Positions 1 through 64,000 of a stretch of 64,000 nucleotides of DNA are shown one piece after another (the first letter of the stretch is position 1; every line of letters starts with the position of its first letter). The notes beneath the pieces are model-generated. The model saw only the letters and a list, made by a program, of their open reading frames with translations. It was not told the origin of the DNA and did no database searches. The translations under genes were made by a program, and so were the position numbers. Source of the DNA: Roseibium sp. Sym1 (GTDB lineage Bacteria; Pseudomonadota; Alphaproteobacteria; Rhizobiales; Stappiaceae); contig NZ_CP114786.1 in assembly GCF_027359675.1 (NCBI RefSeq), positions 372,001 to 436,000 on the forward strand, in the 5' to 3' direction.

Positions 1-1125
1 GTGAGACAGGTAGAGCGGTGTGAAGCCGAAGCGCATCACGTCGGGCGCCCGGAAATCGCCAATGACCCCGCGCGCTATCAATGCCTGCATGACCGCGTAG
101 CCCTCCGCGAACCGGAACGACACCTGGCTGCCGCGCGCTTCGGGGTTGCGCGGGCTGGCCAGTTCCAGCTGCGGACACCTGGCCTCGACCTCGGCAATGA
201 ACAGCTCGCTGAGGGAAATCGATTTGCGGCGGATATCGGTCATGTCGACATCCTCGAAAACCTCCAGAGCCGCGTGCAGGCTCGAAAGGGCCAGGATCGC
301 CGGCGTACCGACGGTCATGCGATTGATGCCCGTGACAGGACGGTAGTCGAGATCGAACGCAAACGGCGCCTCGTGCCCCATCCAGCCGGTCAGCGGCGAG
401 GTTACCTTGTCCTGATGCTCCGGCGCCACATAGAGAAAGGCCGGCGCCCCGGGGCCTCCATTGAGATATTTATAGCCGCAGCCGACCGCGAAATCCGCCT
501 TCGCGCCCGCAAGATCGACCGGAATGGCCCCGGCGGAATGCGCCAGATCCCAGATCGCCAGGGCGCCCGCCGAGTGAGCCACACGCGTCAGATCCGCCAT
601 GTCGTGAACGCGGCCGGTGCGGTAGTCGACCTGGGTCAGCATGACCGCTGCGACGTCGTCGGTGATGGCCGCACGCACGCCCTCCGGATCGACGATCCTC
701 AGTTCATGCCCCTTGTCGAGCAGCTGTTTCAGGCCGGAGGCGACATAGAGATCGGTCGGAAAGTTGCCGTTGTCCGACAGGATCACCTTGCGTTCCGGCC
801 GCAATGACAGGGCCGCGGACAGGACCTTGAAGACATTCACCGAGGTGCTGTCGCAGGCGACCACGGTGCCTTTGCCGGCCCCGATCAGGCGGGCGATCCG
901 GTCACCTGTGCGACCGGGCAAATCGATCCAGGAGTGGGTGTTCCAGGCCCGGATGAGGCTGGTGCCCCATTCCTCGCGAACCACCTCGGCGATCCGGTCG
1001 GGCACGTTTTTCGGCAGAACGCCAAGCGAATTGCCATCCAGGTAAATGACGCCATCCGGTATCTGGAACGCATCCTTTTTGGACTTGAGGACGTCGGTCA
1101 GGTCGGACGGGTGCTGGGAAGACAT
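1..1125 (-). CDS. kynU: Kynureninase, C-terminus cut by window edge
   Basis: PLP-dependent hydrolase that cleaves kynurenine to anthranilate and alanine (or 3-hydroxykynurenine to 3-hydroxyanthranilate) in tryptophan breakdown; cytoplasmic. The frame is open from an ATG at 1125 to base 1, giving 375 residues against about 400-415 for the family, so only the end is missing. The N-terminal YLDGNSLG, the central DLAHSAGAIP and the PLP-lysine motif CGYKYLNGGPG are all visible. It is divergent from sdaA with about 250 bp between the starts. No tryptophan dioxygenase gene is in view; it may lie beyond the left edge. Identification is firm. Confidence 0.95.
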   Translation of the reverse strand, partial: MSSQHPSDLTDVLKSKKDAFQIPDGVIYLDGNSLGVLPKNVPDRIAEVVREEWGTSLIRAWNTHSWIDLPGRTGDRIARLIGAGKGTVVACDSTSVNVFKVLSAALSLRPERKVILSDNGNFPTDLYVASGLKQLLDKGHELRIVDPEGVRAAITDDVAAVMLTQVDYRTGRVHDMADLTRVAHSAGALAIWDLAHSAGAIPVDLAGAKADFAVGCGYKYLNGGPGAPAFLYVAPEHQDKVTSPLTGWMGHEAPFAFDLDYRPVTGINRMTVGTPAILALSSLHAALEVFEDVDMTDIRRKSISLSELFIAEVEARCPQLELASPRNPEARGSQVSFRFAEGYAVMQALIARGVIGDFRAPDVMRFGFTPLYLSH

Positions 1126-1374
1126 TCTTGGCTCGATTTGAAGATAGTTGCATTTGAAAGGAAGGCGCACGCTATCAAAGCGGCCTGCCCCGAACAACTG
1201 TTTCCAGCGACGCCCCGCCCTCTCCTCGAACCGCCGGTGGAAAGGCAAATCGCGGCCATGTCGCAAATGGCATATTATTGCGCGTTTGAACGGAAGTATG
1301 GGCAGCGCTATCTGTTAGCTTGGCAGCAAATCGCTGACAGCGTCAGCGCGGCAATGACATATGGTCCAGTAGAG

Positions 1375-2769
1375 ATGTTCATCAGCGTCTTCGACATATT
1401 CAAGATCGGCATCGGCCCGTCCAGCTCGCATACGGTCGGCCCCATGGTGGCCGTGCACCGTTATCTCGACCGGCTGCGTGGCCTGGCCGGCGCGGAACAG
1501 CGCGCCGCACGCCTCACCGTCACCCTGCACGGCTCGCTCGCCTTCACCGGCAAGGGACATGCGACCGACAAGGCTGTCTGTCTCGGCCTTCTGGGTGCCC
1601 GGCCCGACACGCTCGATCCGGACCAGGTCGAGCCGATGCTGGACGCCCTGAATCAGTCGCAGAAACTGAAGATCGACGGCCTGCCCGAGCTGACATTCAC
1701 CCCGGACAAGGACGTCATTTTCGATTACGGCCCGCCGCTGCCGCTCCACGCCAATGGCATGACCTTCCATCTTTTGGACGCGTCGGGATCGCTGATCGAC
1801 ACCTTCGTCTACTATTCGATCGGCGGCGGCTTCGTCGTCAGCGAATCCGAGTTGCGCAAGACCTCCAACGAACCCGTCAACGAGCTTGCCAAGCAGGATG
1901 TGCCGTTTCCATTCGCGAGCGCCAGGCAGATGCTGGAAATGGGCCGGGAGGCGGAGCTTTCGATTGCCGAAATGAAGCTGCAAAACGAATGTGCCGAGCA
2001 GACGAGGGAAGAAGTCGAGGCGGGCATCGACCGGCTTTGGTCGGCCATGGACAGTTGCATCAACCGCGGCATCAGCCAGACCGGCATACTTCCCGGCGGA
2101 CTCAAGGTGAAACGGCGTGCCGCCGACATCTACCAGAAACTGATCCGCGAGGGCCGCACCAATCCGCCCTTCGAACACAATGTGGTCGACTGGCTCGGCG
2201 TCTACGCGATGGCGGTCAACGAGGAAAACGCGGCCGGCGGGCGCGTGGTCACGGCCCCGACCAACGGTGCGGCCGGCGTCATTCCGGCGGTGACCCGCTA
2301 TTATCTCGATCATTGCCCGGGCGCTGACCAGACAGGTATCCGCACCTTCCTTCTGACCGCGGCGGCGGTCGGCGGCATCATCAAGGCCAATGCCTCGATC
2401 TCCGGCGCCGAGGTCGGTTGCCAGGGCGAGGTCGGCTCGGCCTCGGCCATGGCGGCCGCCGGCCTGTGCGCCGCGCTTGGCGGCACCAACGAGCAGATCG
2501 AGAATGCGGCCGAGATCGCGCTGGAACATCACCTCGGCATGACCTGCGATCCGATCGCCGGTCTCGTCCAGGTGCCCTGCATCGAACGCAACGCCCTTGG
2601 AGCGGTCAAGGCGGTGACCGCGGCCTCGCTGGCGCTACGCGGCGACGGTTCCCACTTCGTCCCCCTCGACGGCTGCATCGAAACCATGCGCCAGACAGGC
2701 ATGGACATGATGGAACAGTACAAGGAGACCTCGAAGGGCGGTCTCGCGGTCAACGTCGTCGAGTGCTGA
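1375..2769 (+). CDS. sdaA: L-serine ammonia-lyase (single-chain, iron-sulfur type)
   Basis: Deaminates L-serine to pyruvate and ammonia using a [4Fe-4S] cluster; cytoplasmic. The 464-residue product has the usual single-chain size (E. coli SdaA is 454). The frame is open upstream to 934, but the ATG at 1375 was chosen because it gives the conserved start [20 protein letters not shown], with the GPSSSHT substrate loop about residues 14-20. The beta domain fills the first third and the alpha domain follows. Cluster-type cysteines are seen in [10 protein letters not shown] and in [13 protein letters not shown] near the C-terminus. Monocistronic and followed by a REP pair. Confidence 0.95.
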
Positions 2770-2830
2770 GCGGGGTGTTCGCGTAAAGAGATGGTGCTTC
2801 CTCGCAACCGGTAAGCTGTTCATGAGCATG

Positions 2831-3049
2831 CGGCCGATCCTTCGAGACGCCGCTTCGCGGCTCCTCAGGATGACGCTGTTCGGTGCGGATATTTTGGGAA
2901 GCTGAGTGTTGAATTTCGCCCTTTGGTGAGACAGGCCGGCCAACGGAATACATCCAACGCCGGTGCATTTCAGGGCTGTCCCACGGCCTTGCCCCCCCAA
3001 CAGCGTCATCCTGAGGAGGCGCGCTCGCGCCGTCTCGAAGGATCGGCCG
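2831..3049. repeat. Pair of inverted REP-like palindromes
   Basis: Two copies of a palindromic repeat face each other: 2831-2880 and 2999-3049. The outer arms, CGGCCGATCCTTCGAGACG and its complement, match exactly, and so do the inner CTCAGGATGACGCTGTT arms; only the small internal hairpin differs. Each unit is itself a hairpin with CCTTCGAGACG at one end and CTCAGGATGA at the other, a repeat type widespread in Rhizobiales chromosomes. A third single copy is at 56733. It fills the gap between sdaA and aspT; no gene is seen in the 409 bp. Confidence 0.85.
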
Positions 3050-3178
3050 CTTGCGCCGACACATGCCCACCATCCGTAGAAACCCGACCCCGCTTGTCTG
3101 ACAAACGATAAGACGCAATAGTTTTTGCGTTCGAGTGTCGGTTGCACGGCAACTTCACGAGGGATCGGGAGGCCACGG

Positions 3179-4888
3179 ATGGAGGTTCTGAACTGGCTGG
3201 CGGCGCATGCTCCACTGGTGTTCCTGTTCGCAGCCGTCGCCCTCGGCTATTTCGCGGGCAAGCTCAAGATCGGCAATTTCGTGCTCGGAGGCATCGCCGG
3301 GACGCTGGTTGTCGGCGTCATCCTCGGTCAGGCCGGCGTAACCATCGACACGGCCATCAAGGACATCTTCTTTGCCCTGTTCATCTACGCGGTCGGCTAC
3401 CAGGGCGGACCGCAATTCTTCCGGGCGCTGTCGCTCAAGTCCCTGACCCAGCTGCTGTCGGCGGGCGTGATGTGCGTGCTCGGCCTTCTCACGGTTCTCG
3501 CCTTCGCCTGGGGTTTCGGACTGGATCGCGGCACGGCCGCGGGGCTGGCGGCCGGGGGGCTGACCCAGTCGGCGATCATCGGCACGGCCGGAGAAACCAT
3601 CCAGAAGCTGACTGTTTCCGCCGACCTCAAGTCGGTGATGGAGACCAACATCGCGGTCGGCTATGCCGTCTGCTACATCTTCGGTTCGATCGGGCCGATC
3701 CTCATGATCACCTGGTTTTTCCCGACGATCATGCGCTGGGACATCCGCACCGAGGCGATCAAGCTGGCCGAGAAGATGTCCGGCGGCGCGGCAACCCTGG
3801 AGCCCGGACAATTCGACGCCGCGCAGCGGATCGACACAAGGTTCTATCAACTCCAACCTGGCACGGACTGGATTGGCCACCCGGCACAGGAAATGGACGT
3901 CTTCTACAAGGACTTCGCAGTGGAAGCGGTGCTGCGCGCCGGACAGGAGATTGATATCGACACGGTGACCAGCCTTCAGGAAGGCGATGTTCTGGCGCTC
4001 ACCGGAATGGTGGACGCCCTGGAGACGACGCCGCAAGACTTTGCCAGGGAAGTCCCCGCACCCGCCAGCTACCGGCTGGTTCTGGAAAACCGTCATATCG
4101 TTCTGACCAGCCCGGACTTTGCGGACCACACCCTGCAGGACATTCACGACCTCACGCAGTCCCGGGCGATGCGCGACGTATTCCTCACCGGTGTCAAACG
4201 CATGGGGCGGGACCTGCCGCTTCTGCCCGACCTCGAGCTCCACAAGGGTGACGAATTACAGGTGACCGGCAACCCGCGCGACCTGAACGCGGTCCAGAAA
4301 GCCATCGGTTACCCGATCAGCGCGGCGGCCGTGACCGATTTCATCTTTTTCGGGATCGGCATGACGCTTGGCCTGCTGCTGGGGCTGATCGAGTTCCGGC
4401 TGGGCGGCGTTCCGGTCTCCATCGGCAGCGGCGGCGGCTGCCTGTTGTCGGGCCTTTTGTTCGGCTGGCTGCGCGGCACCCACCCGCGCTATGCCGCCCT
4501 GCCGACCGGGGCCGTCAATTTCCTGCGTGATTTCGGCCTGGCGGTCTTTGTCGGTGTCGTCGGCATCAGCGCCGGCCCCCAGGTCCTGACCACCTTGCAG
4601 GAGCAGGGGATGAGCCTGTTCCTGTTCGGCATCGGCGTGACGCTCATACCGCAACTGATCGGCTTCTTCTTTTCCTACTACGTGCTGCGCATTCAAAACC
4701 CGATCGAGGCGCTCGCCTGCGTCGCGGGCGGACGCAGCGCCAATCCGGGTTTCGCGGCCCTCCTGGGCAAGGCCGAAAACGCCACGCCGGTCGTCACCTT
4801 CACCGTGACCTATGCGGTTGCCAACGTGCTGCTCACCCTGTGGGGGCCGCTGATTGTCGGTCTCGTTTCCACCAATCCCGCTCCGTGA
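3179..4888 (+). CDS. aspT: Aspartate:alanine antiporter (AspT family)
   Basis: Inner-membrane exchanger that imports aspartate and exports the alanine made by AspD; the cycle consumes a proton in the cytoplasm and so creates proton-motive force. The 569-residue product shows the family plan: an N-terminal membrane half (about residues 10-195), two cytosolic TrkA-C-like domains (about 205-375) and a second membrane half (about 385-565), with the duplicated glycine-rich YidE/YbjL motifs ([28 protein letters not shown]). The start is the ATG at 3179 behind GGGAGG; upstream in-frame starts lack a ribosome site. AspD begins 17 bp downstream, which supports the substrate. Confidence 0.9.
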
Positions 4889-4905
4889 GAGATCTGGAGA
4901 GTTTC

Positions 4906-6501
4906 ATGAGTGATCGCGACTATTCCGAATTCGAAAATCTCAGCCCGTTCGAACTGAAGGACAAGCTCATCGAGATCGCGTCGTCCTCGGCGGACCGGAT
5001 GATGCTGAATGCCGGCCGCGGCAATCCGAATTTCCTCGCGACCCATCCACGACGCGCTTTCCTTCGGCTCGGAGATTTCGCTGTCGAGGAAGCCGAACGC
5101 TCCTATTCCTACCTCGACAGCGGCTTCGGCGGGCTGCCGGAGAAACAGGGCCTGCTGCAGCGCTTCGAAAACTTTCTGCACCGTCATGAAGACCTGGACG
5201 GCACGACCTTTCTCAAGGCGGCTCTCGCCTATGCCAAGGACCAGCTCGGCATTCACCGGCACGAGCTGATCCATGAAATGGTCGCCGGATTTCTGGGATG
5301 CAATTACCCGGTCCCGCCGCGCATGCTGACCCACGCAGAGAAGATTGTCGGCGCCTACCTGGCCCAGGAAATGTTCAACGGCGAGCCGCGGCAGGGCCCC
5401 TTTTCCGTCTTCGCAACGGAAGGCGGCACGGCGGCGATGACCTATATCTTCCAGACGCTGAAAGCCAACGGCCTCGTCCGGAAAGGCGACAAGATCGCGC
5501 TCGGAACGCCGATCTTCTCGCCTTATCTCGAAATCCCGCCCCTGCCGGACTACGACATGCCGGTGGTCGACATCCGCATGGAGGAAGGCGCCGACTGGCA
5601 GTTCTCCGACGCGGAGCTTGCCAAGCTGGAAGATCCGGCGATCAAGGTGTTCTGTATCGTCAATCCGAGCAATCCGCCCTCCGTCAAGTTGTCGCCGGAA
5701 GATCTCGACCGGGTGGCCGCGGTCATCAACGACAAGCGCCCGGACCTTTTCGTGGTGACCGACGATGTCTACGGCACCTTCGCAGACGAGTTCGTCTCGC
5801 TGTTCGCCAAGGCTCCGCGCAACACCCTGTGCGTCTATTCCTTTTCGAAATATTTCGGTGCCACCGGCTGGCGGCTCGGCGTCATCGCGCTGCATGAGGA
5901 CAATGTCTTCGACGAGGCCCTGGCCGCGCTGCCCGAAGACACCAAGGCCGTTCTCGACAGGCGTTATTCTTCGCTCACCACCACGCCGCGCGACATCAGG
6001 ATGATCGACCGGCTGGTCGCCGACAGCCGCGCGGTGGCGCTCAACCATACCGCCGGCGCTTCCACGCCGCAGCAGATCCAGATGATGCTGTTTGCGTTTT
6101 CAGGCCTGCTCGACCGGGACAACCGCTACAAGAACGCGGCGAAGAGCCTGATCCGAAAGCGCTTCTGCACCCTGGAACTCAACATGGGCGTCAAGCCGCA
6201 TCGCGAACCCAATGACGTCAACTACTACACGCTGATCAATCTGCAGCACCTGAGCGGCCGGCTTTACGGCGACGCCTTCGCCGACTGGTTCGTCGCCAAC
6301 AAGAAGGGCTACGACTTCCTGTTCCGCCTCGCGGAGGAAACCGGTGTCGTGCTCCTGCCCGGCAAGGGCTTCGAAGTGGTCGACGCTTCGGCCCGGGTCT
6401 CGCTGGCCAACCTGACGGAAGCCGATTATGCCAGCATCGGTGCGTTCGCGCGTCAGGTGATCACGGAATATTTTGAGCAATATTCCGGCAAGGCGGGCTG
6501 A
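4906..6501 (+). CDS. aspD: L-aspartate 4-decarboxylase (PLP)
   Basis: Converts L-aspartate to L-alanine and CO2; a large PLP enzyme of the aminotransferase fold I group with many oligomeric members. Length 531 residues fits the family (about 530). Seen: N-terminal RMMLNAGRGNPNFLA, the central IVNPSNPPS, VVTDDVYGTF, and the PLP lysine K315 in YSFSKYFGATGWRLG. The ATG at 4906 was chosen because it follows aspT by 17 bp with GGAGAG upstream. Coupled with AspT it forms the electrogenic aspartate/alanine cycle best known from Tetragenococcus. A GntR gene converges from the other side. Confidence 0.93.
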   Translation: MSDRDYSEFENLSPFELKDKLIEIASSSADRMMLNAGRGNPNFLATHPRRAFLRLGDFAVEEAERSYSYLDSGFGGLPEKQGLLQRFENFLHRHEDLDGTTFLKAALAYAKDQLGIHRHELIHEMVAGFLGCNYPVPPRMLTHAEKIVGAYLAQEMFNGEPRQGPFSVFATEGGTAAMTYIFQTLKANGLVRKGDKIALGTPIFSPYLEIPPLPDYDMPVVDIRMEEGADWQFSDAELAKLEDPAIKVFCIVNPSNPPSVKLSPEDLDRVAAVINDKRPDLFVVTDDVYGTFADEFVSLFAKAPRNTLCVYSFSKYFGATGWRLGVIALHEDNVFDEALAALPEDTKAVLDRRYSSLTTTPRDIRMIDRLVADSRAVALNHTAGASTPQQIQMMLFAFSGLLDRDNRYKNAAKSLIRKRFCTLELNMGVKPHREPNDVNYYTLINLQHLSGRLYGDAFADWFVANKKGYDFLFRLAEETGVVLLPGKGFEVVDASARVSLANLTEADYASIGAFARQVITEYFEQYSGKAG

Positions 6502-6510
6502 GCAGATTCC

Positions 6511-7128
6511 CTAGACCTGTTGCAACCGCGTCTTGTGCGCATGGGAAATATGAAGGCGGGCGGCGGATTCGGCCGCCTTCGAATCTCCCCTGGCGATGGC
6601 GTCGACGATGGCCGCGTGTTCCTCGACCGCTGTCTCGCGCCGCTCGGGCGTGTCCAGCGTGGTGCCGGCCATCAGGATCAGCGACAGGCGCAGATGGTCG
6701 ATCTGGTCGACGAGATAGCGGTTGTGGGACGCCAGGCACAGGCGCCGGTGAAACTCGCGGTTGGAGCGCACCAGGCTGTCCTTGTCGGCGATGCGCTTGC
6801 GGTCGGCAACGACCAGGTCCTGCAGGATCTCGATCTCGGGTTTGGAGGCATGTTTTGCGGCAAGGCCCGCCGCCGTGCCTTCCAGCACCTCGCGCATGAA
6901 ATAGACCTCGTTGATCTGGCCATGGTCGAGGGTCGGCACCACCATGCCCCTGTTGGGCTCGTGCACCGCCAGTCCCTGGGCCTCCAGCCTTTTCAGCCCT
7001 TCGCGGATCGGGGTTCGGGATACGCCGAACTCCTCGGCGAGATCGGCTTCCCGCAGCCGGTCTCCCGGTTTCAGCACCCGTTCCTCGATCAGCCCGATCA
7101 GCCGTTGATAGATTTCAGATCCGTTCAT
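6511..7128 (-). CDS. GntR-family regulator, FCD (FadR) subclass
   Basis: DNA-binding repressor or activator of 205 residues. An N-terminal winged helix (about residues 5-70, with FGVSRTPIREGLKRLEAQGL as the recognition region) is followed by an all-helical FCD ligand domain carrying spaced histidines (REFHRRL, HNRYL, EEHAAI, HISHAHKTRL) that bind a metal and carboxylate ligand in this subclass. It converges on aspD with a 9-bp gap, so a role in controlling aspT-aspD is plausible by position only. No operator could be assigned. Confidence 0.85.
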   Translation of the reverse strand: MNGSEIYQRLIGLIEERVLKPGDRLREADLAEEFGVSRTPIREGLKRLEAQGLAVHEPNRGMVVPTLDHGQINEVYFMREVLEGTAAGLAAKHASKPEIEILQDLVVADRKRIADKDSLVRSNREFHRRLCLASHNRYLVDQIDHLRLSLILMAGTTLDTPERRETAVEEHAAIVDAIARGDSKAAESAARLHISHAHKTRLQQV

Positions 7129-7246
7129 GCAATCTGGTTAGCCGCAAGCGGGGTTCGGCGCAAGGTGGCGCGGTGCCTGAAGAGCGTGGATTGAGAATTG
7201 CCGGATTGACGGTATCCTTGCGAAAAACCGGAACCCGAGGCTTCGC

Positions 7247-7813
7247 ATGCACCGTTTCGAACGTGTTCTGTCGCAGGTCCTTCACGGGACGCTTCCCCTG
7301 GGGTTTCTTCTGCGCAATGCGTTCAAGGACCGCTGGGTCCGATTTCATTCCTTGCCGCAAGCCAAACGCTATCCGGAAAAGCCGGATGAAACGGAGACGG
7401 TTCTTGAGCGTATGAATGCGCTTGCGTCCTGGCTGCTGGAAGACACCGAACCGGTCTGGCTGGTGCATTGCAAATTTGCCGCCAGGGAATCTCCGCTCGA
7501 ACGCAAAATACAGACCGGAGACAGGACCCTTTCCTTTGTGACCGCCTTCGAAGATCCAGACCTGTTCGGGCCGGACGAGTGCTGGTCTGTCTATGCCGGA
7601 GAGACCCGCTGGAACAGCGGGAGCGCGGACGACCTTCTCGGCGCCATAGCGCAGGACGAGGTTTTCGGGGTGACCTGGATATCGGAAAAGACCGGGGCGA
7701 TCTTCGCGCCCTATGACGGCGGCGCGGACTGTTTTCCGGAGACTGCCGAAAGGACAGCCGAGTTGAAACGGACCTTTCCGAACTGGCTTTCCCGGCGTGC
7801 CGACGGCTTGTAA
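7247..7813 (+). CDS. Uncharacterised protein, possibly DUF3885-like
   Basis: A 188-residue soluble protein without signal peptide or membrane segments. The stretch WVRFHSLPQAKRYPE followed by a helix with ERMNALASWLLED, and a later LLGAIAQDEVFGVTWISEKTGAIFAPYDGG, looks like the DUF3885 type of small unknown domain, but I am not sure of that match. The frame has high-GC codon use like its neighbours and the ATG at 7247 is the first good start. No operon partner: GntR diverges to the left and a secreted protein lies 143 bp to the right. Confidence 0.65.
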   Translation: MHRFERVLSQVLHGTLPLGFLLRNAFKDRWVRFHSLPQAKRYPEKPDETETVLERMNALASWLLEDTEPVWLVHCKFAARESPLERKIQTGDRTLSFVTAFEDPDLFGPDECWSVYAGETRWNSGSADDLLGAIAQDEVFGVTWISEKTGAIFAPYDGGADCFPETAERTAELKRTFPNWLSRRADGL

Positions 7814-7956
7814 CGATCGACCGGATTGTGACGTGCAACCGCCTCTGTCGTGATATCGGGCACATCAGACGGTGCGTTTTGCCCTCACCCTGCTTGCGGG
7901 ATACACGAGATCCGTCATGCATGTCTCGCGTGGCGGATCCAACCGGAGAATACCGC

Positions 7957-9108
7957 ATGCAACGCCCGGCTCCTTTTCTTTGCGCCCTGGTTACCGTGCT
8001 GGCAGCCGCCGCACCTGCAAAAGCGCAGACCGGCCTGCCCGAACAGGATGCCGACTTCGGCGCCTTTTGCCGGGAGGCATTTCCCGGCAGTGCCTATGTA
8101 AAACGGACCCAAAGCTGGGGAGCGGGGCACTACTGCAGCCAGGCCGGGGTCTTGCAGGGGATCGACCTTGATCGCGCCTGCGAGCTGACAACCGGTTCCG
8201 CCGGCTACCGCCAGCTGGGCGACCGGATCATTTGCGCGGCAGGCCCTGGGCCTCGACAGGCAGCCGGCCAACCTTTGAATCCCGACGACTTCGTCAGCTA
8301 CTGCCGTGACAGCTTCGCCAACGGTTCCTATCAATTTGTCGCGGAACAGCCGGACAATCCGCATTACTGCCGCCAGCCTGGGGCGACAGGCGGCTTTTCG
8401 CTCCAGCCGGTCGATCTTGCACAGGCCTGCGGACGCATGACCGGCGCTCCGTTCTACAGCGAACTCAACGGCACGGTCTTTTGCGTAGCCTCGGAACCGC
8501 CGCAGACCGCCGACAGGCAGGGCGCGGCAGCCGCAAACGCAACACGCCCACCTGTGCCGCCCGCGCCGGTAGAACCATCCCTGGTTCCCACCGACACGCG
8601 TCCCGAAAGCAGTGAACCCGCCTTGAAAAACACAGGCAGTGTCAGCCCTTCCGAAAGTTGGTGGACCGTCGATTTCGGCAGTCTCAAGGGCGCAACCCTG
8701 CGCCTGAGAGACCAGAACGGCGCGCTGACGGGTACACTTGAAAAGGTTCCGGCCTCACTGGAGGCCTATGTCCGACAATGGACCGTTCTTGAAATCGGCG
8801 ATGTTGTCTTCTCCGGAACACGCGCCGGCACCTCCGTGAGGGGCAAAACCATTCTGGGCATTGCCTCCCCCCGCCGGCAGCCGCCCGGCCGCGAAGGCTG
8901 CGCCGGCCTGCGCACAAGCCTGCTGAACGATCCTTCGCAGTGGCCGGAACTGGAAGCGACCCTGGAGGACGGTCTGTTTGACGGCCGGTATCGTGGCATC
9001 AATGTCTGGTTCAAGGACGGTGGCTGCGGCAAATATCCCTTTGTGGATTACCCGCCACTGGTCCGTGACGGCTGGGTGCAATTCGATCTCGTTCAGGGGA
9101 CGAACTGA
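7957..9108 (+). CDS. Secreted protein with two tandem four-cysteine modules
   Basis: I do not recognise the family. The ATG at 7957, behind GGAGAA, gives a clear signal peptide (residues 1-23, ending APAKA). Two repeats follow: module 1 with C38, C60, C75, C93 and module 2 with C116, C138, C158, C176. Both share the pattern FCR..F, then HYC..(Q/P)G, then DL..AC..(T/M)TG, then a final (I/F)C. A Pro-rich linker (about 182-220) leads to a C-terminal domain starting WWTVDFGSL with its own cysteines in GREGCAGL and DGGCGKYPF. Even cysteine counts and export suggest disulfides in the periplasm or outside. Total 383 residues. Function unknown. Confidence 0.8.
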   Translation: MQRPAPFLCALVTVLAAAAPAKAQTGLPEQDADFGAFCREAFPGSAYVKRTQSWGAGHYCSQAGVLQGIDLDRACELTTGSAGYRQLGDRIICAAGPGPRQAAGQPLNPDDFVSYCRDSFANGSYQFVAEQPDNPHYCRQPGATGGFSLQPVDLAQACGRMTGAPFYSELNGTVFCVASEPPQTADRQGAAAANATRPPVPPAPVEPSLVPTDTRPESSEPALKNTGSVSPSESWWTVDFGSLKGATLRLRDQNGALTGTLEKVPASLEAYVRQWTVLEIGDVVFSGTRAGTSVRGKTILGIASPRRQPPGREGCAGLRTSLLNDPSQWPELEATLEDGLFDGRYRGINVWFKDGGCGKYPFVDYPPLVRDGWVQFDLVQGTN

Positions 9109-9181
9109 CCGGCCAGCGCGGAAACCGGCCAATCCGGCCCGTCCACCTTCCCTGCCTGTCGCCAACCGCGAGGCCGTTGGA

Positions 9182-10267
9182 TCAGCCTGCGGGTTGATAG
9201 AGCTTGCCACCGGTGACCGGTTCAGCGACGCCGGTGGTTTCCGGGTAGGTCGTCGGCAGGCCCGCCTTCAAACGTGCGCCCAGAAACGCCATCGCCTGGG
9301 CCTCCAGCGCATCGCCGTCGATCCCGAAACTGTCGGCGGACACCACCTCGCCGCCGAGCCGATCGTCGAGCGCCTTCATCAGCACCGGGTTGTGCCGGCC
9401 GCCGCCGCAGACAAGCCAGAGCTTCGGGCGCTGTGGCACCAGCAGCTCGGCCTTGGCGATGGCTTCCGCGGTGAAGGCCAGCAAGGTGGCCGCACCATCT
9501 TCCAGGTCCAGGCCTTCGACGAACGCGCCGGAAAAACTGTAGCGGTCGAGGGATTTCGGACCGGGTTCTGAAAGAAATGGATGGGACAGCGCCTGGGTCA
9601 ACCGAGCTTCGTCCACCTGCCCCCTGGCGGACAGTGCGCCGCCCGCGTCATAGTCACCGCCTCCATGCCGGCGGATCCAGTCGTCCAGCAGCGCGTTGCC
9701 GGGACCGATGTCGAAAGCCAGCAACCGGTCGCCGTCGATAAAGGTCAGGTTGGAAACCCCGCCGATATTCAGGAAACAGAGCGGCTCCCGCTGCTCGCCG
9801 ACAAGCGTCTTGGCAAGAGCGCGGTGGTAGACCGGCACCAGAGGGGCGCCCTCACCGCCCGCTGCCATGTCAGCCAGGCGGACATCGCCGATCACCGGCA
9901 GGCCAAGTGCGTCCGCAAGCGTCTGCGGATCCCCGAGCTGCACCGTCTCGCCCGCGCCGGGGTCGTGCCAGACCGTCTGGCCGTGAAAGACGACGGCATC
10001 GGGCAGAAGACCATGGGTTTCCAGGAACGCGCCTATGGCTTCGGCATGATCCCGCGTGACGGCGGCGGCAATCTCCGGCCAGGCATCGCGGCCCGTTCCC
10101 TTCCGGGCAGCCGCTTCGAGAACACGGCGCTTCGTCTCCGGCCGATAGTCTGCCGTTTCCGCCGGACCGAAACGGGTCACCCGCTCGCCGTCCGTCGTGA
10201 TCTCGGCCAGGTCGATGCCATCGGCCGAGGTGCCGCTGATGGTGCCTATGATCGACCAGTTTGTCAC
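9182..10267 (-). CDS. anmK: Anhydro-N-acetylmuramic acid kinase
   Basis: Phosphorylates and opens 1,6-anhydroMurNAc to MurNAc-6-phosphate in cell-wall recycling; cytoplasmic. At 361 residues it is family length. Seen: the N-terminal phosphate loop GTISGTSADGIDLAEI (family MSGTSxDGID), GDVRLADMAAGGEGAPLVP, DIGPGNALLDDW and the late VCGGGRHNPVLM. The start is GTG at 10267, overlapping the stop of the upstream aminotransferase by four bases, so the two are translationally coupled. In many alphaproteobacteria anmK sits beside tyrS; that neighbour is absent here. Confidence 0.94.
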   Translation of the reverse strand: MTNWSIIGTISGTSADGIDLAEITTDGERVTRFGPAETADYRPETKRRVLEAAARKGTGRDAWPEIAAAVTRDHAEAIGAFLETHGLLPDAVVFHGQTVWHDPGAGETVQLGDPQTLADALGLPVIGDVRLADMAAGGEGAPLVPVYHRALAKTLVGEQREPLCFLNIGGVSNLTFIDGDRLLAFDIGPGNALLDDWIRRHGGGDYDAGGALSARGQVDEARLTQALSHPFLSEPGPKSLDRYSFSGAFVEGLDLEDGAATLLAFTAEAIAKAELLVPQRPKLWLVCGGGRHNPVLMKALDDRLGGEVVSADSFGIDGDALEAQAMAFLGARLKAGLPTTYPETTGVAEPVTGGKLYQPAG

Positions 10268-11616
10268 AGGCTTTCCCGGATCGACTTGAGGCTGGCCTCG
10301 GCGATGTCGAACATCTCGTGGACCTGCGCCTCGGTGATGATCAGCGGCGGACAGAAGGCCATGGCGTCGAGCATGTTGCGCGAGATCAGGCCGTTTTCGT
10401 GAAAGACCGCGTTGGTCCTGGCGCCAAGCGCCCCCGGTGTTTCGGCAAGCGCTTCGTGATGCAGTTCCGCCGCGCCGATCAGGCCGATGCCGCGTGTCTC
10501 GATCACCAGCGGGTTGTCAGCCAGCGCGGCAAGTCGCTTCTGGAACGTCGGCGCGATCGCCTTGACGTGGCCGACCAGGTCCCGCTCCTCGATGATCTTC
10601 AGGTTTTCCAGCGCGACGGCGGCGGCGACCGGATGGCCGCTGCCCGTGTAACCATGGCCGAGCACGCCGATCTTGTGGCTCTCGTCGGCAATCGGCTGAT
10701 AGACGTCATCATTGATCAGCAGCGCGGAGATCGGCTGATAGGACGACGACAGCGCCTTTGACAGCGTCATGATGTCCGGCTGGAGAGAATAAGTCTCGGT
10801 CCCGAACATGTTGCCGGTGCGGCCGAAGCCGCAGATGACCTCGTCGGCGACAAACAGGATGCCGTATTTTTTCAGGATCGGCTGCACCGCTTCCCAATAG
10901 CCGTCCGGCGGCACGACCACGCCTCCGGCGCCCATCACCGGTTCGGCGAAAAAGGCGGCAATGGTCTCCGGGCCTTCGGCGAGGATCAGATCCTCCAGAT
11001 CCCGCGCGCAGCGTTTCGCGAAGTCCGCCTCGCTCTCGCCGTCCCGTTTCATGGTGCGGTAGTGCGGACAGGTGGTGTGCAGCACCTGCGGGATCGGCAG
11101 GTCGAAGGACCTGTGATTGTTGGGCAGGCCGGTCAGGCTGGCGGAGGCGACGGTGACGCCGTGGTAGCCGCGCACCCGTGAAATGATCTTCTTGCGCTCC
11201 GGCTGGCCCAGCGCGTTGGAGCGGTACCAGATCAGCTTGACCGCCGTGTCATTGGCTTCCGAGCCTGAATTGGTGAAATAGACCTTAGACATCGGCACCG
11301 GTGCCATCTCGATCAGCTTCTCGGCGAGCTCGATCGACGGACCGTGGGTCTTGTAGGTGAAGGTGTGATAATAGGGCAGCTTCTCTATCTGCCTTGTGGC
11401 GGCCTCCACGAGGCGCTTTTCGCCGAAGCCGACGGCGACGCTCCACAAACCGGCCATGCCCTCGATATAGCGCTTGCCGTTGATGTCCTCGACATAGATG
11501 CCCTCGCCCTTGTCGATCACGAGCGCGCCGGTCTCCTCCTGGCGGCGGGCATCGGCATAGGAGTGGAGCTGGACCGCGCTGTCGCGGGCTTCGAGCGAAT
11601 TGGGCAGCTGTGCCAT
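10264..11616 (-). CDS. Class III (omega) aminotransferase, PLP
   Basis: A 450-residue PLP aminotransferase of the ornithine/omega-amino-acid class. Seen: the N-terminal GLWSVAVGFGEKRL, YFTNSGSEANDTAVKL phosphate-cup motif, RGYHGVT, the aspartate-containing FVADEVICGFGRTG, and the PLP lysine K287 in LSKALSSSYQPISA. These are typical of beta-alanine/putrescine:pyruvate transaminases; the exact amine substrate cannot be read from sequence. It is the first gene of a coupled pair with anmK. The divergent gap to the SARP regulator is about 450 bp. Confidence 0.9.
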   Translation of the reverse strand: MAQLPNSLEARDSAVQLHSYADARRQEETGALVIDKGEGIYVEDINGKRYIEGMAGLWSVAVGFGEKRLVEAATRQIEKLPYYHTFTYKTHGPSIELAEKLIEMAPVPMSKVYFTNSGSEANDTAVKLIWYRSNALGQPERKKIISRVRGYHGVTVASASLTGLPNNHRSFDLPIPQVLHTTCPHYRTMKRDGESEADFAKRCARDLEDLILAEGPETIAAFFAEPVMGAGGVVVPPDGYWEAVQPILKKYGILFVADEVICGFGRTGNMFGTETYSLQPDIMTLSKALSSSYQPISALLINDDVYQPIADESHKIGVLGHGYTGSGHPVAAAVALENLKIIEERDLVGHVKAIAPTFQKRLAALADNPLVIETRGIGLIGAAELHHEALAETPGALGARTNAVFHENGLISRNMLDAMAFCPPLIITEAQVHEMFDIAEASLKSIRESL

Positions 11617-12066
11617 CGAGGGCCTCGTCTAGAAAGGTTCTGGAAGGGTCTCGCGGAAGAACGACTCCACGGAGCATGGCGCACACGCTAATCCCGCAAT
11701 GAGGCGCGGGCAATCGGTGGTTCAAGAATTTCCGTAAAATCCGGACGAGCGAGCGTTCCGGTTCCGGTCACGGTCCTGCCCGCCTGGACAGTGCCCGATG
11801 CAGAGCGTTCCGGCCGGGTGGCGAGCGCCCTTGTCCATCGCCGAACAGCTACGCCGTTGGATTTATCGTGTCATCCGCACAAATGACAGCGAATTTACGC
11901 AACATTGACGCAGCGATTACGTCACGCGGTTTACCCTGCAAGAGATCCGAATGCTATCTGGGATTTCAGAATGCCCCACACGCATCTTTTGCAGAGCTGC
12001 GCGAATTTGCGTATCATTCCTGCACTTTTTGTCGGTGGCAATGATGCCAATCCGCTGGGGGCAAAC
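11617..12066. promoter_or_regulatory. Divergent 450-bp control region with TGACG dyad
   Basis: No gene is convincing in this gap between the leftward aminotransferase and the rightward SARP regulator. An inverted pair TGACG (11906-11910) and CGTCA (11920-11924) separated by nine bases is the only clear symmetry; it could be an operator for either side. The region nearest the regulator is less GC-rich than its flanks. The regulator's frame is open back to 11905, so some of this could be coding if a start upstream of 12067 is used. Confidence 0.35.
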
Positions 12067-13839
12067 ATGAATTTCAGCCCGCGTAGTGATCATGACCTGG
12101 AAATCTTCCTGCTGGGCCCGCCCACGGTCATGGACCGAAGCGGCAATCAGCTGACACCGAAAAACCAGAAATCCAAGGCCGTCGTGGCCATGCTGGCGCT
12201 TGCGCCCCGCGGATCCCGCTCGCGCGTCTGGCTGCGTGACAAGCTCTGGAGCGACCGCAGCGAGGATCAGGCCTCCGCCAGCCTCCGGCAGGCCCTGTTG
12301 GATATTCGGAAAAGCTTCGGCGCGGACTACAAGGACATCCTGATCGCCGACAAGTATTCGGTGACCCTCGATCTGTCCCGGGTCCAGGTGGATGCCAAGC
12401 AAATCAGCGAACAAGCGGACAAAGGCCTGCTGCACCTGTCCGACGAGCAGCATGATTTTTCGGAGCATTTCCTGGAAGGCTTTGACATCTGCGATCCGGA
12501 ATTCGAAAGCTGGCTGACGCTCGAACGGCAGATCTGGGATCAACGATTTGAAAAAACGCACACCGCGGCAGGCGGAGACGGATACGGCAGCGTTCCGGAC
12601 GTTGAGCATCTGAGCGAAGACCCTGCGGAGTACAAGCCTGCCCTGAACACGCCCGCACCGGGCCCGAACGAGGCATCCAGGGCCACCCCTTCGGCAGATG
12701 GCACCTGGGCCATCGGACTTCAGGACGTGCCGCCGACCCAGCCATGCGCGAACGCGCTCCAGCAGAAACTGATGCGCAACCTCCATGAAATGGGCCGCAT
12801 TCCCGTTCTGCGGACAAATGAGCCGATGCTGTCCAAGGGTCTGCGGCAGGTCACGCTGCCGCTTGCCGTTCGGGTGACGGAAACATCTCTCGGCGAGAAC
12901 GTCAGGCTGACCGTCGAGCTGGTGTCGACGGAAAACGGCATCACGCTTTGGACCTCGAGCCAGACCTTCACGCAATCCAGCTTCCTCGAGCCGTCCCAGT
13001 CGAACCTCAACGCTATTGTGTCCCAGACGGTCATTCAGATCGGACGCCTTCTGCAAACGACGGCGATCAACCCGGACATCGCCAGGGCAGGTGTCCTGAT
13101 CGAATGCATCTACCAGATCTTCGGTCTGTCCGAGGACCACCTTTACAGTGCCGACAAGAAGCTGGAGATGCTGCTGAAGCACCAGCCGAATGCGCAGACC
13201 TATGCCTGGATGGCCTTTTCCAAGTCCTTCCAGGTCGGGCAACGGTTTTCAGCCGATGCGGCCGCACAGATTTCGGAGGCCCAGTATTTCGCGACCAGGG
13301 CATTGGAGGAAGACGAATACGACCCGCTTGTCCTGTCCCTCGCTGCGCATATCCATTCCTACCTGTTCAGTGAATTCGACCTCGCGGCGTCCCTTTACGA
13401 GCGCGCGCTCAAGCTCGATCCCGAGCAGACCCTTGGCTGGGACCTTTATGCCACGCTGAACGCCTATTCCGGCCGCAACAGCAAGGCGCTTGCCATGGCG
13501 TCCTGGGCACAGCAGCTCGGTGCGAACACGCCCATCAGTTATTATTTCGACACAACAAAATGCATCGCGGCGACGCTCGCGGGCGATCACAGGAGCGCGA
13601 TTGCCGCAGGCGAAAGGGCGCTTGTGCAGCGCCCCAAGTTCAACTCCATCCTGCGCTACCTGATTTCCAGCCATGCCCATCTGGGCAATGTGCAGATGCT
13701 TGAAAGCCTGCGCCAGCGCCTGAATGACGTTGAACCCGACTTCAGCACCGAGATTCTTCGAGGAAGCGGTTACCCGGGTCTTGGAACCGAAGGCGGGCTG
13801 CATTTCCTGCAGGGCCTGCGCAAGGCCGGGCTTGATTGA
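12067..13839 (+). CDS. SARP/BTAD-type regulator with TolB-like and TPR parts
   Basis: A 590-residue predicted transcription regulator. Residues about 8-100 form the OmpR-like winged helix of SARP proteins (LEIFLLGPPTVMDRSGN, then KSKAVVAMLALAP and RVWLRDKLWSDRSED.ASASLRQAL), followed by a BTAD-like helical stretch. About 225-330 resembles the TolB-like domain seen in cyclase/regulator fusions (LAVRVTETSLGENVRLTVEL, NGITLWTSSQ). From about 340 to the end are TPR-like helices (ASLYERALKLDPEQTLGWDLYA). No transmembrane segment. The ATG at 12067 follows GGGGG; the frame is open to 11905. It heads a three-gene unit with a PAP2 protein (38 bp on) and a subtilase, which it probably controls. Confidence 0.85.
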   Translation: MNFSPRSDHDLEIFLLGPPTVMDRSGNQLTPKNQKSKAVVAMLALAPRGSRSRVWLRDKLWSDRSEDQASASLRQALLDIRKSFGADYKDILIADKYSVTLDLSRVQVDAKQISEQADKGLLHLSDEQHDFSEHFLEGFDICDPEFESWLTLERQIWDQRFEKTHTAAGGDGYGSVPDVEHLSEDPAEYKPALNTPAPGPNEASRATPSADGTWAIGLQDVPPTQPCANALQQKLMRNLHEMGRIPVLRTNEPMLSKGLRQVTLPLAVRVTETSLGENVRLTVELVSTENGITLWTSSQTFTQSSFLEPSQSNLNAIVSQTVIQIGRLLQTTAINPDIARAGVLIECIYQIFGLSEDHLYSADKKLEMLLKHQPNAQTYAWMAFSKSFQVGQRFSADAAAQISEAQYFATRALEEDEYDPLVLSLAAHIHSYLFSEFDLAASLYERALKLDPEQTLGWDLYATLNAYSGRNSKALAMASWAQQLGANTPISYYFDTTKCIAATLAGDHRSAIAAGERALVQRPKFNSILRYLISSHAHLGNVQMLESLRQRLNDVEPDFSTEILRGSGYPGLGTEGGLHFLQGLRKAGLD

Positions 13840-13877
13840 CGTGGAATTTCAGCAAGTCCGTTTGAACGGGGGAAACC

Positions 13878-14843
13878 ATGAATAAAGTCGATACAAATTT
13901 GCACCACTGTGGCTCCATCGCCGAATTTCTCAACCAAAGCCGGATTACAGTCGGGCCGGAAGGCCTCCAGTTCGATGCAATATCCGACACGCCGAGCGAG
14001 ATCTCCGTCAAGGCTCCTCTCGGCGCACAGGGGGCCGGTGGCGTCAGCGCTGTTCGCATGGTTCTGAACAAGTCAGTACTGAACAAGTCCGTCCTCAATA
14101 AGAACAAGAACAAAAATAAGAATAAAAACAAGAACAAGAACAAGAACAAAAACAAGCTGAAGGTCGCCAGCACGCAAGGGTCAACAGGCGCCTTGATGCC
14201 GACCGAGGCCCTGCTGCGCCTTCACCGTGCCGGGACAGGCAATCCGGACATGCGCATGCCGGCGGAATGGACCGACATCACCTTGACGCCGCCTCCCGGC
14301 CCGGATTTCAGCAGGCTGGAGACCCAGCTCCTGCTGGGAATGCAGAAAAACGTCAGGGAGCGCCAGCTTCGACTGCCCGATATCCAGCAGGAAGCGACGC
14401 TGGATCTGAGCGCGTTTACCCGACCGCTTGGAATTGACGGCCTCGCGGGCTTCGAAGCAACCGAAACCCTCTTCCTCGAGCTGCTGACGGTCACCGAATA
14501 TGTCGGCCTCTATTACAAGCAAGTGTTTTCACGGTTGCGGCCAAACCAGGTCGAGCCCCGCCTGCGTCCGTTGCTCGCCAATCCGGCGCATGAGGCCTAT
14601 CCGAGCAATCATTCCTTTCAGTGCCACACCATTGCCTTTGCCTTCAACGCGATCCTGCCCGAGCATCCGGCAACCCAGGCCTTGTCCGAAGTGGCCCTGA
14701 ATGTCGCTCAGAACCGGGAATGGGCCGGCCTGCACTATCCGAGCGACACTGCCGCCGGCCGGGAACTGGCCAAGAAATTCGCGCCGCGCTTCGCCGAAGC
14801 TTTCGCCGATCGCTATCAGGCCGTTCAACAGGAATGGCTCTAG
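13878..14843 (+). CDS. PAP2/haloperoxidase-like soluble phosphatase with Asn-Lys tract
   Basis: A 321-residue protein with no signal peptide or hydrophobic helices. The C-terminal half has the three PAP2 signature motifs: K214..R221-P222 (KxxxxxxRP), PSNH at 242-245 (family PSGH, here Asn for Gly), and R280..H286...D290 in NREWAGLHYPSD. Vanadium haloperoxidases and class A acid phosphatases share these phosphate/vanadate-binding residues, so it may be a phosphatase or an oxidase; sequence alone cannot decide. The N-terminal 100 residues are unrelated and include two LNKSV units and an (Asn-Lys)10 tract (residues 74-93). Lies between the SARP regulator and the protease; 16 bp separate it from the latter. 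Confidence 0.8.
   Translation: MNKVDTNLHHCGSIAEFLNQSRITVGPEGLQFDAISDTPSEISVKAPLGAQGAGGVSAVRMVLNKSVLNKSVLNKNKNKNKNKNKNKNKNKNKLKVASTQGSTGALMPTEALLRLHRAGTGNPDMRMPAEWTDITLTPPPGPDFSRLETQLLLGMQKNVRERQLRLPDIQQEATLDLSAFTRPLGIDGLAGFEATETLFLELLTVTEYVGLYYKQVFSRLRPNQVEPRLRPLLANPAHEAYPSNHSFQCHTIAFAFNAILPEHPATQALSEVALNVAQNREWAGLHYPSDTAAGRELAKKFAPRFAEAFADRYQAVQQEWL
14097..14156 (+). repeat. In-frame hexanucleotide tract coding (Asn-Lys)10
   Basis: Ten in-frame AAY-AAR codon pairs, mostly AACAAG with AATAAG, AACAAA and AATAAA variants, sit inside the PAP2-like gene. They are strikingly A-rich in a GC-rich genome. Just before them two LNKSV units look like degenerate earlier steps of the same expansion. Because the unit is six bases, copy-number change would lengthen or shorten the protein without shifting frame. 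Confidence 0.9.
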
Positions 14844-14859
14844 GAGAGGGGCAGAGAAC

Positions 14860-16398
14860 ATGGACCAGACAGTGACCCAAAAAGCGCAGCCGACCAGCGA
14901 ATACCATTATCTCTGGCATCTCATGGCCCTCGGCGTGATCGTTCCCGACGGGACGGGAGACGGCATAGAGACAACCCTGTGGGACAAGCTGAGTGACGAA
15001 GGGGATGTTCAGCCCGCGCGCGTTGCCATGATCGACGTGGGCTGCCATTTCGACCACCCCAACCTCCAGGGCCGGGTCGACCCGGAACGGTCGATCGATT
15101 TCACCACCTCGCCGTATGGCACCAGGTCGAAGAAACATGCCGGCAACACGTGCCAACACAATTTCGCCGGACTGGATACAAGTCTCCTCAAGCTGCAGGA
15201 TCTGTCACAGGTCGAGGCCGAGATCTTTACGGATATCGTCCAGCAGCTGGAAGGCTCAAGCGGGCACGTGCGTGCATTCGGAGACGTCGAAGCCCCGTTC
15301 GCGTCTCACGGCACCGCCGTCAGCGGCCTGATCGTCGGCGGTCCGGAAAATTGCCCGCAAGGCATCAAGCCGACCGAAGGCGTCATTCCCTATTTCGGGG
15401 TCGACCCGTTTTCCCGGCTGATATCGATCCGCACCGGTTTCGACAACGATCCCCTGCAGTTCGTCGCCGCGCTGCTCTATGCCTGGCACCAGAACCCGGA
15501 TGTCATCGTCATGCCGCGCGGTTTCCCGGATCCCGACCAGGCCCCTGCCTTCAAGGAAGACTTCAAGGCGGACCTCGAAAAATGGGAGAACCGGGATGCT
15601 GCGGACCTGATCGAGCGGCTGCAGACCCTTGAGGCCGGCGCTGACACGATCGATACAAAAAGGCCCCAGTTGCCAATATCGGGACGCAGGCTCTGGCGCG
15701 TCGTCACCTCGCTGTTCAAGGCGATCAGCAACCATGTACCGATCGTCTGTGCGGCAGGCAATGAGGGCGAGAGCCAGTTGCTGTTTCCCGCGAACCTGGC
15801 GGACCGTGAAAACGGCATCATCGCTGTCGGCGCGGTGTCCGGACAGGGCTATCGCTCCGGGTATTCCAACTATGGCGAGGGTCTGACCGTTGTCGCTCCC
15901 TCGGACGACATGGTCGTCTTCAACCGGCATCAGCTGCGAAGCACGGAGAAAAGCTCGGAAGAACTGGGTTATCTGCTGCCCAAGGGGGCAAAGGAATACC
16001 CGTTCAGCCCCAGATGGCTGTTGAGCACGGATATCCCCGGTCGGTTCGGTTACGATACGGGAGATGCCGAGACGGAAGAACTCGGCACCGGCTCGGCACA
16101 GAGCGGTTATTACACCCAGTTTGGCGGCACGTCCGGCGCCTGCGCCCTTGTTGGCGGTGTCATCGCCTTGATCCGCCGCGCCGAACGGATCGCCAACAAG
16201 TCTTCCAAGGTGCGCGACGGCCGCGATGTGAAAGCCCTGCTGATCAAGACGGCCCGCAAGGACATCCTCATCGACAACCAGCACAAGCAACTGAACACGG
16301 ACGCGATGAACGCGGACCAGGAAGACGTGGCCCCGTTCTCGACGTTCTTTGGCGGTGGCCTTGTCGACGCAAAAGCGGCCATCGGAACCATACTCTGA
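14860..16398 (+). CDS. Subtilisin-like (S8) serine protease, cytosolic type
   Basis: A 512-residue S8 peptidase. The catalytic triad is visible: D59 in AMIDVGCHFDHPN, H150 in SHGTAVSG, and S425 in GGTSGACALVGG, with the oxyanion asparagine N301 in CAAGNEG. The usual GTSxAxP has Cys-Ala-Leu in place of the proline. There is no signal peptide or propeptide-like pre-region, so it probably acts inside the cell or leaves by an unusual route. About 60-145 and 310-410 are long inserts compared with minimal subtilisins. The start ATG at 14860 has AGGAGAGGG upstream and lies 16 bp after the PAP2 stop; a strong terminator follows the gene. Confidence 0.88.
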   Translation: MDQTVTQKAQPTSEYHYLWHLMALGVIVPDGTGDGIETTLWDKLSDEGDVQPARVAMIDVGCHFDHPNLQGRVDPERSIDFTTSPYGTRSKKHAGNTCQHNFAGLDTSLLKLQDLSQVEAEIFTDIVQQLEGSSGHVRAFGDVEAPFASHGTAVSGLIVGGPENCPQGIKPTEGVIPYFGVDPFSRLISIRTGFDNDPLQFVAALLYAWHQNPDVIVMPRGFPDPDQAPAFKEDFKADLEKWENRDAADLIERLQTLEAGADTIDTKRPQLPISGRRLWRVVTSLFKAISNHVPIVCAAGNEGESQLLFPANLADRENGIIAVGAVSGQGYRSGYSNYGEGLTVVAPSDDMVVFNRHQLRSTEKSSEELGYLLPKGAKEYPFSPRWLLSTDIPGRFGYDTGDAETEELGTGSAQSGYYTQFGGTSGACALVGGVIALIRRAERIANKSSKVRDGRDVKALLIKTARKDILIDNQHKQLNTDAMNADQEDVAPFSTFFGGGLVDAKAAIGTIL

Positions 16399-16422
16399 TA
16401 ACACGTGCACAAAAGCCCATTG

Positions 16423-16450
16423 AAAGCGGCCCCCGGCCGCTTTCTTTTTT
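16423..16450 (+). terminator. Rho-independent terminator after the S8 protease
   Basis: A perfect 9-bp stem AAAGCGGCC/GGCCGCTTT with a CCC loop is followed by CTTTTTT. It begins 25 bases after the protease stop codon and marks the end of the SARP-PAP2-S8 unit. Confidence 0.9.
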
Positions 16451-16585
16451 GTCTTGTGACCCAGCGATCCGCCAAATTCGATCGAAATCCCGATCAGCGC
16501 GAAAAAACAGCTGCCAATTGTCATTTCTTACGAAACTTTAACGCTGCCTTTCCGAAGCCTTGACGCACATTCCCTAAGGTTATCT

Positions 16586-16657
16586 CGCGTCCTGAGTTAC
16601 CGATTAAATCACTTTTCAGCACCTAGTCCTTTCTCCCGCATGGTAACTCAGGACGCG
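16586..16657. repeat. Perfect 16-bp inverted repeat with 40-bp loop
   Basis: CGCGTCCTGAGTTACC at 16586-16601 is matched base for base by its complement at 16642-16657. The 40-bp loop is AT-richer and contains GATTAAATC. This lies in a roughly 610-bp gap between the protease and the cold-shock gene in which no gene is convincing; the right part of the gap (from about 16780) is AT-rich and probably holds the cold-shock promoter and long leader. The repeat could be a small RNA, a two-site operator or an element remnant. Confidence 0.6.
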
Positions 16658-17012
16658 CCCGACCCGCCCCTTGTGCCGCGATGGCACCAACCGGCAGGCC
16701 TCACAGACATGGCCCCAAACTGTCCATCACCTGTCACGAACCGTGGGATTTGTTGAGTTTTCACTTCCAAATCGGCACGTTCTATTAAGAGCACTCCAAA
16801 TTTTTAAATGTAAAAATAATATTCTTTTCGAGTCAGCCTTGTTTCTGACACCGTTTTCACCTACATGACGTTCATCGATATTGCTTGATGAACTTTGTGA
16901 CTGCGCGGCGTGCCGCGGCCTGAACGATCTTCCCTATCAATCTCGACTTTTTGCACCGTCGCGCATGCCGCGTGGCGGCACTACTCTCATGATCGATTGA
17001 AAGGAAATCGTT

Positions 17013-17222
17013 ATGACCATCGGAACCGTCAAGTTTTTCAACAGCACCAAAGGCTTCGGCTTCATTCAGCCGGAAGATGGCGCTGCAGACGTCTTCGTTC
17101 ACATCACCGCTGTCGAGCGCGCAGGCATGCCGCCGCTGGTTGAAGGCCAGAAGGTCAGCTTTGAAGTTGTCCAGGACCGCCGCACCGGCAAGTCCAGCGC
17201 AGACAACCTGCAGGCTGCTTAA
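17013..17222 (+). CDS. Cold-shock domain protein
   Basis: A 69-residue single cold-shock domain, which binds single-stranded RNA/DNA and melts RNA structure. Both RNA-binding motifs are present: KGFGFI (RNP1) and VFVHI (RNP2), after TIGTVKFFN. The ATG at 17013 has AAAGGAAA upstream. The AT-rich stretch before it fits a long 5' leader, as is usual for csp genes, and a terminator follows at 17281. The basic 79-residue gene and the desaturase lie in the same direction downstream; a membrane-fluidity link is inference. Confidence 0.95.
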
Positions 17223-17280
17223 AGCTTCGTCCAGGTCCCTGACCACGGATGTACTGGCACGGACCTCATGGATGAAACGA

Positions 17281-17307
17281 AAGGTCGGGTATTGCCCGGC
17301 CTTTTTT
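17281..17307 (+). terminator. Terminator after the cold-shock gene
   Basis: AAGG(T)CGGG and CCCGGCCTT form a hairpin (one bulged T) around the loop TATTG, followed by TTTTTT. It is 58 bases after the cold-shock stop codon and would separate that gene from the two downstream genes. Confidence 0.8.
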
Positions 17308-17338
17308 GTATTTCAGCTTTTTAATAGGGACCTGAACG

Positions 17339-17578
17339 ATGACACCTGACAAGACAGGCGACGCCGGCAGCCAGCCGAAGCGGACGCGTTCGGAATCCAA
17401 GGCTGAAATAACCAAACGCATTTCGCAGGAAATCCAGCAGACCGAGGACCAGGTCCGCATTGCAAAGACGGAGAGGCTGAGGGCCGCGCGCCTCGCGATG
17501 CAAAAGAAACAACCGGTTTCGTCACCATCAAAGGGCCGAGCGCGAAAGCCGGTGGCCGCAAAAAGATCCAAGGCCTGA
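17339..17578 (+). CDS. Small basic protein of unknown function
   Basis: A 79-residue, strongly basic, highly charged protein (many Lys, Arg and Ser; no cysteine, no hydrophobic segment). The middle (KAEITKRISQEIQQTEDQVRIAKTERLRAARL) should be one long helix, and the tail is a Lys/Arg/Pro-rich SPSKGRARKPVAAKRSKA. This suggests nucleic-acid binding, without recognised family. GGGACCTGAACG precedes the ATG. Only 19 bp separate it from the desaturase gene, so they may be co-transcribed. Confidence 0.65.
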   Translation: MTPDKTGDAGSQPKRTRSESKAEITKRISQEIQQTEDQVRIAKTERLRAARLAMQKKQPVSSPSKGRARKPVAAKRSKA

Positions 17579-17597
17579 CGCGGAAGACGGAAGCAAG

Positions 17598-18659
17598 ATG
17601 CGCCCCAATACACCAGACAATGTCACTGAAACAATGACCCTTGCGCCTGTAGATGCCGCAGCCAAGACGGAAGGTCAGTCCTGGACCAAGGCCCTGGCGC
17701 GCTACAGGCAACCGCGGCCTCTCCGCAGCGTCCTTGAAATCGTGGCAACGGTCGTTCCGTTCGTTCTTCTGTGGGCATCCGCCGTGCTCGCCATTCAGCA
17801 GGACCTCTGGTGGGGGATCGTCCTGACGATCCCCGCGGCCGGTTTCCTGGTCCGCCTTTTCATTCTCCAGCACGATTGCGGCCACGGGACACTGTTCGCC
17901 AACAGCCGTCTCAACAACTGGATCGGCCGTTTGATCGGTGTCTTCACGCTGACACCCTATGACTACTGGCGCCGGACGCACGCCGTTCATCACGCGTCGG
18001 CGGGCAACCTGGACCGGCGGGGCATAGGTGACATCGACACGCTCACCGTGCGTGAATACCGGGACCAGTCCCGCTGGCAGCGCCTGCGCTACCGCCTGTA
18101 CCGGCATCCCCTGGTGATGTTCGGACTTGGTCCCGTCTGGCTCTTTGTCTGCCAGTACCGCCTCCCGCTGGGCCTGATGCGCGCGGGCGTCCAGCCCTGG
18201 GCCTCGACGCTTGCCACCAATGTCGGCATCATTCTGCCGATCGCCGTCATGATCTGGCTGGTCGGCCTCGGCCCGTTCCTGATCGTGCAGATCCCGATCA
18301 CGCTGATGGCGGCGTCGGCCGGTGTCTGGCTTTTCTATGTCCAGCACCAGTTCGAGGAAACCCACTGGTCCGGCGACGACGAGTGGAATTTCCAGCATGC
18401 CGCCCTTCACGGCAGTTCGCATTACGACCTGCCCCGCCCGCTCCGCTGGCTCACCGGCAATATCGGCATTCACCACGTGCATCACCTGGCCGCCAAGATC
18501 CCGTTCTACCGCCTGCCGGAAGTGCTGAAGGATTATCCCGAGCTGAAAAACATGAGCCGGATCACGCTCCTGGAAAGCCTGAAATGCGTCAAGCTGGTTC
18601 TCTGGGACGAACACACACGCCGTCTCATTTCCTTCCGGGAAGAACGGGCTACGCGGTAA
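17598..18659 (+). CDS. Membrane fatty-acid desaturase
   Basis: A 353-residue diiron integral-membrane desaturase. The three histidine boxes are intact: H92DCGH96, H128AVHH132 and H292HVHH296. About four transmembrane helices flank them (e.g. LEIVATVVPFVLLWASAVLA at about 45-65, and about 205-250). The spacing and the late QHQFEETHW fit the omega-6/DesA-like acyl-lipid class, and regioselectivity cannot be told. The start ATG at 17598 is the first in frame and close to the preceding basic gene; a few residues of the N-terminus are uncertain. Confidence 0.88.
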   Translation: MRPNTPDNVTETMTLAPVDAAAKTEGQSWTKALARYRQPRPLRSVLEIVATVVPFVLLWASAVLAIQQDLWWGIVLTIPAAGFLVRLFILQHDCGHGTLFANSRLNNWIGRLIGVFTLTPYDYWRRTHAVHHASAGNLDRRGIGDIDTLTVREYRDQSRWQRLRYRLYRHPLVMFGLGPVWLFVCQYRLPLGLMRAGVQPWASTLATNVGIILPIAVMIWLVGLGPFLIVQIPITLMAASAGVWLFYVQHQFEETHWSGDDEWNFQHAALHGSSHYDLPRPLRWLTGNIGIHHVHHLAAKIPFYRLPEVLKDYPELKNMSRITLLESLKCVKLVLWDEHTRRLISFREERATR

Positions 18660-18795
18660 CGGAGACGGCAGGCGCGTCGCCGGATTGCCACCGGCGCCCA
18701 AGAAACTGCTTCCGGTCCTGACGGGGCCAACCGGGCTCCGACCGCCGCGTTGCGTCAGACCGGGTTCGTGCCCCGGAGAAACGGCAGCAGGTGCC

Positions 18796-19098
18796 TCAGC
18801 CGTTCAATCCGAAGGTTTTCTCGATAAGCGACTTGTTCGCGTCGGTTGACGGGCCACCGACGGCTTCCAGCCGATCCTGGGTGACCATACGCTCGTGCGC
18901 TTCCTTGTCACCGCGAATGCGGTACTGAGGCAATCCGTCCTTCGAAGGCAACCGACCGGTGATATGAAACGTGTCGCTCGACAGGTTGTTTCTGCCGAAG
19001 CCGTCACGCAAATAAACCGCCTGGCCGATTTCGAAGTGATGTGCCGGTGTCGTACCGGAATGACCCTGTCCGCGGCCGTAGCCACTTTTGCTGTTCAT
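18796..19098 (-). CDS. Small conserved-looking hypothetical protein
   Basis: A 100-residue soluble protein. The core FEIGQAVYLRDGFG and LPQYRIRGDKEAHERMVTQDRLEAV has the look of a small beta-barrel (SH3/KOW-like) protein that recurs in alphaproteobacteria, but I cannot name the family. The ATG at 19098 was chosen because AAAGGA lies upstream and the N-terminal extension available to 19389 has poor, Lys/Ser-rich, non-conserved-looking content. It converges with the desaturase gene. Confidence 0.6.
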   Translation of the reverse strand: MNSKSGYGRGQGHSGTTPAHHFEIGQAVYLRDGFGRNNLSSDTFHITGRLPSKDGLPQYRIRGDKEAHERMVTQDRLEAVGGPSTDANKSLIEKTFGLNG

Positions 19099-19854
19099 GA
19101 TAACGGGAGTCCTTTCATTTTCAGATGAGTTGGGTTTGCTTGAATTTTTCTGCATCGCTGCTTTCGGAGAGGCCCCGTCCAGGGAAGGCGCTTTCTCGGA
19201 TCGATTCGCCGAAAATGCGGATGCAGTGATTGATCGGTTGACGCGGTGCCTTGACAGCTCTTTGTTTCGAAAACCGTTGTTTTCCCTGACAACGCACACT
19301 AGGAAACGGGAGACTGCCCACATGGCTCCTCCCAAAATATTTCTGCGCAGCAAAGAAAGAATAGAACTAAAACATACTCCGCAATTCAAATAATTTCAAT
19401 TGAAAACGTGAATATTTTTCATTGAACTGTTTTTTGTTTCACAAATAAACGAAAATCATTTCAAGGAATTATTTAGGCGCGCATGTGTTCCGAACCGGGC
19501 CAAAGTCGCGGCCGGACAAGACCGCAAGCGATGTGCGGTCGGAAAATCCGTCATGTACCGCGATTTTGCCCATCTGGCGAACTGCCTACACCGCGCCACG
19601 TACAAACCGGCTTCCATGTCTGGAACCTGGAAATGGCAAAGGGCGGGAAGAGGGCAATATGTTTCCGTTCCTTGCCACGCGGCCACATCCGCTACAACGT
19701 GGTCTCGGCGGCCATGTTGTGACGGCGGCGTACCTGATAACGGCCTTGGTGAAACCGCAATCCAGGTAACCTTGCACATGACCGCAGTGCATGCTGCAGA
19801 CTTGATGCGCGGATCGGACATTTGAGCTTATCGAGAGATAGCTGACAGTTCATT
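19099..19854. other. Gene-poor AT-rich stretch left of the island
   Basis: No open frame here has convincing codon usage or motifs. 19380-19470 is very AT-rich and probably carries promoters. 19480-19850 is of mixed composition and leads into the left end of an IS481 element, so it is the likely junction between backbone and accessory island. Confidence 0.5.
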
Positions 19855-20948
19855 CCGATCAGATGGTTTACACATTTCGCATTTGGGGGATCCCTGAATG
19901 CCTTGGAAAGAGTGTAGGCCTATGGATGAACGACTTCGTTTTGTTGCGCGGCTGCTTGAAGGCGAGAAGATGGCGCCGCTGTGCCGGGAGTTCGGTATAT
20001 CACGGGTTACGGGCTACAAGATTTTTGAACGGTACAAGGAATGTGGCCTGGACGGCCTCAATGACCGAAGCCGGCGTCCCTATCGTCAGGCCAACAAGCT
20101 TCCCTTCCAGATCGAACGCTGCATCCTGTGTCTCAAGCGAGAGCATCCAACCTGGGGCGCGCCGAAGATCCGCGACAAGCTGGTCCGGCAATACCCGATG
20201 GTCAAGGCTCCGGCGATCAGCACGGTCCATGCGGTGCTGGACCGTCACGGTCTGGTCCAGCACCGCAAACGCCGTCGCTACAAGGCCCGCGGAACCGAGC
20301 TTCATGACGCACAGGACGTGAACGGGCTCTGGTGCGCCGACTACAAGGGCGAGTTCAAGCTCGGCAACCGGCAGTACTGCTATCCGCTGACGATCACTGA
20401 CTACAGATCGCGCTATTTGCTGGCCTGCGAAGGCTTGACCTGCACCAAATCCGACTTTGCCTTCTCTGTTTTTGAACGCGTCTTCAAGGAGTTCGGCCTT
20501 CCTGCCGCCATTCGCACGGACAACGGCTTGCCGTTCGCATCGCCAAACGGGCTCTACAACTTGTCAAAGCTGTCGGTGTGGTGGCTGCGTCTGGGGATCG
20601 GCATCGAGCGTATCAAGCCAGGCCACCCGCAGCAAAACGGCCGGCACGAACGCATGCATCTGACCTTGAAGAAGGAGGCCACCCGACCGCCAGGCATGAA
20701 CAGCCTTCAGCAGCAGGCCAAGTTCGATGCCTTCATGAAGGAATTCAACGAGGAACGACCTCATGAAGCGCTCAGAATGAAGACACCGGCGGAAGTCTAC
20801 ACAGCCTCATCAAGGCAATATCAGGGCCTGCCGGACCTGGACTACCCTTTCCATGACAGGGACGCCCTGGTCACCGCATGCGGACGGATCTGCCTGCATC
20901 GCAAGAAGATCAACGTCTCGACCGTTCTGGCCGGTCAGAAACTCGGGA
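19855..20948 (+). mobile_element. IS481-family element, copy 1, right end lost
   Basis: The left end is recognised by ATGGTTTACACATTT at 19863-19877, which matches the inverted right end of copy 2 (AAATGTAAACCAT near 45346-45358). The element runs into an IS21-type terminus at 20949, which removed its last ~45 codons and its right inverted repeat. The exact first base is uncertain by a few positions. Confidence 0.75.
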
Positions 20949-20971
20949 TGTTGATTTTCACCGAGAACTGA
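19898..20971 (+). pseudogene. IS481 transposase, 3'-truncated by IS21 end
   Basis: Reads as a 357-residue DDE transposase: N-terminal helix-turn-helix (residues about 8-50, LCREFGISRVTGYKIF), then an rve integrase core with WCADYKGEF, AIRTDNGLPF and a late ERMHLTLKKE. Copy 2 ends with a conserved LVSFLDYDLGYFD tail; here the frame switches at GQKLG into IS21 terminal sequence and stops at MLIFTEN, so the last ~45 residues are gone. Residues 53-207 are almost identical in DNA to copy 2, while the part after AAIRTDN is much more different. Confidence 0.8.
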
Positions 20972-21163
20972 CCCGGTATTTCCACCGAGAATTGACCCGC
21001 CTTATGTGTATGGAACGGCAGTTACGCCGTGGTCAAGATTTTGGTTTCCCCCTACGTTGTCGGCCTGATTTGCGGTGCTGTTTTTGAAGCGGAAGCTTTC
21101 GTTTCCGGTTTCAAGGATATGGCAGTGGTGCGTGAGCCGGTCGAGCAGCGCGGTGGTCATCGA
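20949..21163 (-). mobile_element. IS21-family right end with istB tail
   Basis: Starts with TGTTGATTTTCACCGAGAAC followed by a second copy of the CACCGAGAA.TGACCCG terminal repeat, the multi-repeat terminus typical of IS21. On the minus strand, 21163 back to about 21060 encodes the end of the IstB helper ATPase ([20 protein letters not shown], then FRFKNS). Only about 35 residues of istB remain and istA is absent, so the element is dead. The first 105 bases recur at 43973 with one mismatch. Confidence 0.8.
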
Positions 21164-21187
21164 GAACCTGCATGGTCGTGGGATCAA

Positions 21188-21566
21188 ACTCCATGACGGG
21201 CGCTAGAGGCCTCTCCCCCAACTTCCAACCCGTCTCGGAAAACCCCTCCAAACTCTCACTCTAAGGGGGCGTTGCGGGGTCTCCCCGCTGGAAGGGGCCG
21301 GCCGAGACTACAGGCGCGGCCGCGGGGGAAGACTTTCCCCTCCTGGGATGCGGATCGCGATCCGCATAGTTCCAATTGGCGGGCCGTTCACTTCCAATCA
21401 GCGGAAAAGTCGGTACCCGACGCCAGTGCCGGTCCTGCTCGTGAATCTTGCTGACAACACAAATGTGCCTGTTTTTTGCCGAAGCTCCCGTCCGCCATAC
21501 CATGTCGCAGCCGAATTCTATCTGCTCGCACCGAAGTTCAGTCACGAACAACACACTGACTGAAAC
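21188..21566. other. Intergenic stretch with an 18-bp perfect palindrome
   Basis: No gene is supported between the istB remnant and the fic gene's stop codon. At 21349-21366 lies TGCGGATCGCGATCCGCA, a perfect palindrome. Nearby GCGGGGTCTCCCCGC (about 21275-21290) is a further short hairpin. These may be remnants of a mobile element or plasmid control region. Confidence 0.45.
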
Positions 21567-23126
21567 TCAAGATTCCGTCCCATATTTGTCGTCGAAATCT
21601 TCAAAGGATTCAGCCACAATCGTCTCGATCTGAGGAACCTCATCGTCTCGGAGTTTTTCAAACTCGCCGGTGCGGCGGCGTTTGCTGAGTGAGCCACCGT
21701 TCTGACGGATGTGCATGACGAGATCCTGCGCCATGCGGTCGGGCATTTCGACCAGGTTCATGATGGCATTCAAAGCCTGATCGCGGCATTTGAGGTAGTC
21801 GATCTCGCGCGGCAGATCGGTTTCGACAGTTCGATGCACGCAGCTAAAGAGGAACTCCGCCTCTTCGGTGCAGTCGAAATAGCGATAGAGGTCCGCCGTG
21901 TCGTTTGTGACTTCGACATTGCGATTGGGCAGCACGCGCCAGTCGATGCAATCCATCAAGGCGCCGGAGTGCCGCTTCAGGGTCGTGGCATAGTCGTCGA
22001 TGCGGTCCAGCATGACGGCCGAGACGGGAAACACCATGCCGGGCGGGGTGTATTTTCGCTCCGCGAGCACGTGGTGGATGAGACAGCGGTGCAAACGTCC
22101 GTTGCCGTCAGCCAGCGGGTGCACATAGACAAAGCCGAATGCGATCGCAGCGGCCTGCAGAACTGGATCGAGGTCTGAGGTCCGCAGCCTGTTGTTGCAT
22201 TCATTGAGACCAGTCATGATGTCAGGAATATCCTGGGGAAGGGCTCCGATGAACTCGGGCAGTGGGTCATGGTTGTGATCCCGCTCCCCCAGAAACACAC
22301 CCTCGCTGCGGTATCCGATCTCGGTGAACCGGTCGTCGCCGATCAGGATGCGATGCAAGCGATAGATCTCTTCTCTGTTGAGTGGACGCTTGCCGGCCTC
22401 CAGAACAGCGCGTCCCCAGCGCTCGAGCCGATTGGCAGGCGCGCGTTCCCCTTCGATCTCGAAGCTCGCGCGGCTGTCTGCAAGCAGCAGAAAGCTTGCA
22501 GCCCGGGAAACAATCTGGGCGCCCGTTCGCCCTATCGTCTCCTGCGCCTTGTGCGATAGGTCGAGGGCCAGAAATGCTTCCAGCTTTTCTGTGCGCCTTA
22601 TGATCGGACAGAACGCGCCCGTGCCAAGCAGATTGTTGCGCACCCGATGGCGCAGGGACAGAGACGCAGGACCAGTGAAATAAGCTACGGGATCGAGTGC
22701 CTCGACGGCCGTAACCGTAGGGGCATCGTCGATATCGAGCCGCTTGCCGGTAAGAGTTTCGTAAAAGAACCATACCCGGCGTGTCACCGCGCCGGTCGGT
22801 GTCCGCTGGATGAAGTCTATGAGATCCTGTTCCGGCAGCGCATCAAGGATGCGTTTGAGCACCAGAAGATCGATCGGCTCATTGCGCAGGGCAAAACCGA
22901 GATGCCCATCCAGGGTATCCTCCGGCCGATACCGTTTGTCATAGACGTCCCAGATACCCTCCTGCCGTCGATTGCCGCGCACGTGCCGTTCGGAAATGCA
23001 GGCGCGATTCCTCACCGGCGCCTTCACATCGAGCGTATGGACGAGAGCGGCCCAACCCGCGAGCCGTGTGTCCTCCGGAATAGGCTCGTTCTGAAAATAG
23101 GCGAGTTTCCCGATGTCCAGCTTCAT
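21567..23126 (-). CDS. Fic-domain protein with built-in inhibitory motif
   Basis: A 519-residue protein likely to transfer AMP (or another nucleotide part) to a hydroxyl on a target protein. The Fic core motif H336PLADGNGR344 is intact. An (S/T)xxxE(G/N) inhibitory motif is present upstream as S221FEIEG226, as in class II Fic proteins, where this glutamate blocks the ATP site in cis; no separate antitoxin is needed or seen. The C-terminal third may be a winged-helix or target-binding part. The start ATG at 23126 has GAAAGGAAACC upstream. It lies in the island between IS21 and IS6 remnants. Physiological target unknown. Confidence 0.85.
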   Translation of the reverse strand: MKLDIGKLAYFQNEPIPEDTRLAGWAALVHTLDVKAPVRNRACISERHVRGNRRQEGIWDVYDKRYRPEDTLDGHLGFALRNEPIDLLVLKRILDALPEQDLIDFIQRTPTGAVTRRVWFFYETLTGKRLDIDDAPTVTAVEALDPVAYFTGPASLSLRHRVRNNLLGTGAFCPIIRRTEKLEAFLALDLSHKAQETIGRTGAQIVSRAASFLLLADSRASFEIEGERAPANRLERWGRAVLEAGKRPLNREEIYRLHRILIGDDRFTEIGYRSEGVFLGERDHNHDPLPEFIGALPQDIPDIMTGLNECNNRLRTSDLDPVLQAAAIAFGFVYVHPLADGNGRLHRCLIHHVLAERKYTPPGMVFPVSAVMLDRIDDYATTLKRHSGALMDCIDWRVLPNRNVEVTNDTADLYRYFDCTEEAEFLFSCVHRTVETDLPREIDYLKCRDQALNAIMNLVEMPDRMAQDLVMHIRQNGGSLSKRRRTGEFEKLRDDEVPQIETIVAESFEDFDDKYGTES

Positions 23127-23146
23127 GTCGGTTTCCTTTCACGACG

Positions 23147-23256
23147 GTCGAAAGGCGATCATACATGGCCCATCTGTCGAAAGAGACTTACAGTCCTGGA
23201 ATTGAAAATCAATCACCAATGTCGAAAATGCTTCACACCGGACACTGACGTCGAAA
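23147..23256. promoter_or_regulatory. Four GTCGAAA repeats upstream of fic
   Basis: GTCGAAA occurs at 23147, 23176, 23221 and 23250: two pairs with identical 29-bp spacing, separated by 45 bp, all within 130 bp upstream of the fic start. All are in the same direction. This may be an operator array for an unknown regulator; no regulator gene is adjacent. Confidence 0.4.
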
Positions 23257-23489
23257 AACAAATCGGGCGTGTGTTCAGTCGTTAACCGGGAGGGAGACGA
23301 TACCGTTAAAGGAGCTCGTGTGTGAAGAACTCGTCGCACCGGTAGGGGGACAAGCCGACGCAGGAGGTGGCAGGGAGCTGGGCGTTTCGGCTTAAGAACT
23401 GCTCGGTAAAGCCGGGTTCGAAAACCAAATCTCTCATATCTTGAGCGACCGCGATGGAAAATAGATACGGTTCGTGATTGGAGGGGGTG

Positions 23490-23691
23490 AAAGGCATCAA
23501 GATTGACTGCGTACAACCTGGCGACATTCTCTTTAACAGCGCGCCCGGGAAAGATCTGCAAGACGATCCATACTGCAACCGATGGTGCGGTGTTGCAGCC
23601 AATGATCTGCATGCAGCACAACTCCTTCATCGGCTCGACTTCGGACGAGGTGCAAGCAAACTCTCTTCAGCATGCACGGTTTGAAGGTTAG
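23490..23691 (+). pseudogene. Frameshifted remnant of a YiiX/NlpC-P60-like hydrolase
   Basis: The first frame reads IKIDCVQPGDILFNSAPGK; moving one base on at about 23549 gives KICKTIHTATDGAV, then MICMQHNSFIGSTSDEVQA and a stop at 23691. Joined, this matches the start of permuted papain-fold (YiiX/YebB-like) hydrolases, which begin with a PGDxLF motif and have an ATxG..(S)HAxI. motif; the catalytic His has been lost here. The C-terminal part is missing. It lies directly left of the IS6 element, which may have removed the rest. Confidence 0.55.
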
Positions 23692-23715
23692 CGCTGCGCC
23701 TCACAAAGGTTGACC

Positions 23716-24526
23716 GGTATTGCCAACTTGTTGCTCACGCTTGGGCTTGGTAGATCGTTTTGATGTTTGAACGTCTTGATTTCCCGCGCCTTAAGTGCTT
23801 CCGTTTTCCCCTGTCGATCATATCCTATGCGGTTTGGGCGTATCACCGGTTTGCTCTGAGCTCGGCAGACGTTGAGGACCTTCTGGCTGAACGCGGTGTT
23901 GTTGTCAGCCGGGAAACGATCCGCAAATGGGTGAAGCGGTTTGCCGGCACTTCGCGCGCTGCATTCGCCGGGACCGGCCAAAGCCAAACAGCAAATGGCA
24001 TCTGGATGAGGCCGTAATCATCATTGGCGGTATGAAATACTGGCTCTGGTGGGCGATTGACGGCGATGGAGACGTACTCGACATCCTGGTTCAATCCCGC
24101 CGGAATGCCAAGGCAGCCAGGCGTTTCTTTGGCGCGCTGGTGACGCAATTCGGGGAGCCCAGGGTCGTGGTGACTGACAAGCTGCGCAGCTACACCAAGC
24201 CCGTCCAGGCCCTTGCACCAGATGCCGATCATCGCGCTCACAAGGGACTGAACAACAGGATTGAGATTTCCCATCGTCCGACACGCAAGCGGGAGAAGAT
24301 CTTTGGCCGGTTCAAATCGGCCCGGCATGCTCAACGGTTTCTGTCCGCCCACGATCAGATAAACACGATCTTCCGGCCGCGCCGATACAAACTGTCCGTT
24401 GCCTCATACCGGCATGCAAGGGCAGATGCGTTCAGCCTATGGCAGGACTACACCGGCGAGATGAACACCTGAAATCCGTCCAATAACAGACACCTTGCTG
24501 ACTAAACAAAACAAGTTGGCAATACC
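23716..24526 (+). mobile_element. IS6-family element (copy 1), complete ends
   Basis: An 811-bp element with perfect 17-bp inverted repeats GGTATTGCCAACTTGTT (23716-23732) and its complement (24510-24526). It carries one transposase frame broken by a one-base deletion. No 8-bp target duplication is seen around it, which suggests that flanking DNA has been rearranged since insertion, as is common with IS6/IS26-type replicative events. Confidence 0.85.
23763..24472 (+). pseudogene. IS6 transposase, one-base deletion
   Basis: N-terminal part FRFPLSIISYAVWAYHRFAL and DVEDLLAERGVVVSRETIRKW, then the frame slips at about 23944, where CGGTTTGCCGGC has lost one G relative to CGGTTTGGCCGGC in copy 3 (31264-31537). 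The rest continues in another frame: ARCIRRDRPKPN, WHLDEAV, WWAIDGDGDVLDILVQ, VVTDKLRSY and the final RFKSARHAQRFLSAH with the DDE residues. With the slip it should be inactive unless programmed frameshifting rescues it, for which I see no slippery site. Confidence 0.85.
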
Positions 24527-24528
24527 GG

Positions 24529-24566
24529 CCGAAGGCATCTGCCCTTGCATGCTGGTATGAGGCGAC
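24529..24566 (-). mobile_element. Inverted fragment of IS6 transposase C-terminus
   Basis: The minus strand reads RVASYQHARADAF, the same as the VASYRHARADAF near the end of copy 1, but inverted and joined directly to the copy 1 right repeat at 24526. A second IS6 copy must once have lain head-to-head here; most of it was deleted. The 90 bases from here to the SBP stop hold nothing recognisable. Confidence 0.6.
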
Positions 24567-24654
24567 ACGGGAATGGCCGGTTATAGACATACGACGGCGT
24601 TTCCACACTCCAACCAATGCTGTGAAACTTGGTGAAGTTCGTCTTCGAAGCGAC

Positions 24655-25749
24655 TTATTGAAGAATCTTGGCAGACGGATCAATAGCCGTCAGCCAATCG
24701 GCCAGCAGTTTTTCGCGCTTCATCCTATCCAGGTAGGCGATCAGGCCGGGCCCAACCTTTATGGGGGCCATCGCCTCCGGATTGCCGAAGGCGATGACTT
24801 TGTCCAATGGCTTGCCTATATCGACCGATACCGGCAGGAAAGGCGACGAGGCAGCCAGTTCCGACTGGCCCTCCGGCGATAATAGGTAGCTGACGAAATC
24901 GATACCGCCTGCCTTGTTGGGCGCCTCCTTTCGGACAAAGGCGGTTCGTGTCGAAACGAAGGTATAGTCGTCGAGCGTATAGACCCCGACGGTGCTGGTC
25001 TTGCGCGCGCTGGCAAGCGCATATGGTCCGATCACGTTATAGGCATAAACGAGATCGCCTGAAGCGACCGCATCAAATATCCTGGATGTGCAGCAAAAGG
25101 TCCTCAGGCCCGCGCGGCCGAATGTCTCCACCAGCCGCCAGAATTCGTACCCGCGCTGAAGGTCCTGCGTCGCAAACATATAGCCGACGCCAGATTGCCC
25201 GATGTCATAGGATCCGATCCGGCCCGCGAAAAAATCCGGATTGTCGCGAATGGAACTTGCAAGATCTGAACGGTTTCTCGGTAATGCCCGTCCGTCAAAG
25301 GCGGCTTTGTTGTAGATGACTGCAACAGGTTCGAAGGTGAAGCCATAAAGTTCGTTGCGCCATCGGGCCCATGCGGGCAGTGCGTCTTCTCCGTCAAGGC
25401 GGAAAGGGAGAGCTCGTCCCTGATTGACCAAGGCCACTTGCAGGTCGGTCGCCGAACTGATCACGACATCGGCGTCTCCGGCCTCATCGGCCGCCACGAT
25501 CTCAAAGAGGTCCCTGGTGTCAAACTCCCGGTAAAGGATTTTCTGCCCGGGATGAATCCGCTCGAAGCTGTCGATGAGTGGCTGGAAAGCGCTGATATCC
25601 GTTGCGCTGTAGACCGTTATGTCGCCCGCCTGAGAAGGTCCCGCGCTGAGAGCAAAGACAAGTGTGCTCATCACAAACAAGCATCGCCTGACAATCCAGG
25701 CGTTGCCGAACCAACGCTGCGACGCCGTGATGTCACTCCCCATTGTCAT
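24655..25749 (-). CDS. Periplasmic solute-binding protein linked to TctDE
   Basis: A 364-residue exported binding protein. A signal peptide is visible after a slightly extended N-terminus (hydrophobic CLFVMSTLVFALSAGPSQA, cleavage about residue 41). The mature start DITVYSATDISAFQPLIDSF and later FEPVAVIYNKAAF and ASPFLPVSV belong to the Fe3+/thiamine-type (periplasmic-binding type 2) class. No permease or ATPase is adjacent. It overlaps the end of tctE by 17 bp, so it is the third gene of the tctD-tctE unit, where such proteins probably present the ligand to the sensor kinase. Confidence 0.8.
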   Translation of the reverse strand: MTMGSDITASQRWFGNAWIVRRCLFVMSTLVFALSAGPSQAGDITVYSATDISAFQPLIDSFERIHPGQKILYREFDTRDLFEIVAADEAGDADVVISSATDLQVALVNQGRALPFRLDGEDALPAWARWRNELYGFTFEPVAVIYNKAAFDGRALPRNRSDLASSIRDNPDFFAGRIGSYDIGQSGVGYMFATQDLQRGYEFWRLVETFGRAGLRTFCCTSRIFDAVASGDLVYAYNVIGPYALASARKTSTVGVYTLDDYTFVSTRTAFVRKEAPNKAGGIDFVSYLLSPEGQSELAASSPFLPVSVDIGKPLDKVIAFGNPEAMAPIKVGPGLIAYLDRMKREKLLADWLTAIDPSAKILQ

Positions 25750-27163
25750 GGTTGGCTCCCTGATCGATCGGAAGGATGAGCGCAGCCCGCAGACCTCCGA
25801 AGGGGCTTTCGCTAAGTTCTAGCACGCCGCCATGGACCTTCGCCACCGCGTCTGCGATGGCAAGCCCGAGGCCGGATCCGTGATGGTTTCCAAGCGTGTA
25901 GAACCGCTCGACGACCTTGCCTCTGCTTTCCTCCGGTATGCCGGGGCCGTCGTCGTTGACGCAAAGTGCAACCACCGGTTTTCCCTGAAATGACGCATCT
26001 CGCAGTTCCAAGCATATATGTGCATTCGGACGGGAATAGGTCACTGCGTTGTCGACCAAGTTGCGCAGTGCCTCGCGCAAGGAAATCCGGTCTCCTGTGA
26101 TTTTGCGTCCAATGCGGCATCCGGAGAACTCGAACTCGAAGTCGATACCTTCGTTCTTGTCCGGCCGGACCACTTCCTCAAGGATGGACGTAGCAAGCGA
26201 AACCAGATCGATCGTCTCGTTTGGACGCACGTCCGCGCGGTGGACGATCATTGCATGCGAGAGGAGCTGGTTGGTTAAATGGATAGTCCGGGCAGTCTGG
26301 CTGGAAGCCTTCTCAAGACCCTGGCGAACAGCGTGGGGGTCGCTACGGTTCAGTGTGCGTTCCAACTGTCCACTGACAGCGGTCAGAGACGTACGGACCT
26401 GGTGCGCCACATCGGCGATAAATGTCTGCGCATTATCGCGACTGGTGTCGAGGCGACGCATAAAACCGTTGATCGCGGAGATCAATCCTGCAATTTCCCG
26501 CGGCGGTTCCGAAGACAGGGGCTCCAGATCAGTCGGCGCACGTCGCGAAATATCTTCCTCTATACCGGCCAGCGGCCGCATGGCAAGATTGATGCCTAGG
26601 CGCACGAAGATCATCCCGGCCACCGCCAGAACGCCGAGCCCGATCATGCCTTTGCTGAAGAGGTCGTTGTGAATGAAATTGCGTGCCTGTTTGGTGTGCC
26701 CAACCTGAACGTTAACCTGAACCGGACCGGCGGGCCCGACGAGCTCCTTCGCTTGGACGACGAAGCGGAAGGCTGCGCCTGAAAACTCCTCGTCAAAGAA
26801 CTGATGAAACTCCTTGGGTTCAAAGTTTTCGGGAAGCGGCAGACCGTCCTCGCCGGTGATCGTGTTGCCTGCTACATCGAAGATCCGGTAGAAAACCCGG
26901 TCATCGGCCGCAAGGGCGAGGATTTCCAGCGCACTCGGCGGGAAATCGACAATTATCCCTTTTTCGGTAGCCTTGATCCGCTCGAGGATCGCGATGACGG
27001 AACCGTCCAGCAGCAGGTCATAGGTGCGATTGGCTGTGTCGCGCGCATAGTTCCACATGCCGATCGCGATCACACAGAGAATAAAGAAAAAGCCGACCAG
27101 CATCGCCGCGGAAAGCCTGCGGCGCAGCGAATAGGGCCCACGATCCTCAGTCTTCCTTAGCAT
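25733..27163 (-). CDS. tctE: TctE-like sensor histidine kinase
   Basis: A 476-residue membrane sensor. Transmembrane helix 1 is about residues 20-42, a periplasmic loop runs to about 170, and helix 2 is about 175-195, followed by a HAMP-like linker. The phosphorylated histidine lies in DVAHQVRTSLTA (family HQLRTPL, here Ser for Pro). The HATPase part is seen as LRNLVDNAVTYS and DDGPGIPEES, then GLGLAI. The ATG at 27163 overlaps the end of tctD. It should phosphorylate TctD in response to a carboxylate, perhaps through the adjacent binding protein. Confidence 0.88.
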   Translation of the reverse strand: MLRKTEDRGPYSLRRRLSAAMLVGFFFILCVIAIGMWNYARDTANRTYDLLLDGSVIAILERIKATEKGIIVDFPPSALEILALAADDRVFYRIFDVAGNTITGEDGLPLPENFEPKEFHQFFDEEFSGAAFRFVVQAKELVGPAGPVQVNVQVGHTKQARNFIHNDLFSKGMIGLGVLAVAGMIFVRLGINLAMRPLAGIEEDISRRAPTDLEPLSSEPPREIAGLISAINGFMRRLDTSRDNAQTFIADVAHQVRTSLTAVSGQLERTLNRSDPHAVRQGLEKASSQTARTIHLTNQLLSHAMIVHRADVRPNETIDLVSLATSILEEVVRPDKNEGIDFEFEFSGCRIGRKITGDRISLREALRNLVDNAVTYSRPNAHICLELRDASFQGKPVVALCVNDDGPGIPEESRGKVVERFYTLGNHHGSGLGLAIADAVAKVHGGVLELSESPFGGLRAALILPIDQGANHDNGE

Positions 27164-27818
27164 TCGCAATGTACCCGAGGCCGCGAATAGTGCGGATGAC
27201 CAATGGCGAGCCTTCCAGCTTCCGCCGAAGCCGTGTGACTGCCTGTTCTATGGCATTCAAACTTGGCGCTTCTTCGAAAGAATAAATCTTGTCGGCGACC
27301 TGTTCCTTGGGCAGGACGCGGCCGAGATTGCCGATGAACGCCTCCAGAAGCTGTACCTCGCGGTGCCGGAGTTCCAGATCCCGACCGTCAATCGAGGCGC
27401 GCTTGGCTCCGCGATCAAAGCTAAAACTGCCGCACTGGAAAAGATTATGCGCTTCACCCGAACGGCGCCGGAGCAGCGCCCGGCACCGTGCCGACAGCTC
27501 ACGGAAGTCGCAGGGCTTGACCATGTAGTCGTCAGCACCGCTGTCGAGACCCGTGATTCTCTCGTCGATTTCCGATCTGGCGGTGAGTACGAGGACCGGT
27601 GTCTTGTCGTCGCGCCGTCGCATGGCGCGAAGCACATCGAAACCGTCTCTGTTCGGAAGGTTGATATCGAGGATGACGATATCGAACCGGGCGTGGGCCA
27701 GCAGGCCGTCCGCCAGCCTGCCGTCATGCTCGCAATCAATCGCGTGTCCTTCTTGCCGGAACCGTTCGACAAGCAAGTCCGCCAGCTCGATGTTGTCCTC
27801 GACCAGAAGAATTCTCAT
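27147..27818 (-). CDS. tctD: TctD-like response regulator (OmpR family)
   Basis: 223 residues: receiver domain (1-115) with acidic pocket E7-D8 and phospho-acceptor D51 in VILDINLP, lysine in YMVKP, and a C-terminal OmpR/PhoB winged helix (about 125-220, LLEAFIGNLGRVLPKEQV, then VTRLRRKL). It is the first gene of a leftward three-gene unit. The divergent tctCBA genes across a 223-bp region with six 11-bp-spaced repeats are its probable target, since this class binds tandem direct repeats one turn apart. Confidence 0.92.
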   Translation of the reverse strand: MRILLVEDNIELADLLVERFRQEGHAIDCEHDGRLADGLLAHARFDIVILDINLPNRDGFDVLRAMRRRDDKTPVLVLTARSEIDERITGLDSGADDYMVKPCDFRELSARCRALLRRRSGEAHNLFQCGSFSFDRGAKRASIDGRDLELRHREVQLLEAFIGNLGRVLPKEQVADKIYSFEEAPSLNAIEQAVTRLRRKLEGSPLVIRTIRGLGYIANAKED

Positions 27819-27890
27819 CCTCGAGAATTAGATCAATAAACGGTCTTTGGAAATGAATTCTGCCCAGAAAACATGCAGATCGACCCTAAT

Positions 27891-27956
27891 GTCAGTCTGG
27901 TGTCAGCTTCGGGTCAGGATCCGGTCAGTTTCGGGTCAGATGGAGGTCAGCCGCCC
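27891..27956. promoter_or_regulatory. Six GTCAG direct repeats at exact 11-bp spacing
   Basis: GTCAG begins at 27891, 27902, 27913, 27924, 27935 and 27946, so every repeat is exactly 11 bases from the next. PhoB/OmpR-family regulators bind direct repeats with 11-bp steps, and tctD is next to it. The array starts 73 bp upstream of the tctD start and ends 86 bp before tctC, well placed to control both directions. Positions 6-11 of each unit vary. Confidence 0.75.
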
Positions 27957-28041
27957 GCAATAAGGTCCTTCCTGCAGCCGGCAACGGACACGGAGGAAAT
28001 GCCTTGCCCGACAAGACCGGAAGCATTCTTGGGAGGACGAA

Positions 28042-29016
28042 ATGTACAACTATCTGAAAGCCGCTGTTGCGGCTGCGTCTGTTTTTTGCTCGATTGCCGG
28101 ACCGGCAACCGCGGCCGGTATCGAGAAACCCGAATGTGTCGCGCCGGCAAAACCGGGTGGCGGCTTTGATCTGACCTGCCGGGTCGCACAGTCGGGTTTG
28201 AAGGACCAGATTGCCGAACCCATGCAGGTGAGCTTCATGCCGGGTGGCATCGGCGCGGTCGCCATTAACGTCTTCAACACGATCCGTACCGACGATCCCG
28301 GCGCGATCGTTGCCTTTTCCTCCGGCTCTCTCCTGAACATGGCAACCGGCAAATACGGTGAATGGGGCGCCAACGATGTCCGCTTTCTGGCGACGGCCGG
28401 CGCCGATTTCGGTGCGGTCATCGTCAAGTCGGACAGCCCCTTCCAGAGCCTTGACGACATCATGGCCAAGGCTCAGGCCGAACCTGGTTCGATCATCTTC
28501 GGCGCGGGTGGTTCGGTCGGATCGCAGGACTGGATGAAGGCAGCACTGCTGCTCAAGTCCCGCGACCTCGATCCGAAACAGATGCGCTACGTTGCGATGG
28601 ACGGCGGCGGCGAGGCCATCGCCGGGCTGCTGGGCGGCTTTATCGAAGTCTATCTCGGTGATGTCGGCGAGATGGTCTCCCATCTCGACAGCGGTGACAT
28701 GCGTATCCTCGCCGTGCTGTCGCCAGAGCGCCTGCCGGAACCCTTCGCGCAGTTTCCGACCGCGATCGAGCTCGGCTACGACGCCGAATGGACGATCATG
28801 CGCGGATATTACATGGGCAAGAACGTTTCCGACGAAGCGTACAATACCTGGGTCAATGCATTCAACGCCGCCTATAAGACCGAGGAATTCGCGACCATCC
28901 AGAAGGAAAAGGGCTTGTTGCCGCTGAACATTGCCGGCGAAGAGCTTGATGCCGACGTGAAGGCCAGGGTCGAGAAGATGCGGGCCATTGCGATCGACGC
29001 GGGCCTTATCGAGTAG
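28042..29016 (+). CDS. tctC: Tripartite tricarboxylate transporter binding protein
   Basis: A 324-residue Bug/TctC-family periplasmic receptor. Signal peptide residues 1-25 (ending PATAAG). The mature start ECVAPAKPGGGFDLTCR matches the conserved beta-strand that binds a carboxylate head (family PA.PGGG.D), and the middle GAGGSVGSQDWM and GGGEAIAGLLGGFIEV are family-type. Ligand would be citrate, another tri-/dicarboxylate or a related acid; it cannot be fixed. Start ATG at 28042 has GGGAGGACG upstream. First gene of tctCBA. Confidence 0.92.
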   Translation: MYNYLKAAVAAASVFCSIAGPATAAGIEKPECVAPAKPGGGFDLTCRVAQSGLKDQIAEPMQVSFMPGGIGAVAINVFNTIRTDDPGAIVAFSSGSLLNMATGKYGEWGANDVRFLATAGADFGAVIVKSDSPFQSLDDIMAKAQAEPGSIIFGAGGSVGSQDWMKAALLLKSRDLDPKQMRYVAMDGGGEAIAGLLGGFIEVYLGDVGEMVSHLDSGDMRILAVLSPERLPEPFAQFPTAIELGYDAEWTIMRGYYMGKNVSDEAYNTWVNAFNAAYKTEEFATIQKEKGLLPLNIAGEELDADVKARVEKMRAIAIDAGLIE

Positions 29017-29050
29017 CGCCACCTCACCGCAGCCTTTGTTCAACATTCTG

Positions 29051-29068
29051 GCCCGGCATCTGCCGGGC
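29051..29068 (+). other. Stem-loop between tctC and tctB
   Basis: GCCCGGC and GCCGGGC pair around ATCT, 35 bases after the tctC stop and 23 before the tctB start. There is no T-run, so it is more likely to protect the tctC message or reduce read-through than to end transcription, giving more binding protein than permease. Confidence 0.6.
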
Positions 29069-29090
29069 TGGTTTTCCTTGGGAGGTATTC

Positions 29091-29531
29091 ATGGCCGACC
29101 GGATATTCGCGGGCCTGCTCCTGCTCGCCGCCATCGGTTATACCGCTATCGCCTTTACGGTGATCAGAGCGCCTTTTCAGTATGATCCACTTGGACCGGA
29201 AACATGGCCGCGCCTCATCGGTGTGCTTGCCGTAACCTGCAGCGCCTATATCCTGGTCCGGCCGGACGTCACCAGTCTGGGCATCTCGAAGAAAACAGCT
29301 TTGCGCATTGCAAGCCTGATCATTCTTCTGTCGGCTTACGCCGCGCTCTACCGGCCTTTCGGCTTCATTCCCTCGACCTGGCTGTTCTGCGCAGCCCTCT
29401 GTCTTCAGCTTGGCGGCCGGCTCATCGCAGCGGTTGTCTTCGGCGCGATCGCAGGTGTCGCGGGTTACTTTCTCTGCACGGATCTCCTGGAACTCAATCT
29501 TCCGGCGGGCATCCTGTCTGCAATCTTGTGA
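29091..29531 (+). CDS. tctB: TctB-family small membrane subunit
   Basis: A 146-residue protein with about four transmembrane helices (RIFAGLLLLAAIGYTAIAF; ALRIASLIILLSAYAALY and so on), as in TctB, the poorly conserved small subunit of tripartite tricarboxylate transporters. Identity rests on size, membrane pattern and its place between tctC and tctA; the GPETWPRLIG motif is often seen in TctB. Start at ATG 29091 behind TGGGAGG. Confidence 0.85.
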   Translation: MADRIFAGLLLLAAIGYTAIAFTVIRAPFQYDPLGPETWPRLIGVLAVTCSAYILVRPDVTSLGISKKTALRIASLIILLSAYAALYRPFGFIPSTWLFCAALCLQLGGRLIAAVVFGAIAGVAGYFLCTDLLELNLPAGILSAIL

Positions 29532-29538
29532 GACTCTC

Positions 29539-31086
29539 ATGGATACGGTCATCAACGGTCTGACCCAGGGCTTCGGTGTTGCGCTGCAGCCTTTCAATAT
29601 ATTCCTAGTTCTGACGGGCTGTTTCGCGGGTACGCTGATCGGCGCTCTTCCGGGCATCGGCCCCATCAATGGGGTCGCCATCCTGCTGCCGATTGCCTAC
29701 GGGCTCGGCTTTCCGCCGGAATCCGCCCTCATAGTTCTTGCAGGTGTTTATTACGGTGCCGAGTACGGCGGCCGCATCTCGTCTATCCTTTTGAATGTCC
29801 CCGGCGATGCTGGCGCGGTAATGACAACGCTGGACGGCAATCCGATGGCGCGCAAGGGGGAAGCGGGACGCGCCCTGTCCCTTTCCGCGGTCTCCTCCTT
29901 TTTCGGGGGAACCTTTGCTGTGGTGCTGATGAGCCTGTTCGGGCCGATGCTGGCAGCCTATGCCGTGACATTTTCGCCTTCCGACTACGTGGCGCTGATG
30001 GTCTTTGCTTTCGTCACACTGGCTTCTCTGGTGGGCAAGAACCCGGTCAAGACCCTCCTCGGCGCGCTGATCGGGCTGATGCTCGCCTCTGTTGGCATTG
30101 ATGCAAATACCGGCGTTCCACGCTTCACGTTCGGTATTCCGGACGTCCTTGGAGGCATCGACTTTCTGGTCGTGGTGATCGGTCTGTTTGGCATGGCGGA
30201 ACTCATCCATCTTGTCGAACAGCAGTCCGCCGGTACGCTGAAGGCTCTCAAGATCGACCGGAGCTTCGTCACTCTGAAGGACTTGATGAAGGTGCGCTGG
30301 ACCATCCTGCGTGGCGCAATCATCGGCTTTTTCATCGGCATTCTTCCTGGCACTGGTGCTTCCGTCGCTTCGGCAGTCGCCTATGGCACCGAAAAGCGTG
30401 TGGCAAAAGACAGCGAAGCATTTGGCACCGGGGACACTCGCGGCCTCGCGGCACCAGAAGCGGCAAACAACGCGGCTGCCGGCGGCGCCATGGTGCCAAT
30501 GCTGACCCTCGGCATTCCGGGATCAGGCACGACGGCAATCCTGCTCGGAGCGCTGCTGCTCTTCAACGTCACTCCTGGACCGATGATGTTTACCCAGCAG
30601 CCGGAAATCGCCTGGGGGCTAATCGCCTCCATGTATATCGGCAATATTGCATTGTTGGTGATCAACCTGCCGCTGGTCGGGCTCTTCGCGCGCATGCTGA
30701 CGATCCCGCAGCAATATATGACGCCGATGATCGCGGTGCTGGCGTTCATCGGAGTCTATTCCGTCGTCTCCAATCCGCACGACCTCTACATGGTCATCAT
30801 TCTCGGAATATTCGGCTGGTTTTTGAGGAAGCTGGGATTCTCGCTCGCCCCTGTCATCCTGGGATTCGTGCTGGGTGGGTTGTTCGAGGACAATCTGCGT
30901 CGTGCGTTGTCAATTTCCGCGGGTGACTGGTGGATCCTGTTCTCCTCTGCTGACAGCATCGTCCTTTATGCTGTCACCGTCCTCGTTGTTGCCGCTCCGC
31001 TTGTTTTGCGCCGATTTAAGATTGCTGGACGCTCGGGTCCGATGGATACCACGTCAGCCGGCAAGCCTCGCAAAGGCTCCTCATGA
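29539..31086 (+). CDS. tctA: TctA-family large membrane subunit
   Basis: A 515-residue permease with about 12 helices. Conserved TctA motifs are visible: GALPGIGPINGVAILLP, YYGAEYGGRISSILLNVPGD and the duplicated IGILPGTGASVASAVAYGTEK, plus EAANNAAAGGAMVPMLTLG. The ATG at 29539, seven bases after the tctB stop, gives the family-like start MDTVINGLTQGF. With TctC and TctB it imports a carboxylate driven by an ion gradient. Confidence 0.95.
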   Translation: MDTVINGLTQGFGVALQPFNIFLVLTGCFAGTLIGALPGIGPINGVAILLPIAYGLGFPPESALIVLAGVYYGAEYGGRISSILLNVPGDAGAVMTTLDGNPMARKGEAGRALSLSAVSSFFGGTFAVVLMSLFGPMLAAYAVTFSPSDYVALMVFAFVTLASLVGKNPVKTLLGALIGLMLASVGIDANTGVPRFTFGIPDVLGGIDFLVVVIGLFGMAELIHLVEQQSAGTLKALKIDRSFVTLKDLMKVRWTILRGAIIGFFIGILPGTGASVASAVAYGTEKRVAKDSEAFGTGDTRGLAAPEAANNAAAGGAMVPMLTLGIPGSGTTAILLGALLLFNVTPGPMMFTQQPEIAWGLIASMYIGNIALLVINLPLVGLFARMLTIPQQYMTPMIAVLAFIGVYSVVSNPHDLYMVIILGIFGWFLRKLGFSLAPVILGFVLGGLFEDNLRRALSISAGDWWILFSSADSIVLYAVTVLVVAAPLVLRRFKIAGRSGPMDTTSAGKPRKGSS

Positions 31087-31263
31087 TGACCTGAGGAGCG
31101 GAAGCCGATTGTGCTGCATGAATGCAATTGAACAGAAGGCGTGCGGTGTTTCCCCGAGGGAGGCACACTGGGCTGAAAGAGACCTGAATTTGGCGGCATG
31201 AAAACAAACCCGGACATACCTTAAATCAGCCGCTGACCTGTCCTGCAAACTGGGGCCACTTCA

Positions 31264-31537
31264 GTTGGGTTTTGGCCGGTCCCGGCGAATGCAACGCACA
31301 AAATGCCGGCCAAACCGGTTCGCCCATTGGCGGATCGTTTCCCGGCTGACACCAATACCCCGCTCCACAAGGAGATCTTCAACGTCTGTCGTATGCAGCG
31401 CAAAGGGGAGATAGGCCCAAACCGCATAAGAGATGATCGACTTGGGAAAGCGAAAGCCCTTGAGGCGAGGAAATCCGAGCTCTGAAACATCACGGTGATC
31501 TACCAAGCCAAAACCCGATCAACATGTTGGCGATGCC
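31264..31537 (-). mobile_element. IS6-family fragment (copy 3), 5' third only
   Basis: The outer end AACATGTTGGCGATGCC (31521-31537) matches the copy 1 repeat at 14 of 17 positions. The minus strand then encodes FRFPKSIISYAVWAYLPFAL, VEDLLVERG and RFGRHFVRCIRRDRPKPN, where homology stops at about 31264. The DDE core is missing. It lies between tctA and the IclR gene, so it marks a joint between the two catabolic modules. 31087-31263 shows no gene. Confidence 0.8.
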
Positions 31538-31554
31538 TTCCGTGCACCTGCGGA

Positions 31555-32346
31555 TTAGCGCGGCAAATTGATTGAATTAGCGACTTCCATGAGCCTCGGA
31601 GCAATTTCAGTGTGAACGCGTTCAAGCGACCATTTCAGGGACGAAACAGAACACTGCACCGTTCCGGCCACTTTGCCGACGCGGTTGAATACCGGTGCGG
31701 CGATGCCGATTTCATTGATGATGTTCTGGCTTATCGTAATCCCGTATCCCAGCTGCCTGGCCTCCTCCACTTCCCGGGCGAGCACGGTCCGGTCCGTGAT
31801 CGTGCGCGGCGTGATCTGATCAATGGGCCAGGTTTCAAGCGCCGTCCGACGCTCTTCTTCACTCAAATGAGCCAGCATGATGCGGCCTGAAGAAGAACTC
31901 AGCGCCTGAACCTTGTTGCCGATCAGCATGGCCGAGAAACTGGTGAGTTGGGTCGGGATTCGGATGACATAGATGATGTCGGTGCCGTCCGGCCTTGCCG
32001 CGTTGACACGCTCGCCGATATCACGGCTGAAATCGATCAGCTTGGGCATCGCGAGTTGGACAAAGGGATCGGACCACAGATAGGCGGCCGCGAGCTCCAG
32101 GAACTTAAGTGACGGCCGGAAGCGCCGGCTTTCCGGATCCTTTTCCAGATAGCCGGTCTTGTGAAGCGTGTTGGTGAAGCGCTGCGCGGCGCTTTTGTCC
32201 AGTCCCACAATTTCCGACAGCTCGGTCAGGCCCAGTTCGGTCCGGTGCGCATTGAAGGCGCCCATGATCCTCAGCCCCTTTTCAAACGAACTGACGAACA
32301 GCGTGTCCTGCTTTTTCCTAGTTTTTTCCGCCACTTCTTTAGCCAT
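31555..32346 (-). CDS. IclR-family transcription regulator
   Basis: 263 residues: N-terminal winged helix (about 15-75, LGLTELSEIVGLDKSAAQRFTNTL) and a C-terminal IclR effector domain (about 90-260, with GKVQALSSSSGRIMLAHL and GYGITISQNIINEIGIAAPVF). ATG at 32346 chosen; a TTG six bases upstream is the alternative. It diverges from the peptide-ABC/gamma-glutamyltransferase operon across a 134-bp AT-rich gap, so it is the probable regulator of that operon, with a peptide or amide metabolite as effector. Confidence 0.9.
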   Translation of the reverse strand: MAKEVAEKTRKKQDTLFVSSFEKGLRIMGAFNAHRTELGLTELSEIVGLDKSAAQRFTNTLHKTGYLEKDPESRRFRPSLKFLELAAAYLWSDPFVQLAMPKLIDFSRDIGERVNAARPDGTDIIYVIRIPTQLTSFSAMLIGNKVQALSSSSGRIMLAHLSEEERRTALETWPIDQITPRTITDRTVLAREVEEARQLGYGITISQNIINEIGIAAPVFNRVGKVAGTVQCSVSSLKWSLERVHTEIAPRLMEVANSINLPR

Positions 32347-32370
32347 GCCCAATCAGTAACCTACACGCGC

Positions 32371-32398
32371 TTGACAATACCAGCGCACAAAATAAAGT
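32371..32398 (+). promoter_or_regulatory. Candidate promoter of the peptide operon
   Basis: TTGACA (32371-32376) is followed after 16 bases by TAAAGT (32393-32398), a fair sigma-70 pair in a very AT-rich gap. Just downstream (about 32420-32440) GTAT and ATAC half-sites flank CATATAATA and may be an IclR site. Only the -35 is strong. Confidence 0.4.
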
Positions 32399-32480
32399 AC
32401 ATGAGTATAAAATAAGAAGTATCATATAATAATACAAGAAAAATCAACCAGAGGGTCGGCTACAGGCCGGTTTTGAACAG

Positions 32481-33992
32481 ATGAAACCAATCATAGCGAC
32501 AGGTGTTATCGCGCTCACCGCCGCGCTCTGCAGCGGCCAGGCGTTTGCGGGCAAATCGGACGACACGCTTCACACGGCCTTTTCGAAGGAACTGGAATCG
32601 GTCGACTTCTACTTCAACTCGGCACGTGAAGGCGTCATGTTCTCCCGCCAGGTCTGGGACGGCCTTGTCTACCGCGACCAGCAAACGGGTGAATATGTCG
32701 GCAACCTCGCCTCCTCCTGGGAGTGGATCGACGACACCACCCTGGAGTTCAGGCTGCGCGAGGGCATCACCTTCCACAATGGAGAGGAATTCGACGCCGA
32801 TGACGTGGTTTATACGATCAACTACGTCGTCAATCCCGACAGTCACGTCGTCGTGCCCGGCAATGTCAACTGGATGAAAAGTGCCGAGAAAATCGACAAG
32901 TACACGGTCCGCATCCTCACGGACGGCCCTTTCCCGGCGGCACTCGAATATCTCTCCGGTCTCGTGGCCATTTATCCGAACGAATACTATGCCGAGGTCG
33001 GTCCGTCCGGCATGGCGCTCAAGCCGGTCGGAACAGGTCCCTACATGGTGGAAAGCGTTGAGCCCGGCACGCATTTCGTCCTGAAGAAATTCGACGGCTA
33101 CCACGACAGCCCCAAGGGCAAGGCGTCCATCGGCACAATCGACATCCGCACCATTCCGGACGTGAACACCCAGCTGGCCGAGCTCTTCTCCGGCGGGATC
33201 GACCTCATCTGGAACGTTCCGGCCGACCAGGCCGAACAGATCGCCGCGATGAACCAGTTCACGGTCGCGAACGAAAGCACCATGCGCATCGGCTACGTCA
33301 CCATGGATGCAGCGGCCCGCGGCGGCGAAAGCCCGTTCCAGAAAAAGGAAGTCCGCCAGGCCGTCGGCCATGCCATCGACCGGCAGGCGATCGTCGACAA
33401 CCTGCTCAAGGGAAGTTCCAAGGTCGTCAACTCCGCATGCTACCCGAGCCAGTTCGGCTGCGAACAGGATGTAACGGTCTACGACTACGACCCCGCGAAG
33501 GCCAAGGAGCTGCTTGCCGCCGCAGGTTATCCGGATGGTTTCGAAGTGGAATTCTACGCCTACCGCAACCGGCCCTACGCAGAGGCCATGATGGCGTATC
33601 TGGCAGAAGTCGGCATCAAGGCAAACCTGAACTACCTGAAGTACTCCGCCCTGCGCGATCTGCAGAAAAAAGGCGGCGCAGGCTTCGGCTTCCTGACCTG
33701 GGGATCGAACTCTATCAACGACGTCTCGGCCATCACCAGCCAGTTCTTCAAGTTCGGTGGCCAGGATTTTGCACGCGACGAGGAAGTCAAGACCTGGCTC
33801 GACACGGGCGATAAGTCGGTGGACGACGAGGTTCGCAAGGAAAACTACTCAAAGGCGCTCAAGAAGATCGCGGATGAAGCCTACTGGATTCCGCTCTTCT
33901 CTTATAACTCCAACTACGTCTTCTCGAAGGACGTCGAGTTTACGCCGACGCCGGATGAAATCGTTCGTTTCTTCACGATGTCCTGGAAATAA
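32481..33992 (+). CDS. Peptide/opine-type ABC binding protein (family 5)
   Basis: 503-residue periplasmic receptor of the DppA/OppA class. Signal peptide about residues 1-23 (ending GQAFAG). Family features: VWDGLVYRDQQTGEYVGNLASSWEW, LREGITFHNGEEFDADDVVYTINYV and RQAVGHAIDRQAIVDNLL. The ligand is probably a short peptide or modified amino acid, given the gamma-glutamyltransferase, peptidase and amidase genes downstream. First gene of a long operon; a 20-bp palindrome follows its stop. Confidence 0.93.
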   Translation: MKPIIATGVIALTAALCSGQAFAGKSDDTLHTAFSKELESVDFYFNSAREGVMFSRQVWDGLVYRDQQTGEYVGNLASSWEWIDDTTLEFRLREGITFHNGEEFDADDVVYTINYVVNPDSHVVVPGNVNWMKSAEKIDKYTVRILTDGPFPAALEYLSGLVAIYPNEYYAEVGPSGMALKPVGTGPYMVESVEPGTHFVLKKFDGYHDSPKGKASIGTIDIRTIPDVNTQLAELFSGGIDLIWNVPADQAEQIAAMNQFTVANESTMRIGYVTMDAAARGGESPFQKKEVRQAVGHAIDRQAIVDNLLKGSSKVVNSACYPSQFGCEQDVTVYDYDPAKAKELLAAAGYPDGFEVEFYAYRNRPYAEAMMAYLAEVGIKANLNYLKYSALRDLQKKGGAGFGFLTWGSNSINDVSAITSQFFKFGGQDFARDEEVKTWLDTGDKSVDDEVRKENYSKALKKIADEAYWIPLFSYNSNYVFSKDVEFTPTPDEIVRFFTMSWK

Positions 33993-34012
33993 GACGGGTT
34001 ACGCCGTCCCGG

Positions 34013-34032
34013 TCCCGCTGATATCAGCGGGA
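34013..34032 (+). other. Perfect palindrome after the binding-protein gene
   Basis: TCCCGCTGATATCAGCGGGA is a perfect 20-base palindrome lying 20 bases after the binding-protein stop and 32 before the first permease gene. With no T-run it probably stabilises the upstream message, allowing excess binding protein over membrane parts, like the hairpin after tctC. Confidence 0.65.
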
Positions 34033-34064
34033 TCCTCCTCCCCTTTTCCGGAGTTATTCAATCC

Positions 34065-34982
34065 ATGCTTGCCTTCGCTCTCAAGCGGTTCGGCCTGGCT
34101 ATTCTGGTGACACTCACCGTTTCGGTCATCAGCTTTTCGCTTCTTCACCTTTCAGGCGATCCAGCAACGGCCATCGCCGGAGAAGGAGCAAGTGAAGCCG
34201 ACATTGCCGCGATCACGGAGCTCTACGGTTTCGACCGCCCGCTCGTTGAACAATATTCCGACTGGTTGTGGAAAGCCGTGCATGGCGACTTCGGTCAAAG
34301 CTATTATTTCAGGCTGCCCGTCGCGGACCTGATCGCCGACAGGCTTTCCGTCACCATGACGCTTGGCCTGTGCGCCATCTCCTTCGCGCTTCTGACGGCC
34401 GTCCCCCTTGGTGTCGCGGCCGCAGTGCGCCCGAATTCCCTGATCGACCGCACCGCACTTTTCCTGTCCGTCGCCGGGCAGGCCATGCCCAGCTTCTGGT
34501 TCGGCCTGATCCTGATCGTCCTCTTCTCGATCAAGTTCCGCCTGTTGCCGCCGTCCGGATCGGAAACATGGCGGCATTTCATCATGCCGACGGTCGTGCT
34601 CGGATACTACGCAATGCCGGCCATCATGAGACTGACGCGCGCCGGAATGCTGGAAGTGCTGAATGCCGACTACATCCGCACGGCAAGAGCCAAGGGCGCC
34701 GGTGCCGGACGGATCCTCTTCAAGCATGCGCTTCGTAACGCCATCGTGCCGGTTGTGTCGCTTTCCGCCGTGCAGATGGGCTTCATGCTCGGCGGGTCCA
34801 TTGTCGTGGAAGCGATTTTCGCCCTGCACGGGGCCGGTTACCTTGCCTGGGAGTCAATCAGCCGGCACGACCTACCGACCGTTCAGGCGCTGATCCTGAT
34901 CTTCTCCTGCTTCTACATCCTTTTCACCCTCCTGTCGGACCTTGCGAACGCCTGGCTCGACCCGCGCATCAGGGTAGGCTGA
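34065..34982 (+). CDS. ABC permease, DppB type
   Basis: 305-residue inner-membrane permease with six helices. Typical of DppB: N-terminal RFGLAILVTLTVSVISFSLLHLSGDPA, then YGFDRPLVEQYSDWLWKAVHGDFGQSY and the EAA-loop motif RTARAKGAGAGRILFKHALRNAIVPV that contacts the ATPase. Two bases separate its stop from the next permease start, so the pair are probably coupled. Confidence 0.94.
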   Translation: MLAFALKRFGLAILVTLTVSVISFSLLHLSGDPATAIAGEGASEADIAAITELYGFDRPLVEQYSDWLWKAVHGDFGQSYYFRLPVADLIADRLSVTMTLGLCAISFALLTAVPLGVAAAVRPNSLIDRTALFLSVAGQAMPSFWFGLILIVLFSIKFRLLPPSGSETWRHFIMPTVVLGYYAMPAIMRLTRAGMLEVLNADYIRTARAKGAGAGRILFKHALRNAIVPVVSLSAVQMGFMLGGSIVVEAIFALHGAGYLAWESISRHDLPTVQALILIFSCFYILFTLLSDLANAWLDPRIRVG

Positions 34983-34983
34983 C

Positions 34984-35883
34984 ATGGCAAGTGCACCCTC
35001 GCAGACCACAGAAAACATCGTCCCCGTCACGCCGGGCAGCCAGCTGCGCCGCCGCGTCTTCGGCCACTACGGCCTGTTGTTCGGCATGACGATCCTGGCG
35101 CTTGTCGTGGCGGTGGCCCTCTTCGCCCCGTTCCTGACCGACCAGAGCCCCTATGCACAGGATCTCTTCGCCCGGATGAAGCCTCCCTTCTGGATGGCCG
35201 GCAGCGATCCCGCCCATTTGCTGGGAACGGACCAGCTTGGTCGCGATTACCTCGCCAGGCTTCTCTACGGCGCCCGCATCTCATTGCTGATCGGGATCGT
35301 CGCCGCCTTGATTTCCGGCCTCATCGGCACGGCACTTGGAGTCGCGGCAGGCTATTTCGGCGGCAAGGTCGACCTCGTGGTGACGTTCCTCATCAACGTG
35401 CGCCTTGCCATGCCCGTGGTACTCGTCGCCCTGGCGATCGTCGCACTCTTCGGTGGCTCGCTTCAGATCGTCATCCTGGTGCTCGGCCTGCTGCTGTGGG
35501 ACCGCTTCGCGGTGGTGATGCGCTCCTCGGTCATGCAGATCCGCGGGCTTGAATATGTCAACGCGGCCAAGGCGATCGGCTGTTCGACGACCCGGATCCT
35601 GTTGTCCGAAATCATGCCGAACGTCGCCAACAACCTGATTGTAGTCATGACCCTGGAAATGGCCCACGCCATTCTGCTGGAAGCGGCCCTGTCGTTCCTC
35701 GGCCTCGGCGTTCAGCCGCCCACCCCGTCCTGGGGCCTGATGATTTCAGAAGGCAAGGAAATGATGCTGTTCCAGCCGTGGCTGATCACGATTCCGGGCA
35801 TTGCCCTGTTCCTGCTCGTGCTTGCGATCAATCTCCTAGGCGACGGATTGCGCGATGTCACCGCACCGGAGGCCAAGGGATGA
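34984..35883 (+). CDS. ABC permease, DppC type
   Basis: 299-residue second permease. DppC features: GLLFGMTILALVVAVALFAPFLTDQSPYAQDL, HLLGTDQLGRDYLARLLYGARISL and the EAA loop YVNAAKAIGCSTTRILLSEIMPNV, with LEAALSFLGLGVQPPTPSWG near the end. It forms a heterodimer with the preceding permease. Its stop overlaps the start of the next gene (ATGA). Confidence 0.94.
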   Translation: MASAPSQTTENIVPVTPGSQLRRRVFGHYGLLFGMTILALVVAVALFAPFLTDQSPYAQDLFARMKPPFWMAGSDPAHLLGTDQLGRDYLARLLYGARISLLIGIVAALISGLIGTALGVAAGYFGGKVDLVVTFLINVRLAMPVVLVALAIVALFGGSLQIVILVLGLLLWDRFAVVMRSSVMQIRGLEYVNAAKAIGCSTTRILLSEIMPNVANNLIVVMTLEMAHAILLEAALSFLGLGVQPPTPSWGLMISEGKEMMLFQPWLITIPGIALFLLVLAINLLGDGLRDVTAPEAKG

Positions 35884-36866
35884 GCGAGACAATCCTCAAC
35901 GTCAAGGACCTGACAGTCGACATTTCGCTGAGCTCCGGAACGCTGCACGCCGTGCGCGGCATCGATTTTGACCTGAAACGCGGCGAAACGCTCTGCATCG
36001 TCGGCGAGTCCGGGTCCGGCAAGTCACTGACCTCGCTCGCCGTCATGGGCCTTCTCGGCGAGAAACTGAAGGTCGGCGCCTCGAAACTTGAGTTCGAGGG
36101 CAGGGACCTCAGGTCAATGACGCCCAAGCAGATGCAGACGCTCCGCGGCGACCGCATGGCCATGATCTTCCAGGAGCCCATGACCTCGCTCAATCCCGCC
36201 TACACCATCGGCGACCAGCTCGGCGAAGCTCTGCGCCTTCACCGCAAGGTGTCGAAGGCGGAGGCTATGGCCCGGGCGGTCGAGCTCCTCGGCAAGGTCG
36301 GGATCACCGCCGCCGAAAGCCGACTGAGACAATATCCGCATCAGCTTTCCGGCGGCCTTCGCCAGCGGGTGATGATTGCGATGGCACTGATGTGCGAACC
36401 GGATCTGATCATCGCCGACGAGCCGACGACAGCGCTCGACGTGACGATCCAGGCCCAGATCCTGCGCCTGCTCGCGGATCTGAAACGGGAGATGAACCTG
36501 GCTCTGATCCTCGTCACACATGATCTGGGCGTCGTCGCCCGCATCGCCGACAAGGTCGCGGTCATGTACGCGGGCGAGATCGTGGAAAGCGGTACGGCGC
36601 AGGAAATCTTCGATGCGCCTTCCCATCCCTATACGCGCGGGCTGCTTGACTGCATTCCGGTGCCCGGCAAGACCAAGCCGGGCGAACCGCTCGGCTCCAT
36701 TCCAGGCATCGTTCCGTCTCTGATCGGCGACGTTTCCGGCTGTGCCTTCCGCAGCCGCTGCAGCCTGGCAGGCGAAGCCTGCGCTGGAGCGGTTCCGGAG
36801 CGCAGCGCCGGCGGCGGACACAGGTACCGCTGTGTTGAAGAGCCGCTGGTCAGCGAGGTGGCATGA
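35880..36866 (+). CDS. ABC ATPase, DppD type
   Basis: 328 residues. Walker A GESGSGKS, Q-loop MIFQEPMTSLNP, signature LSGGLRQRV, Walker B DLIIADEPTTALD and the switch histidine in LVTHDLGVVA. C-terminal oligopeptide/dipeptide domain with cysteines (GCAFRSRCSLAGEAC) as in DppD. The ATG at 35880 overlaps the previous stop by four bases; longer in-frame starts would sit inside the permease gene. Confidence 0.94.
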   Translation: MSETILNVKDLTVDISLSSGTLHAVRGIDFDLKRGETLCIVGESGSGKSLTSLAVMGLLGEKLKVGASKLEFEGRDLRSMTPKQMQTLRGDRMAMIFQEPMTSLNPAYTIGDQLGEALRLHRKVSKAEAMARAVELLGKVGITAAESRLRQYPHQLSGGLRQRVMIAMALMCEPDLIIADEPTTALDVTIQAQILRLLADLKREMNLALILVTHDLGVVARIADKVAVMYAGEIVESGTAQEIFDAPSHPYTRGLLDCIPVPGKTKPGEPLGSIPGIVPSLIGDVSGCAFRSRCSLAGEACAGAVPERSAGGGHRYRCVEEPLVSEVA

Positions 36867-37882
36867 TGTCAGGCACGAACGGACACGAACCGGTGCTGGA
36901 ACTTACTGGCATCACCAAGACCTATCAGGTCAAGCAGGGCATGTTTTCCAAACCGAAGCCGCTCAAGGCGCTCGGTGGTGTTTCCCTGCGCCTCCACAAG
37001 AAGGACGTCCTGGGGCTGGTCGGAGAATCCGGCTGCGGGAAATCGACCCTGGCGAAGATCCTCCTCGGGCTTGAAAACCCGACGACCGGCGAAGTCCTTG
37101 TCGACGGCAAACAGATCGGCCCGGCCGACCGCCAGCTTCTTGCCCGCCGCATCCAGCCGATTTTCCAGGATCCCTACTCCTCGCTCAACCCGAGAAAGTC
37201 TATCGAGGAGATCGTGTCGCTGCCGCTCGTCGTTCACAAGATCGGCGACAGCGCCTCGCGCCAGAAGGCGGTGACGAAGATGCTCGATCTCGTCGGTCTG
37301 CCGGAACGATCCCGGCGCGGCTATCCCGGACAGCTCTCGGGTGGTCAGCGCCAGCGTGTCGCCATCGCACGTGCTCTGGTGATCAATCCTGAAATCGTCA
37401 TCTGCGACGAGCCGACGTCTGCGCTCGACGTGTCGATCCAGTCGCAGATCCTGAACCTGCTTGCAGACCTGCGCGAGGAACTCGGGCTCACCTATCTCTT
37501 CATCAGCCACAATCTGGCGGTGGTGGAACACCTGGCGACGCGGGTCGCGGTCATGTATTTGGGACGGATCGTCGAGGAATCTCCGGCAAGCGATCTTTTC
37601 GCCGGCCCGAAGCATCCCTATTCGCAGGCGCTCCTGGACTCGGTGCTGACACCCGATCCCTCCCTCTCCGTTCCCGACATTCATCTGGGCGCGCAATATC
37701 CCAATCCGATTTCCCCTCCATCAGGCTGCCACTTCCACCCCCGCTGCGCGGTCGCAAAGGATATTTGCTCGCGCGAAGCACCGCCGCATCTGACTTCCGG
37801 CGCGTCCCACGTGGATTGCCACCTCTTCCGCGACAGCACGGACGGGCTTAGGCTCCAGCCAAAAGAACTGGTGGAGCCATGA
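36863..37882 (+). CDS. ABC ATPase, DppF type
   Basis: 339 residues. Walker A GESGCGKS, QDPYSSLNPRKS, signature LSGGQRQRV, Walker B IVICDEPTSALD and SHNLAVVEHL. The C-terminal Cys cluster (GCHFHPRCAVAKDIC) is the standard DppF/OppF region. Four-base overlaps at both ends tie it to the DppD-type ATPase and to ggt. Confidence 0.94.
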   Translation: MMSGTNGHEPVLELTGITKTYQVKQGMFSKPKPLKALGGVSLRLHKKDVLGLVGESGCGKSTLAKILLGLENPTTGEVLVDGKQIGPADRQLLARRIQPIFQDPYSSLNPRKSIEEIVSLPLVVHKIGDSASRQKAVTKMLDLVGLPERSRRGYPGQLSGGQRQRVAIARALVINPEIVICDEPTSALDVSIQSQILNLLADLREELGLTYLFISHNLAVVEHLATRVAVMYLGRIVEESPASDLFAGPKHPYSQALLDSVLTPDPSLSVPDIHLGAQYPNPISPPSGCHFHPRCAVAKDICSREAPPHLTSGASHVDCHLFRDSTDGLRLQPKELVEP

Positions 37883-39456
37883 GCAATTTTTCAACGACCC
37901 AGACCGTACGCAAGACGGTCGTGCCGACCCGCGGCGGCATCGTTGCCTCTCAGCACAGGAAAGCGGCGGAGGCAGGAGCTGCCGTCCTGGAAGCGGGCGG
38001 CGACGCGATAGATGCGGCCGTTGCCACGTCTTTTGCAGTCGGCGTGGTCGAGCCGTGGATGAGCGGCCCGGCCGGCGGCGGATGCATGATGATCTGGCGC
38101 GAGGCGGAACAGAAGGCCCATACGCTGTTCTTCGGCATGCGCTCGCCGAAGGCCCTTGATCCGGCGGACTATCCGCTCGACGGTTCCGGCCGGTCCTCGG
38201 ATCTCTTTCCCTGGCTCTCCGTCAAGGACGACCGCAACGTCCAGGGCGCAACATCGATCGCGGTCCCCGGAACCGTTGCAGGCATGGAACTGGCGCATCA
38301 GCTTTTCGGGCGCAAAAGCTGGAAGGATCTCCTGGCGCCTGCCGTAGCGTTGGCGAAGGAAGGCCTGCTGGTCGACTGGTACGCCTCGCTCATCATTGCC
38401 TCCAGCACCCGCGCGCTGGCGCAGGATCCCGATGCGGCGCGGATGTTTCTGGAAGACGGGCAATGGCCGACGATTGCCGGATGGACGGCGCTGGTGGAAA
38501 ACCGGCTCGATCAGAGCCGCCTTGCCGAAACACTGCAACAGCTGGCGGACGAAGGTGCCCGGGATTTCTATGAGGGCGCGATCGCCCGCGCCATGGTGTC
38601 TGACGTTCAGGCCAAGGGCGGCTCGCTCGGCCTGGAGGATCTTGCGGCCTACAGGGCCGAGCTGCGGGACGCCATCACGGTCCCCTACCGGGGCGGGCAT
38701 GTTCATGCATCGAAAGGCCTGACTGCCGGACCGAACCTCGCCGAATGCCTGGCCATGATGGAAGAAGGTTTTGAACCGGGGGCAACTCCGGACGGTAAAA
38801 GCTACAGCTCGATGGTCGAGGCACTCGGCATCACTTACCGGAACCGCCTGAAGACCATGGGCGATCAGGATGCCCCGCATGCGCCGTCCTGCACCACTCA
38901 TTTTTCCGTCGTCGACCGGGACGGCAACATGGTTGCCGTCACACAGACGCTGCTTTCGATCTTCGGTTCGCGGGTGATCTCGCCCTCGACGGGGCTCCTG
39001 ATGAACAACGGCATCATGTGGTTCGACCCGGAACCGGGCAAGCCCAACTCGCTGGCACCCGACAAGGGCTGCCTGATGAACGTCTGTCCGACACTGGGCG
39101 AGAAGGACGGCAGGCGGTTTGCCATCGGGGCTTCCGGAGGACGGAAGATCCTGCCGGCGGTGCTCAACCTCTCCTCATTCATGATGGATTTCGGAATGGA
39201 TCTGCAAGGAGCCTTTCATCAGCCGCGGGTCGACAACTCGGGTGGAGACACGACTGTCGCCGACGAGGACCTCGAACCTGAAATCCTTGCCTCGCTCCGG
39301 GACATCCAGCCCGTGGTGACGGCCAAGCGCACGGTCTACCCCTATGCCTTCGCCTGCCCGGCGGGCGTTATGCGGGAAAACGGAATGAACACCGGCTGCA
39401 CGGAAATCATGTCCCCCTGGGGCGATGCCGTGGCCGAAAAGGAAATGAAGAATTGA
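37879..39456 (+). CDS. ggt: Gamma-glutamyltransferase-type Ntn hydrolase, no signal peptide
   Basis: 525-residue precursor that should cleave itself before the catalytic threonine T339 ([14 protein letters not shown]), giving large and small subunits. The late [12 protein letters not shown] region and [13 protein letters not shown] are family-type. It lacks a signal peptide, unlike periplasmic GGTs, so it probably acts in the cytosol on substrates imported by the linked ABC system: removing a gamma-glutamyl or similar acyl group. Start overlaps the DppF stop by four bases. The symbol reflects family, not proven substrate. Confidence 0.85.
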
Positions 39457-39457
39457 A

Positions 39458-40843
39458 ATGACGTCCCGCTCTTCTGCACTGAACGACATCGAGGCCTATG
39501 CGGATCAGGGAGGCTTCCTTGAAGAGCTTGCCGGATTGGTTGCCTTTCCCACCGAAAGCCAGGAACCCGGCAACCGGCCGGAACTGGAGCGGTATCTCGA
39601 CGAGGCAGCAATTCCCATGCTCTCGCAAATGGGGTTCAGCTGCCGGGTGCTGGAAAACCCTGCCGACGCCGACTATCCGTTTCTTTTTGCCGAGCGGATA
39701 GAGAATCCCGGCTTCGAGACCGTCCTCATCTATGGCCACGGCGATGTGATCCGCGCCCAGGCGGATCAGTGGCGGCAGGGCCTGGCGCCCTTCAAAGTGG
39801 TGGTCGAAGGCGACAAGGCCTATGGTCGGGGCACGGCGGACAACAAGGGCCAGCACCTCATCAACCTTGCTGCGCTCAGAGCCGTGATCGCGGCACGCGG
39901 GTCGCTCGGTTTCAACGCCAAGATCATTCTGGAGATGGCCGAGGAATGCGGCTCACCCGGGCTCGATGCGCTTTTTTCCGCTCACAAAGATCTGCTGAAA
40001 TCCGACGTCCTCATCGCGTCCGACGGCCCGCGTCTTCACCCTGAAAAGCCAACCCTCTTCATGGGCTCGCGCGGAGCGGTGAATTTCGATCTTCGGGTCG
40101 AATACCGCGAGGGCGCACATCACTCGGGCAACTGGGGCGGGCTCCTGAAGGACCCGGCCATCGTTCTTGCCCATGCGATTGCCACCATCGCCGACCGGCG
40201 CGGTCAGATCAAGGTGCCGGAATGGCGCCCGGACAGCCTGACGCCGGAGATCCGCAAAGCGCTTGAAGAGTGCCCTGTCGGCGGCTTCGAAGGCCCGGCG
40301 ATCGATACCGACTGGGGCGAGGAAAGCCTCACGCCTTCCGAACGGGTTTTCGGCTGGAACTCCTTTGCCATCCTTGCCCAGAAGAGCGGCGTTCCGGAAG
40401 CGCCGGTCAACGCCATTTCTGGATGGGCCGGTGCCCATTGCCAGTTGCGCTATGTCGTCGGCACGGACCCGGACGACATTCTTCCCGCGCTTCGCCGACA
40501 TCTCGACCGCGAAGGCTTCGAGGACGTTCAGATCATACCGGCGGAACGTGGCACATTTCATGCCACCCGTCTCGACCCCACCCATCCCTGGGTGAGCCGC
40601 GTTGCGGCATCCGTCGCCGAGACGACCGGCAAGAAGCCCGTTCTGCTGCCCAATCTCGCGGGATCCATTCCGAACGAGAGTTTTTCCGAAACGCTCGGCC
40701 TACCCACGGTCTGGCTGCCGCACTCCTACCCGGGCTGTTCACAACATGCGCCGGACGAACACCTGCTCCTGTCTTCCAGCCGCGAAGCCTTACGCATGAT
40801 GACGGGACTGTTCTGGGATATCGGCGCACAGAAAGCCGCTTGA
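39458..40843 (+). CDS. M20-family metallopeptidase/deacylase
   Basis: 461 residues. The zinc-ligand motifs are visible: [28 protein letters not shown] and ASDGPRL, with a dimerisation domain between about 195 and 345. M20 proteins split dipeptides or N-acyl amino acids; the AlaninePentapeptide-like substrate details cannot be told. Its start is one base after the ggt stop, so it acts in the same pathway, probably on the ABC-imported peptide. Confidence 0.88.
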
Positions 40844-40874
40844 GACAGTCCGCCATTCGAACAGGAGATCCACG

Positions 40875-42113
40875 ATGACCGATGTTCTGGTTCTCGGCGC
40901 CGGCATGGTCGGTGTCTCCACCGCGCTGGCGCTGCAGGAAGCCGGACGGGATGTCGTTCTGATCGACAGGCGGGGGGCCGGCGAGGAAACGAGCTACGGC
41001 AACGCGGGCGTCATCCAGGCGGAAGCTGTCGAACCTTATCCCCTGCCCCTGTCTCTGAAAACGCTCCTTAGTATCGCGGCAAAACGCGGCAACGACGTCA
41101 ACTACCACCTGAGTGCCCTGCCCTCGCTGTTGCGCCCGATCTGGCTTTATTTTCAGTCTTCGCTGCCCGCGCGGCACAAGCAGATTTCAAAAACCTATGC
41201 CGGGCTGATCAAGCGGGCGACGGCGGATCACGCGCCCCTGATAACTGAAGCCGGCGCGGACAACATCATCCGCAAGACGGGCCTCCGCTTCGTCTACAGG
41301 TCCGAGGCTCCTTTAGAGGCCTCGGTGCGGGACTCTGAGCGTATCGCGCGTGAATACGGCATCGAGGTCTCGGTCGAATCCTCAGCTGAACTCGCGGCCT
41401 CCGAACCGCACCTGCGACCGGGCCTTGCGGGGGCTATCCACTGGCCCCAGTCCTGGAGCTGCGCGGATCCGGGAGGCCTGACCAAGGCCTATGCCGACCT
41501 CTTCCTGTCGCGCGGCGGCTGCATGGTCACAGCCGATGCCGCGAGCCTTTATGCCCAGAACGGCGGCTGGACGGTCGAAGGACCCGAAGGTCCGATCTCG
41601 GCAAGGGAGGCGGTCGTCGCCCTCGGTCCCTGGTCGCCGCTTCTCCTGAAACGCTTCGGCTACGATATTCCCCTCTTGCGCAAGCGCGGGTATCACCGCC
41701 ATTTCACCGGCGGCGGCACGCTGAACGCCCCCATGCTCGACGCGGCAAGCGCAACTGTCCTCTCCCCGATGCTGACCGGGCTGCGTGTGCTGAGCGGCGC
41801 CGAACTGTCGCGGTTCGATGCTCCCCCCACTCCGTGCCAGCTGTCACGTGGAACAAGAGCAGCATCACAGATCATCGATCTCGGCAAACCGGTCGAAGCC
41901 GAGCCCTGGGTCGGCAACAGGCCCTGCATGCCCGACATGCTGCCTCTGGCAGGCAAGGCCCCGAGACACGAAGGACTGTGGTTTCATTTCGGACACGGCC
42001 ACCAGGGCTTCACACTTGGTCCCACGACCGCCGCCCTTCTTGCCGAGGAAATGACAACGGGCCGGGCACCGGTGCCTGAACTCTCGCCTTCCAACAGGAC
42101 TTTGCTTTCATGA
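40875..42113 (+). CDS. FAD amino-acid dehydrogenase/oxidase (DadA-like)
   Basis: 412 residues. N-terminal FAD fold VLVLGAGMVGVSTALALQEAG and RRGAGEETSYGNAGVIQ, with the late GLWFHFGHGHQGFTLGP and MPDMLPLAGKAP region typical of DadA/glycine-oxidase flavoproteins. It should oxidise a D-amino acid, sarcosine-like or other N-substituted amino acid to an imino/keto acid. It is 31 bp after the M20 gene and overlaps the amidase start. Confidence 0.85.
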   Translation: MTDVLVLGAGMVGVSTALALQEAGRDVVLIDRRGAGEETSYGNAGVIQAEAVEPYPLPLSLKTLLSIAAKRGNDVNYHLSALPSLLRPIWLYFQSSLPARHKQISKTYAGLIKRATADHAPLITEAGADNIIRKTGLRFVYRSEAPLEASVRDSERIAREYGIEVSVESSAELAASEPHLRPGLAGAIHWPQSWSCADPGGLTKAYADLFLSRGGCMVTADAASLYAQNGGWTVEGPEGPISAREAVVALGPWSPLLLKRFGYDIPLLRKRGYHRHFTGGGTLNAPMLDAASATVLSPMLTGLRVLSGAELSRFDAPPTPCQLSRGTRAASQIIDLGKPVEAEPWVGNRPCMPDMLPLAGKAPRHEGLWFHFGHGHQGFTLGPTTAALLAEEMTTGRAPVPELSPSNRTLLS

Positions 42114-43588
42114 CGTCAGACCCCGCCGATCTCACAGCTATCGAAGCCGGAAGGCTTATCGCTGCCCGCAAGCTCTCGCCCGTGGAACTGACCGAGGCCT
42201 GCATTGCACGGACAGAGGCCATCAACCCGGCGATCAACGCAGTCGTGGCAAGCGACTTTGACGCAATGCGCGTGCAAGCGCGTGAGGCGGAAACAGCGCT
42301 CTCGAAGGATGAACCGCTGGGTCCGCTGCACGGTCTTCCATTCGGCGTCAAGGACATGATAGGCGTGGAAGGCCTGCCAACCACCTTCGGATCGGAACTC
42401 TTCAGGGACAACATCGCGGTCAAGGACGATGCTATTGTTGCCGTAATGCGGAAGGCGGGCGCGATCATACTCGGCAAGACCAATTGCCCGGAATTTTCCG
42501 CCGGAGCCAACACGGTCAATACAGTCTATGGTCCGACGGGCAATCCACATGACCCGGCGAAAAGCGCAGCAGGTTCTTCCGGAGGTTCGGCGGCGGCGCT
42601 CGCGGTGGGCATGGCGCCGCTCTGCACCGGGTCGGATACCGGCGGGAGCCTGCGCAACCCGGCAGCCTTTTGCGGCGTCGTCGGCTTTCGCCCCTCTCCG
42701 GGTGTCGTTCCCGGCGACACGCGCGGCATGGCCCTGATGCACCTGTCGACCTCCGGTCCGATGGCGCGCACGGTCGCCGATACCGCGCTGATGCTCTCGG
42801 TCATGGCACGGCCCGACCGTCTCGATCCCTTCACGGCCGTCATGAACGGAAAGACGTTCTGGAACCCGGAGGATTTCAAGACCCTGCCGCGCAAGAACCT
42901 TGCGTCGCTGAAGATCGGCTTCACGGAAGACTTCGGCTTTGCGCTGACGGAGCAGATTGTCCGCCGCGCCTTCCGGAAGCGCATGGAAGCCCTCAGCCCA
43001 CTTTTTGCAAGCGCAGAGGAAACCTGCCCTGACTGCACAGACGCCGACCGGATCTTCGCCGTGCTTCGGGCCGTGATGATGCTGGGGAACCACCACGCCA
43101 ACACCCTGAAATACCCCGGCCGCTACGGGCCGAACATCATGGCGAATGTCGAAGAAGGCCTTTCCTATTCCGCGCTGGACGTTGCCGACGCGATGACCAG
43201 GCAAGGAGCCTATTACAGGAACTGGCAGGGCTTTTTCGAGGACACCGACTATGTTCTCTCACCAGCGGTAACGATCAGTCCGCGCGACTGGCACGAGCTC
43301 TACCCGGCGGAAATCGACGGGAAGGCCACGGAAAGCTATTACCAGTGGCTGGCGCTCGCCTACGCATCGACCATAGCCGGGCATCCCTCCATCACCATCC
43401 CGATGGGCCGCGACGACCTCGGGATGCCCTTCGGCCTGCAGATCATCGGCAAACGCAACGACGATCTCGGCGTTCTGGCCGTTGCCGCCGAAATCGAAGC
43501 CGTCTTTGCCGGAGACGACACTTTCGCGGTGCCAAAACCTGACTTGATGGCACTCAGAAACGCAATGCCAATCCTGAAAATGGTCTAA
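42110..43588 (+). CDS. Amidase-signature hydrolase
   Basis: 492-residue amidase. The Ser-cisSer-Lys triad is in place: K81 (FGVKDMIG), S157 in AGSSGGS and nucleophile S180 in SDTGGSLRNP. It is a stand-alone amidase rather than GatA, since no gatB/gatC are near and the operon is catabolic. Overlaps the flavoprotein stop by four bases and is the last gene of the unit. Amide substrate unknown. Confidence 0.9.
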   Translation: MTSDPADLTAIEAGRLIAARKLSPVELTEACIARTEAINPAINAVVASDFDAMRVQAREAETALSKDEPLGPLHGLPFGVKDMIGVEGLPTTFGSELFRDNIAVKDDAIVAVMRKAGAIILGKTNCPEFSAGANTVNTVYGPTGNPHDPAKSAAGSSGGSAAALAVGMAPLCTGSDTGGSLRNPAAFCGVVGFRPSPGVVPGDTRGMALMHLSTSGPMARTVADTALMLSVMARPDRLDPFTAVMNGKTFWNPEDFKTLPRKNLASLKIGFTEDFGFALTEQIVRRAFRKRMEALSPLFASAEETCPDCTDADRIFAVLRAVMMLGNHHANTLKYPGRYGPNIMANVEEGLSYSALDVADAMTRQGAYYRNWQGFFEDTDYVLSPAVTISPRDWHELYPAEIDGKATESYYQWLALAYASTIAGHPSITIPMGRDDLGMPFGLQIIGKRNDDLGVLAVAAEIEAVFAGDDTFAVPKPDLMALRNAMPILKMV

Positions 43589-43607
43589 TACTCAAAGCAG
43601 TGTGGTC

Positions 43608-43624
43608 GGCATTGCCAACTTATG
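43608..43624 (+). repeat. Solitary IS6-type end
   Basis: GGCATTGCCAACTTATG matches the IS6 copy 1 left repeat at 14 of 17 positions, 19 bases after the amidase stop. No transposase follows it. It is the right-hand counterpart of the IS6 ends at 24526 and 31537 and marks the end of the peptide module. 43625-43840 shows nothing recognisable. Confidence 0.65.
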
Positions 43625-43840
43625 CTGGTTGGTCTGCAGGGTGTTTCATTAACCGGATGTCAGGCGCTCATCTCTGCAGTGTAGTCAGCCCCTAGTGGAA
43701 CGAGACGTTCTGGGGAGAGCCATCAGCGGAACGCGCAGCTTATTTTGTCGGGATCTCCCGTGTAAAACAACGGCTCTTGCTGACCACGTGCCGGTACCGT
43801 GAACGCCCGAAGAGCCCCACACGCTGGACCGCCGAGCGCC

Positions 43841-43870
43841 ATGAACATGAACATGAACATGAACATGAAG
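43841..43870 (+). repeat. (ATGAAC)4 hexanucleotide repeat
   Basis: Four perfect ATGAAC units followed by ATGAAG. No supported gene covers it; read in the opposite direction it would give alternating Val-His. It is a second hexamer array in the window beside the AACAAG tract at 14097. Confidence 0.8.
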
Positions 43871-43972
43871 AATTTCTTGGCTACGCACCATGATCGGGAT
43901 CAAGACGTAGGCTACGGCAACAGGCAAATGGTCCCCATCAAATTAGAAAATTCACGCCTATGGACCTGTCAC

Positions 43973-44077
43973 TGTTGATTTTCACCGAGAACTGACGCGG
44001 TATTTCCACCGAGAATTGACCCGCCTTATGTGTATGGAACGGCAGTTACGCCGTGGTCAAGATTTTGGTTTCCCCCT
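43973..44077 (-). mobile_element. IS21-family right end, second copy
   Basis: 105 bases identical, with one mismatch (GACGCGG for GACCCGG), to 20949-21053, starting with the same TGTTGATTTTCACC tip. Here no istB remains: identity stops at TTTCCCCCT and an IS3 remnant follows. Confidence 0.8.
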
Positions 44078-44087
44078 GGAGTGCTAC

Positions 44088-44322
44088 CCAACGTGCCCCC
44101 AGGAAGGGCTAGAGTTTTCCGGACCAAATCAGGAACACGGGCTGGCTGCGTGTTCTGATTTCATGAGATCCACCGGCACTTTGTTGCCGATGGCACCGTG
44201 AGGTCTGTGTTCATTGTAGTCCTTGCGCCAATCCTCCAACTTTTCGGTCGCATCCGCAAGGCTCAGGAACCAGTGTGCATTCAGGCACTCCGCCCTGAAT
44301 CGGCCGTTGAAGGCCTCAATGA
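44088..44322 (-). mobile_element. IS3-family remnant: end of orfB transposase
   Basis: The minus strand from 44322 reads IEAFNGRFRAECLNAHWFLS, then DATEKLEDWRKDYNEHRPHGAIG and a stop at 44129, the conserved C-terminus of IS3-family OrfB. The element's outer end is at about 44088-44110 (near GTGCCCCCAGGAAG). Upstream transposase sequence is missing: at GGCCTCAAT it is fused to IS481 copy 2, a word that both elements share. Confidence 0.8.
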
Positions 44323-45328
44323 CCGAAGCCGGCGTCCCTATCGTCAGGCCAACAAGCTTCCCTTCCAGATCGAACGCTGCATCCTGTGTCTCAAGCGAGA
44401 GCATCCAACCTGGGGCGCGCCGAAGATCCGCGACAAGCTGGTCCGGCAATACCCGATGGTCAAGGCTCCGGCGATCAGCACGGTCCATGCGGTGCTGGAC
44501 CGTCACGGTCTGGTCCAGCACCGCAAACGCCGTCGCTACAAGGCCCGTGGAACCGAGATTCATGACGCACAGGACGTGAACGGGCTCTGGTGCGCCGACT
44601 ACAAGGGAGAGTTCAAGCTGGGCAACCGGCAGTACTGCTATCCGCTGACGATCACTGACTACAGATCGCGCTATTTGCTGGCCTGCGAAGGCTTGACCTG
44701 CACCAAATCCGACTTTGCCTTCTCTGTTTTTGAACGCGTCTTCAAGGAGTTCGGCCTTCCTGCCGCCATTCGCACCGACAACGGCCTCCCCTTCGCCAGC
44801 CCGAATGCGCTGTTCGGATTGAGCAAGCTGTCGGTGTGGTGGCTGCGTCTTGGCATCGGCATCGAGCGCATCAAGCCAGGCCATCCCCAGCAGAACGGCC
44901 GCCACGAGCGCATGCATCTGACGCTGAAAAGCGAAACGGCAAAGCCTGCTGCCTTCAACTTCCTCCAGCAGCAGGAAAAGTTCGACCGCTTCATGGCTGT
45001 TTACAACAATGAACGGCCCCATCAGGGCCTCGCAGGAGCCTATCCCGGTGAACTCTATACACCTTCGTCCCGCGTCTACGAACCGCCGCCTGAACCGGAA
45101 TACCCTTTCCATGACCGCACTGTGCGCGTGACACGATGCGGACGTATCTGTATCGGAAAACGCAAGATCAATCTCAGCCAGGTCTTCGCCGGCCAAATCC
45201 TGGGACTACGAGAAGTCGACCAAGATATATGGCTCGTCTCGTTCCTCGATTATGATCTGGGATATTTCGACAACAATGAGAACCGCGTCGAACCGGCAAA
45301 AAACCCATTCACTCCGGAGAAAGTGTAA
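44312..45328 (+). pseudogene. IS481 transposase, 5'-truncated, mosaic
   Basis: Begins at GLNDRSRRPYRQ, lacking the first ~50 residues including the DNA-binding domain; an ATG at 44198 upstream is in antisense IS3 sequence and gives a chimeric N-terminus. The DDE core (WCADYKGEF, AIRTDNGLPF) and the C-terminal LVSFLDYDLGYFD are intact. 44312-44774 is about 99% identical in DNA to copy 1 with no gaps, and then similarity falls sharply, so one copy is a recombinant of two related elements. Confidence 0.85.
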
Positions 45329-45364
45329 ACTCTCTCTCCGGTATCAAATGTAAACCATGTGACA
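44312..45364 (+). mobile_element. IS481-family element, copy 2, left end lost
   Basis: The right end AAATGTAAACCATGTGACA (about 45346-45364) pairs with the left end of copy 1. The left end and helix-turn-helix part are gone, replaced by the IS3 remnant. The element stops about 20 bp from the 3' end of the tRNA-Arg gene. Confidence 0.75.
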
Positions 45365-45384
45365 AGAATGGACCTTTGGAGAAA

Positions 45385-45461
45385 TGGCGCACCGGGGAGG
45401 ATTCGAACCCCCGACCCCCAGATTCGTAGTCTGGTGCTCTATCCAGCTGAGCTACCGGTGC
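45385..45461 (-). tRNA. tRNA-Arg (anticodon ACG), CCA encoded
   Basis: The minus strand folds into a complete cloverleaf: acceptor GCACCGG/CCGGTGC, D-arm beginning TAGCTCAGC.GGATAGAGC, anticodon stem CCAGA/TCTGG with loop CTACGAA (ACG), T-arm GGGGGTTCGAATCCTCCC, discriminator G and encoded CCA. 77 bases. tRNA genes are frequent integration sites, and the accessory island ends beside the 3' end of this one. Confidence 0.97.
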
Positions 45462-45690
45462 ATTCAGGGCGAAGATCTGGTCATCGGGCCAAGGCCTGGA
45501 GGATGACAGTCTTGCTCGGTTCGGGGCGTCTCGTGTGCCCCGGACAGGGCGCTTACCTACTGCGGTCCGGCAGGGAATGCAAGGACCTTTTTGAACTTTT
45601 TTCGAACGATCCGCCACGCGGTCCCGAAACATGCCGAATTCCCGGAAACTTTGCGGTGAAGAAGCGCGCGGGAGGCGGAGGGCCTGCGTG

Positions 45691-47163
45691 TCAGGACGTC
45701 CTGTCGGGCACCTCGAAACAGAAGCAGGTTCCCTGCGTGCCCTCTTCCAGGCGGATGGTTCCGCCGTGGGCCTTCAGCAATTCGGCAACGATGGCGAGGC
45801 CAAGCCCGATGCCGCCGTGCTTGGAGCCCGAGTGAAAGGCCTTGAAGAGAGCCTTCCTGATGTTTTCGGGAATGCCAGGTCCGGTGTCGGCGACGCGCAC
45901 GCGGACGCAAGGACCGTCCCGCTCCGCGTCCAGCGTGATCCGGCGCACCAGCGTCTCGTCCTTCTCCGCTTCCAGCGCCTGCAGCGCATTGCGCACCAGA
46001 TTGAGCAGAACCCGGAAGATCTGTTCCGGATCGGCGTCGATCTCGATGTCTTCCGGCACCCTGTTTTCGAACCGGACGCTGTCATGGTCGGCGAGGCCCA
46101 GGACGTCGGCAACGTCGTCACCGACGCGGTGAAGGGCCAGCAGACGGCGCTGGGGGGCCCGTTCCTGCGCCTTGCCGTAGGACATGACCGCCTGGGTGTA
46201 GCCGACCGCCCGGTCGAGCGTTGCCAGGATCTTCGGTGCCAGCCGGCTGACGGTCGGGTCCGGCACATGTTCCAGCCGCTCAAGGAACAGCTGGGCGGAG
46301 GCCAGCAGGTTGCGCAGGTCGTGATTGATCTTGGAAACGGCCAGCCCGAGATCGGCCAGGCGCTGCTTCTGGTGCAACGCCCGGGACAGGGCTTCCTCCA
46401 TGGTGGCGAGGCGGATCTCCGCGTCGCCGAGCTCGTCGCGCCGGCCGGAGACCAGCATGATCCGCGAGGCATCCTCCGGGCTTTCCGCGAACCGCTCCAT
46501 CGACCGTGTCAGGCGGCGCAAGGGACGGATGAACAGCGCCCGCAGGGTGATGTAGACCAGGCTCGCCGTGATGATCGAGATCACCAGGGACAGCGCCAGA
46601 ATGCGTCCGGAAAAGGCCAGCATGTCCTGCTGCAGAAGGGCGACCGGCAGAACCACGTCGACCCGTTCGGTATGCCCCATCTGGCCCGCGCCGATCACGC
46701 GCATCGCACCGCCGCCGCGATAGGTCAGGATCTCGAAACTTCCCAGGATTGACGACCACGGCGAAACCTTGGCCATGTCGATCACGAAATCGACCTCCGC
46801 AGGCACGTCGCTCATGGCGATCAGGCTGCGCTGCGAGCCCTGGTCCAGCGCGATCGCCAGCGCGCCGGTGGTGCTGAGCAGCTCTTCCTGAAGGCGCGGG
46901 GCAATGGTGTTGGTCTCGGCCAGCACGGACGCCGCGACGCCCGCGGTCGTCAGCCTGTCCATCAGCCAGGTGTTGCGGAAATTGGCAATCGACGGCACAT
47001 AGATGAAAACTTCGGCGAGCATCACAAACAGGACCGTCAGCAGAAGCAGCTTGCCGGACAAGCCGCCGAATCTGTAGTGACCGAATCTGCCGCCGGGTCC
47101 GGGCGGTTCGTTTGCGGCTTCCTGCGGGACTGCCGATCCTTGCGGCGCGCCCTCATGTTTCAT
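45691..47163 (-). CDS. Membrane sensor histidine kinase, orphan
   Basis: 490 residues. Transmembrane helix 1 (about 33-50), periplasmic domain to about 150, helix 2 (about 165-190), HAMP (LFIRPLRRLTRSMERFAE), a coiled linker, phospho-His in LAVSKINHDLRNLLAS and a HATPase domain (LLNLVRNALQALEAE, DTGPGIPENI, GIGLGLAIV). KINHDLRN is the HisKA variant often seen in such kinases. ATG at 47163 chosen; a TTG lies 15 bases upstream. No response-regulator gene is adjacent, so its partner is elsewhere. Confidence 0.9.
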   Translation of the reverse strand: MKHEGAPQGSAVPQEAANEPPGPGGRFGHYRFGGLSGKLLLLTVLFVMLAEVFIYVPSIANFRNTWLMDRLTTAGVAASVLAETNTIAPRLQEELLSTTGALAIALDQGSQRSLIAMSDVPAEVDFVIDMAKVSPWSSILGSFEILTYRGGGAMRVIGAGQMGHTERVDVVLPVALLQQDMLAFSGRILALSLVISIITASLVYITLRALFIRPLRRLTRSMERFAESPEDASRIMLVSGRRDELGDAEIRLATMEEALSRALHQKQRLADLGLAVSKINHDLRNLLASAQLFLERLEHVPDPTVSRLAPKILATLDRAVGYTQAVMSYGKAQERAPQRRLLALHRVGDDVADVLGLADHDSVRFENRVPEDIEIDADPEQIFRVLLNLVRNALQALEAEKDETLVRRITLDAERDGPCVRVRVADTGPGIPENIRKALFKAFHSGSKHGGIGLGLAIVAELLKAHGGTIRLEEGTQGTCFCFEVPDRTS

Positions 47164-47226
47164 GTCATGTCTTCCCAAAATCCTTGCGCACTTTCGAAGA
47201 AAGCGGCGGGCCTGTGCGGCAATCGA

Positions 47227-48657
47227 TTATCCAAACTTGCGCAAGATGGCGATTACACGGCGCACCCAAACATTTTTGGGCGCTTCCGCATAGTAAGAAA
47301 TTGCCGCGCGGCGCACCAGCTCCCCCAATGTGGGATAGGGCGCAATGAAACCTGCAAGGTCTTTCATGGTCATGTTCCTGGAAAGTGCCAGGGAAAGCAG
47401 GTTGAGCACCTCCCCGGCCTGCTCTCCGACGATATCCGCACCGAGCAGCCTGCCGCCCCGCCCGGCGATCAGCTTGAGCCTGCCCGTGGTCAGGCCTTCC
47501 GCCCGGGCCCGGTCGTTGCCGGCATAGTCGGTGGTCAGCACCTTGACCTTGCCGCCGTGGCGTGCGCGCGCCTCCGCCTCCGTGAGCCCGACATGACCGA
47601 GTTCGGGCGCGGTATAGGTCACCCAGGGCACGATGCTGTCGTTCATTCCAATGGGCAGGCGGAACAGGATCGAGCGGATCACCAGGCCGGCCTGGTAGCC
47701 GGCGACATGGGTGAATTGCAAACCGCCCGCCACATCGCCAATGGCGTAGATCTTCCGATTCGACGTCCGAAGGCCGTTGTCGACCGTGATTCCTTTGCGG
47801 TCGTGAGCAACGCCGGCGGCCTCGAGACCCAAATCGGCAACATTCGGCGCGCGGCCCGCCGCAACCAGCAAATGGGTTGCCTCGGTCCTGACCGTGGTGC
47901 CGTCACCGGTACGGGCGGTGACGGTCACGCCCTCACCGGTGCGCTCAACCTTTTCGACGGCGGTCTCCTCCAGGATCTCGACGCCTTCGGCCCTGAGCTT
48001 TTCAAGGACCATGGCGGACAGCTCCGGATCGTCCTTTGCGAGCGCCTTCCGGGCCTCGAACACGGTGACCTTCGCCCCGAGACGGCGATGGGCCTGGGCC
48101 ATTTCCAACCCGATCGGGCCGCCGCCGATGATCGCCAGATGCTCCGGCAGGGCGCGCAGGTCGAAAAGGGATTCGTTGGTAAGGTAAGAGACCTGGTCGA
48201 GGCCGGGGATCGGCGGCACCAGCGCCGAGGAGCCCGTGGCGATGACAAACCGCCTCGCGCGGATTTCGGTGTCGCCCGCCATCACGCTGTCCGGACCCGT
48301 GAACCGGGCCGGGCTGCGCAGGACGGTCACGCCGAGCCCTTCGAAGCGCTCCTGCGAATCGTGCGGCTCGATGGCCGCGATCACCCGGCGGACATGGTCG
48401 TTGGCACCGGCAAAATCGACTTTGGGCTGCCCTGCGCGGACACCGTAGTCGGTGGCCTTGCGGATGCTGGCCGCGGCCTTGGCGGCGGCGAGCAATGCCT
48501 TGGAGGGAACGCAGCCGTAGTTCAGGCAGTCTCCGCCCATCAGGCCCTTTTCGATCAGCACAACGTCAACCCCGAAGGCGGCGGCCGCCGCGGCGACGGA
48601 CAGGCCCGCCGAACCGGCGCCGATCACGCAAATATCCGGGGTCAGCAGCTTGGCCAT
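47227..48657 (-). CDS. Flavin disulfide reductase (Lpd/MerA-like)
   Basis: 476-residue pyridine-nucleotide disulfide oxidoreductase. FAD motif VIGAGSAGLSVAAAAAAFG, redox pair C44/C49 in GGDCLNYGCVPSK, NAD motif GGGPIGLEMAQ, second FAD site IYAIGDVAGG and dimerisation domain. The family includes dihydrolipoamide dehydrogenase, mercuric reductase and glutathione reductase. It lacks the N-terminal HMA domain and the C-terminal vicinal cysteines of true MerA and is not next to 2-oxoacid dehydrogenase genes. Lies 30 bp after a TVP38 gene, a pairing seen elsewhere as a putative MerA-like unit. Confidence 0.85.
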   Translation of the reverse strand: MAKLLTPDICVIGAGSAGLSVAAAAAAFGVDVVLIEKGLMGGDCLNYGCVPSKALLAAAKAAASIRKATDYGVRAGQPKVDFAGANDHVRRVIAAIEPHDSQERFEGLGVTVLRSPARFTGPDSVMAGDTEIRARRFVIATGSSALVPPIPGLDQVSYLTNESLFDLRALPEHLAIIGGGPIGLEMAQAHRRLGAKVTVFEARKALAKDDPELSAMVLEKLRAEGVEILEETAVEKVERTGEGVTVTARTGDGTTVRTEATHLLVAAGRAPNVADLGLEAAGVAHDRKGITVDNGLRTSNRKIYAIGDVAGGLQFTHVAGYQAGLVIRSILFRLPIGMNDSIVPWVTYTAPELGHVGLTEAEARARHGGKVKVLTTDYAGNDRARAEGLTTGRLKLIAGRGGRLLGADIVGEQAGEVLNLLSLALSRNMTMKDLAGFIAPYPTLGELVRRAAISYYAEAPKNVWVRRVIAILRKFG

Positions 48658-48687
48658 GAGGAGCTCCAGTCAGAAATCGGTAGGGAA

Positions 48688-49512
48688 TCAGGACTTGCGG
48701 GCACGCAGTTTTTTCAGCACGACGGGAATGAGGCTGACAATGCCGAGCGCGAAAAACGCCACCAGCAGCTGGGGCGTGACCAGCGCCGAGACATCGACAT
48801 GGCAGCTCCCGGCAGCCGCGCAACCGGGGCTGGCGGCCTCCTGGGCGGCGATGACGCTGTCGAGCCCGGATCCGATGAAGGTGAAGGCGAACGTGCCCGG
48901 AACGATGCCGACAAAGGTGGCCAGTGCGTAGGACGGCAGCGGCATCTTGAAAATGGCCGGCGCGATGTTCACCAGCCAGAACGGAAAGACCGGGGTCAGG
49001 CGCAAGAACAGAAGATAGTGAAAGGCGTCCTCGCGAAACCCTGCCGCAAGCCTTGAGAGAAACGGGCCCGCACGGTGGGTCAGGAGCTCCCCGAAGGAGG
49101 AGCGGGCCACCAGGAAAACGGCACAGGCGCCGAGGGTCGCACCGAAGATCGTGGCGAAGCCGCCGATCACCCAGCCAAACAGGAAGCCGCCCGCGATGGT
49201 CAGCAGCGATGCCCCCGGAAAGGACAGTGCGACCGCGACCGCGTAGACCAGGAAATAGACGCCGATCGACAGCAACAGGTTCTGTTCGACAAATCCGGCC
49301 AGATCCTGGCGCTGCATGATCAGGTTGGACAGGGTCAGTTCCCTGTGCAGTCCCTGCGAAAACGCCAGCACCATCAGTGCCGCCAGAACAGCCAGCGGAA
49401 GCCATTTGCGAATGGCCGCGTACCTGGAGCGCGGCTGCACCTTGCCGTCAGCGGCGTCCCTGTCTTCCGGCATCATCGTCTTGGCCTCTTCACCCAGCAT
49501 CGGCGTTTCCAT
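48688..49512 (-). CDS. TVP38/TMEM64 (DedA-superfamily) membrane protein
   Basis: 274-residue inner-membrane protein with about six helices. The SNARE-associated Golgi domain core is seen: LSFPGASLLTIAGGFLFGWVIGG, FLVARSSFG and LRLTPVFPFWLVNIAPAIFKMPLPSYALATFVGIVPGTFAFTFIGSG. Two cysteines (AASPGCAAAGSCH) in a loop near the end may be a disulfide or metal pair. It is the first gene of a unit with the disulfide reductase. Family members move lipids or keep membrane homeostasis. Confidence 0.88.
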   Translation of the reverse strand: METPMLGEEAKTMMPEDRDAADGKVQPRSRYAAIRKWLPLAVLAALMVLAFSQGLHRELTLSNLIMQRQDLAGFVEQNLLLSIGVYFLVYAVAVALSFPGASLLTIAGGFLFGWVIGGFATIFGATLGACAVFLVARSSFGELLTHRAGPFLSRLAAGFREDAFHYLLFLRLTPVFPFWLVNIAPAIFKMPLPSYALATFVGIVPGTFAFTFIGSGLDSVIAAQEAASPGCAAAGSCHVDVSALVTPQLLVAFFALGIVSLIPVVLKKLRARKS

Positions 49513-49677
49513 CAGCTCCCAAAGTGCGTCGGTTCTGCGCCCGCATCTCCTTGTGATAGCCAGATGTACCTTAAACCTTGTAAAAAGAACCGTGCTTCAC
49601 TGATAAGTGACGCTTGAGGGTTTGCGGTTCACCTGCGCGTGATCGGAAGGAAAACGCAGAATCTTGGTCCCATAAAG

Positions 49678-49706
49678 TTGACTTGGCGCAGCATGGCGCT
49701 TATAAG
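49678..49706 (+). promoter_or_regulatory. Probable rpmH promoter
   Basis: TTGACT (49678-49683), 17-base spacer, TATAAG (49701-49706): a strong sigma-70-type pair. It lies 130 bp upstream of rpmH in a 323-bp region without other genes, so the message would have a roughly 120-base leader. Confidence 0.75.
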
Positions 49707-49835
49707 CGCGCCGATCGGGACACGCATTCGGACCCAAGGCTGAAGGAGCCGCGCTCTTTGAAGCGCTTCGAGTGCTTCCTCCAAAGAATTTGAAAAATGA
49801 ACAAGGGCCGCGTTTAAGCCGCGCGGGGAAGAACA

Positions 49836-49970
49836 ATGAAGCGTACGTATCAACCGAGCCGTCTTGTCCGCAAGCGCCGCCACGGCTTCCGCGCACGTAT
49901 GGCCACCAAGAATGGCCGTCAGGTGCTTGCTCGCCGCCGTGCAAAGGGCCGCAAGAGCCTCAGCGCCTGA
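49836..49970 (+). CDS. rpmH: Ribosomal protein L34
   Basis: 44-residue, very basic protein beginning [20 protein letters not shown], the invariant L34 sequence, and ending [11 protein letters not shown]. It is a component of the large ribosomal subunit. GGGGAAGAAC precedes the ATG. First gene of rpmH-rnpA-yidC. Confidence 0.98.
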
Positions 49971-50029
49971 TCGGCGACCAGCCCGCAGTGCGCCGGGTTG
50001 GCGGCGTCTGCCAACACCAATCCGCCGCC

Positions 50030-50431
50030 ATGGACACTTTGAAAAAGCGCTCCGAATTCCTGGCGGTCGCCAAAGGCGGCCGGCTGGGCCGGCGCGCTTT
50101 TGTCGTTCAGGGACTGAAACGCGACAGCGGCGACGCGTCGCGGGTTGGCTACACGGTTACCAAGAAGACCGGCAATTCGGTCATGCGCAGCCGCATCAAG
50201 CGGCGGCTGCGATCGGCTGTGGCCGCGCTTCCACCGGACGATATCCCGGCTCAGGCCGATTTTGTCCTGGTCGCACGCGACAGTGCACTCACTCTTCCCT
50301 TTCAAAAGCTTGTTGAAGACCTTAAGTCTGGCCTACACCAGGTGCTGGATCCGCGTACGCCGCGCGGGCGGGGGAAACCGCGCCGGCCGGCCCGGCAGGC
50401 TGAAACGACACAGCGCAGGAAACAGGGGTAA
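50030..50431 (+). CDS. rnpA: Ribonuclease P protein component
   Basis: 133-residue basic protein that helps the RNase P RNA process tRNA 5' ends. The ATG at 50030 gives MDTLKKRSEFLAVAKGGR, with the signature RVGYTVTKKTGNSVMRSRIKRRLRSA. The frame is open upstream through rpmH, but that is antisense-free read-through of the same strand and does not look like RnpA. The tail (GRGKPRRPARQAETTQRRKQG) is a basic extension. Confidence 0.96.
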   Translation: MDTLKKRSEFLAVAKGGRLGRRAFVVQGLKRDSGDASRVGYTVTKKTGNSVMRSRIKRRLRSAVAALPPDDIPAQADFVLVARDSALTLPFQKLVEDLKSGLHQVLDPRTPRGRGKPRRPARQAETTQRRKQG

Positions 50432-50437
50432 CTCCAG

Positions 50438-52258
50438 TTGATTTCTGAAAACCGCAACACGATTCTCGCAATCGTTCTGTCCCTGATTGTTCTGCTCGGC
50501 TGGCAGTATTTTGTTGCCAGTCCCCAGCTGGAACGCCAGCAGGCCGAACTTCTTGCCCAGCAGGAGGCCGCGCAAAAGGCCGCCGGCGACAGTGCCAACC
50601 CGGACGCGCCAAAGCCGAGCACCGCGCAGGGAAGCGATGCCGCAGCGCCCGTTGCCGGGCAGCAGGGGTCCTTTGCCACCCGCGAGCAGGCACTCGCCGC
50701 AAGCGCCCGTGTCACCATCGATACGCCCAGCCTCGAAGGCTCGGTCAATCTGAAAGGCGGTCGGCTCGACGACCTGCGCCTGAAGAATTATCACGAGACC
50801 GTCGACAAGAGCAGCCCGACCATCGTGCTGTTTTCGCCCTCGGGCAGCCCGAAGCCGTACTACACCGATTACGGCTGGGTCGCCGATCCGGGTTCCGACA
50901 TCGCGCTTCCGGCACCGGACACCGTCTGGTCCATCGAAGGCGAAGCAACACTGACACAGGACACACCGCTGACCCTGACCTGGGACAACGGCGCGGGCCT
51001 GACCTTCAAGCGCACCTACTCGGTGGACGAGAACTACATGTTCACCGTGGCGCAATCGGTCGAGAACACGGGCTCCGATGACGTCACGCTATATCCCTAT
51101 GGCCTGATCGCCCGCAACGGCACGCCGGAAACCAGCAGCATCTACATTCTCCATGAAGGTCTGCTCGGCGTGTTTGGCGAGGAAGGCCTGCAGGAAATCG
51201 ACTATTCGGATCTGGAAGAGGAAGGCACCATCCGTCCGGCCCAGGTCGACCAGGGTTGGCTCGGTATCACCGACAAGTACTGGGCCGCGACCCTGATCCC
51301 GACACCGGGCGAGGAATTCCAGCCGAGTTTCAGCCATTCCACCACTTCCGGAAACTTCCAGGCGGATTATCTCGGCAATGCGGTCAATGTTGCCGCCGGG
51401 TCGACCGGCGAGACAAGTTCGTATCTGTTTGCCGGCGCCAAGGAAACCAAGCTGCTGGATGGCTACGAGGAAGCGCTCGGTATCCAGCGTTTCGAGCTGC
51501 TGATCGACTGGGGCTGGTTCTATTTCCTGACCAAGCCGATGTTCTTCACGATCGACTATTTCTTCCACCTCATTGGCAATTTCGGCGTCGCGATCCTGGT
51601 CGTGACGGTGATCGTCAAGCTGATCTTCTTCCCGCTCGCCAACAAGTCCTACGTCTCCATGAGCAAGATGAAGCTCGTGCAGCCCCAGATGACGGAGATC
51701 CGCGAGAAATACGGCGACGACAAGCAGAAGCAGCAACAGGCGCTGATGGAACTCTACAAGAAGGAGAAGATCAACCCGCTGGCCGGCTGTCTGCCGATCC
51801 TGATCCAGATCCCGGTGTTCTTCTCGCTCTACAAGGTGCTGTACGTCACCATCGAAATGCGCCACGCGCCGTTCTTCGGCTGGATCCAGGACCTGTCTGC
51901 TCCGGATCCGACGACCCTGTTCAACCTGTTCGGCCTGATCCCCTGGGACCCGCCGCAGATGCTGATGCTGGGCGTGTGGCCCCTGATCATGGGGATCACC
52001 ATGTTCATCCAGATGAAGATGAACCCCGCTCCGCCCGACCCGACCCAGCAGATGATCTTCACCTGGATGCCCGTCGTGTTCACCTTCATGCTGGCCTCCT
52101 TCCCGGCCGGTCTGGTGATCTACTGGGCCTGGAACAACACCCTTTCGGTGACCCAGCAATATGTCATCATGCGCCGCCAGGGTGCCAAGGTGGAGCTCTG
52201 GGACAACCTGGGAGCCCTGTTCAAGCGCAAGAAACCGGCGCCCGAAGACAAGAGCTGA
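50438..52258 (+). CDS. yidC: Membrane protein insertase YidC
   Basis: 606 residues; inserts and folds inner-membrane proteins with or without Sec. TTG start at 50438 gives the conserved [20 protein letters not shown] first helix; no ATG nearby fits. A large periplasmic beta domain runs to about 350, followed by five helices with [28 protein letters not shown] and [15 protein letters not shown]. yidD, often between rnpA and yidC, is absent. A strong terminator follows. Confidence 0.97.
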
Positions 52259-52280
52259 CGCGGCAACCGCGCTCAATGAC

Positions 52281-52308
52281 AAAGGCCCCGCCGGATGGCG
52301 GGGCCTTT
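52281..52308. terminator. Bidirectional terminator after yidC
   Basis: AAAGGCCCCGCC and GGCGGGGCCTTT form a perfect 12-bp stem with a GGAT loop, followed by TTGTTTG. The A-run on the left would serve the converging hypothetical gene as well. Confidence 0.92.
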
Positions 52309-52314
52309 TGTTTG

Positions 52315-53250
52315 TCACATGAACTGCGTGGGATGCCCCACATTCGGCCGCCCGGCCAGCAGGTGCTCGTCTTCGCGAAAACACAGGGCATGGGAATCAC
52401 CCAGGAGGAATGTCGACAGCTCCTCCATGATCCGTGCACGCCCTCCCGGCTCGTGAAAGCGGATGTTTCGCAAGCCCCGGACATAGGCTGCAAAAGTCGG
52501 ATCCGGCATCTCGTTGACAGGCGGTCTGAAGCCAACGCCCAGGGGTGTCAGTCTGACCTGGTAGCCGAACCGCGCCAGGCCGATCAGTTCACGGGCCAGA
52601 ACACGCGGAATGTTCCACCTGGCATCCCAGAACATGTTCTTGTTGAACCTGAAGAACCTGTTCCAGACCATCGGCCAGTAGGCGTCATCTTGAGTCGGAT
52701 TCGGAGTCCGTTTGCGCAACTGGTCCTGAATGGAAAACTGGCATTCCCTGAGGATCCCGAGTTCATGGGGTTCGAAGGCGAGCATGAATTCATGCCGGGC
52801 GGTTGCGGAACCGATGATCAGCGCGTCGTTGAGGATCGGTGTCCAGCGCTGTTCGCTGAGAATGCTGCCGAAACCCTGCGCCGGGATGACCCGGTCGTCC
52901 GGATTGACGGCGGCCTGCGCACGCGGCAGCCCGGCTTCCGCCGCGCGGAACCGGTCGGCATGACCGACCCCCTCCACTGTCTCGGCGTCCTGTATGCCGT
53001 TGGCCGCGGTCACGCCGAAATGCAGGATATACTCGCGGGACTTGCGTATGCCCGTCCCCCCGAGCAGAACATATCTCAGCTCGTTCCGGGCCGTCGCCCG
53101 GTAAAGGAGATAAGCCGCGCGGATATAATGGTGCATGTAGTATTCTTGTTTCCAGGAAGTGCCCTTCCATTGTCCGACCCAGGCATTGTCCTGGCGGTAG
53201 ATCGTCAACAGTGCGTCTATTTCCCTCTTGAATTCACGCCATTCAAGCAT
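52315..53250 (-). CDS. Hypothetical protein of unknown family
   Basis: A 311-residue soluble protein that I do not recognise. No signal peptide or membrane helices. Notable stretches: REFKREIDALLTIYRQDNAWVGQ, YYMHHYIRAAYLLYRATARNEL, HEFMLAFEPHELGILRECQF and PMVWNRFFRFNKNMFWDARW, rich in Trp, Tyr, His and Arg. The ATG at 53250 has GGAG nine bases upstream; a GTG at 53259 is possible. It interrupts the otherwise rightward core gene run and converges on yidC. Confidence 0.7.
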   Translation of the reverse strand: MLEWREFKREIDALLTIYRQDNAWVGQWKGTSWKQEYYMHHYIRAAYLLYRATARNELRYVLLGGTGIRKSREYILHFGVTAANGIQDAETVEGVGHADRFRAAEAGLPRAQAAVNPDDRVIPAQGFGSILSEQRWTPILNDALIIGSATARHEFMLAFEPHELGILRECQFSIQDQLRKRTPNPTQDDAYWPMVWNRFFRFNKNMFWDARWNIPRVLARELIGLARFGYQVRLTPLGVGFRPPVNEMPDPTFAAYVRGLRNIRFHEPGGRARIMEELSTFLLGDSHALCFREDEHLLAGRPNVGHPTQFM

Positions 53251-53379
53251 TGCCGTCACTCCACCTTGAATATCGACAGAAGACCTGTCCCACGCACCTA
53301 ACGTAGGGACACCTGCGCCTTCACACCTGTGACGGCAGGCACAGCGAAAGACCGGGACAGGTCTTTTCGGGCCCCTTGA

Positions 53380-53578
53380 CGCGGCGCCGCCGGCCGTGCT
53401 TCATTCCGGCTCCGCTGCCCCCCCCTGATGGGGGCCGATACCCACTTTGAAGGAGTGCCTGGACCAATGATCCGATAAGCCGAGACCTGTTCCGCAAGGC
53501 GAAGCCGCTCACCGGCAGGTCAACCGCGTGCCAACGCGTTTTCCGTCTTCCCTTGTTTTCCGGCTTTAAGGAGGTCCC
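53380..53578 (+). promoter_or_regulatory. Structured-looking leader of the acetyltransferase gene
   Basis: The 329-bp gap ahead of the acetyltransferase has no gene. Several nested stems are visible: GCCCCC/GGGGGC (53417-53435), GACCTG (about 53483) with CAGGTC (about 53515), enclosing GCAAGGCGAAGCC, and CGCGT/ACGCG (about 53527-53539), followed by TTTTCC. This could be an mRNA leader, attenuator or riboswitch-like element, but I could not match it to a known class. Confidence 0.35.
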
Positions 53579-54256
53579 ATGCACGGCCCCTCACCCGACG
53601 CACTTCATCCCTTCAACGGCGAACCGCACACGGTTTTCCTGAAAAACGTCGTCACCCGTCCGACCATCGAGATCGGCGACTACACCTATTACAACGACGA
53701 AGCCCACGCCGCGGATTTCGAGAACCGCAATGTGCGCTATCACTTCGACTTTGTCGGCGACCGGCTGACAATCGGCCGGTTCTGTGCCCTGGCGCAAGGC
53801 ACCACCTTCATCATGAGCGGCGCCAACCACGCCATGACCGGGTTCTCCACCTATCCGTTCAACATCTTTCAGGACGGCTGGGAACAGGGCTTCGACCCGG
53901 CGACGATCTTCGATCACCTGAAGGGCGACACGCTGGTGGAAAACGATGTCTGGTTCGGCACCAACGCCACTGTCATGCCGGGCGTGACCATCTGTTCGGG
54001 GGCCATTATCGGCGCGCATGCGGTCGTCGCCTCGGATGTGCCGCCCTACGCGGTGGTGGTCGGCAATCCGGGACGCGTGGTCAAACTGCGTTTTCCGGAG
54101 CGGATCATCGAACGCCTCCTGGAGATTGCCTGGTGGGACTGGCCGGTGGAGCGGATCGCCCGACACCTCGATGCCATCCGGGGCGCGGACCTCGCCGCGC
54201 TGGAAGCGGCGGCCGCGCAAGACATCCCGCTCGACGCCGCGGGCAAGGCGGGGTAG
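53579..54256 (+). CDS. Hexapeptide-repeat acetyltransferase (Vat/CatB type)
   Basis: 225-residue left-handed beta-helix acetyltransferase using acetyl-CoA. Seen: RFCALAQGTTFIMSGANHAMTGFSTYPF with the catalytic histidine, VWFGTNATVMPGVTICSGAIIGAHAVVASDVPPYAVVVGNPGRVVKLRFPE. This is the xenobiotic (streptogramin/chloramphenicol) acetyltransferase fold; core-genome members commonly act on unknown small molecules, so resistance should not be assumed. ATG at 53579 behind AAGGAGG. Confidence 0.9.
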   Translation: MHGPSPDALHPFNGEPHTVFLKNVVTRPTIEIGDYTYYNDEAHAADFENRNVRYHFDFVGDRLTIGRFCALAQGTTFIMSGANHAMTGFSTYPFNIFQDGWEQGFDPATIFDHLKGDTLVENDVWFGTNATVMPGVTICSGAIIGAHAVVASDVPPYAVVVGNPGRVVKLRFPERIIERLLEIAWWDWPVERIARHLDAIRGADLAALEAAAAQDIPLDAAGKAG

Positions 54257-54265
54257 AAGGCGCGC

Positions 54266-54913
54266 ATGAGTGAAGATCAAACCTATACCCAGGAAGACCT
54301 CGAAGCCGGGCGGCTGTTGTTCGCCCGGCCGTGGGACTTCCTGACCAGCGTCACCGACATGGCCAACCTGCCGGAGGCGGCCGGTACCGAGATCGCCTTT
54401 GCCGGCCGGTCCAATGTCGGCAAGTCCAGCCTGATCAACGCGCTGACCGGGCGCAAGGGACTGGCGCGAACCTCGTCCACACCCGGCCGCACGCAGATGC
54501 TGAATTTCTTCGTGGCACCGGAGACGCCTCTGACCATCGTCGACATGCCCGGCTACGGCTATGCGCAAGCGCCGAAGGAACTGGTCGAGGCATGGACGAA
54601 GCTGGTGTTTTCCTACCTGCGCGGACGGCCCAACCTGCGCCGGGTGATCCTCCTGATCGACAGCCGGCACGGCATCAAGAAAAACGACCTGGAAGCGATG
54701 GAGCTGCTCGACAAGGCGGCCGTCGTCTACCAGGTGGTGCTGACCAAGGCCGACAAGATCAAGCCGCCCGCTCTCACGCGGCTGATCGCGGACACGCAGG
54801 CCCTGTTGGCCAAGCGCGTGGCGGCGCATCCGATCGTTCTGGCCACCTCCTCGGAAAAGAACCGGGGCGTGGACGAACTCAAGGCGGAGCTCTGCCTCCT
54901 GGCCAGCCAGTGA
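54266..54913 (+). CDS. engB: Ribosome-assembly GTPase EngB (YihA/YsxC)
   Basis: 215 residues. GTPase motifs: G1 [10 protein letters not shown]3 [10 protein letters not shown]4 TKADK, G5 ATSSEK. Acts in large-subunit assembly. ATG at 54266, nine bases after the acetyltransferase stop; probably co-transcribed with it and upstream of argB. Confidence 0.95.
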
Positions 54914-55009
54914 CCGGACCCCACTGCCGATTGTGAAGGCCCGGCAAACCGGCTATAGCAGGGGTCCTTTCGCGTAACGAATGCAATCAGTTCGAGTTTT
55001 GACCAGTCC

Positions 55010-55897
55010 ATGACCACACCCGAAACGTCCAGCCGCGCCGAAATCATCGCTCATGCCCTGCCCTACATGCAGCGCTATGACAACAAGACCGTCGTCGTAA
55101 AATATGGCGGCCATGCCATGGGCGATCCGGAACTGGGCCAGGCCTTTGCGCGCGACATCACGTTGCTGCGCCAGTCCGGTGTCAACCCGGTGGTCGTTCA
55201 CGGTGGCGGCCCCCAGATCGGCAAGATGCTGGAGCGACTCAACATTGTCAGCGAGTTCAAGGGCGGCCTCAGGGTCACCGACAGGGCAACCGTCGAGGTT
55301 GTCGAGATGGTTCTGGCCGGCTCGATCAACAAGGAAATCGTCCAGCTGATCAACGCAGAGGGCGGCCGCGCGGTCGGACTATGCGGCAAGGACGGCAACC
55401 TTGTGACGGCCCGCAAGCTGCAACGCACCGTGGTCGACCCGGACAGCAATATCGAGAGCGTTGTCGATCTGGGTTTCGTCGGCGAGCCGGCAAAGGTCAA
55501 CCCGACGGTGCTCAGCCTGGTTCTGAAGGAAGACATCATCCCGGTGATCGCTCCGGTCGCACCCGGCGACGACGGCGAGACCTACAACATCAACGCGGAC
55601 ACCGCGGCCGGTGCCATCGCGGGCGCGCTCAATGCGACGCGCCTGCTGTTCCTCACCGATGTGCCCGGCGTACTCGACAAGGACGGCAAGCTGATCAAGC
55701 AGCTCACCGTCGCCAAGGCGCGTGAACTGATTGCGGACGGCACGATTTCCGGTGGCATGATCCCGAAGGTGGAGACCTGCATCGAGGCGCTGGACCGCGG
55801 CGTCGAAGGCGTCGTCATTCTCAATGGCAAGGTGTCGCACGCGGTTCTGCTTGAGCTGTTCACCGATGGTGGCGCGGGGACCTTGATACGCCCGTGA
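55010..55897 (+). CDS. argB: Acetylglutamate kinase
   Basis: 295 residues; phosphorylates N-acetylglutamate in arginine synthesis. [29 protein letters not shown], and the late [16 protein letters not shown] and [14 protein letters not shown] are all family hallmarks. The start ATG at 55010 lacks a strong ribosome site but gives the usual length. Overlaps the next gene by four bases. Confidence 0.97.
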
Positions 55898-56637
55898 CCG
55901 GAAACCCTTCCCTGCCCCGCGAAGGGGCCCATGCCCACAAGCGTGACCTGCGCCTGTTCAAGGGCGTTGAAGCCTGGGTGTTCGACCTCGACAACACGCT
56001 TTACCCGCATGAAGCCGACCTGTTCTCCCAGATCAACGAACAGATCGCGCGCTACGTGCAGAAGCTTCTCGACCTCGGCCATGACGAGGCGATGAGCCAT
56101 CAGAAGGAACTCTATCACGAATACGGCACGACGCTGCGCGGCCTGATGACCCGCCACAAGATCGATCCGGACGACTATCTGCAATTCGTGCATGACATCG
56201 ACTATTCGGTGCTCGATCCCAATCCGGAACTGGGAAGGGCCATTGCCGCGCTGCCTGGCAAGAAGTTTATCTTCACCAATGGCGACCGGCCGCACGCGGA
56301 ACGCACGGCGACCGCGCTCGGAATCTCCGACCATTTCGAGGATATCTTCGACATCGTGTCGGCGGATCTCGTGCCCAAGCCGAACCGGGAAACCTATGAC
56401 AAGTTTGTCGGCCGGACCGGCATCAGCCCGGCCCGCGCCGCCATGTTCGAGGACCTTGCCAAGAACCTGCGCGTCCCCCATGCGCTCGGCATGTGCACCA
56501 CATTGATCATTCCGGCCGGGTCCCGCCACGTCTTCGAGGAAAGCTGGGATCTGGAGGGCGAGCCCTATCCGCATGTCGACTTCGTGACCGAGGATCTGAC
56601 CGGGTTTCTGAAAGCCGTGCTCGGGGCGATCAGCTAA
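55894..56637 (+). CDS. HAD-family pyrimidine 5'-nucleotidase-like protein
   Basis: 247-residue HAD hydrolase. Motif [17 protein letters not shown], motif [15 protein letters not shown], motif III lysine in [12 protein letters not shown], motif [15 protein letters not shown]. The DxDNTLYP form is that of Sdt1-like pyrimidine nucleotidases. GTG start at 55894 overlapping the argB stop, as in many Rhizobiales. Confidence 0.9.
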
Positions 56638-56732
56638 CAACGGGACCACGTGACCGGCCTTTGAGACGGACCTTCAGTCCGCCTCAGGTCGAGGTTCCAG
56701 GCTGTCGTGGCAAAAGCCAGCCAATCGTTCGG

Positions 56733-56773
56733 CGTCATCCTGAGGAAGCGCGCAGCGCTGTCTCGAAGGATCA
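56733..56773. repeat. REP-like palindrome, single copy
   Basis: CGTCATCCTGAGGAAGCGCG, then CAGCGCTGTCTCGAAGGATCA: the same hairpin type as the pair at 2831-3049, here as one unit between the HAD gene and the LysR gene. Confidence 0.85.
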
Positions 56774-56893
56774 GGCCCGAACTGCGGCAACAGAAGCACC
56801 GATCCGGCCGCACGGCTCCTCGTTCGAGACAGGTTGGCCCGGCGCTGGAACTCCGCTAGATTGAGCAAAACTCAACAAGCGGACTTCTGATCC

Positions 56894-57757
56894 ATGGCGT
56901 CCCTGCGCGCGCTTCACGCTTTTTCCCTGCTTGCCCGCCACGGCCGGGCAGCGCTGGCCGCCGAGAAGCTCGGCGTCTCGCCCTCCGCGCTGTCGCATCT
57001 CATGCGCAAGCTGGAAAGCGAGCTGGGTGCAACCCTGGTCAACCGCGACGGGCGCGGCCTGACACTGACCGAGGAAGGCCAGCGCCTGGCCCTCAGTCTC
57101 GGTGATGCCTTCGACCGGATCGAGGAAGCCGTCGACAGTTTCAGGCGGCGCGGGCGCACGGAGCTCAGGATCAGCACGGTGTCGACCTTCGCCACCCGCT
57201 GGCTGATCCCGCGCCTGCCGGATTTCCAGGCCAGCCAGCAGGATGTCGAACTGCTGCTGTCGGCGTCCACCCGCATGGTGGACCTTGACCGCGAGAACTA
57301 CGACTGCGCCATTCGCCTCGGCACCGGCAACTGGCCAAGCGTGGAAAGTCACCTGCTCTGGAAAGAGCATCTCGCGGTGGCTGTCGCACCCGCCCTGCTC
57401 AAGGACAAGGATCCGAATGCACCGGGAACCCTGAGGGGCCTGCGCCTGCTGCACAGCGCCTCGCGGCGCGGGGACTGGGTCCGCTGGCTCGAAGATGCCG
57501 GTCTGGATCACCCCGACACCAAGTCCGGAACCGTGCTGCAGAGCCGGGACCTGGCGATCCAGGCGGCCATTGCCGGCATGGGTGCGATCGTCATCGACCG
57601 ACGCTTCGTTTCCCAGGAGCTGGAGGCAGGGCATCTGATCATGCCGGACTGGAAAGTGGTCGAACTCGACACCGGGTACTGGTTTGTGCGCTCGCCGGTG
57701 CGAACGCTCACGCGCCCTGTTGCCGCCTTCCGCGACTGGCTCCAGACCGCGGCTTGA
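56894..57757 (+). CDS. LysR-family regulator (GcvA-like)
   Basis: 287 residues. Helix-turn-helix about 3-62 (LRALHAFSLLARHGRAALAA then EKLGVSPSALSHLMRKLE) and a two-lobed effector domain (RISTVSTFATRWLIPRLPDFQ, and late DTGYWFVRSP). The GcvA-like features include R..W.(I/L)PRL. No divergent partner gene that would be its classic target. Its TGA stop codon abuts a MITE-like element. Confidence 0.9.
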   Translation: MASLRALHAFSLLARHGRAALAAEKLGVSPSALSHLMRKLESELGATLVNRDGRGLTLTEEGQRLALSLGDAFDRIEEAVDSFRRRGRTELRISTVSTFATRWLIPRLPDFQASQQDVELLLSASTRMVDLDRENYDCAIRLGTGNWPSVESHLLWKEHLAVAVAPALLKDKDPNAPGTLRGLRLLHSASRRGDWVRWLEDAGLDHPDTKSGTVLQSRDLAIQAAIAGMGAIVIDRRFVSQELEAGHLIMPDWKVVELDTGYWFVRSPVRTLTRPVAAFRDWLQTAA

Positions 57758-58020
57758 TACCAACCTCAATAGACAGGAACCGATCGGACCGTGTTTTGGG
57801 GCTGTTCGGCAAGGAGCAGGTTGCAGGGCGATATGGTTTGTCGTTCAAAACCTGCGACGCAGCTGAACAGTCCCAAAACACGGCCTACGGTGGCCTGCTC
57901 CGGCTTGCCGGACAGCGTTGCGCTGCTTGAACGGCCAACCAGGCCGTCCTGCGCAACGCGCCTTGCCGGCCAAACCGGATCAGAACCATCAGATGGGTTT
58001 CTATCTTTTGAGGTTGGTAT
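57757..58020. repeat. MITE-like element with nested inverted repeat
   Basis: 264 bp with terminal inverted repeats: ATACCAACCTCAA (57757-57769) and its exact complement (58008-58020), extending imperfectly inward to about 30 bp. Inside, CCGTGTTTTGGGGCTGTTC (57789-57807) is complemented at 57865-57883 with one mismatch, forming a second 95-bp unit. No ORF. The right half (about 57893-58020) is highly similar to 61563-61676. Confidence 0.8.
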
Positions 58021-58144
58021 TCGCCTTCCCCTTTTGTTTGCCTTGTTTTTCCTCAGCAATCGGCAATAGTTGTGACGTTGCCGGCCAAGCGCTGTATTGT
58101 GCGGCACGCAGCAGGTTATCGGTGGGCTTTCGGGGGAAAGTAAT

Positions 58145-58525
58145 ATGCGCAAGGGGCTTTTCGGCGCCGTTTTTCTGATGTTTTCGTTGATTTATTGTCT
58201 TGCGGCCACAGGCAGCGCTTCGGCGGACACCTTGCTCTGGCGCTTCGAGAGCAAACATCCAAATGTCGTCAGTGTGAAACTCTATTCGGACTCGCGCCGC
58301 GGGCATGTCTGGCCGAACAGCAGCGAGGTCTATGTGCTTGACGACTATTCGGTGAAGACCATCAACATTTCCTGCCGGCGCGGTGAAAAGATCTGCTACG
58401 GCGCATGGGTCCGCAATCGTTCAAATCTCTATTGGGGCGTCGGCTACGAAAACCGCAACCGGTGCTCAAGCTGCTGCTACACCTGCAATGGCGGCCAGAC
58501 CAAGGTGATCGTGCTCAATCCCTGA
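58145..58525 (+). CDS. Small secreted cysteine-rich protein
   Basis: 126 residues. Signal peptide about 1-28 (ending ATGSASA). The mature part has CRRGEKICYGAWVRNRSNLYWGVGYENRNRCSSC and a CYTCNGG ending, about seven cysteines, and a beta-rich composition. I do not recognise the family. The ATG at 58145 has GGGGGAAAG upstream. Downstream converging gene is the epimerase. Confidence 0.75.
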   Translation: MRKGLFGAVFLMFSLIYCLAATGSASADTLLWRFESKHPNVVSVKLYSDSRRGHVWPNSSEVYVLDDYSVKTINISCRRGEKICYGAWVRNRSNLYWGVGYENRNRCSSCCYTCNGGQTKVIVLNP

Positions 58526-58582
58526 CCGGACCGGTGCATTACCAGGCTGACGGCGGGCTTCCGCCATCAGCCGGACACCGCT

Positions 58583-60076
58583 TCAGGCCGTCGCGGTCCT
58601 GTCCCGGCGAACCCGCTCGGGTTCACCCGACTTTGCACCGGTGATCACCTTCAGCATCGGTCCGATCTCGGGATGCTGAAACACGAAGCCGGCCGACAGC
58701 AGCTTTTGGGGCATGACGCGCTGGCCACCGAGCATCGTTTCCCGGCCCATGTCGCCAAGCACCCTCGACAGCACCCCTTCCGGGAACCGCAAGACCGCCG
58801 GACGGTGCAGCGCTCCGGCGAGCGCCCGGGTAAAGTCCGCATTGCGCACCGGGTTCGGCGCAGTCGCGTTGACCGGACCTTCCAGGCTGGCGTCGGTCAT
58901 GGTCCGCACGATGACGCGGATCAGATCGTCGCGTTCGATCCAGGACATCCATTGCCGGCCGGACCCCATCACGCCGCCAACGCCGAATTCGAACGGTGTC
59001 AGGAGCCTCGCCAGCATGCCGCCCTCGACGCCGAGCACCAGGCCGATGCGCAGGCAGACCACGCGCAGCTTCTCCTTTGCGACACTGCCGGCTGCCCGCT
59101 CCCACCGGTCACAGACATCGTGGACAAAAGCCGGGCTCGGGGCTGCCTCTTCCGTCAGCTTCTCGTCGCCGCGCAGTCCGTACCAGCCAACGGCCGAGCC
59201 GTTGATCAGGCAGCGGGGTTTGCGCTCCAGCCGCGTCACCAGGGCGTGTACAGCGTTGGTCATGTCGACGCGGCTGGCGAGGATGCGCGCCCGCTTTTTC
59301 GGCGTCCACAGGCCGTTCGCCACCGGGTCTCCCGCCAGGTTCACGATCGCATCGACCCGGTCCTGCCCGTGGACCTGATCCAGTCTCGTGATCACCCGGA
59401 CCGGGTGTGTCAGGTCATCGGCCCTGCGCGCGTCACGGGTCAGAACCGTCACCTGATGGCCGGCCGTGACAAGCGCCTCGACCAGCCTCCGGCCGACGAA
59501 ACCGGTGCCGCCGGTGACCAGGATATGCTGGCGTGGCGGCAGGTCCGCGACCAATGCGGCGGGATCGCCCCGGGAGAGCCGGTCGCTGCGCGCCGCGGCC
59601 AGCAGGTCGCGGGCGCTGAACACACCGACACCAAGCGAAGAGACCGTTGCCAGGACGCTCAACCAGCCGTAACTGACAGGCACCAAGGCGCTTGGCAGAA
59701 GGGCCCACGCCCAGAGCGTCGGGGCGAACAGGGCCAGGATGGCACCATAATTGAGCGCCAGCAGAGTGTGGTTGATACGCTCGGTCCAGGGCAGTTTGCG
59801 TGTCAGATCCTCCTCGACGAAATCCCACAGGGTGATCAGCACCTCGGCTGCCAGGATCACGGCCAGAACGACCGCGAAGACGCCATGGGTCTCCAGCCAG
59901 CCGAAGCAGAGGAAGATCAGGGCGTAGAAGAAGTTGCGCACGCCGTGCAAGCGCAGTTCCGTTTTCTGGGAGGCGCGCCAGGCCAGGCGCTCGCTGCCTT
60001 CGTGATGTACCAGCATATCGAAGGCGCCCATGACGATCTGCAGGGAGATCAGGCTCCAGAGAAGAGGATTATCCAT
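58583..60076 (-). CDS. Membrane-anchored TIGR01777-type epimerase
   Basis: 497 residues. N-terminal membrane part with four or five helices (residues about 1-155, LLWSLISLQIVMGAFDMLVHHE, GVFAVVLAVILAAEVLITLWDF), then an SDR domain (HILVTGGTGFVGRRLVEAL at about 190, GSAVGWYG with the active Tyr, NATAPNPVRNADFTRAL, and C-terminal DUF1731-like MLGGQRVMPQKLLSAGF). The fusion of membrane domain to this epimerase is known next to DUF4166 proteins. Starts inside the DUF4166 gene end (overlap 8 bp). Substrate unknown. Confidence 0.85.
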   Translation of the reverse strand: MDNPLLWSLISLQIVMGAFDMLVHHEGSERLAWRASQKTELRLHGVRNFFYALIFLCFGWLETHGVFAVVLAVILAAEVLITLWDFVEEDLTRKLPWTERINHTLLALNYGAILALFAPTLWAWALLPSALVPVSYGWLSVLATVSSLGVGVFSARDLLAAARSDRLSRGDPAALVADLPPRQHILVTGGTGFVGRRLVEALVTAGHQVTVLTRDARRADDLTHPVRVITRLDQVHGQDRVDAIVNLAGDPVANGLWTPKKRARILASRVDMTNAVHALVTRLERKPRCLINGSAVGWYGLRGDEKLTEEAAPSPAFVHDVCDRWERAAGSVAKEKLRVVCLRIGLVLGVEGGMLARLLTPFEFGVGGVMGSGRQWMSWIERDDLIRVIVRTMTDASLEGPVNATAPNPVRNADFTRALAGALHRPAVLRFPEGVLSRVLGDMGRETMLGGQRVMPQKLLSAGFVFQHPEIGPMLKVITGAKSGEPERVRRDRTATA

Positions 60077-60728
60077 TATACGTGTCCTCGCTGTCGTGAA
60101 AGATCGCGTCCTGGTGAACCAGTTCGCCCAGGACGCGGCTCTTGAGGGAAAGGGAAAACAGAAAGCGCGCGCTGCCGAGGTCGCGATGGGTGATGGTCAG
60201 CGCGCCGGGCCGCAGCCAGCGCGGCAGCCGCAGCCGCCAATTCAAAAGCTGAAGAAAATAATGGTCGCTCGTGAAGGTGAGACCATCGCGCCCGGCGTTG
60301 ACCCTCAAGGCAATGCCGACACCCGCGCCGATATATTCCTCGATGCCGGTCGGACCGGAAAATCTCTTGGAGCTATGGATGACCTGGGGAAACCCGGCCG
60401 CGCGGCCGTATTGGCGCAGCCAGAACTGGCCGTCACCGGCGATGTCCTCGGTCACCGAGACAACGGCCGGCTGGTGCAGGCAGGTCCTGTCATAGGGCAA
60501 GGGCGCGCCGATTGTCCGCGCAAGCTGGGCAAGCAGCCAGCCGGCCGGGTTCAAGCGCATGTCGGTGACACGGCCCTGGTAAACCACGCTCGCGCCGCCC
60601 TTCAGGCGTTTGCCGAACCGGCGCTTCACCGCCCCGGGCAACGAAGACCAGGCCGCCTCTCCCAGGAGGTCGCGAAAACGGCGGTCCCCCGAAGCCGCCT
60701 TGGGCGGGGCAATGCAGTCGCTCAGCAT
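60069..60728 (-). CDS. DUF4166-domain protein
   Basis: 219 residues. DUF4166 hallmarks: N-terminal FRDLLGEAAWSSLPGAVKRRFG, VVYQGRV, LAQLARTIGAPLP and the late LTITHRDLGSARFLFSL. Function unknown. Coupled to the epimerase gene by an 8-bp overlap, and preceded by the regulator gene with an ATTTCT-N8-AGAAAT palindrome in between. Confidence 0.85.
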   Translation of the reverse strand: MLSDCIAPPKAASGDRRFRDLLGEAAWSSLPGAVKRRFGKRLKGGASVVYQGRVTDMRLNPAGWLLAQLARTIGAPLPYDRTCLHQPAVVSVTEDIAGDGQFWLRQYGRAAGFPQVIHSSKRFSGPTGIEEYIGAGVGIALRVNAGRDGLTFTSDHYFLQLLNWRLRLPRWLRPGALTITHRDLGSARFLFSLSLKSRVLGELVHQDAIFHDSEDTYNG

Positions 60729-60756
60729 TCTTGCACCCTTTCCTGTTCTATCGGTT

Positions 60757-60776
60757 ATTTCTGTATAAAGAGAAAT
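60757..60776. promoter_or_regulatory. Operator-like palindrome ahead of DUF4166 gene
   Basis: ATTTCT-N8-AGAAAT (60757-60776), extended to CGGTTATTTCT and AGAAATGACCG with one mismatch pair. The same core with the same N8 lies at the start of the adjacent regulator gene. Placed 28 bases upstream of the DUF4166 start. Confidence 0.7.
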
Positions 60777-60826
60777 GACCGTTCAAAAAAACACGGACAG
60801 GCCCGACACCGGAATGGCAGCGGGTG

Positions 60827-61387
60827 TCAGTCCGTTTTCTTGCCGCCGATCTTGAGGAGCGCGATGACCTTGTCGCCCATCTTGACCAGGGTGGCGAGTT
60901 TCGATTTCGGTACGCTGAACATCTGGTTCCACCAACGGTCCGCCGTTGCCAGGAAGTCCTGCATCTCCCGCATCCGCGCGAGCGTGACCGGATGCAGGCT
61001 CTTCTCCGCTTCCGCCTGGCCGACGCACATGTCAATCGCCCGGATTGCCGGATCGATCTCGCGTTCCTTGCGGCCCTTTGCGATCAGCAACGCCATTTCC
61101 CAGACGTCGGTTTCCGCAACAAAATGTTCCCGCCTGTCGCCCGCCACCGGCACTCTCTGGATGAGGCGCCAGCCAACCAGTTCCTTCAGGGAATTGGAGA
61201 CGTTCGAGCGGGCAATTCCCAACTCTTCCGAAATCTGCTCCGCGTTGAGGGGATCTGGGCTGAGGTAGAGCAGCGCATGGATCTGCGCCACAGAACGGTT
61301 GACGCCCCACTGGCCGCCCATGTCCCCCCAATAGAGGATGAACTGCTCCTTCGCGGAAGGATCGTTCTTGTCGGTAATTTCTGTCAT
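60827..61387 (-). CDS. GbsR/MarR-type winged-helix regulator
   Basis: 186 residues; wHTH with LNAEQISEELGIARSNVSNSLKELVGWRLIQRV (about 50-85) after FILYWGDMGGQWGVNRSVAQIHALLYL, the GbsR-like start. The ATG at 61387 was chosen because upstream codons run into MITE sequence; it lies in the middle of a perfect 20-bp palindrome. It is the first gene of a leftward unit with DUF4166 and epimerase genes and probably represses both itself and them. Confidence 0.9.
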   Translation of the reverse strand: MTEITDKNDPSAKEQFILYWGDMGGQWGVNRSVAQIHALLYLSPDPLNAEQISEELGIARSNVSNSLKELVGWRLIQRVPVAGDRREHFVAETDVWEMALLIAKGRKEREIDPAIRAIDMCVGQAEAEKSLHPVTLARMREMQDFLATADRWWNQMFSVPKSKLATLVKMGDKVIALLKIGGKKTD

Positions 61388-61396
61388 GACAGAAAT
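61377..61396. promoter_or_regulatory. Perfect 20-bp palindrome over the regulator start codon
   Basis: ATTTCTGTCATGACAGAAAT is a perfect palindrome; its central CAT is the regulator's ATG on the minus strand. The half-sites and spacing match the operator at 60757. This position would give autorepression. Confidence 0.75.
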
Positions 61397-61673
61397 ATCG
61401 AACATATCCGAACAGGAGTCAAGCAGCTGCAACAGGCCGCGATCCACCATGCAGCCGATCGGATCGGGTTCTCCCGGGGGCATCGGGAAGAACAGGGTGA
61501 ATTTGCCGGCAACGTCGTTATACCAACCGCACTTAATAGGAACCCATCTGACCGCGTTTGGAGGCCTGTTCCGGCCCGCCGGACGGCGTTGCGCCGCTTG
61601 AACGGCCAACCAGGTCGTCCTGCGCAACGCGCCTTGCCGGCAAACCGGAACAACGACATCAGATCGGTTCCTA

Positions 61674-62441
61674 TTAGGTCGTAGACTCATAAACGCGCAG
61701 CCACAGCCGCATTGAGGCGAGTTGGACCATGGCGAGGAAGTTCTCGGCCAGCTTATCGTAGCGGGTAGCGACCCGGCGGAAGTGCTTCAACTTAGAGAAG
61801 AAGCGCTCGATCAGGTTCCGCTCGCGGTAGAGCCATGTGCTGAAGTAGGGTTTCGACCTCCGGTTGGCCTTGGGAGGGATGTTGGCGAACGCGCCCTTTT
61901 CGCGGAGAGCCGCCCGGATACGGTCGGCATCGTATGCCTTGTCCGCGAGCACGATTGTTCCGCTACCAACATGGTCAAGTAGATCGTAAGCGGCTTGCCC
62001 ATCATGGCTTTGTCCAGCGTTAAGGCTCAGCCGGATTGGGAGGCCTTGCGCGTCGACAACCGCGTGGATTTTGGTCGTGAGGCCGCCTCGGGAACGACCG
62101 AGACAATGATCTCGATCCCCCTTTTTTGCCGTCGCGGCCTGCTGGTGGGCGCGAACGGAGGTGCTATCGATCATCTGGATGTCGCCTTCATGCGCGGCTG
62201 TGATGGCATCCATCATCCGGTCCCAGACGCCAACCTTTCGCCATCGAACGAAGCGGTTGTAGCAGGTGGTGCGCGGACCGTAACGCTCCGGCAAGTCGCG
62301 CCATGGCGTTCCGGAACGCAGTACCCAGAAGATGCCGTTTAGAACGCGTCGATCATCGACGCGCGGCACGCCTCGGGGCTTGTTGGGCAGGAGTGGCTCA
62401 ATCACGCGCCATTCGAAGTCGGTCAGGTCATATCGGCTCAT
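61674..62441 (-). CDS. IS5-family transposase
   Basis: 255 residues of intact DDE transposase: MSRYDLTDFEWRVIEPLLPN, GIFWVLRSGTPWRDLPERYG, the first D in MIDSTSVRAHQQ, second D in VLADKAYDADRI, and E in RERNLIERFFSKLKHFRR. It appears complete. Its stop codon TAA (61674-61676 on the minus strand) lies outside the element and is given by the target DNA. Possibly still active. Confidence 0.93.
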   Translation of the reverse strand: MSRYDLTDFEWRVIEPLLPNKPRGVPRVDDRRVLNGIFWVLRSGTPWRDLPERYGPRTTCYNRFVRWRKVGVWDRMMDAITAAHEGDIQMIDSTSVRAHQQAATAKKGDRDHCLGRSRGGLTTKIHAVVDAQGLPIRLSLNAGQSHDGQAAYDLLDHVGSGTIVLADKAYDADRIRAALREKGAFANIPPKANRRSKPYFSTWLYRERNLIERFFSKLKHFRRVATRYDKLAENFLAMVQLASMRLWLRVYESTT

Positions 62442-62879
62442 TGTGAGCTTGAATCAGAAATCGGAGCGATACGAAAGGGGCCACTTGCGGTGGGGAGTTG
62501 CAGTCCGGCGCCTTCCGCTACAGAATGAGCGGCATGTTCAATTACTATCTGATCTCGCCAGGTGAGCGGCCACAATCCGTCTCTGTCGCACACCACCTCT
62601 GGGGTAACGACTGCGACTTCGATTCAGATGGAAATGATGATGAAGCCCCCGTCGGTGGCTGGACGGAACTGACCGTTGCACTCCGCCCGGAATGTGAAGA
62701 GCGCGTCGATGTCGATCCTATCGACGGCAACGAGCCGCTTGTGCTCGCAATCCGTTCAGAATCGGCCGATCTCGCGAAGAAAGCCGCTCTGTTTCTCCAG
62801 GTACATTCCGGCGGAGAACTCAGCGAACAGGCACCTCGCTAAAGCCATATCGCCCCATAATTTTTATGGGTTCACAGCC
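61677..62879 (-). mobile_element. IS5-type element with passenger gene
   Basis: 1203 bp between imperfect inverted ends GGTCGTAGACTCATAAA and (complement) GGCTGTGAACCCATAAA, flanked by TA on both sides, the usual small target duplication of this group. It contains a transposase (minus) and an unrelated 105-residue gene (plus). Ends are confirmed by the interrupted MITE on both sides. Confidence 0.85.
62525..62842 (+). CDS. IS5 passenger gene, unknown function
   Basis: 105-residue acidic protein: MSGMFNYYLISPGERPQS, DCDFDSDGNDDEAPVGGWTEL, RVDVDPIDGNEPLVLAIRS and DLAKKAALFLQVHSGG. No signal peptide. Family not recognised; the acidic profile and compact alpha-beta pattern recall small immunity-type or IS-passenger proteins, but this is only an impression. 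Divergent from the transposase and inside the same ends. Confidence 0.65.
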   Translation: MSGMFNYYLISPGERPQSVSVAHHLWGNDCDFDSDGNDDEAPVGGWTELTVALRPECEERVDVDPIDGNEPLVLAIRSESADLAKKAALFLQVHSGGELSEQAPR

Positions 62880-62964
62880 TAATTGCGGTTGGTATTACCT
62901 GTCTTGGGAAAGCGCGCAAGCCGCTCTACGCTGTCGAACTGCCGTTCAACGCCGGAGACCCCAC

Positions 62965-63318
62965 ATGCACGCCTATCTTCCGTTCGACCTCGATGACATT
63001 GTTCCCGAACGCGAAACACCAGCGCCGGAAAAGGTCATTTCGGGAGACCCTCAATTCACGACCTGGCTTGTCGAAGCCCGGGACAGCGACACGCTGTTCA
63101 CCGGCGTGTGGGAGGCGACGCCCGGTTCCTGGCGCATTTCCTATGACGAATGGGAGTTCTGCTCGATCCTGTCCGGCAGATCCCGCCTGACCGGCAAGGA
63201 CGGTGCAACACGTGAGGTCGGACCGGGGGACAGTTTCGTCCTGCAACCGGGCTTTGCCGGGGTCTGGGAAGTCCTGGAAACGACCAGGAAACTCTTCGTC
63301 ATCCGCCTGCCGGCCTGA
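62965..63318 (+). CDS. Small cupin-domain protein
   Basis: 117 residues of a single cupin barrel (cupin_3/EutQ-like): TGVWEATPGSWRISYDEWEFCSILSGRSRLT and GDSFVLQPGFAGVWEVLET. The ATG at 62965 is the first after the MITE. Members bind small acids or regulate; the usual metal-binding histidines are not clearly present, so a catalytic role is unsure. Confidence 0.85.
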   Translation: MHAYLPFDLDDIVPERETPAPEKVISGDPQFTTWLVEARDSDTLFTGVWEATPGSWRISYDEWEFCSILSGRSRLTGKDGATREVGPGDSFVLQPGFAGVWEVLETTRKLFVIRLPA

Positions 63319-63352
63319 TCCGGCTGACGCGCCCGCACCGCCGCAAGGCGTT

Positions 63353-64000
63353 TCAGGACGCCTTGCGCCACGTTTCCGCGCGCACGAATTCAATCAACCT
63401 GTCGGATGACATCGGGGCAGCGAAGGCGTAGCCCTGGAGCGCGTCGCAGCCCAGATCGCCCAGGATCCTTGCATGCTCCATCGTCTCGACACCTTCGGCG
63501 ACAACCTTGATGCCGAGGGACTGGCCGATTTCGATGATCGAGGCGACCAGCCTGCGCTGGCCTTCCGAATGGGTGATCGGCAGGATCAGTTGCCGATCGA
63601 TCTTCAACCGCGAGGGGCGCAGGTGAATGAGGCTGACGATCGATGCGTAGCCGGTTCCGAAATCATCAATCTCGATGTCAATTCCGACCTCCCGCAGACG
63701 TTCGAAATTGGCGGTGATGAGGTCGTTCTTTTCGTCGAGGAAGATGGATTCCAGGAGTTCGAACGACAGCGTGCCCGGCTCAAAGGACAGGCCATCGAGG
63801 CTCTCCATCAGGTTCGCGTCGTTGAGCCGGCCGGCCGACACGTTGACCGACATCTTGGGGATCTCGATCCCGGCGGCCTTCCAGCGCGTGGATTGCCACA
63901 GGGTCTGCTCCAGGATGACACGGTCGATCAGCGGCACGACGTTGAGATCGTCCGCGGTCCTCAGGAAAACGTCCGGGGTCAGGATGCCCTCGACGGGATG
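63353..64000 (-). CDS. EAL-domain protein, N-terminus beyond the window
   Basis: The frame is open to the right edge. Seen (216 residues): HPVEGILTPDVFL, MSVNVSAGRL, FELLESIFLDEKND with the EAL-like ExLE acids changed to ELLES, IEIDDFGTGYASIVSLIHLRP, LKIDRQLI and VVAEGVET and ALQGYAFAAPM. These are cyclic-di-GMP phosphodiesterase motifs (DDFGTG and EGVE present). A GGDEF, PAS or sensor part probably lies off the window. Confidence 0.9.
   Translation of the reverse strand, partial: HPVEGILTPDVFLRTADDLNVVPLIDRVILEQTLWQSTRWKAAGIEIPKMSVNVSAGRLNDANLMESLDGLSFEPGTLSFELLESIFLDEKNDLITANFERLREVGIDIEIDDFGTGYASIVSLIHLRPSRLKIDRQLILPITHSEGQRRLVASIIEIGQSLGIKVVAEGVETMEHARILGDLGCDALQGYAFAAPMSSDRLIEFVRAETWRKAS

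Follow-up and report, generated by a model that had tools for sequence, protein, structure and literature searches.

A regulator, a repeat-bearing PAP2 enzyme and a protease in an apparently undescribed bacterial module

Closest described systems and the Roseibium operon

Class A acid phosphatases are secreted with a signal peptide and carry the signature KX6RP ... PSGH ... SRX5HX3D; we take the structures 7f17 and 1d2t to be bacterial members of this class. The described subtilases closest to the protease considered here are the intracellular subtilisins, the PatA/PagA-type enzymes and QhpE. In classical SARP operators, heptamers recur as direct repeats separated by 4-nt spacers, giving an 11-bp unit, according to excerpts of PMC10972967. 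Excerpts of PMC12636437 describe the hydroxylation of Gln strings and of an introduced Asn by PflC/PosC.

We compared with these systems a three-gene operon in the window, the whole 64,000-nucleotide stretch of Roseibium sp. Sym1 DNA that was analyzed. Its features are as follows.

11718..16825, strand not assigned: inserted island with the entire module, about 5.1 kb; 215 bp at the corresponding place in a genome of the same genus (locus L138, genome G047)
11894..11921, + strand: SARP-type operator TTTACGC-N4-TTGACGC-N4-ATTACG(T), heptamers with an 11-bp period
12067..13839, + strand: SARP-like regulator, 590 aa; N-terminal winged helix/BTAD region, middle region and C-terminal TPRs
13878..14843, + strand: soluble PAP2/acid phosphatase-like protein, 321 aa, with an N-terminal repeat tract; PF01569, E 2.3e-8
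14097..14156, + strand: perfect (Asn-Lys)10 tract in the PAP2 gene, encoding residues 74-93 by varied codons, with LNKSVLNKSVL just before it
14860..16398, + strand: cytosolic-type subtilase (S8), 512 aa, catalytic residues intact; PF00082, E 1.5e-22
16422..16452, + strand: intrinsic terminator at the operon end; 10-pair stem, 3-nt loop, then TTTTTT

The first-pass annotation had read the three genes as one closely spaced unit ending at a strong terminator. The open reading frames stand at the coordinates above, 38 and 16 bp apart; this spacing, together with the stem and T-run, bears that reading out. A scan of the whole region, which places the terminator at 16422-16444, found 7 terminator-like sites versus 6.3 in shuffles, about equal numbers. 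The operator overlaps TTG 11905, the start of a longer regulator frame, so the start at 12067 is more likely.

The PAP2 enzyme shares its fold and catalytic residues with class A acid phosphatases such as 7f17 and 1d2t. Bacterial acid phosphatases are the best matches to its model fold (7f17, TM 0.77 by target length); vanadium haloperoxidases and their homologues (9l8x, 8cxl, 4usz) match more weakly and rank later. From the earlier label of a PAP2/vanadium-haloperoxidase-like protein the PAP2 assignment (PF01569) is retained, while its haloperoxidase half is weaker than first put forward, and the model does not specifically favor vanadate chemistry. Residues K214, R221, S243, H245, R280, H286 and D290 are near-universal, and the motif (K214-R221P222, P242-S-N-H245, N279-R280-X5-H286-X3-D290) departs from the class A signature by a G to N and an S to N change. 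PSNH replaces the classic PSGH in 80 of the 120 listed PAP2 matches, whereas PSGH stands in all 120 listed GNT-type matches. Unlike class A acid phosphatases, the enzyme has no apparent signal peptide, carries a repeat tract and is co-encoded with a regulator and a protease. Judged by eye, its N-terminus (MNKVDTNLHHCGSIAEFLNQ) has no hydrophobic leader, which places the protein outside class A by the signal-peptide criterion; it appears from this N-terminus to be cytosolic.

The third gene product is a predicted protease of peptidase family S8, with the Asp-His-Ser triad, the oxyanion Asn and the subtilase fold. D59, H150, N301 and S425 are invariant in 44 aligned sequences, the structure model has a pLDDT of 84.4, and the N-terminus, by eye, shows no secretion signal. 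Compared by sequence with solved chains, it matches intracellular subtilisins best, along some 65 residues; by fold, the top match is the protease BprV of a footrot bacterium and no subtilisin group stands out. It shares intact catalytic residues with intracellular subtilisins, PatA/PagA-type enzymes and QhpE but, unlike them, it is longer, at 512 aa, and its neighbor is a phosphatase rather than QhpC or a RiPP precursor. At one locus (L072) a neighboring subtilase, and not the S8 of the triad, is matched by the QhpE model.

The regulator resembles Streptomyces SARPs in two respects: some of its relatives have a winged-helix/BTAD-like N-terminus, and the site upstream of the triad follows, in its sequence, the heptameric direct-repeat pattern with 4-nt spacers and an 11-bp unit. 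It differs in being alphaproteobacterial, in having the operator before its own operon and in its weak domain match. Among 13 regulator relatives, BTAD matches 3 (best 5.2e-6), Trans_reg_C 3 (best 0.01) and TPR_19 12; the window regulator itself has no BTAD or Trans_reg_C match and a weak AfsR match (0.022, residues 6-115). When the regulator profile was compared with solved structures, the 60 of 104 matches listed were all TPR proteins and included no SARP structure. The TolB-like part that had been assigned to the regulator proved weaker than claimed, with one marginal match (0.027) among the 13 relatives.

The operator columns are conserved across 8 close relatives, and under a longer pattern with at most 2 mismatches the site is unique in this genome. 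Allowing no more than 1 mismatch, we found the two-heptamer core in 49 of 79 upstream regions of the loci versus 1.3% of 1323 control regions, and 17 of the 79 had at least 3 mismatches. These 79 regions leave out L020, which was too short, and L058, which lacks a SARP, and in some loci (e.g., L018, L029, L037, L047, L075, L083) the best match lies off the expected place. The regulator, as the switch gene, probably controls the phosphatase-like enzyme together with the protease.

Linkage, mobility and sister modules

That the neighbors might be unlinked in relatives had been named in the first-pass annotation as grounds for abandoning the unit. Among 80 loci picked by PAP2 similarity alone, 78 agree both in the order SARP, PAP2, S8 and in the strand, and L058 has no SARP; close Rhizobium loci are non-independent, several pairs sharing at least 95% over long stretches. 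The gene maps were drawn with a simple purpose-written gene caller. In a DNA alignment of the window with one same-genus genome (L138), positions 11258-11717 match at 85% and 16826-17309 at 88%; in L138 the two matching stretches lie 215 bp apart and the module is missing, and an aminotransferase and a desaturase lie on the two sides of this empty site. A chance neighborhood is ruled out by the conserved order and the insertion site, and we regard the triad as a well-supported, real and self-contained unit.

A relative of the window S8 at 1e-10 occurs in 3 of 87 family genomes, its own included. The module also occurs on plasmids, with 71 such records, of which 31 are typed as conjugative; being compact, apparently self-regulated and plasmid-borne as well, it could be transferred intact to a laboratory strain for testing.

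Distant sister modules keep the TPR regulator and the tagged PAP2 and vary in the protease, which is either S8 or, in five loci, peptidase A4. A hand-made tally of 28 distinct distant-type places, leaving out the matches in G466 and G417, found a protease nearby in 27 (22 S8, 5 A4), a count that is partly circular because the family was split from partnerless acid phosphatases after the neighbors had been seen. At L100 a nearby protease was looked for and none was found. A TPR-type regulator lies within the stretch seen in 26 of the 28. Gene orientation differs in L187, L198 and L199, and in L128 and L132 the subtilase is upstream on the other strand.

The combination of regulator, tagged PAP2 and protease is apparently a bacterial module so far undescribed. 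The suggestion of an undescribed system agrees with our search of the open-licence literature, in which none of the papers listed describes this operon, although a description may exist elsewhere; in excerpts of PMC10907252, neither PAP2 nor phosphatase nor SARP occurs.

The repeat tract of the PAP2 enzyme

The Asn-Lys tract reported earlier is real, an (NK)10 in the protein. Perfect (NK)4 has 7 overlapping matches in the 7.26-Mb genome, all within this tract; as this gene alone matches, we rejected the idea of an (NK)4 sorting tag shared with other genes. In the PAP2 model, residues 71-100 are unstructured (pLDDT about 41-51).

We located PAP2 frames by similarity search, which succeeded in 117 of 117 loci where a motif filter had missed 36 of 119, and read the tracts in stop-to-stop frames, the start codon being unfixed in a few loci. 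With a repeat-score threshold of 5 (9 was too strict), a short tandem repeat precedes the catalytic domain in 115 of 117 loci, most of the repeats being perfect. L170, L179 and L198 had been removed as duplicates before this count; five further loci are repeat places (L060/L175, L095/L171, L102/L172, L105/L178, L117/L191), so that for distinct places the figure is 110 of 112. About 25 units were found, among them NK, NR, GNT, GGA, GVS, GGF and NAE, and also GR, GNQ, AGV and DAR; the unit changes between lineages, and the layout of three parts is kept. Tracts are less often detected among listed database PAP2 proteins (42/65, 28/55 and 87/120), in part because some are short or imperfect. They are absent from the listed S8 proteins (0/120), and across 81 loci a single S8 reached a repeat score of at least 6. 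Partnerless acid phosphatase loci, used as controls and kept apart from the 117, have a tract in 2 of 22 (top score 6), with one control place counted twice (L103/L195).

Were disorder alone required, imperfect repeats should be common; most tracts are perfect instead. In our judgement, repeats kept in kind and not in sequence, despite codon drift, are unusual for a bacterial enzyme. A tract of this sort beside an exchangeable protease raises the question of whether repetitiveness itself is a recognition or protection signal.

A possible mechanism and its alternatives

The protease is probably the partner of the PAP2 enzyme. We tentatively propose, with rather less than even confidence, that the module regulates itself and that its protease acts on PAP2 at or beside the disordered tract and thereby activates or removes it. 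The SARP/TPR protein would drive the whole operon from the heptamer operator, to which it would bind ahead of its own gene. By sequence, the second gene encodes an apparently cytosolic enzyme of the acid phosphatase fold in which no catalytic residue is missing and an unstructured repeat, maintained at the protein level, precedes the catalytic domain; the third encodes a protease of the cytosolic type whose catalytic residues are intact. PAP2 would be the substrate of this protease, cut at or beside the low-complexity tract, and the cut would either activate the enzyme or remove it; a potentially harmful cytosolic phosphatase would thereby be active solely under dedicated control. The tract may offer the protease an accessible entry region, for which its repetitive, unfolded character would matter and its exact composition little; no conserved cleavage site for the protease was recognized in PAP2. 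The linkage, the insertion as one piece, the operator, the exchange of proteases and the frequency, codon variety and disorder of the tract speak for this reading; the deviating gene orientations, the lack of a protease at L100, the lower detection of tracts among listed proteins and the predominance of perfect repeats speak against it. More speculatively still, this may be a widespread form of modular control, in which a TPR regulator is combined with a cytosolic phosphatase bearing a reinvented repeat tag and with a protease from at least two unrelated families, the tag being the protease's on/off handle. The module hints at how acid-phosphatase-like enzymes might be kept safely in the cytosol.

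The tract could instead be a self-associating assembly tag through which the phosphatase forms clusters or filaments, to be dissolved or remodeled by the protease. Its strict periodicity and its lack of structure in the model suit such a role, and we presume that the GGF, GR, GNQ and AGV units resemble known self-associating low-complexity types. However, units of very different properties (NK, NAE, GGA, DAR) occupy the same place, and we consider an assembly tag unlikely.

A defense or self-poisoning system, in which infection or stress leads the protease to set free a toxic phosphatase in the cytosol, would account for the patchy distribution, the island insertion, the plasmid carriage and the swapped parts described above. 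Against this, none of the three proteins has a significant match to a described anti-phage defense family in PADLOC-DB (best E 0.056 for S8 and 0.081 for the regulator, none for PAP2), and PHROGs matches the S8 alone, as a protease; on balance a defensive role seems rather improbable.

It is more doubtful that the tract is the in-cis peptide substrate of a RiPP-like pathway, which would be modified, for example by Asn beta-hydroxylation, before the protease releases it. As in aKG-HExxH hydroxylase RiPP clusters (PflC/PosC), 28 of the 80 loci have genes for an aKG-HExxH peptide hydroxylase and a ThiF protein downstream of the triad, the names on their records being Rhizobium, Neorhizobium, Peteryoungia or Rhizobiales bacterium, and the activity on Gln and Asn in the excerpts of PMC12636437 gives a precedent. 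L045 further encodes a daptide-type methyltransferase, a radical SAM/SPASM maturase and two weak NHLP-clan precursor-like genes, none of them reaching the curated cut-offs, and L049 resembles it by gene map only; yet the precursor-like genes of L045 could themselves be the real substrates there. The S8 model fold matches the RiPP proteases PagA, EpiP and PatG and a lanthipeptide protease, among many subtilisins. However, within the stretch covered at each locus the two genes have no match in the other 52 of 80 loci, TIGR04267 has no match in this genome, and (GGA)n and (AGV)n tracts offer no functional side chain for modification; our estimate for a general RiPP pathway was lowered on these grounds. 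Beside the window triad no RiPP modifying gene was seen among the open reading frames, which sets the operon apart from RiPP clusters.

It is very improbable that PAP2 is a vanadium haloperoxidase-type enzyme making a metabolite, with the protease incidental: fold and residues are in common and 9l8x, 8cxl and 4usz give weaker structural matches, but acid phosphatases match best and a protease persists in nearly all distant places.

Short tandem repeats often arise by DNA slippage, but a slippage by-product with no role is hardly credible here, as nearly every family locus has the tract, and its codons differ more than expected while the residues repeat. The same-codon rate is 0.457 in period-2 tracts versus 0.532 expected from codon usage, and 0.264 versus 0.381 in longer-period tracts; this excess of codon variety argues for maintenance at the protein level rather than recent slippage and disfavors a neutral slippage origin. 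In the (NK)10 of the window, the same codon recurs in 9 of 18 cases versus 9.5 expected.

Gene order and predicted operator of the module

The first-pass annotation had read the genes for a SARP/TPR regulator, a PAP2 protein and an S8 subtilase as one unit, and the comparison with other genomes bears this out. The intergenic gaps measure 38 and 16 bp, and a terminator (10-pair stem, T-run) closes the unit:

11894-11921, predicted SARP-type operator (heptamer pattern match)
12067-13839, + strand, SARP/TPR regulator gene (ORF)
13878-14843, + strand, PAP2 gene (Pfam PAP2, 2.3e-8)
14860-16398, + strand, S8 protease gene (Pfam Peptidase_S8, 1.5e-22)

Searching genome contigs by PAP2 alignment alone gave 162 relatives; among the best 80, which were kept, SARP, PAP2 and S8 are found in identical order and strand at 78 loci. 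At one exception (L014) the contig ends short of S8, and at the other (L058) the SARP was looked for and not found. It is close to certain that the three genes belong to a single module. No description of the module was found in the literature searched for the system.

By itself, the window regulator gives only weak TPR matches in Pfam. Its relatives carry BTAD in 3/13 and TPR_19 in 12/13 cases, and a profile of the 13 matches TPR structures, with no SARP structure among the 60 of 104 matches listed. Alignment of eight close upstream regions yielded the pattern TTNACGC-N4-TTNACGC-N4-NTTACG, which follows the plan of SARP operators given in PMC10972967, namely heptameric direct repeats with 4-nt spacers and a classical 11-bp unit. 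Allowing one mismatch, the two-heptamer core is present in 49 of 79 upstream regions (the window's among them) versus 1.3% of 1323 control regions; allowing two, it is present in 62 of 79 versus 3.4%. Seven of the 79 have at least four mismatches, and a weaker variant is frequent in distant Rhodobacterales loci. Throughout the 7.26 Mb genome, 11894-11921 is the sole site at two or fewer mismatches of the longer pattern. The module likely regulates itself through this predicted operator.

The repeat tag and the PAP2 domain

The Asn-Lys tract reported for the PAP2 protein was recovered as an alternating repeat at residues 74-93. It is common to close relatives, with Asn-Arg, Gly-Arg or Lys-Thr in others. 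When PAP2 N-terminal regions were compared across 117 loci read by similarity, a tract reaching the threshold score of 5 was present in 115 (110/112 once five repeated places are removed), with a varying unit; the exceptions, L039 and L058, both have a broken-up Asn-Lys tract. As controls, 2/22 acid-phosphatase loci without a regulator or protease match scored at least 5 (maximum 6), as did 0/120 S8 proteins among the matches listed. The rate is lower among protein-database matches listed (42/65, 28/55 and 87/120, against 1/1300, 4/1100 and 3/2400 shuffled sequences), partly because tracts are short and imperfect.

Relatives were found in 29/385 genomes class-wide and 28/398 phylum-wide, counts that take in the bacterium's own genome and acid phosphatases with neither regulator nor protease nearby (16/29 and 6/30 loci read, respectively). 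Nearly all the other loci are sister modules, distant relatives whose PAP2 proteins bear units such as GNT, GNA, SNT, GVS, GVT, GGA, GGF, GGNWF, GGAS, AGR, GNQ, SFN, NAE, DAR and TAM, among others, giving about 25 different units across loci read. Three of the phylum-wide set (L175, L185 and the window's own L179) are of the Asn-Lys type, and two genomes outside the class, G485 and G691, carry the module. The tag thus changes but is rarely lost. Repeats of the same residue reuse the same codon less than expected (0.457 versus 0.532 in 83 period-2 loci; 0.264 versus 0.381 in 32 others), which we read as the mark of repeats that are old and maintained at the protein level.

The AlphaFold model of PAP2 (pLDDT 79) is well predicted from about residue 131 and mostly of low confidence before it. 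The earlier label, PAP2/vanadium-haloperoxidase-like, stands in its first part, supported by Pfam, and is weaker in its second: Foldseek places bacterial acid phosphatases on top (7f18, 7f17; E ~1.5e-7, TM ≤0.77 by target) and haloperoxidases below. Catalytic residues are kept in 117 to 119 of the 120 Asn-Lys-type and 119 to 120 of the 120 GNT-type matches listed. A C-terminal Glu-Trp (window residues 319-320) is nearly as constant among the Asn-Lys- and GNT-type matches listed, which also include some partnerless acid phosphatases.

Exchange of the protease and a proposed role for the tag

By our tally of 28 distinct distant-type places, leaving out two further distant matches, a protease lies nearby in 27 (none was found near L100) and a TPR-type regulator within the stretch seen in 26. 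In five sister loci the place of S8 is taken by Peptidase_A4 (E 2e-18 to 1e-28). Several long divergent S8s match PF00082 above cut-off, and the L133 protease, without such a match, aligns to them. The regulator N-terminus is swapped too, being guanylate-cyclase-like in L124 and L126 and weakly winged-helix-like in L133. L124 (G000:C1:2294448-2299803) is a second, distant module in the bacterium's own genome, outside the window; it encodes a cyclase-like/TPR regulator, a PAP2 bearing some 14 GVS repeats, and a divergent subtilase of 736 aa. Gene orientation differs in L187, L198 and L199. At L132:4322-5707 and L128:3915-5282 the subtilase gene sits upstream and reads from the opposite strand, so a single operon is not a constant feature of the module.

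Residues D59, H150, N301 and S425 of the window S8 are invariant in 44 sequences, and the enzyme is, to judge by its sequence, intact. In its model (pLDDT 84) the strand leading into D59 starts at residue 54, too early, judged by eye, for a usual prodomain to fit ahead of it. Of the solved chains, an intracellular serine protease matches the window S8 best in sequence; in the fold comparison no subtilisin group stands out.

Given protease exchange and tag persistence, the most economical reading is that the module's protease would target its phosphatase by way of the repeat tag, a proposal we hold tentatively, at somewhat below an even chance. In some loci the tag may be a substrate for modification. 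Downstream of the triad, 28/80 loci encode both an aKG-HExxH peptide hydroxylase and a ThiF protein; every one of these comes from a record titled Rhizobium, Neorhizobium, Peteryoungia or Rhizobiales bacterium. According to PMC12636437, PflC and PosC can hydroxylate strings of Gln as well as an introduced Asn, and by analogy Asn hydroxylation of the Asn-Lys tract is possible in hydroxylase-bearing loci. As a general function it is unlikely, since the bacterium's own genome has no match to the hydroxylase and (GGA)n offers nothing to modify.

Two loci have a RiPP-like cluster directly 3' of the triad:

L045:10692-16768 (scanned)
L049:10759-16820 (gene map)

The cluster comprises a maturase, two 107-108-aa proteins (tail type GNCGCAL.GPGGVL), an HExxH enzyme, a SAM-decarboxylase-like protein, a methyltransferase, two 59-76-aa proteins and ThiF. 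At L045 the matches to a radical SAM/SPASM maturase (3e-43), to a daptide-type methyltransferase (8e-30) and, weakly and for two small proteins, to the NHLP clan all fall below their curated cut-offs.

Upstream of the triad, L072:2228-4677 and eight related loci encode a second subtilase, which mycosin and QhpE models match equally (~3.5e-26, below cut-offs), together with two small proteins that are acidic in their N-terminal parts; one of the pair has a basic C-terminal tail that contains Cys. At L012:10829-12765 a second S8-like protease is followed by an 84-aa protein that by eye resembles a stand-alone subtilisin propeptide inhibitor (NCBIfam, no match).

Host range and insertion

Hosts are, by record titles, mainly Rhodobacterales and Rhizobiales, and 71 plasmid records hold a relative. 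An S8 relative at 1e-10 occurs in 3/87 genomes of the bacterium's family, its own counted, all of the same genus; the other two (G056 and G050) carry a divergent triad. A further genome of the genus, G047, has both flanks contiguous without the module: window 11258-11717 and 16826-17309 align to its locus L138 with 215 bp between them, versus 5108 bp in the window. The module therefore came or went as a block. Just outside the island edge lies a small gene, cold-shock-like by eye (17013-17222), with 88% conservation of the surrounding DNA in L138, and some 3.5 kb beyond the module's downstream end lies an IS481-like integrase (rve, HTH; 19898-20971).
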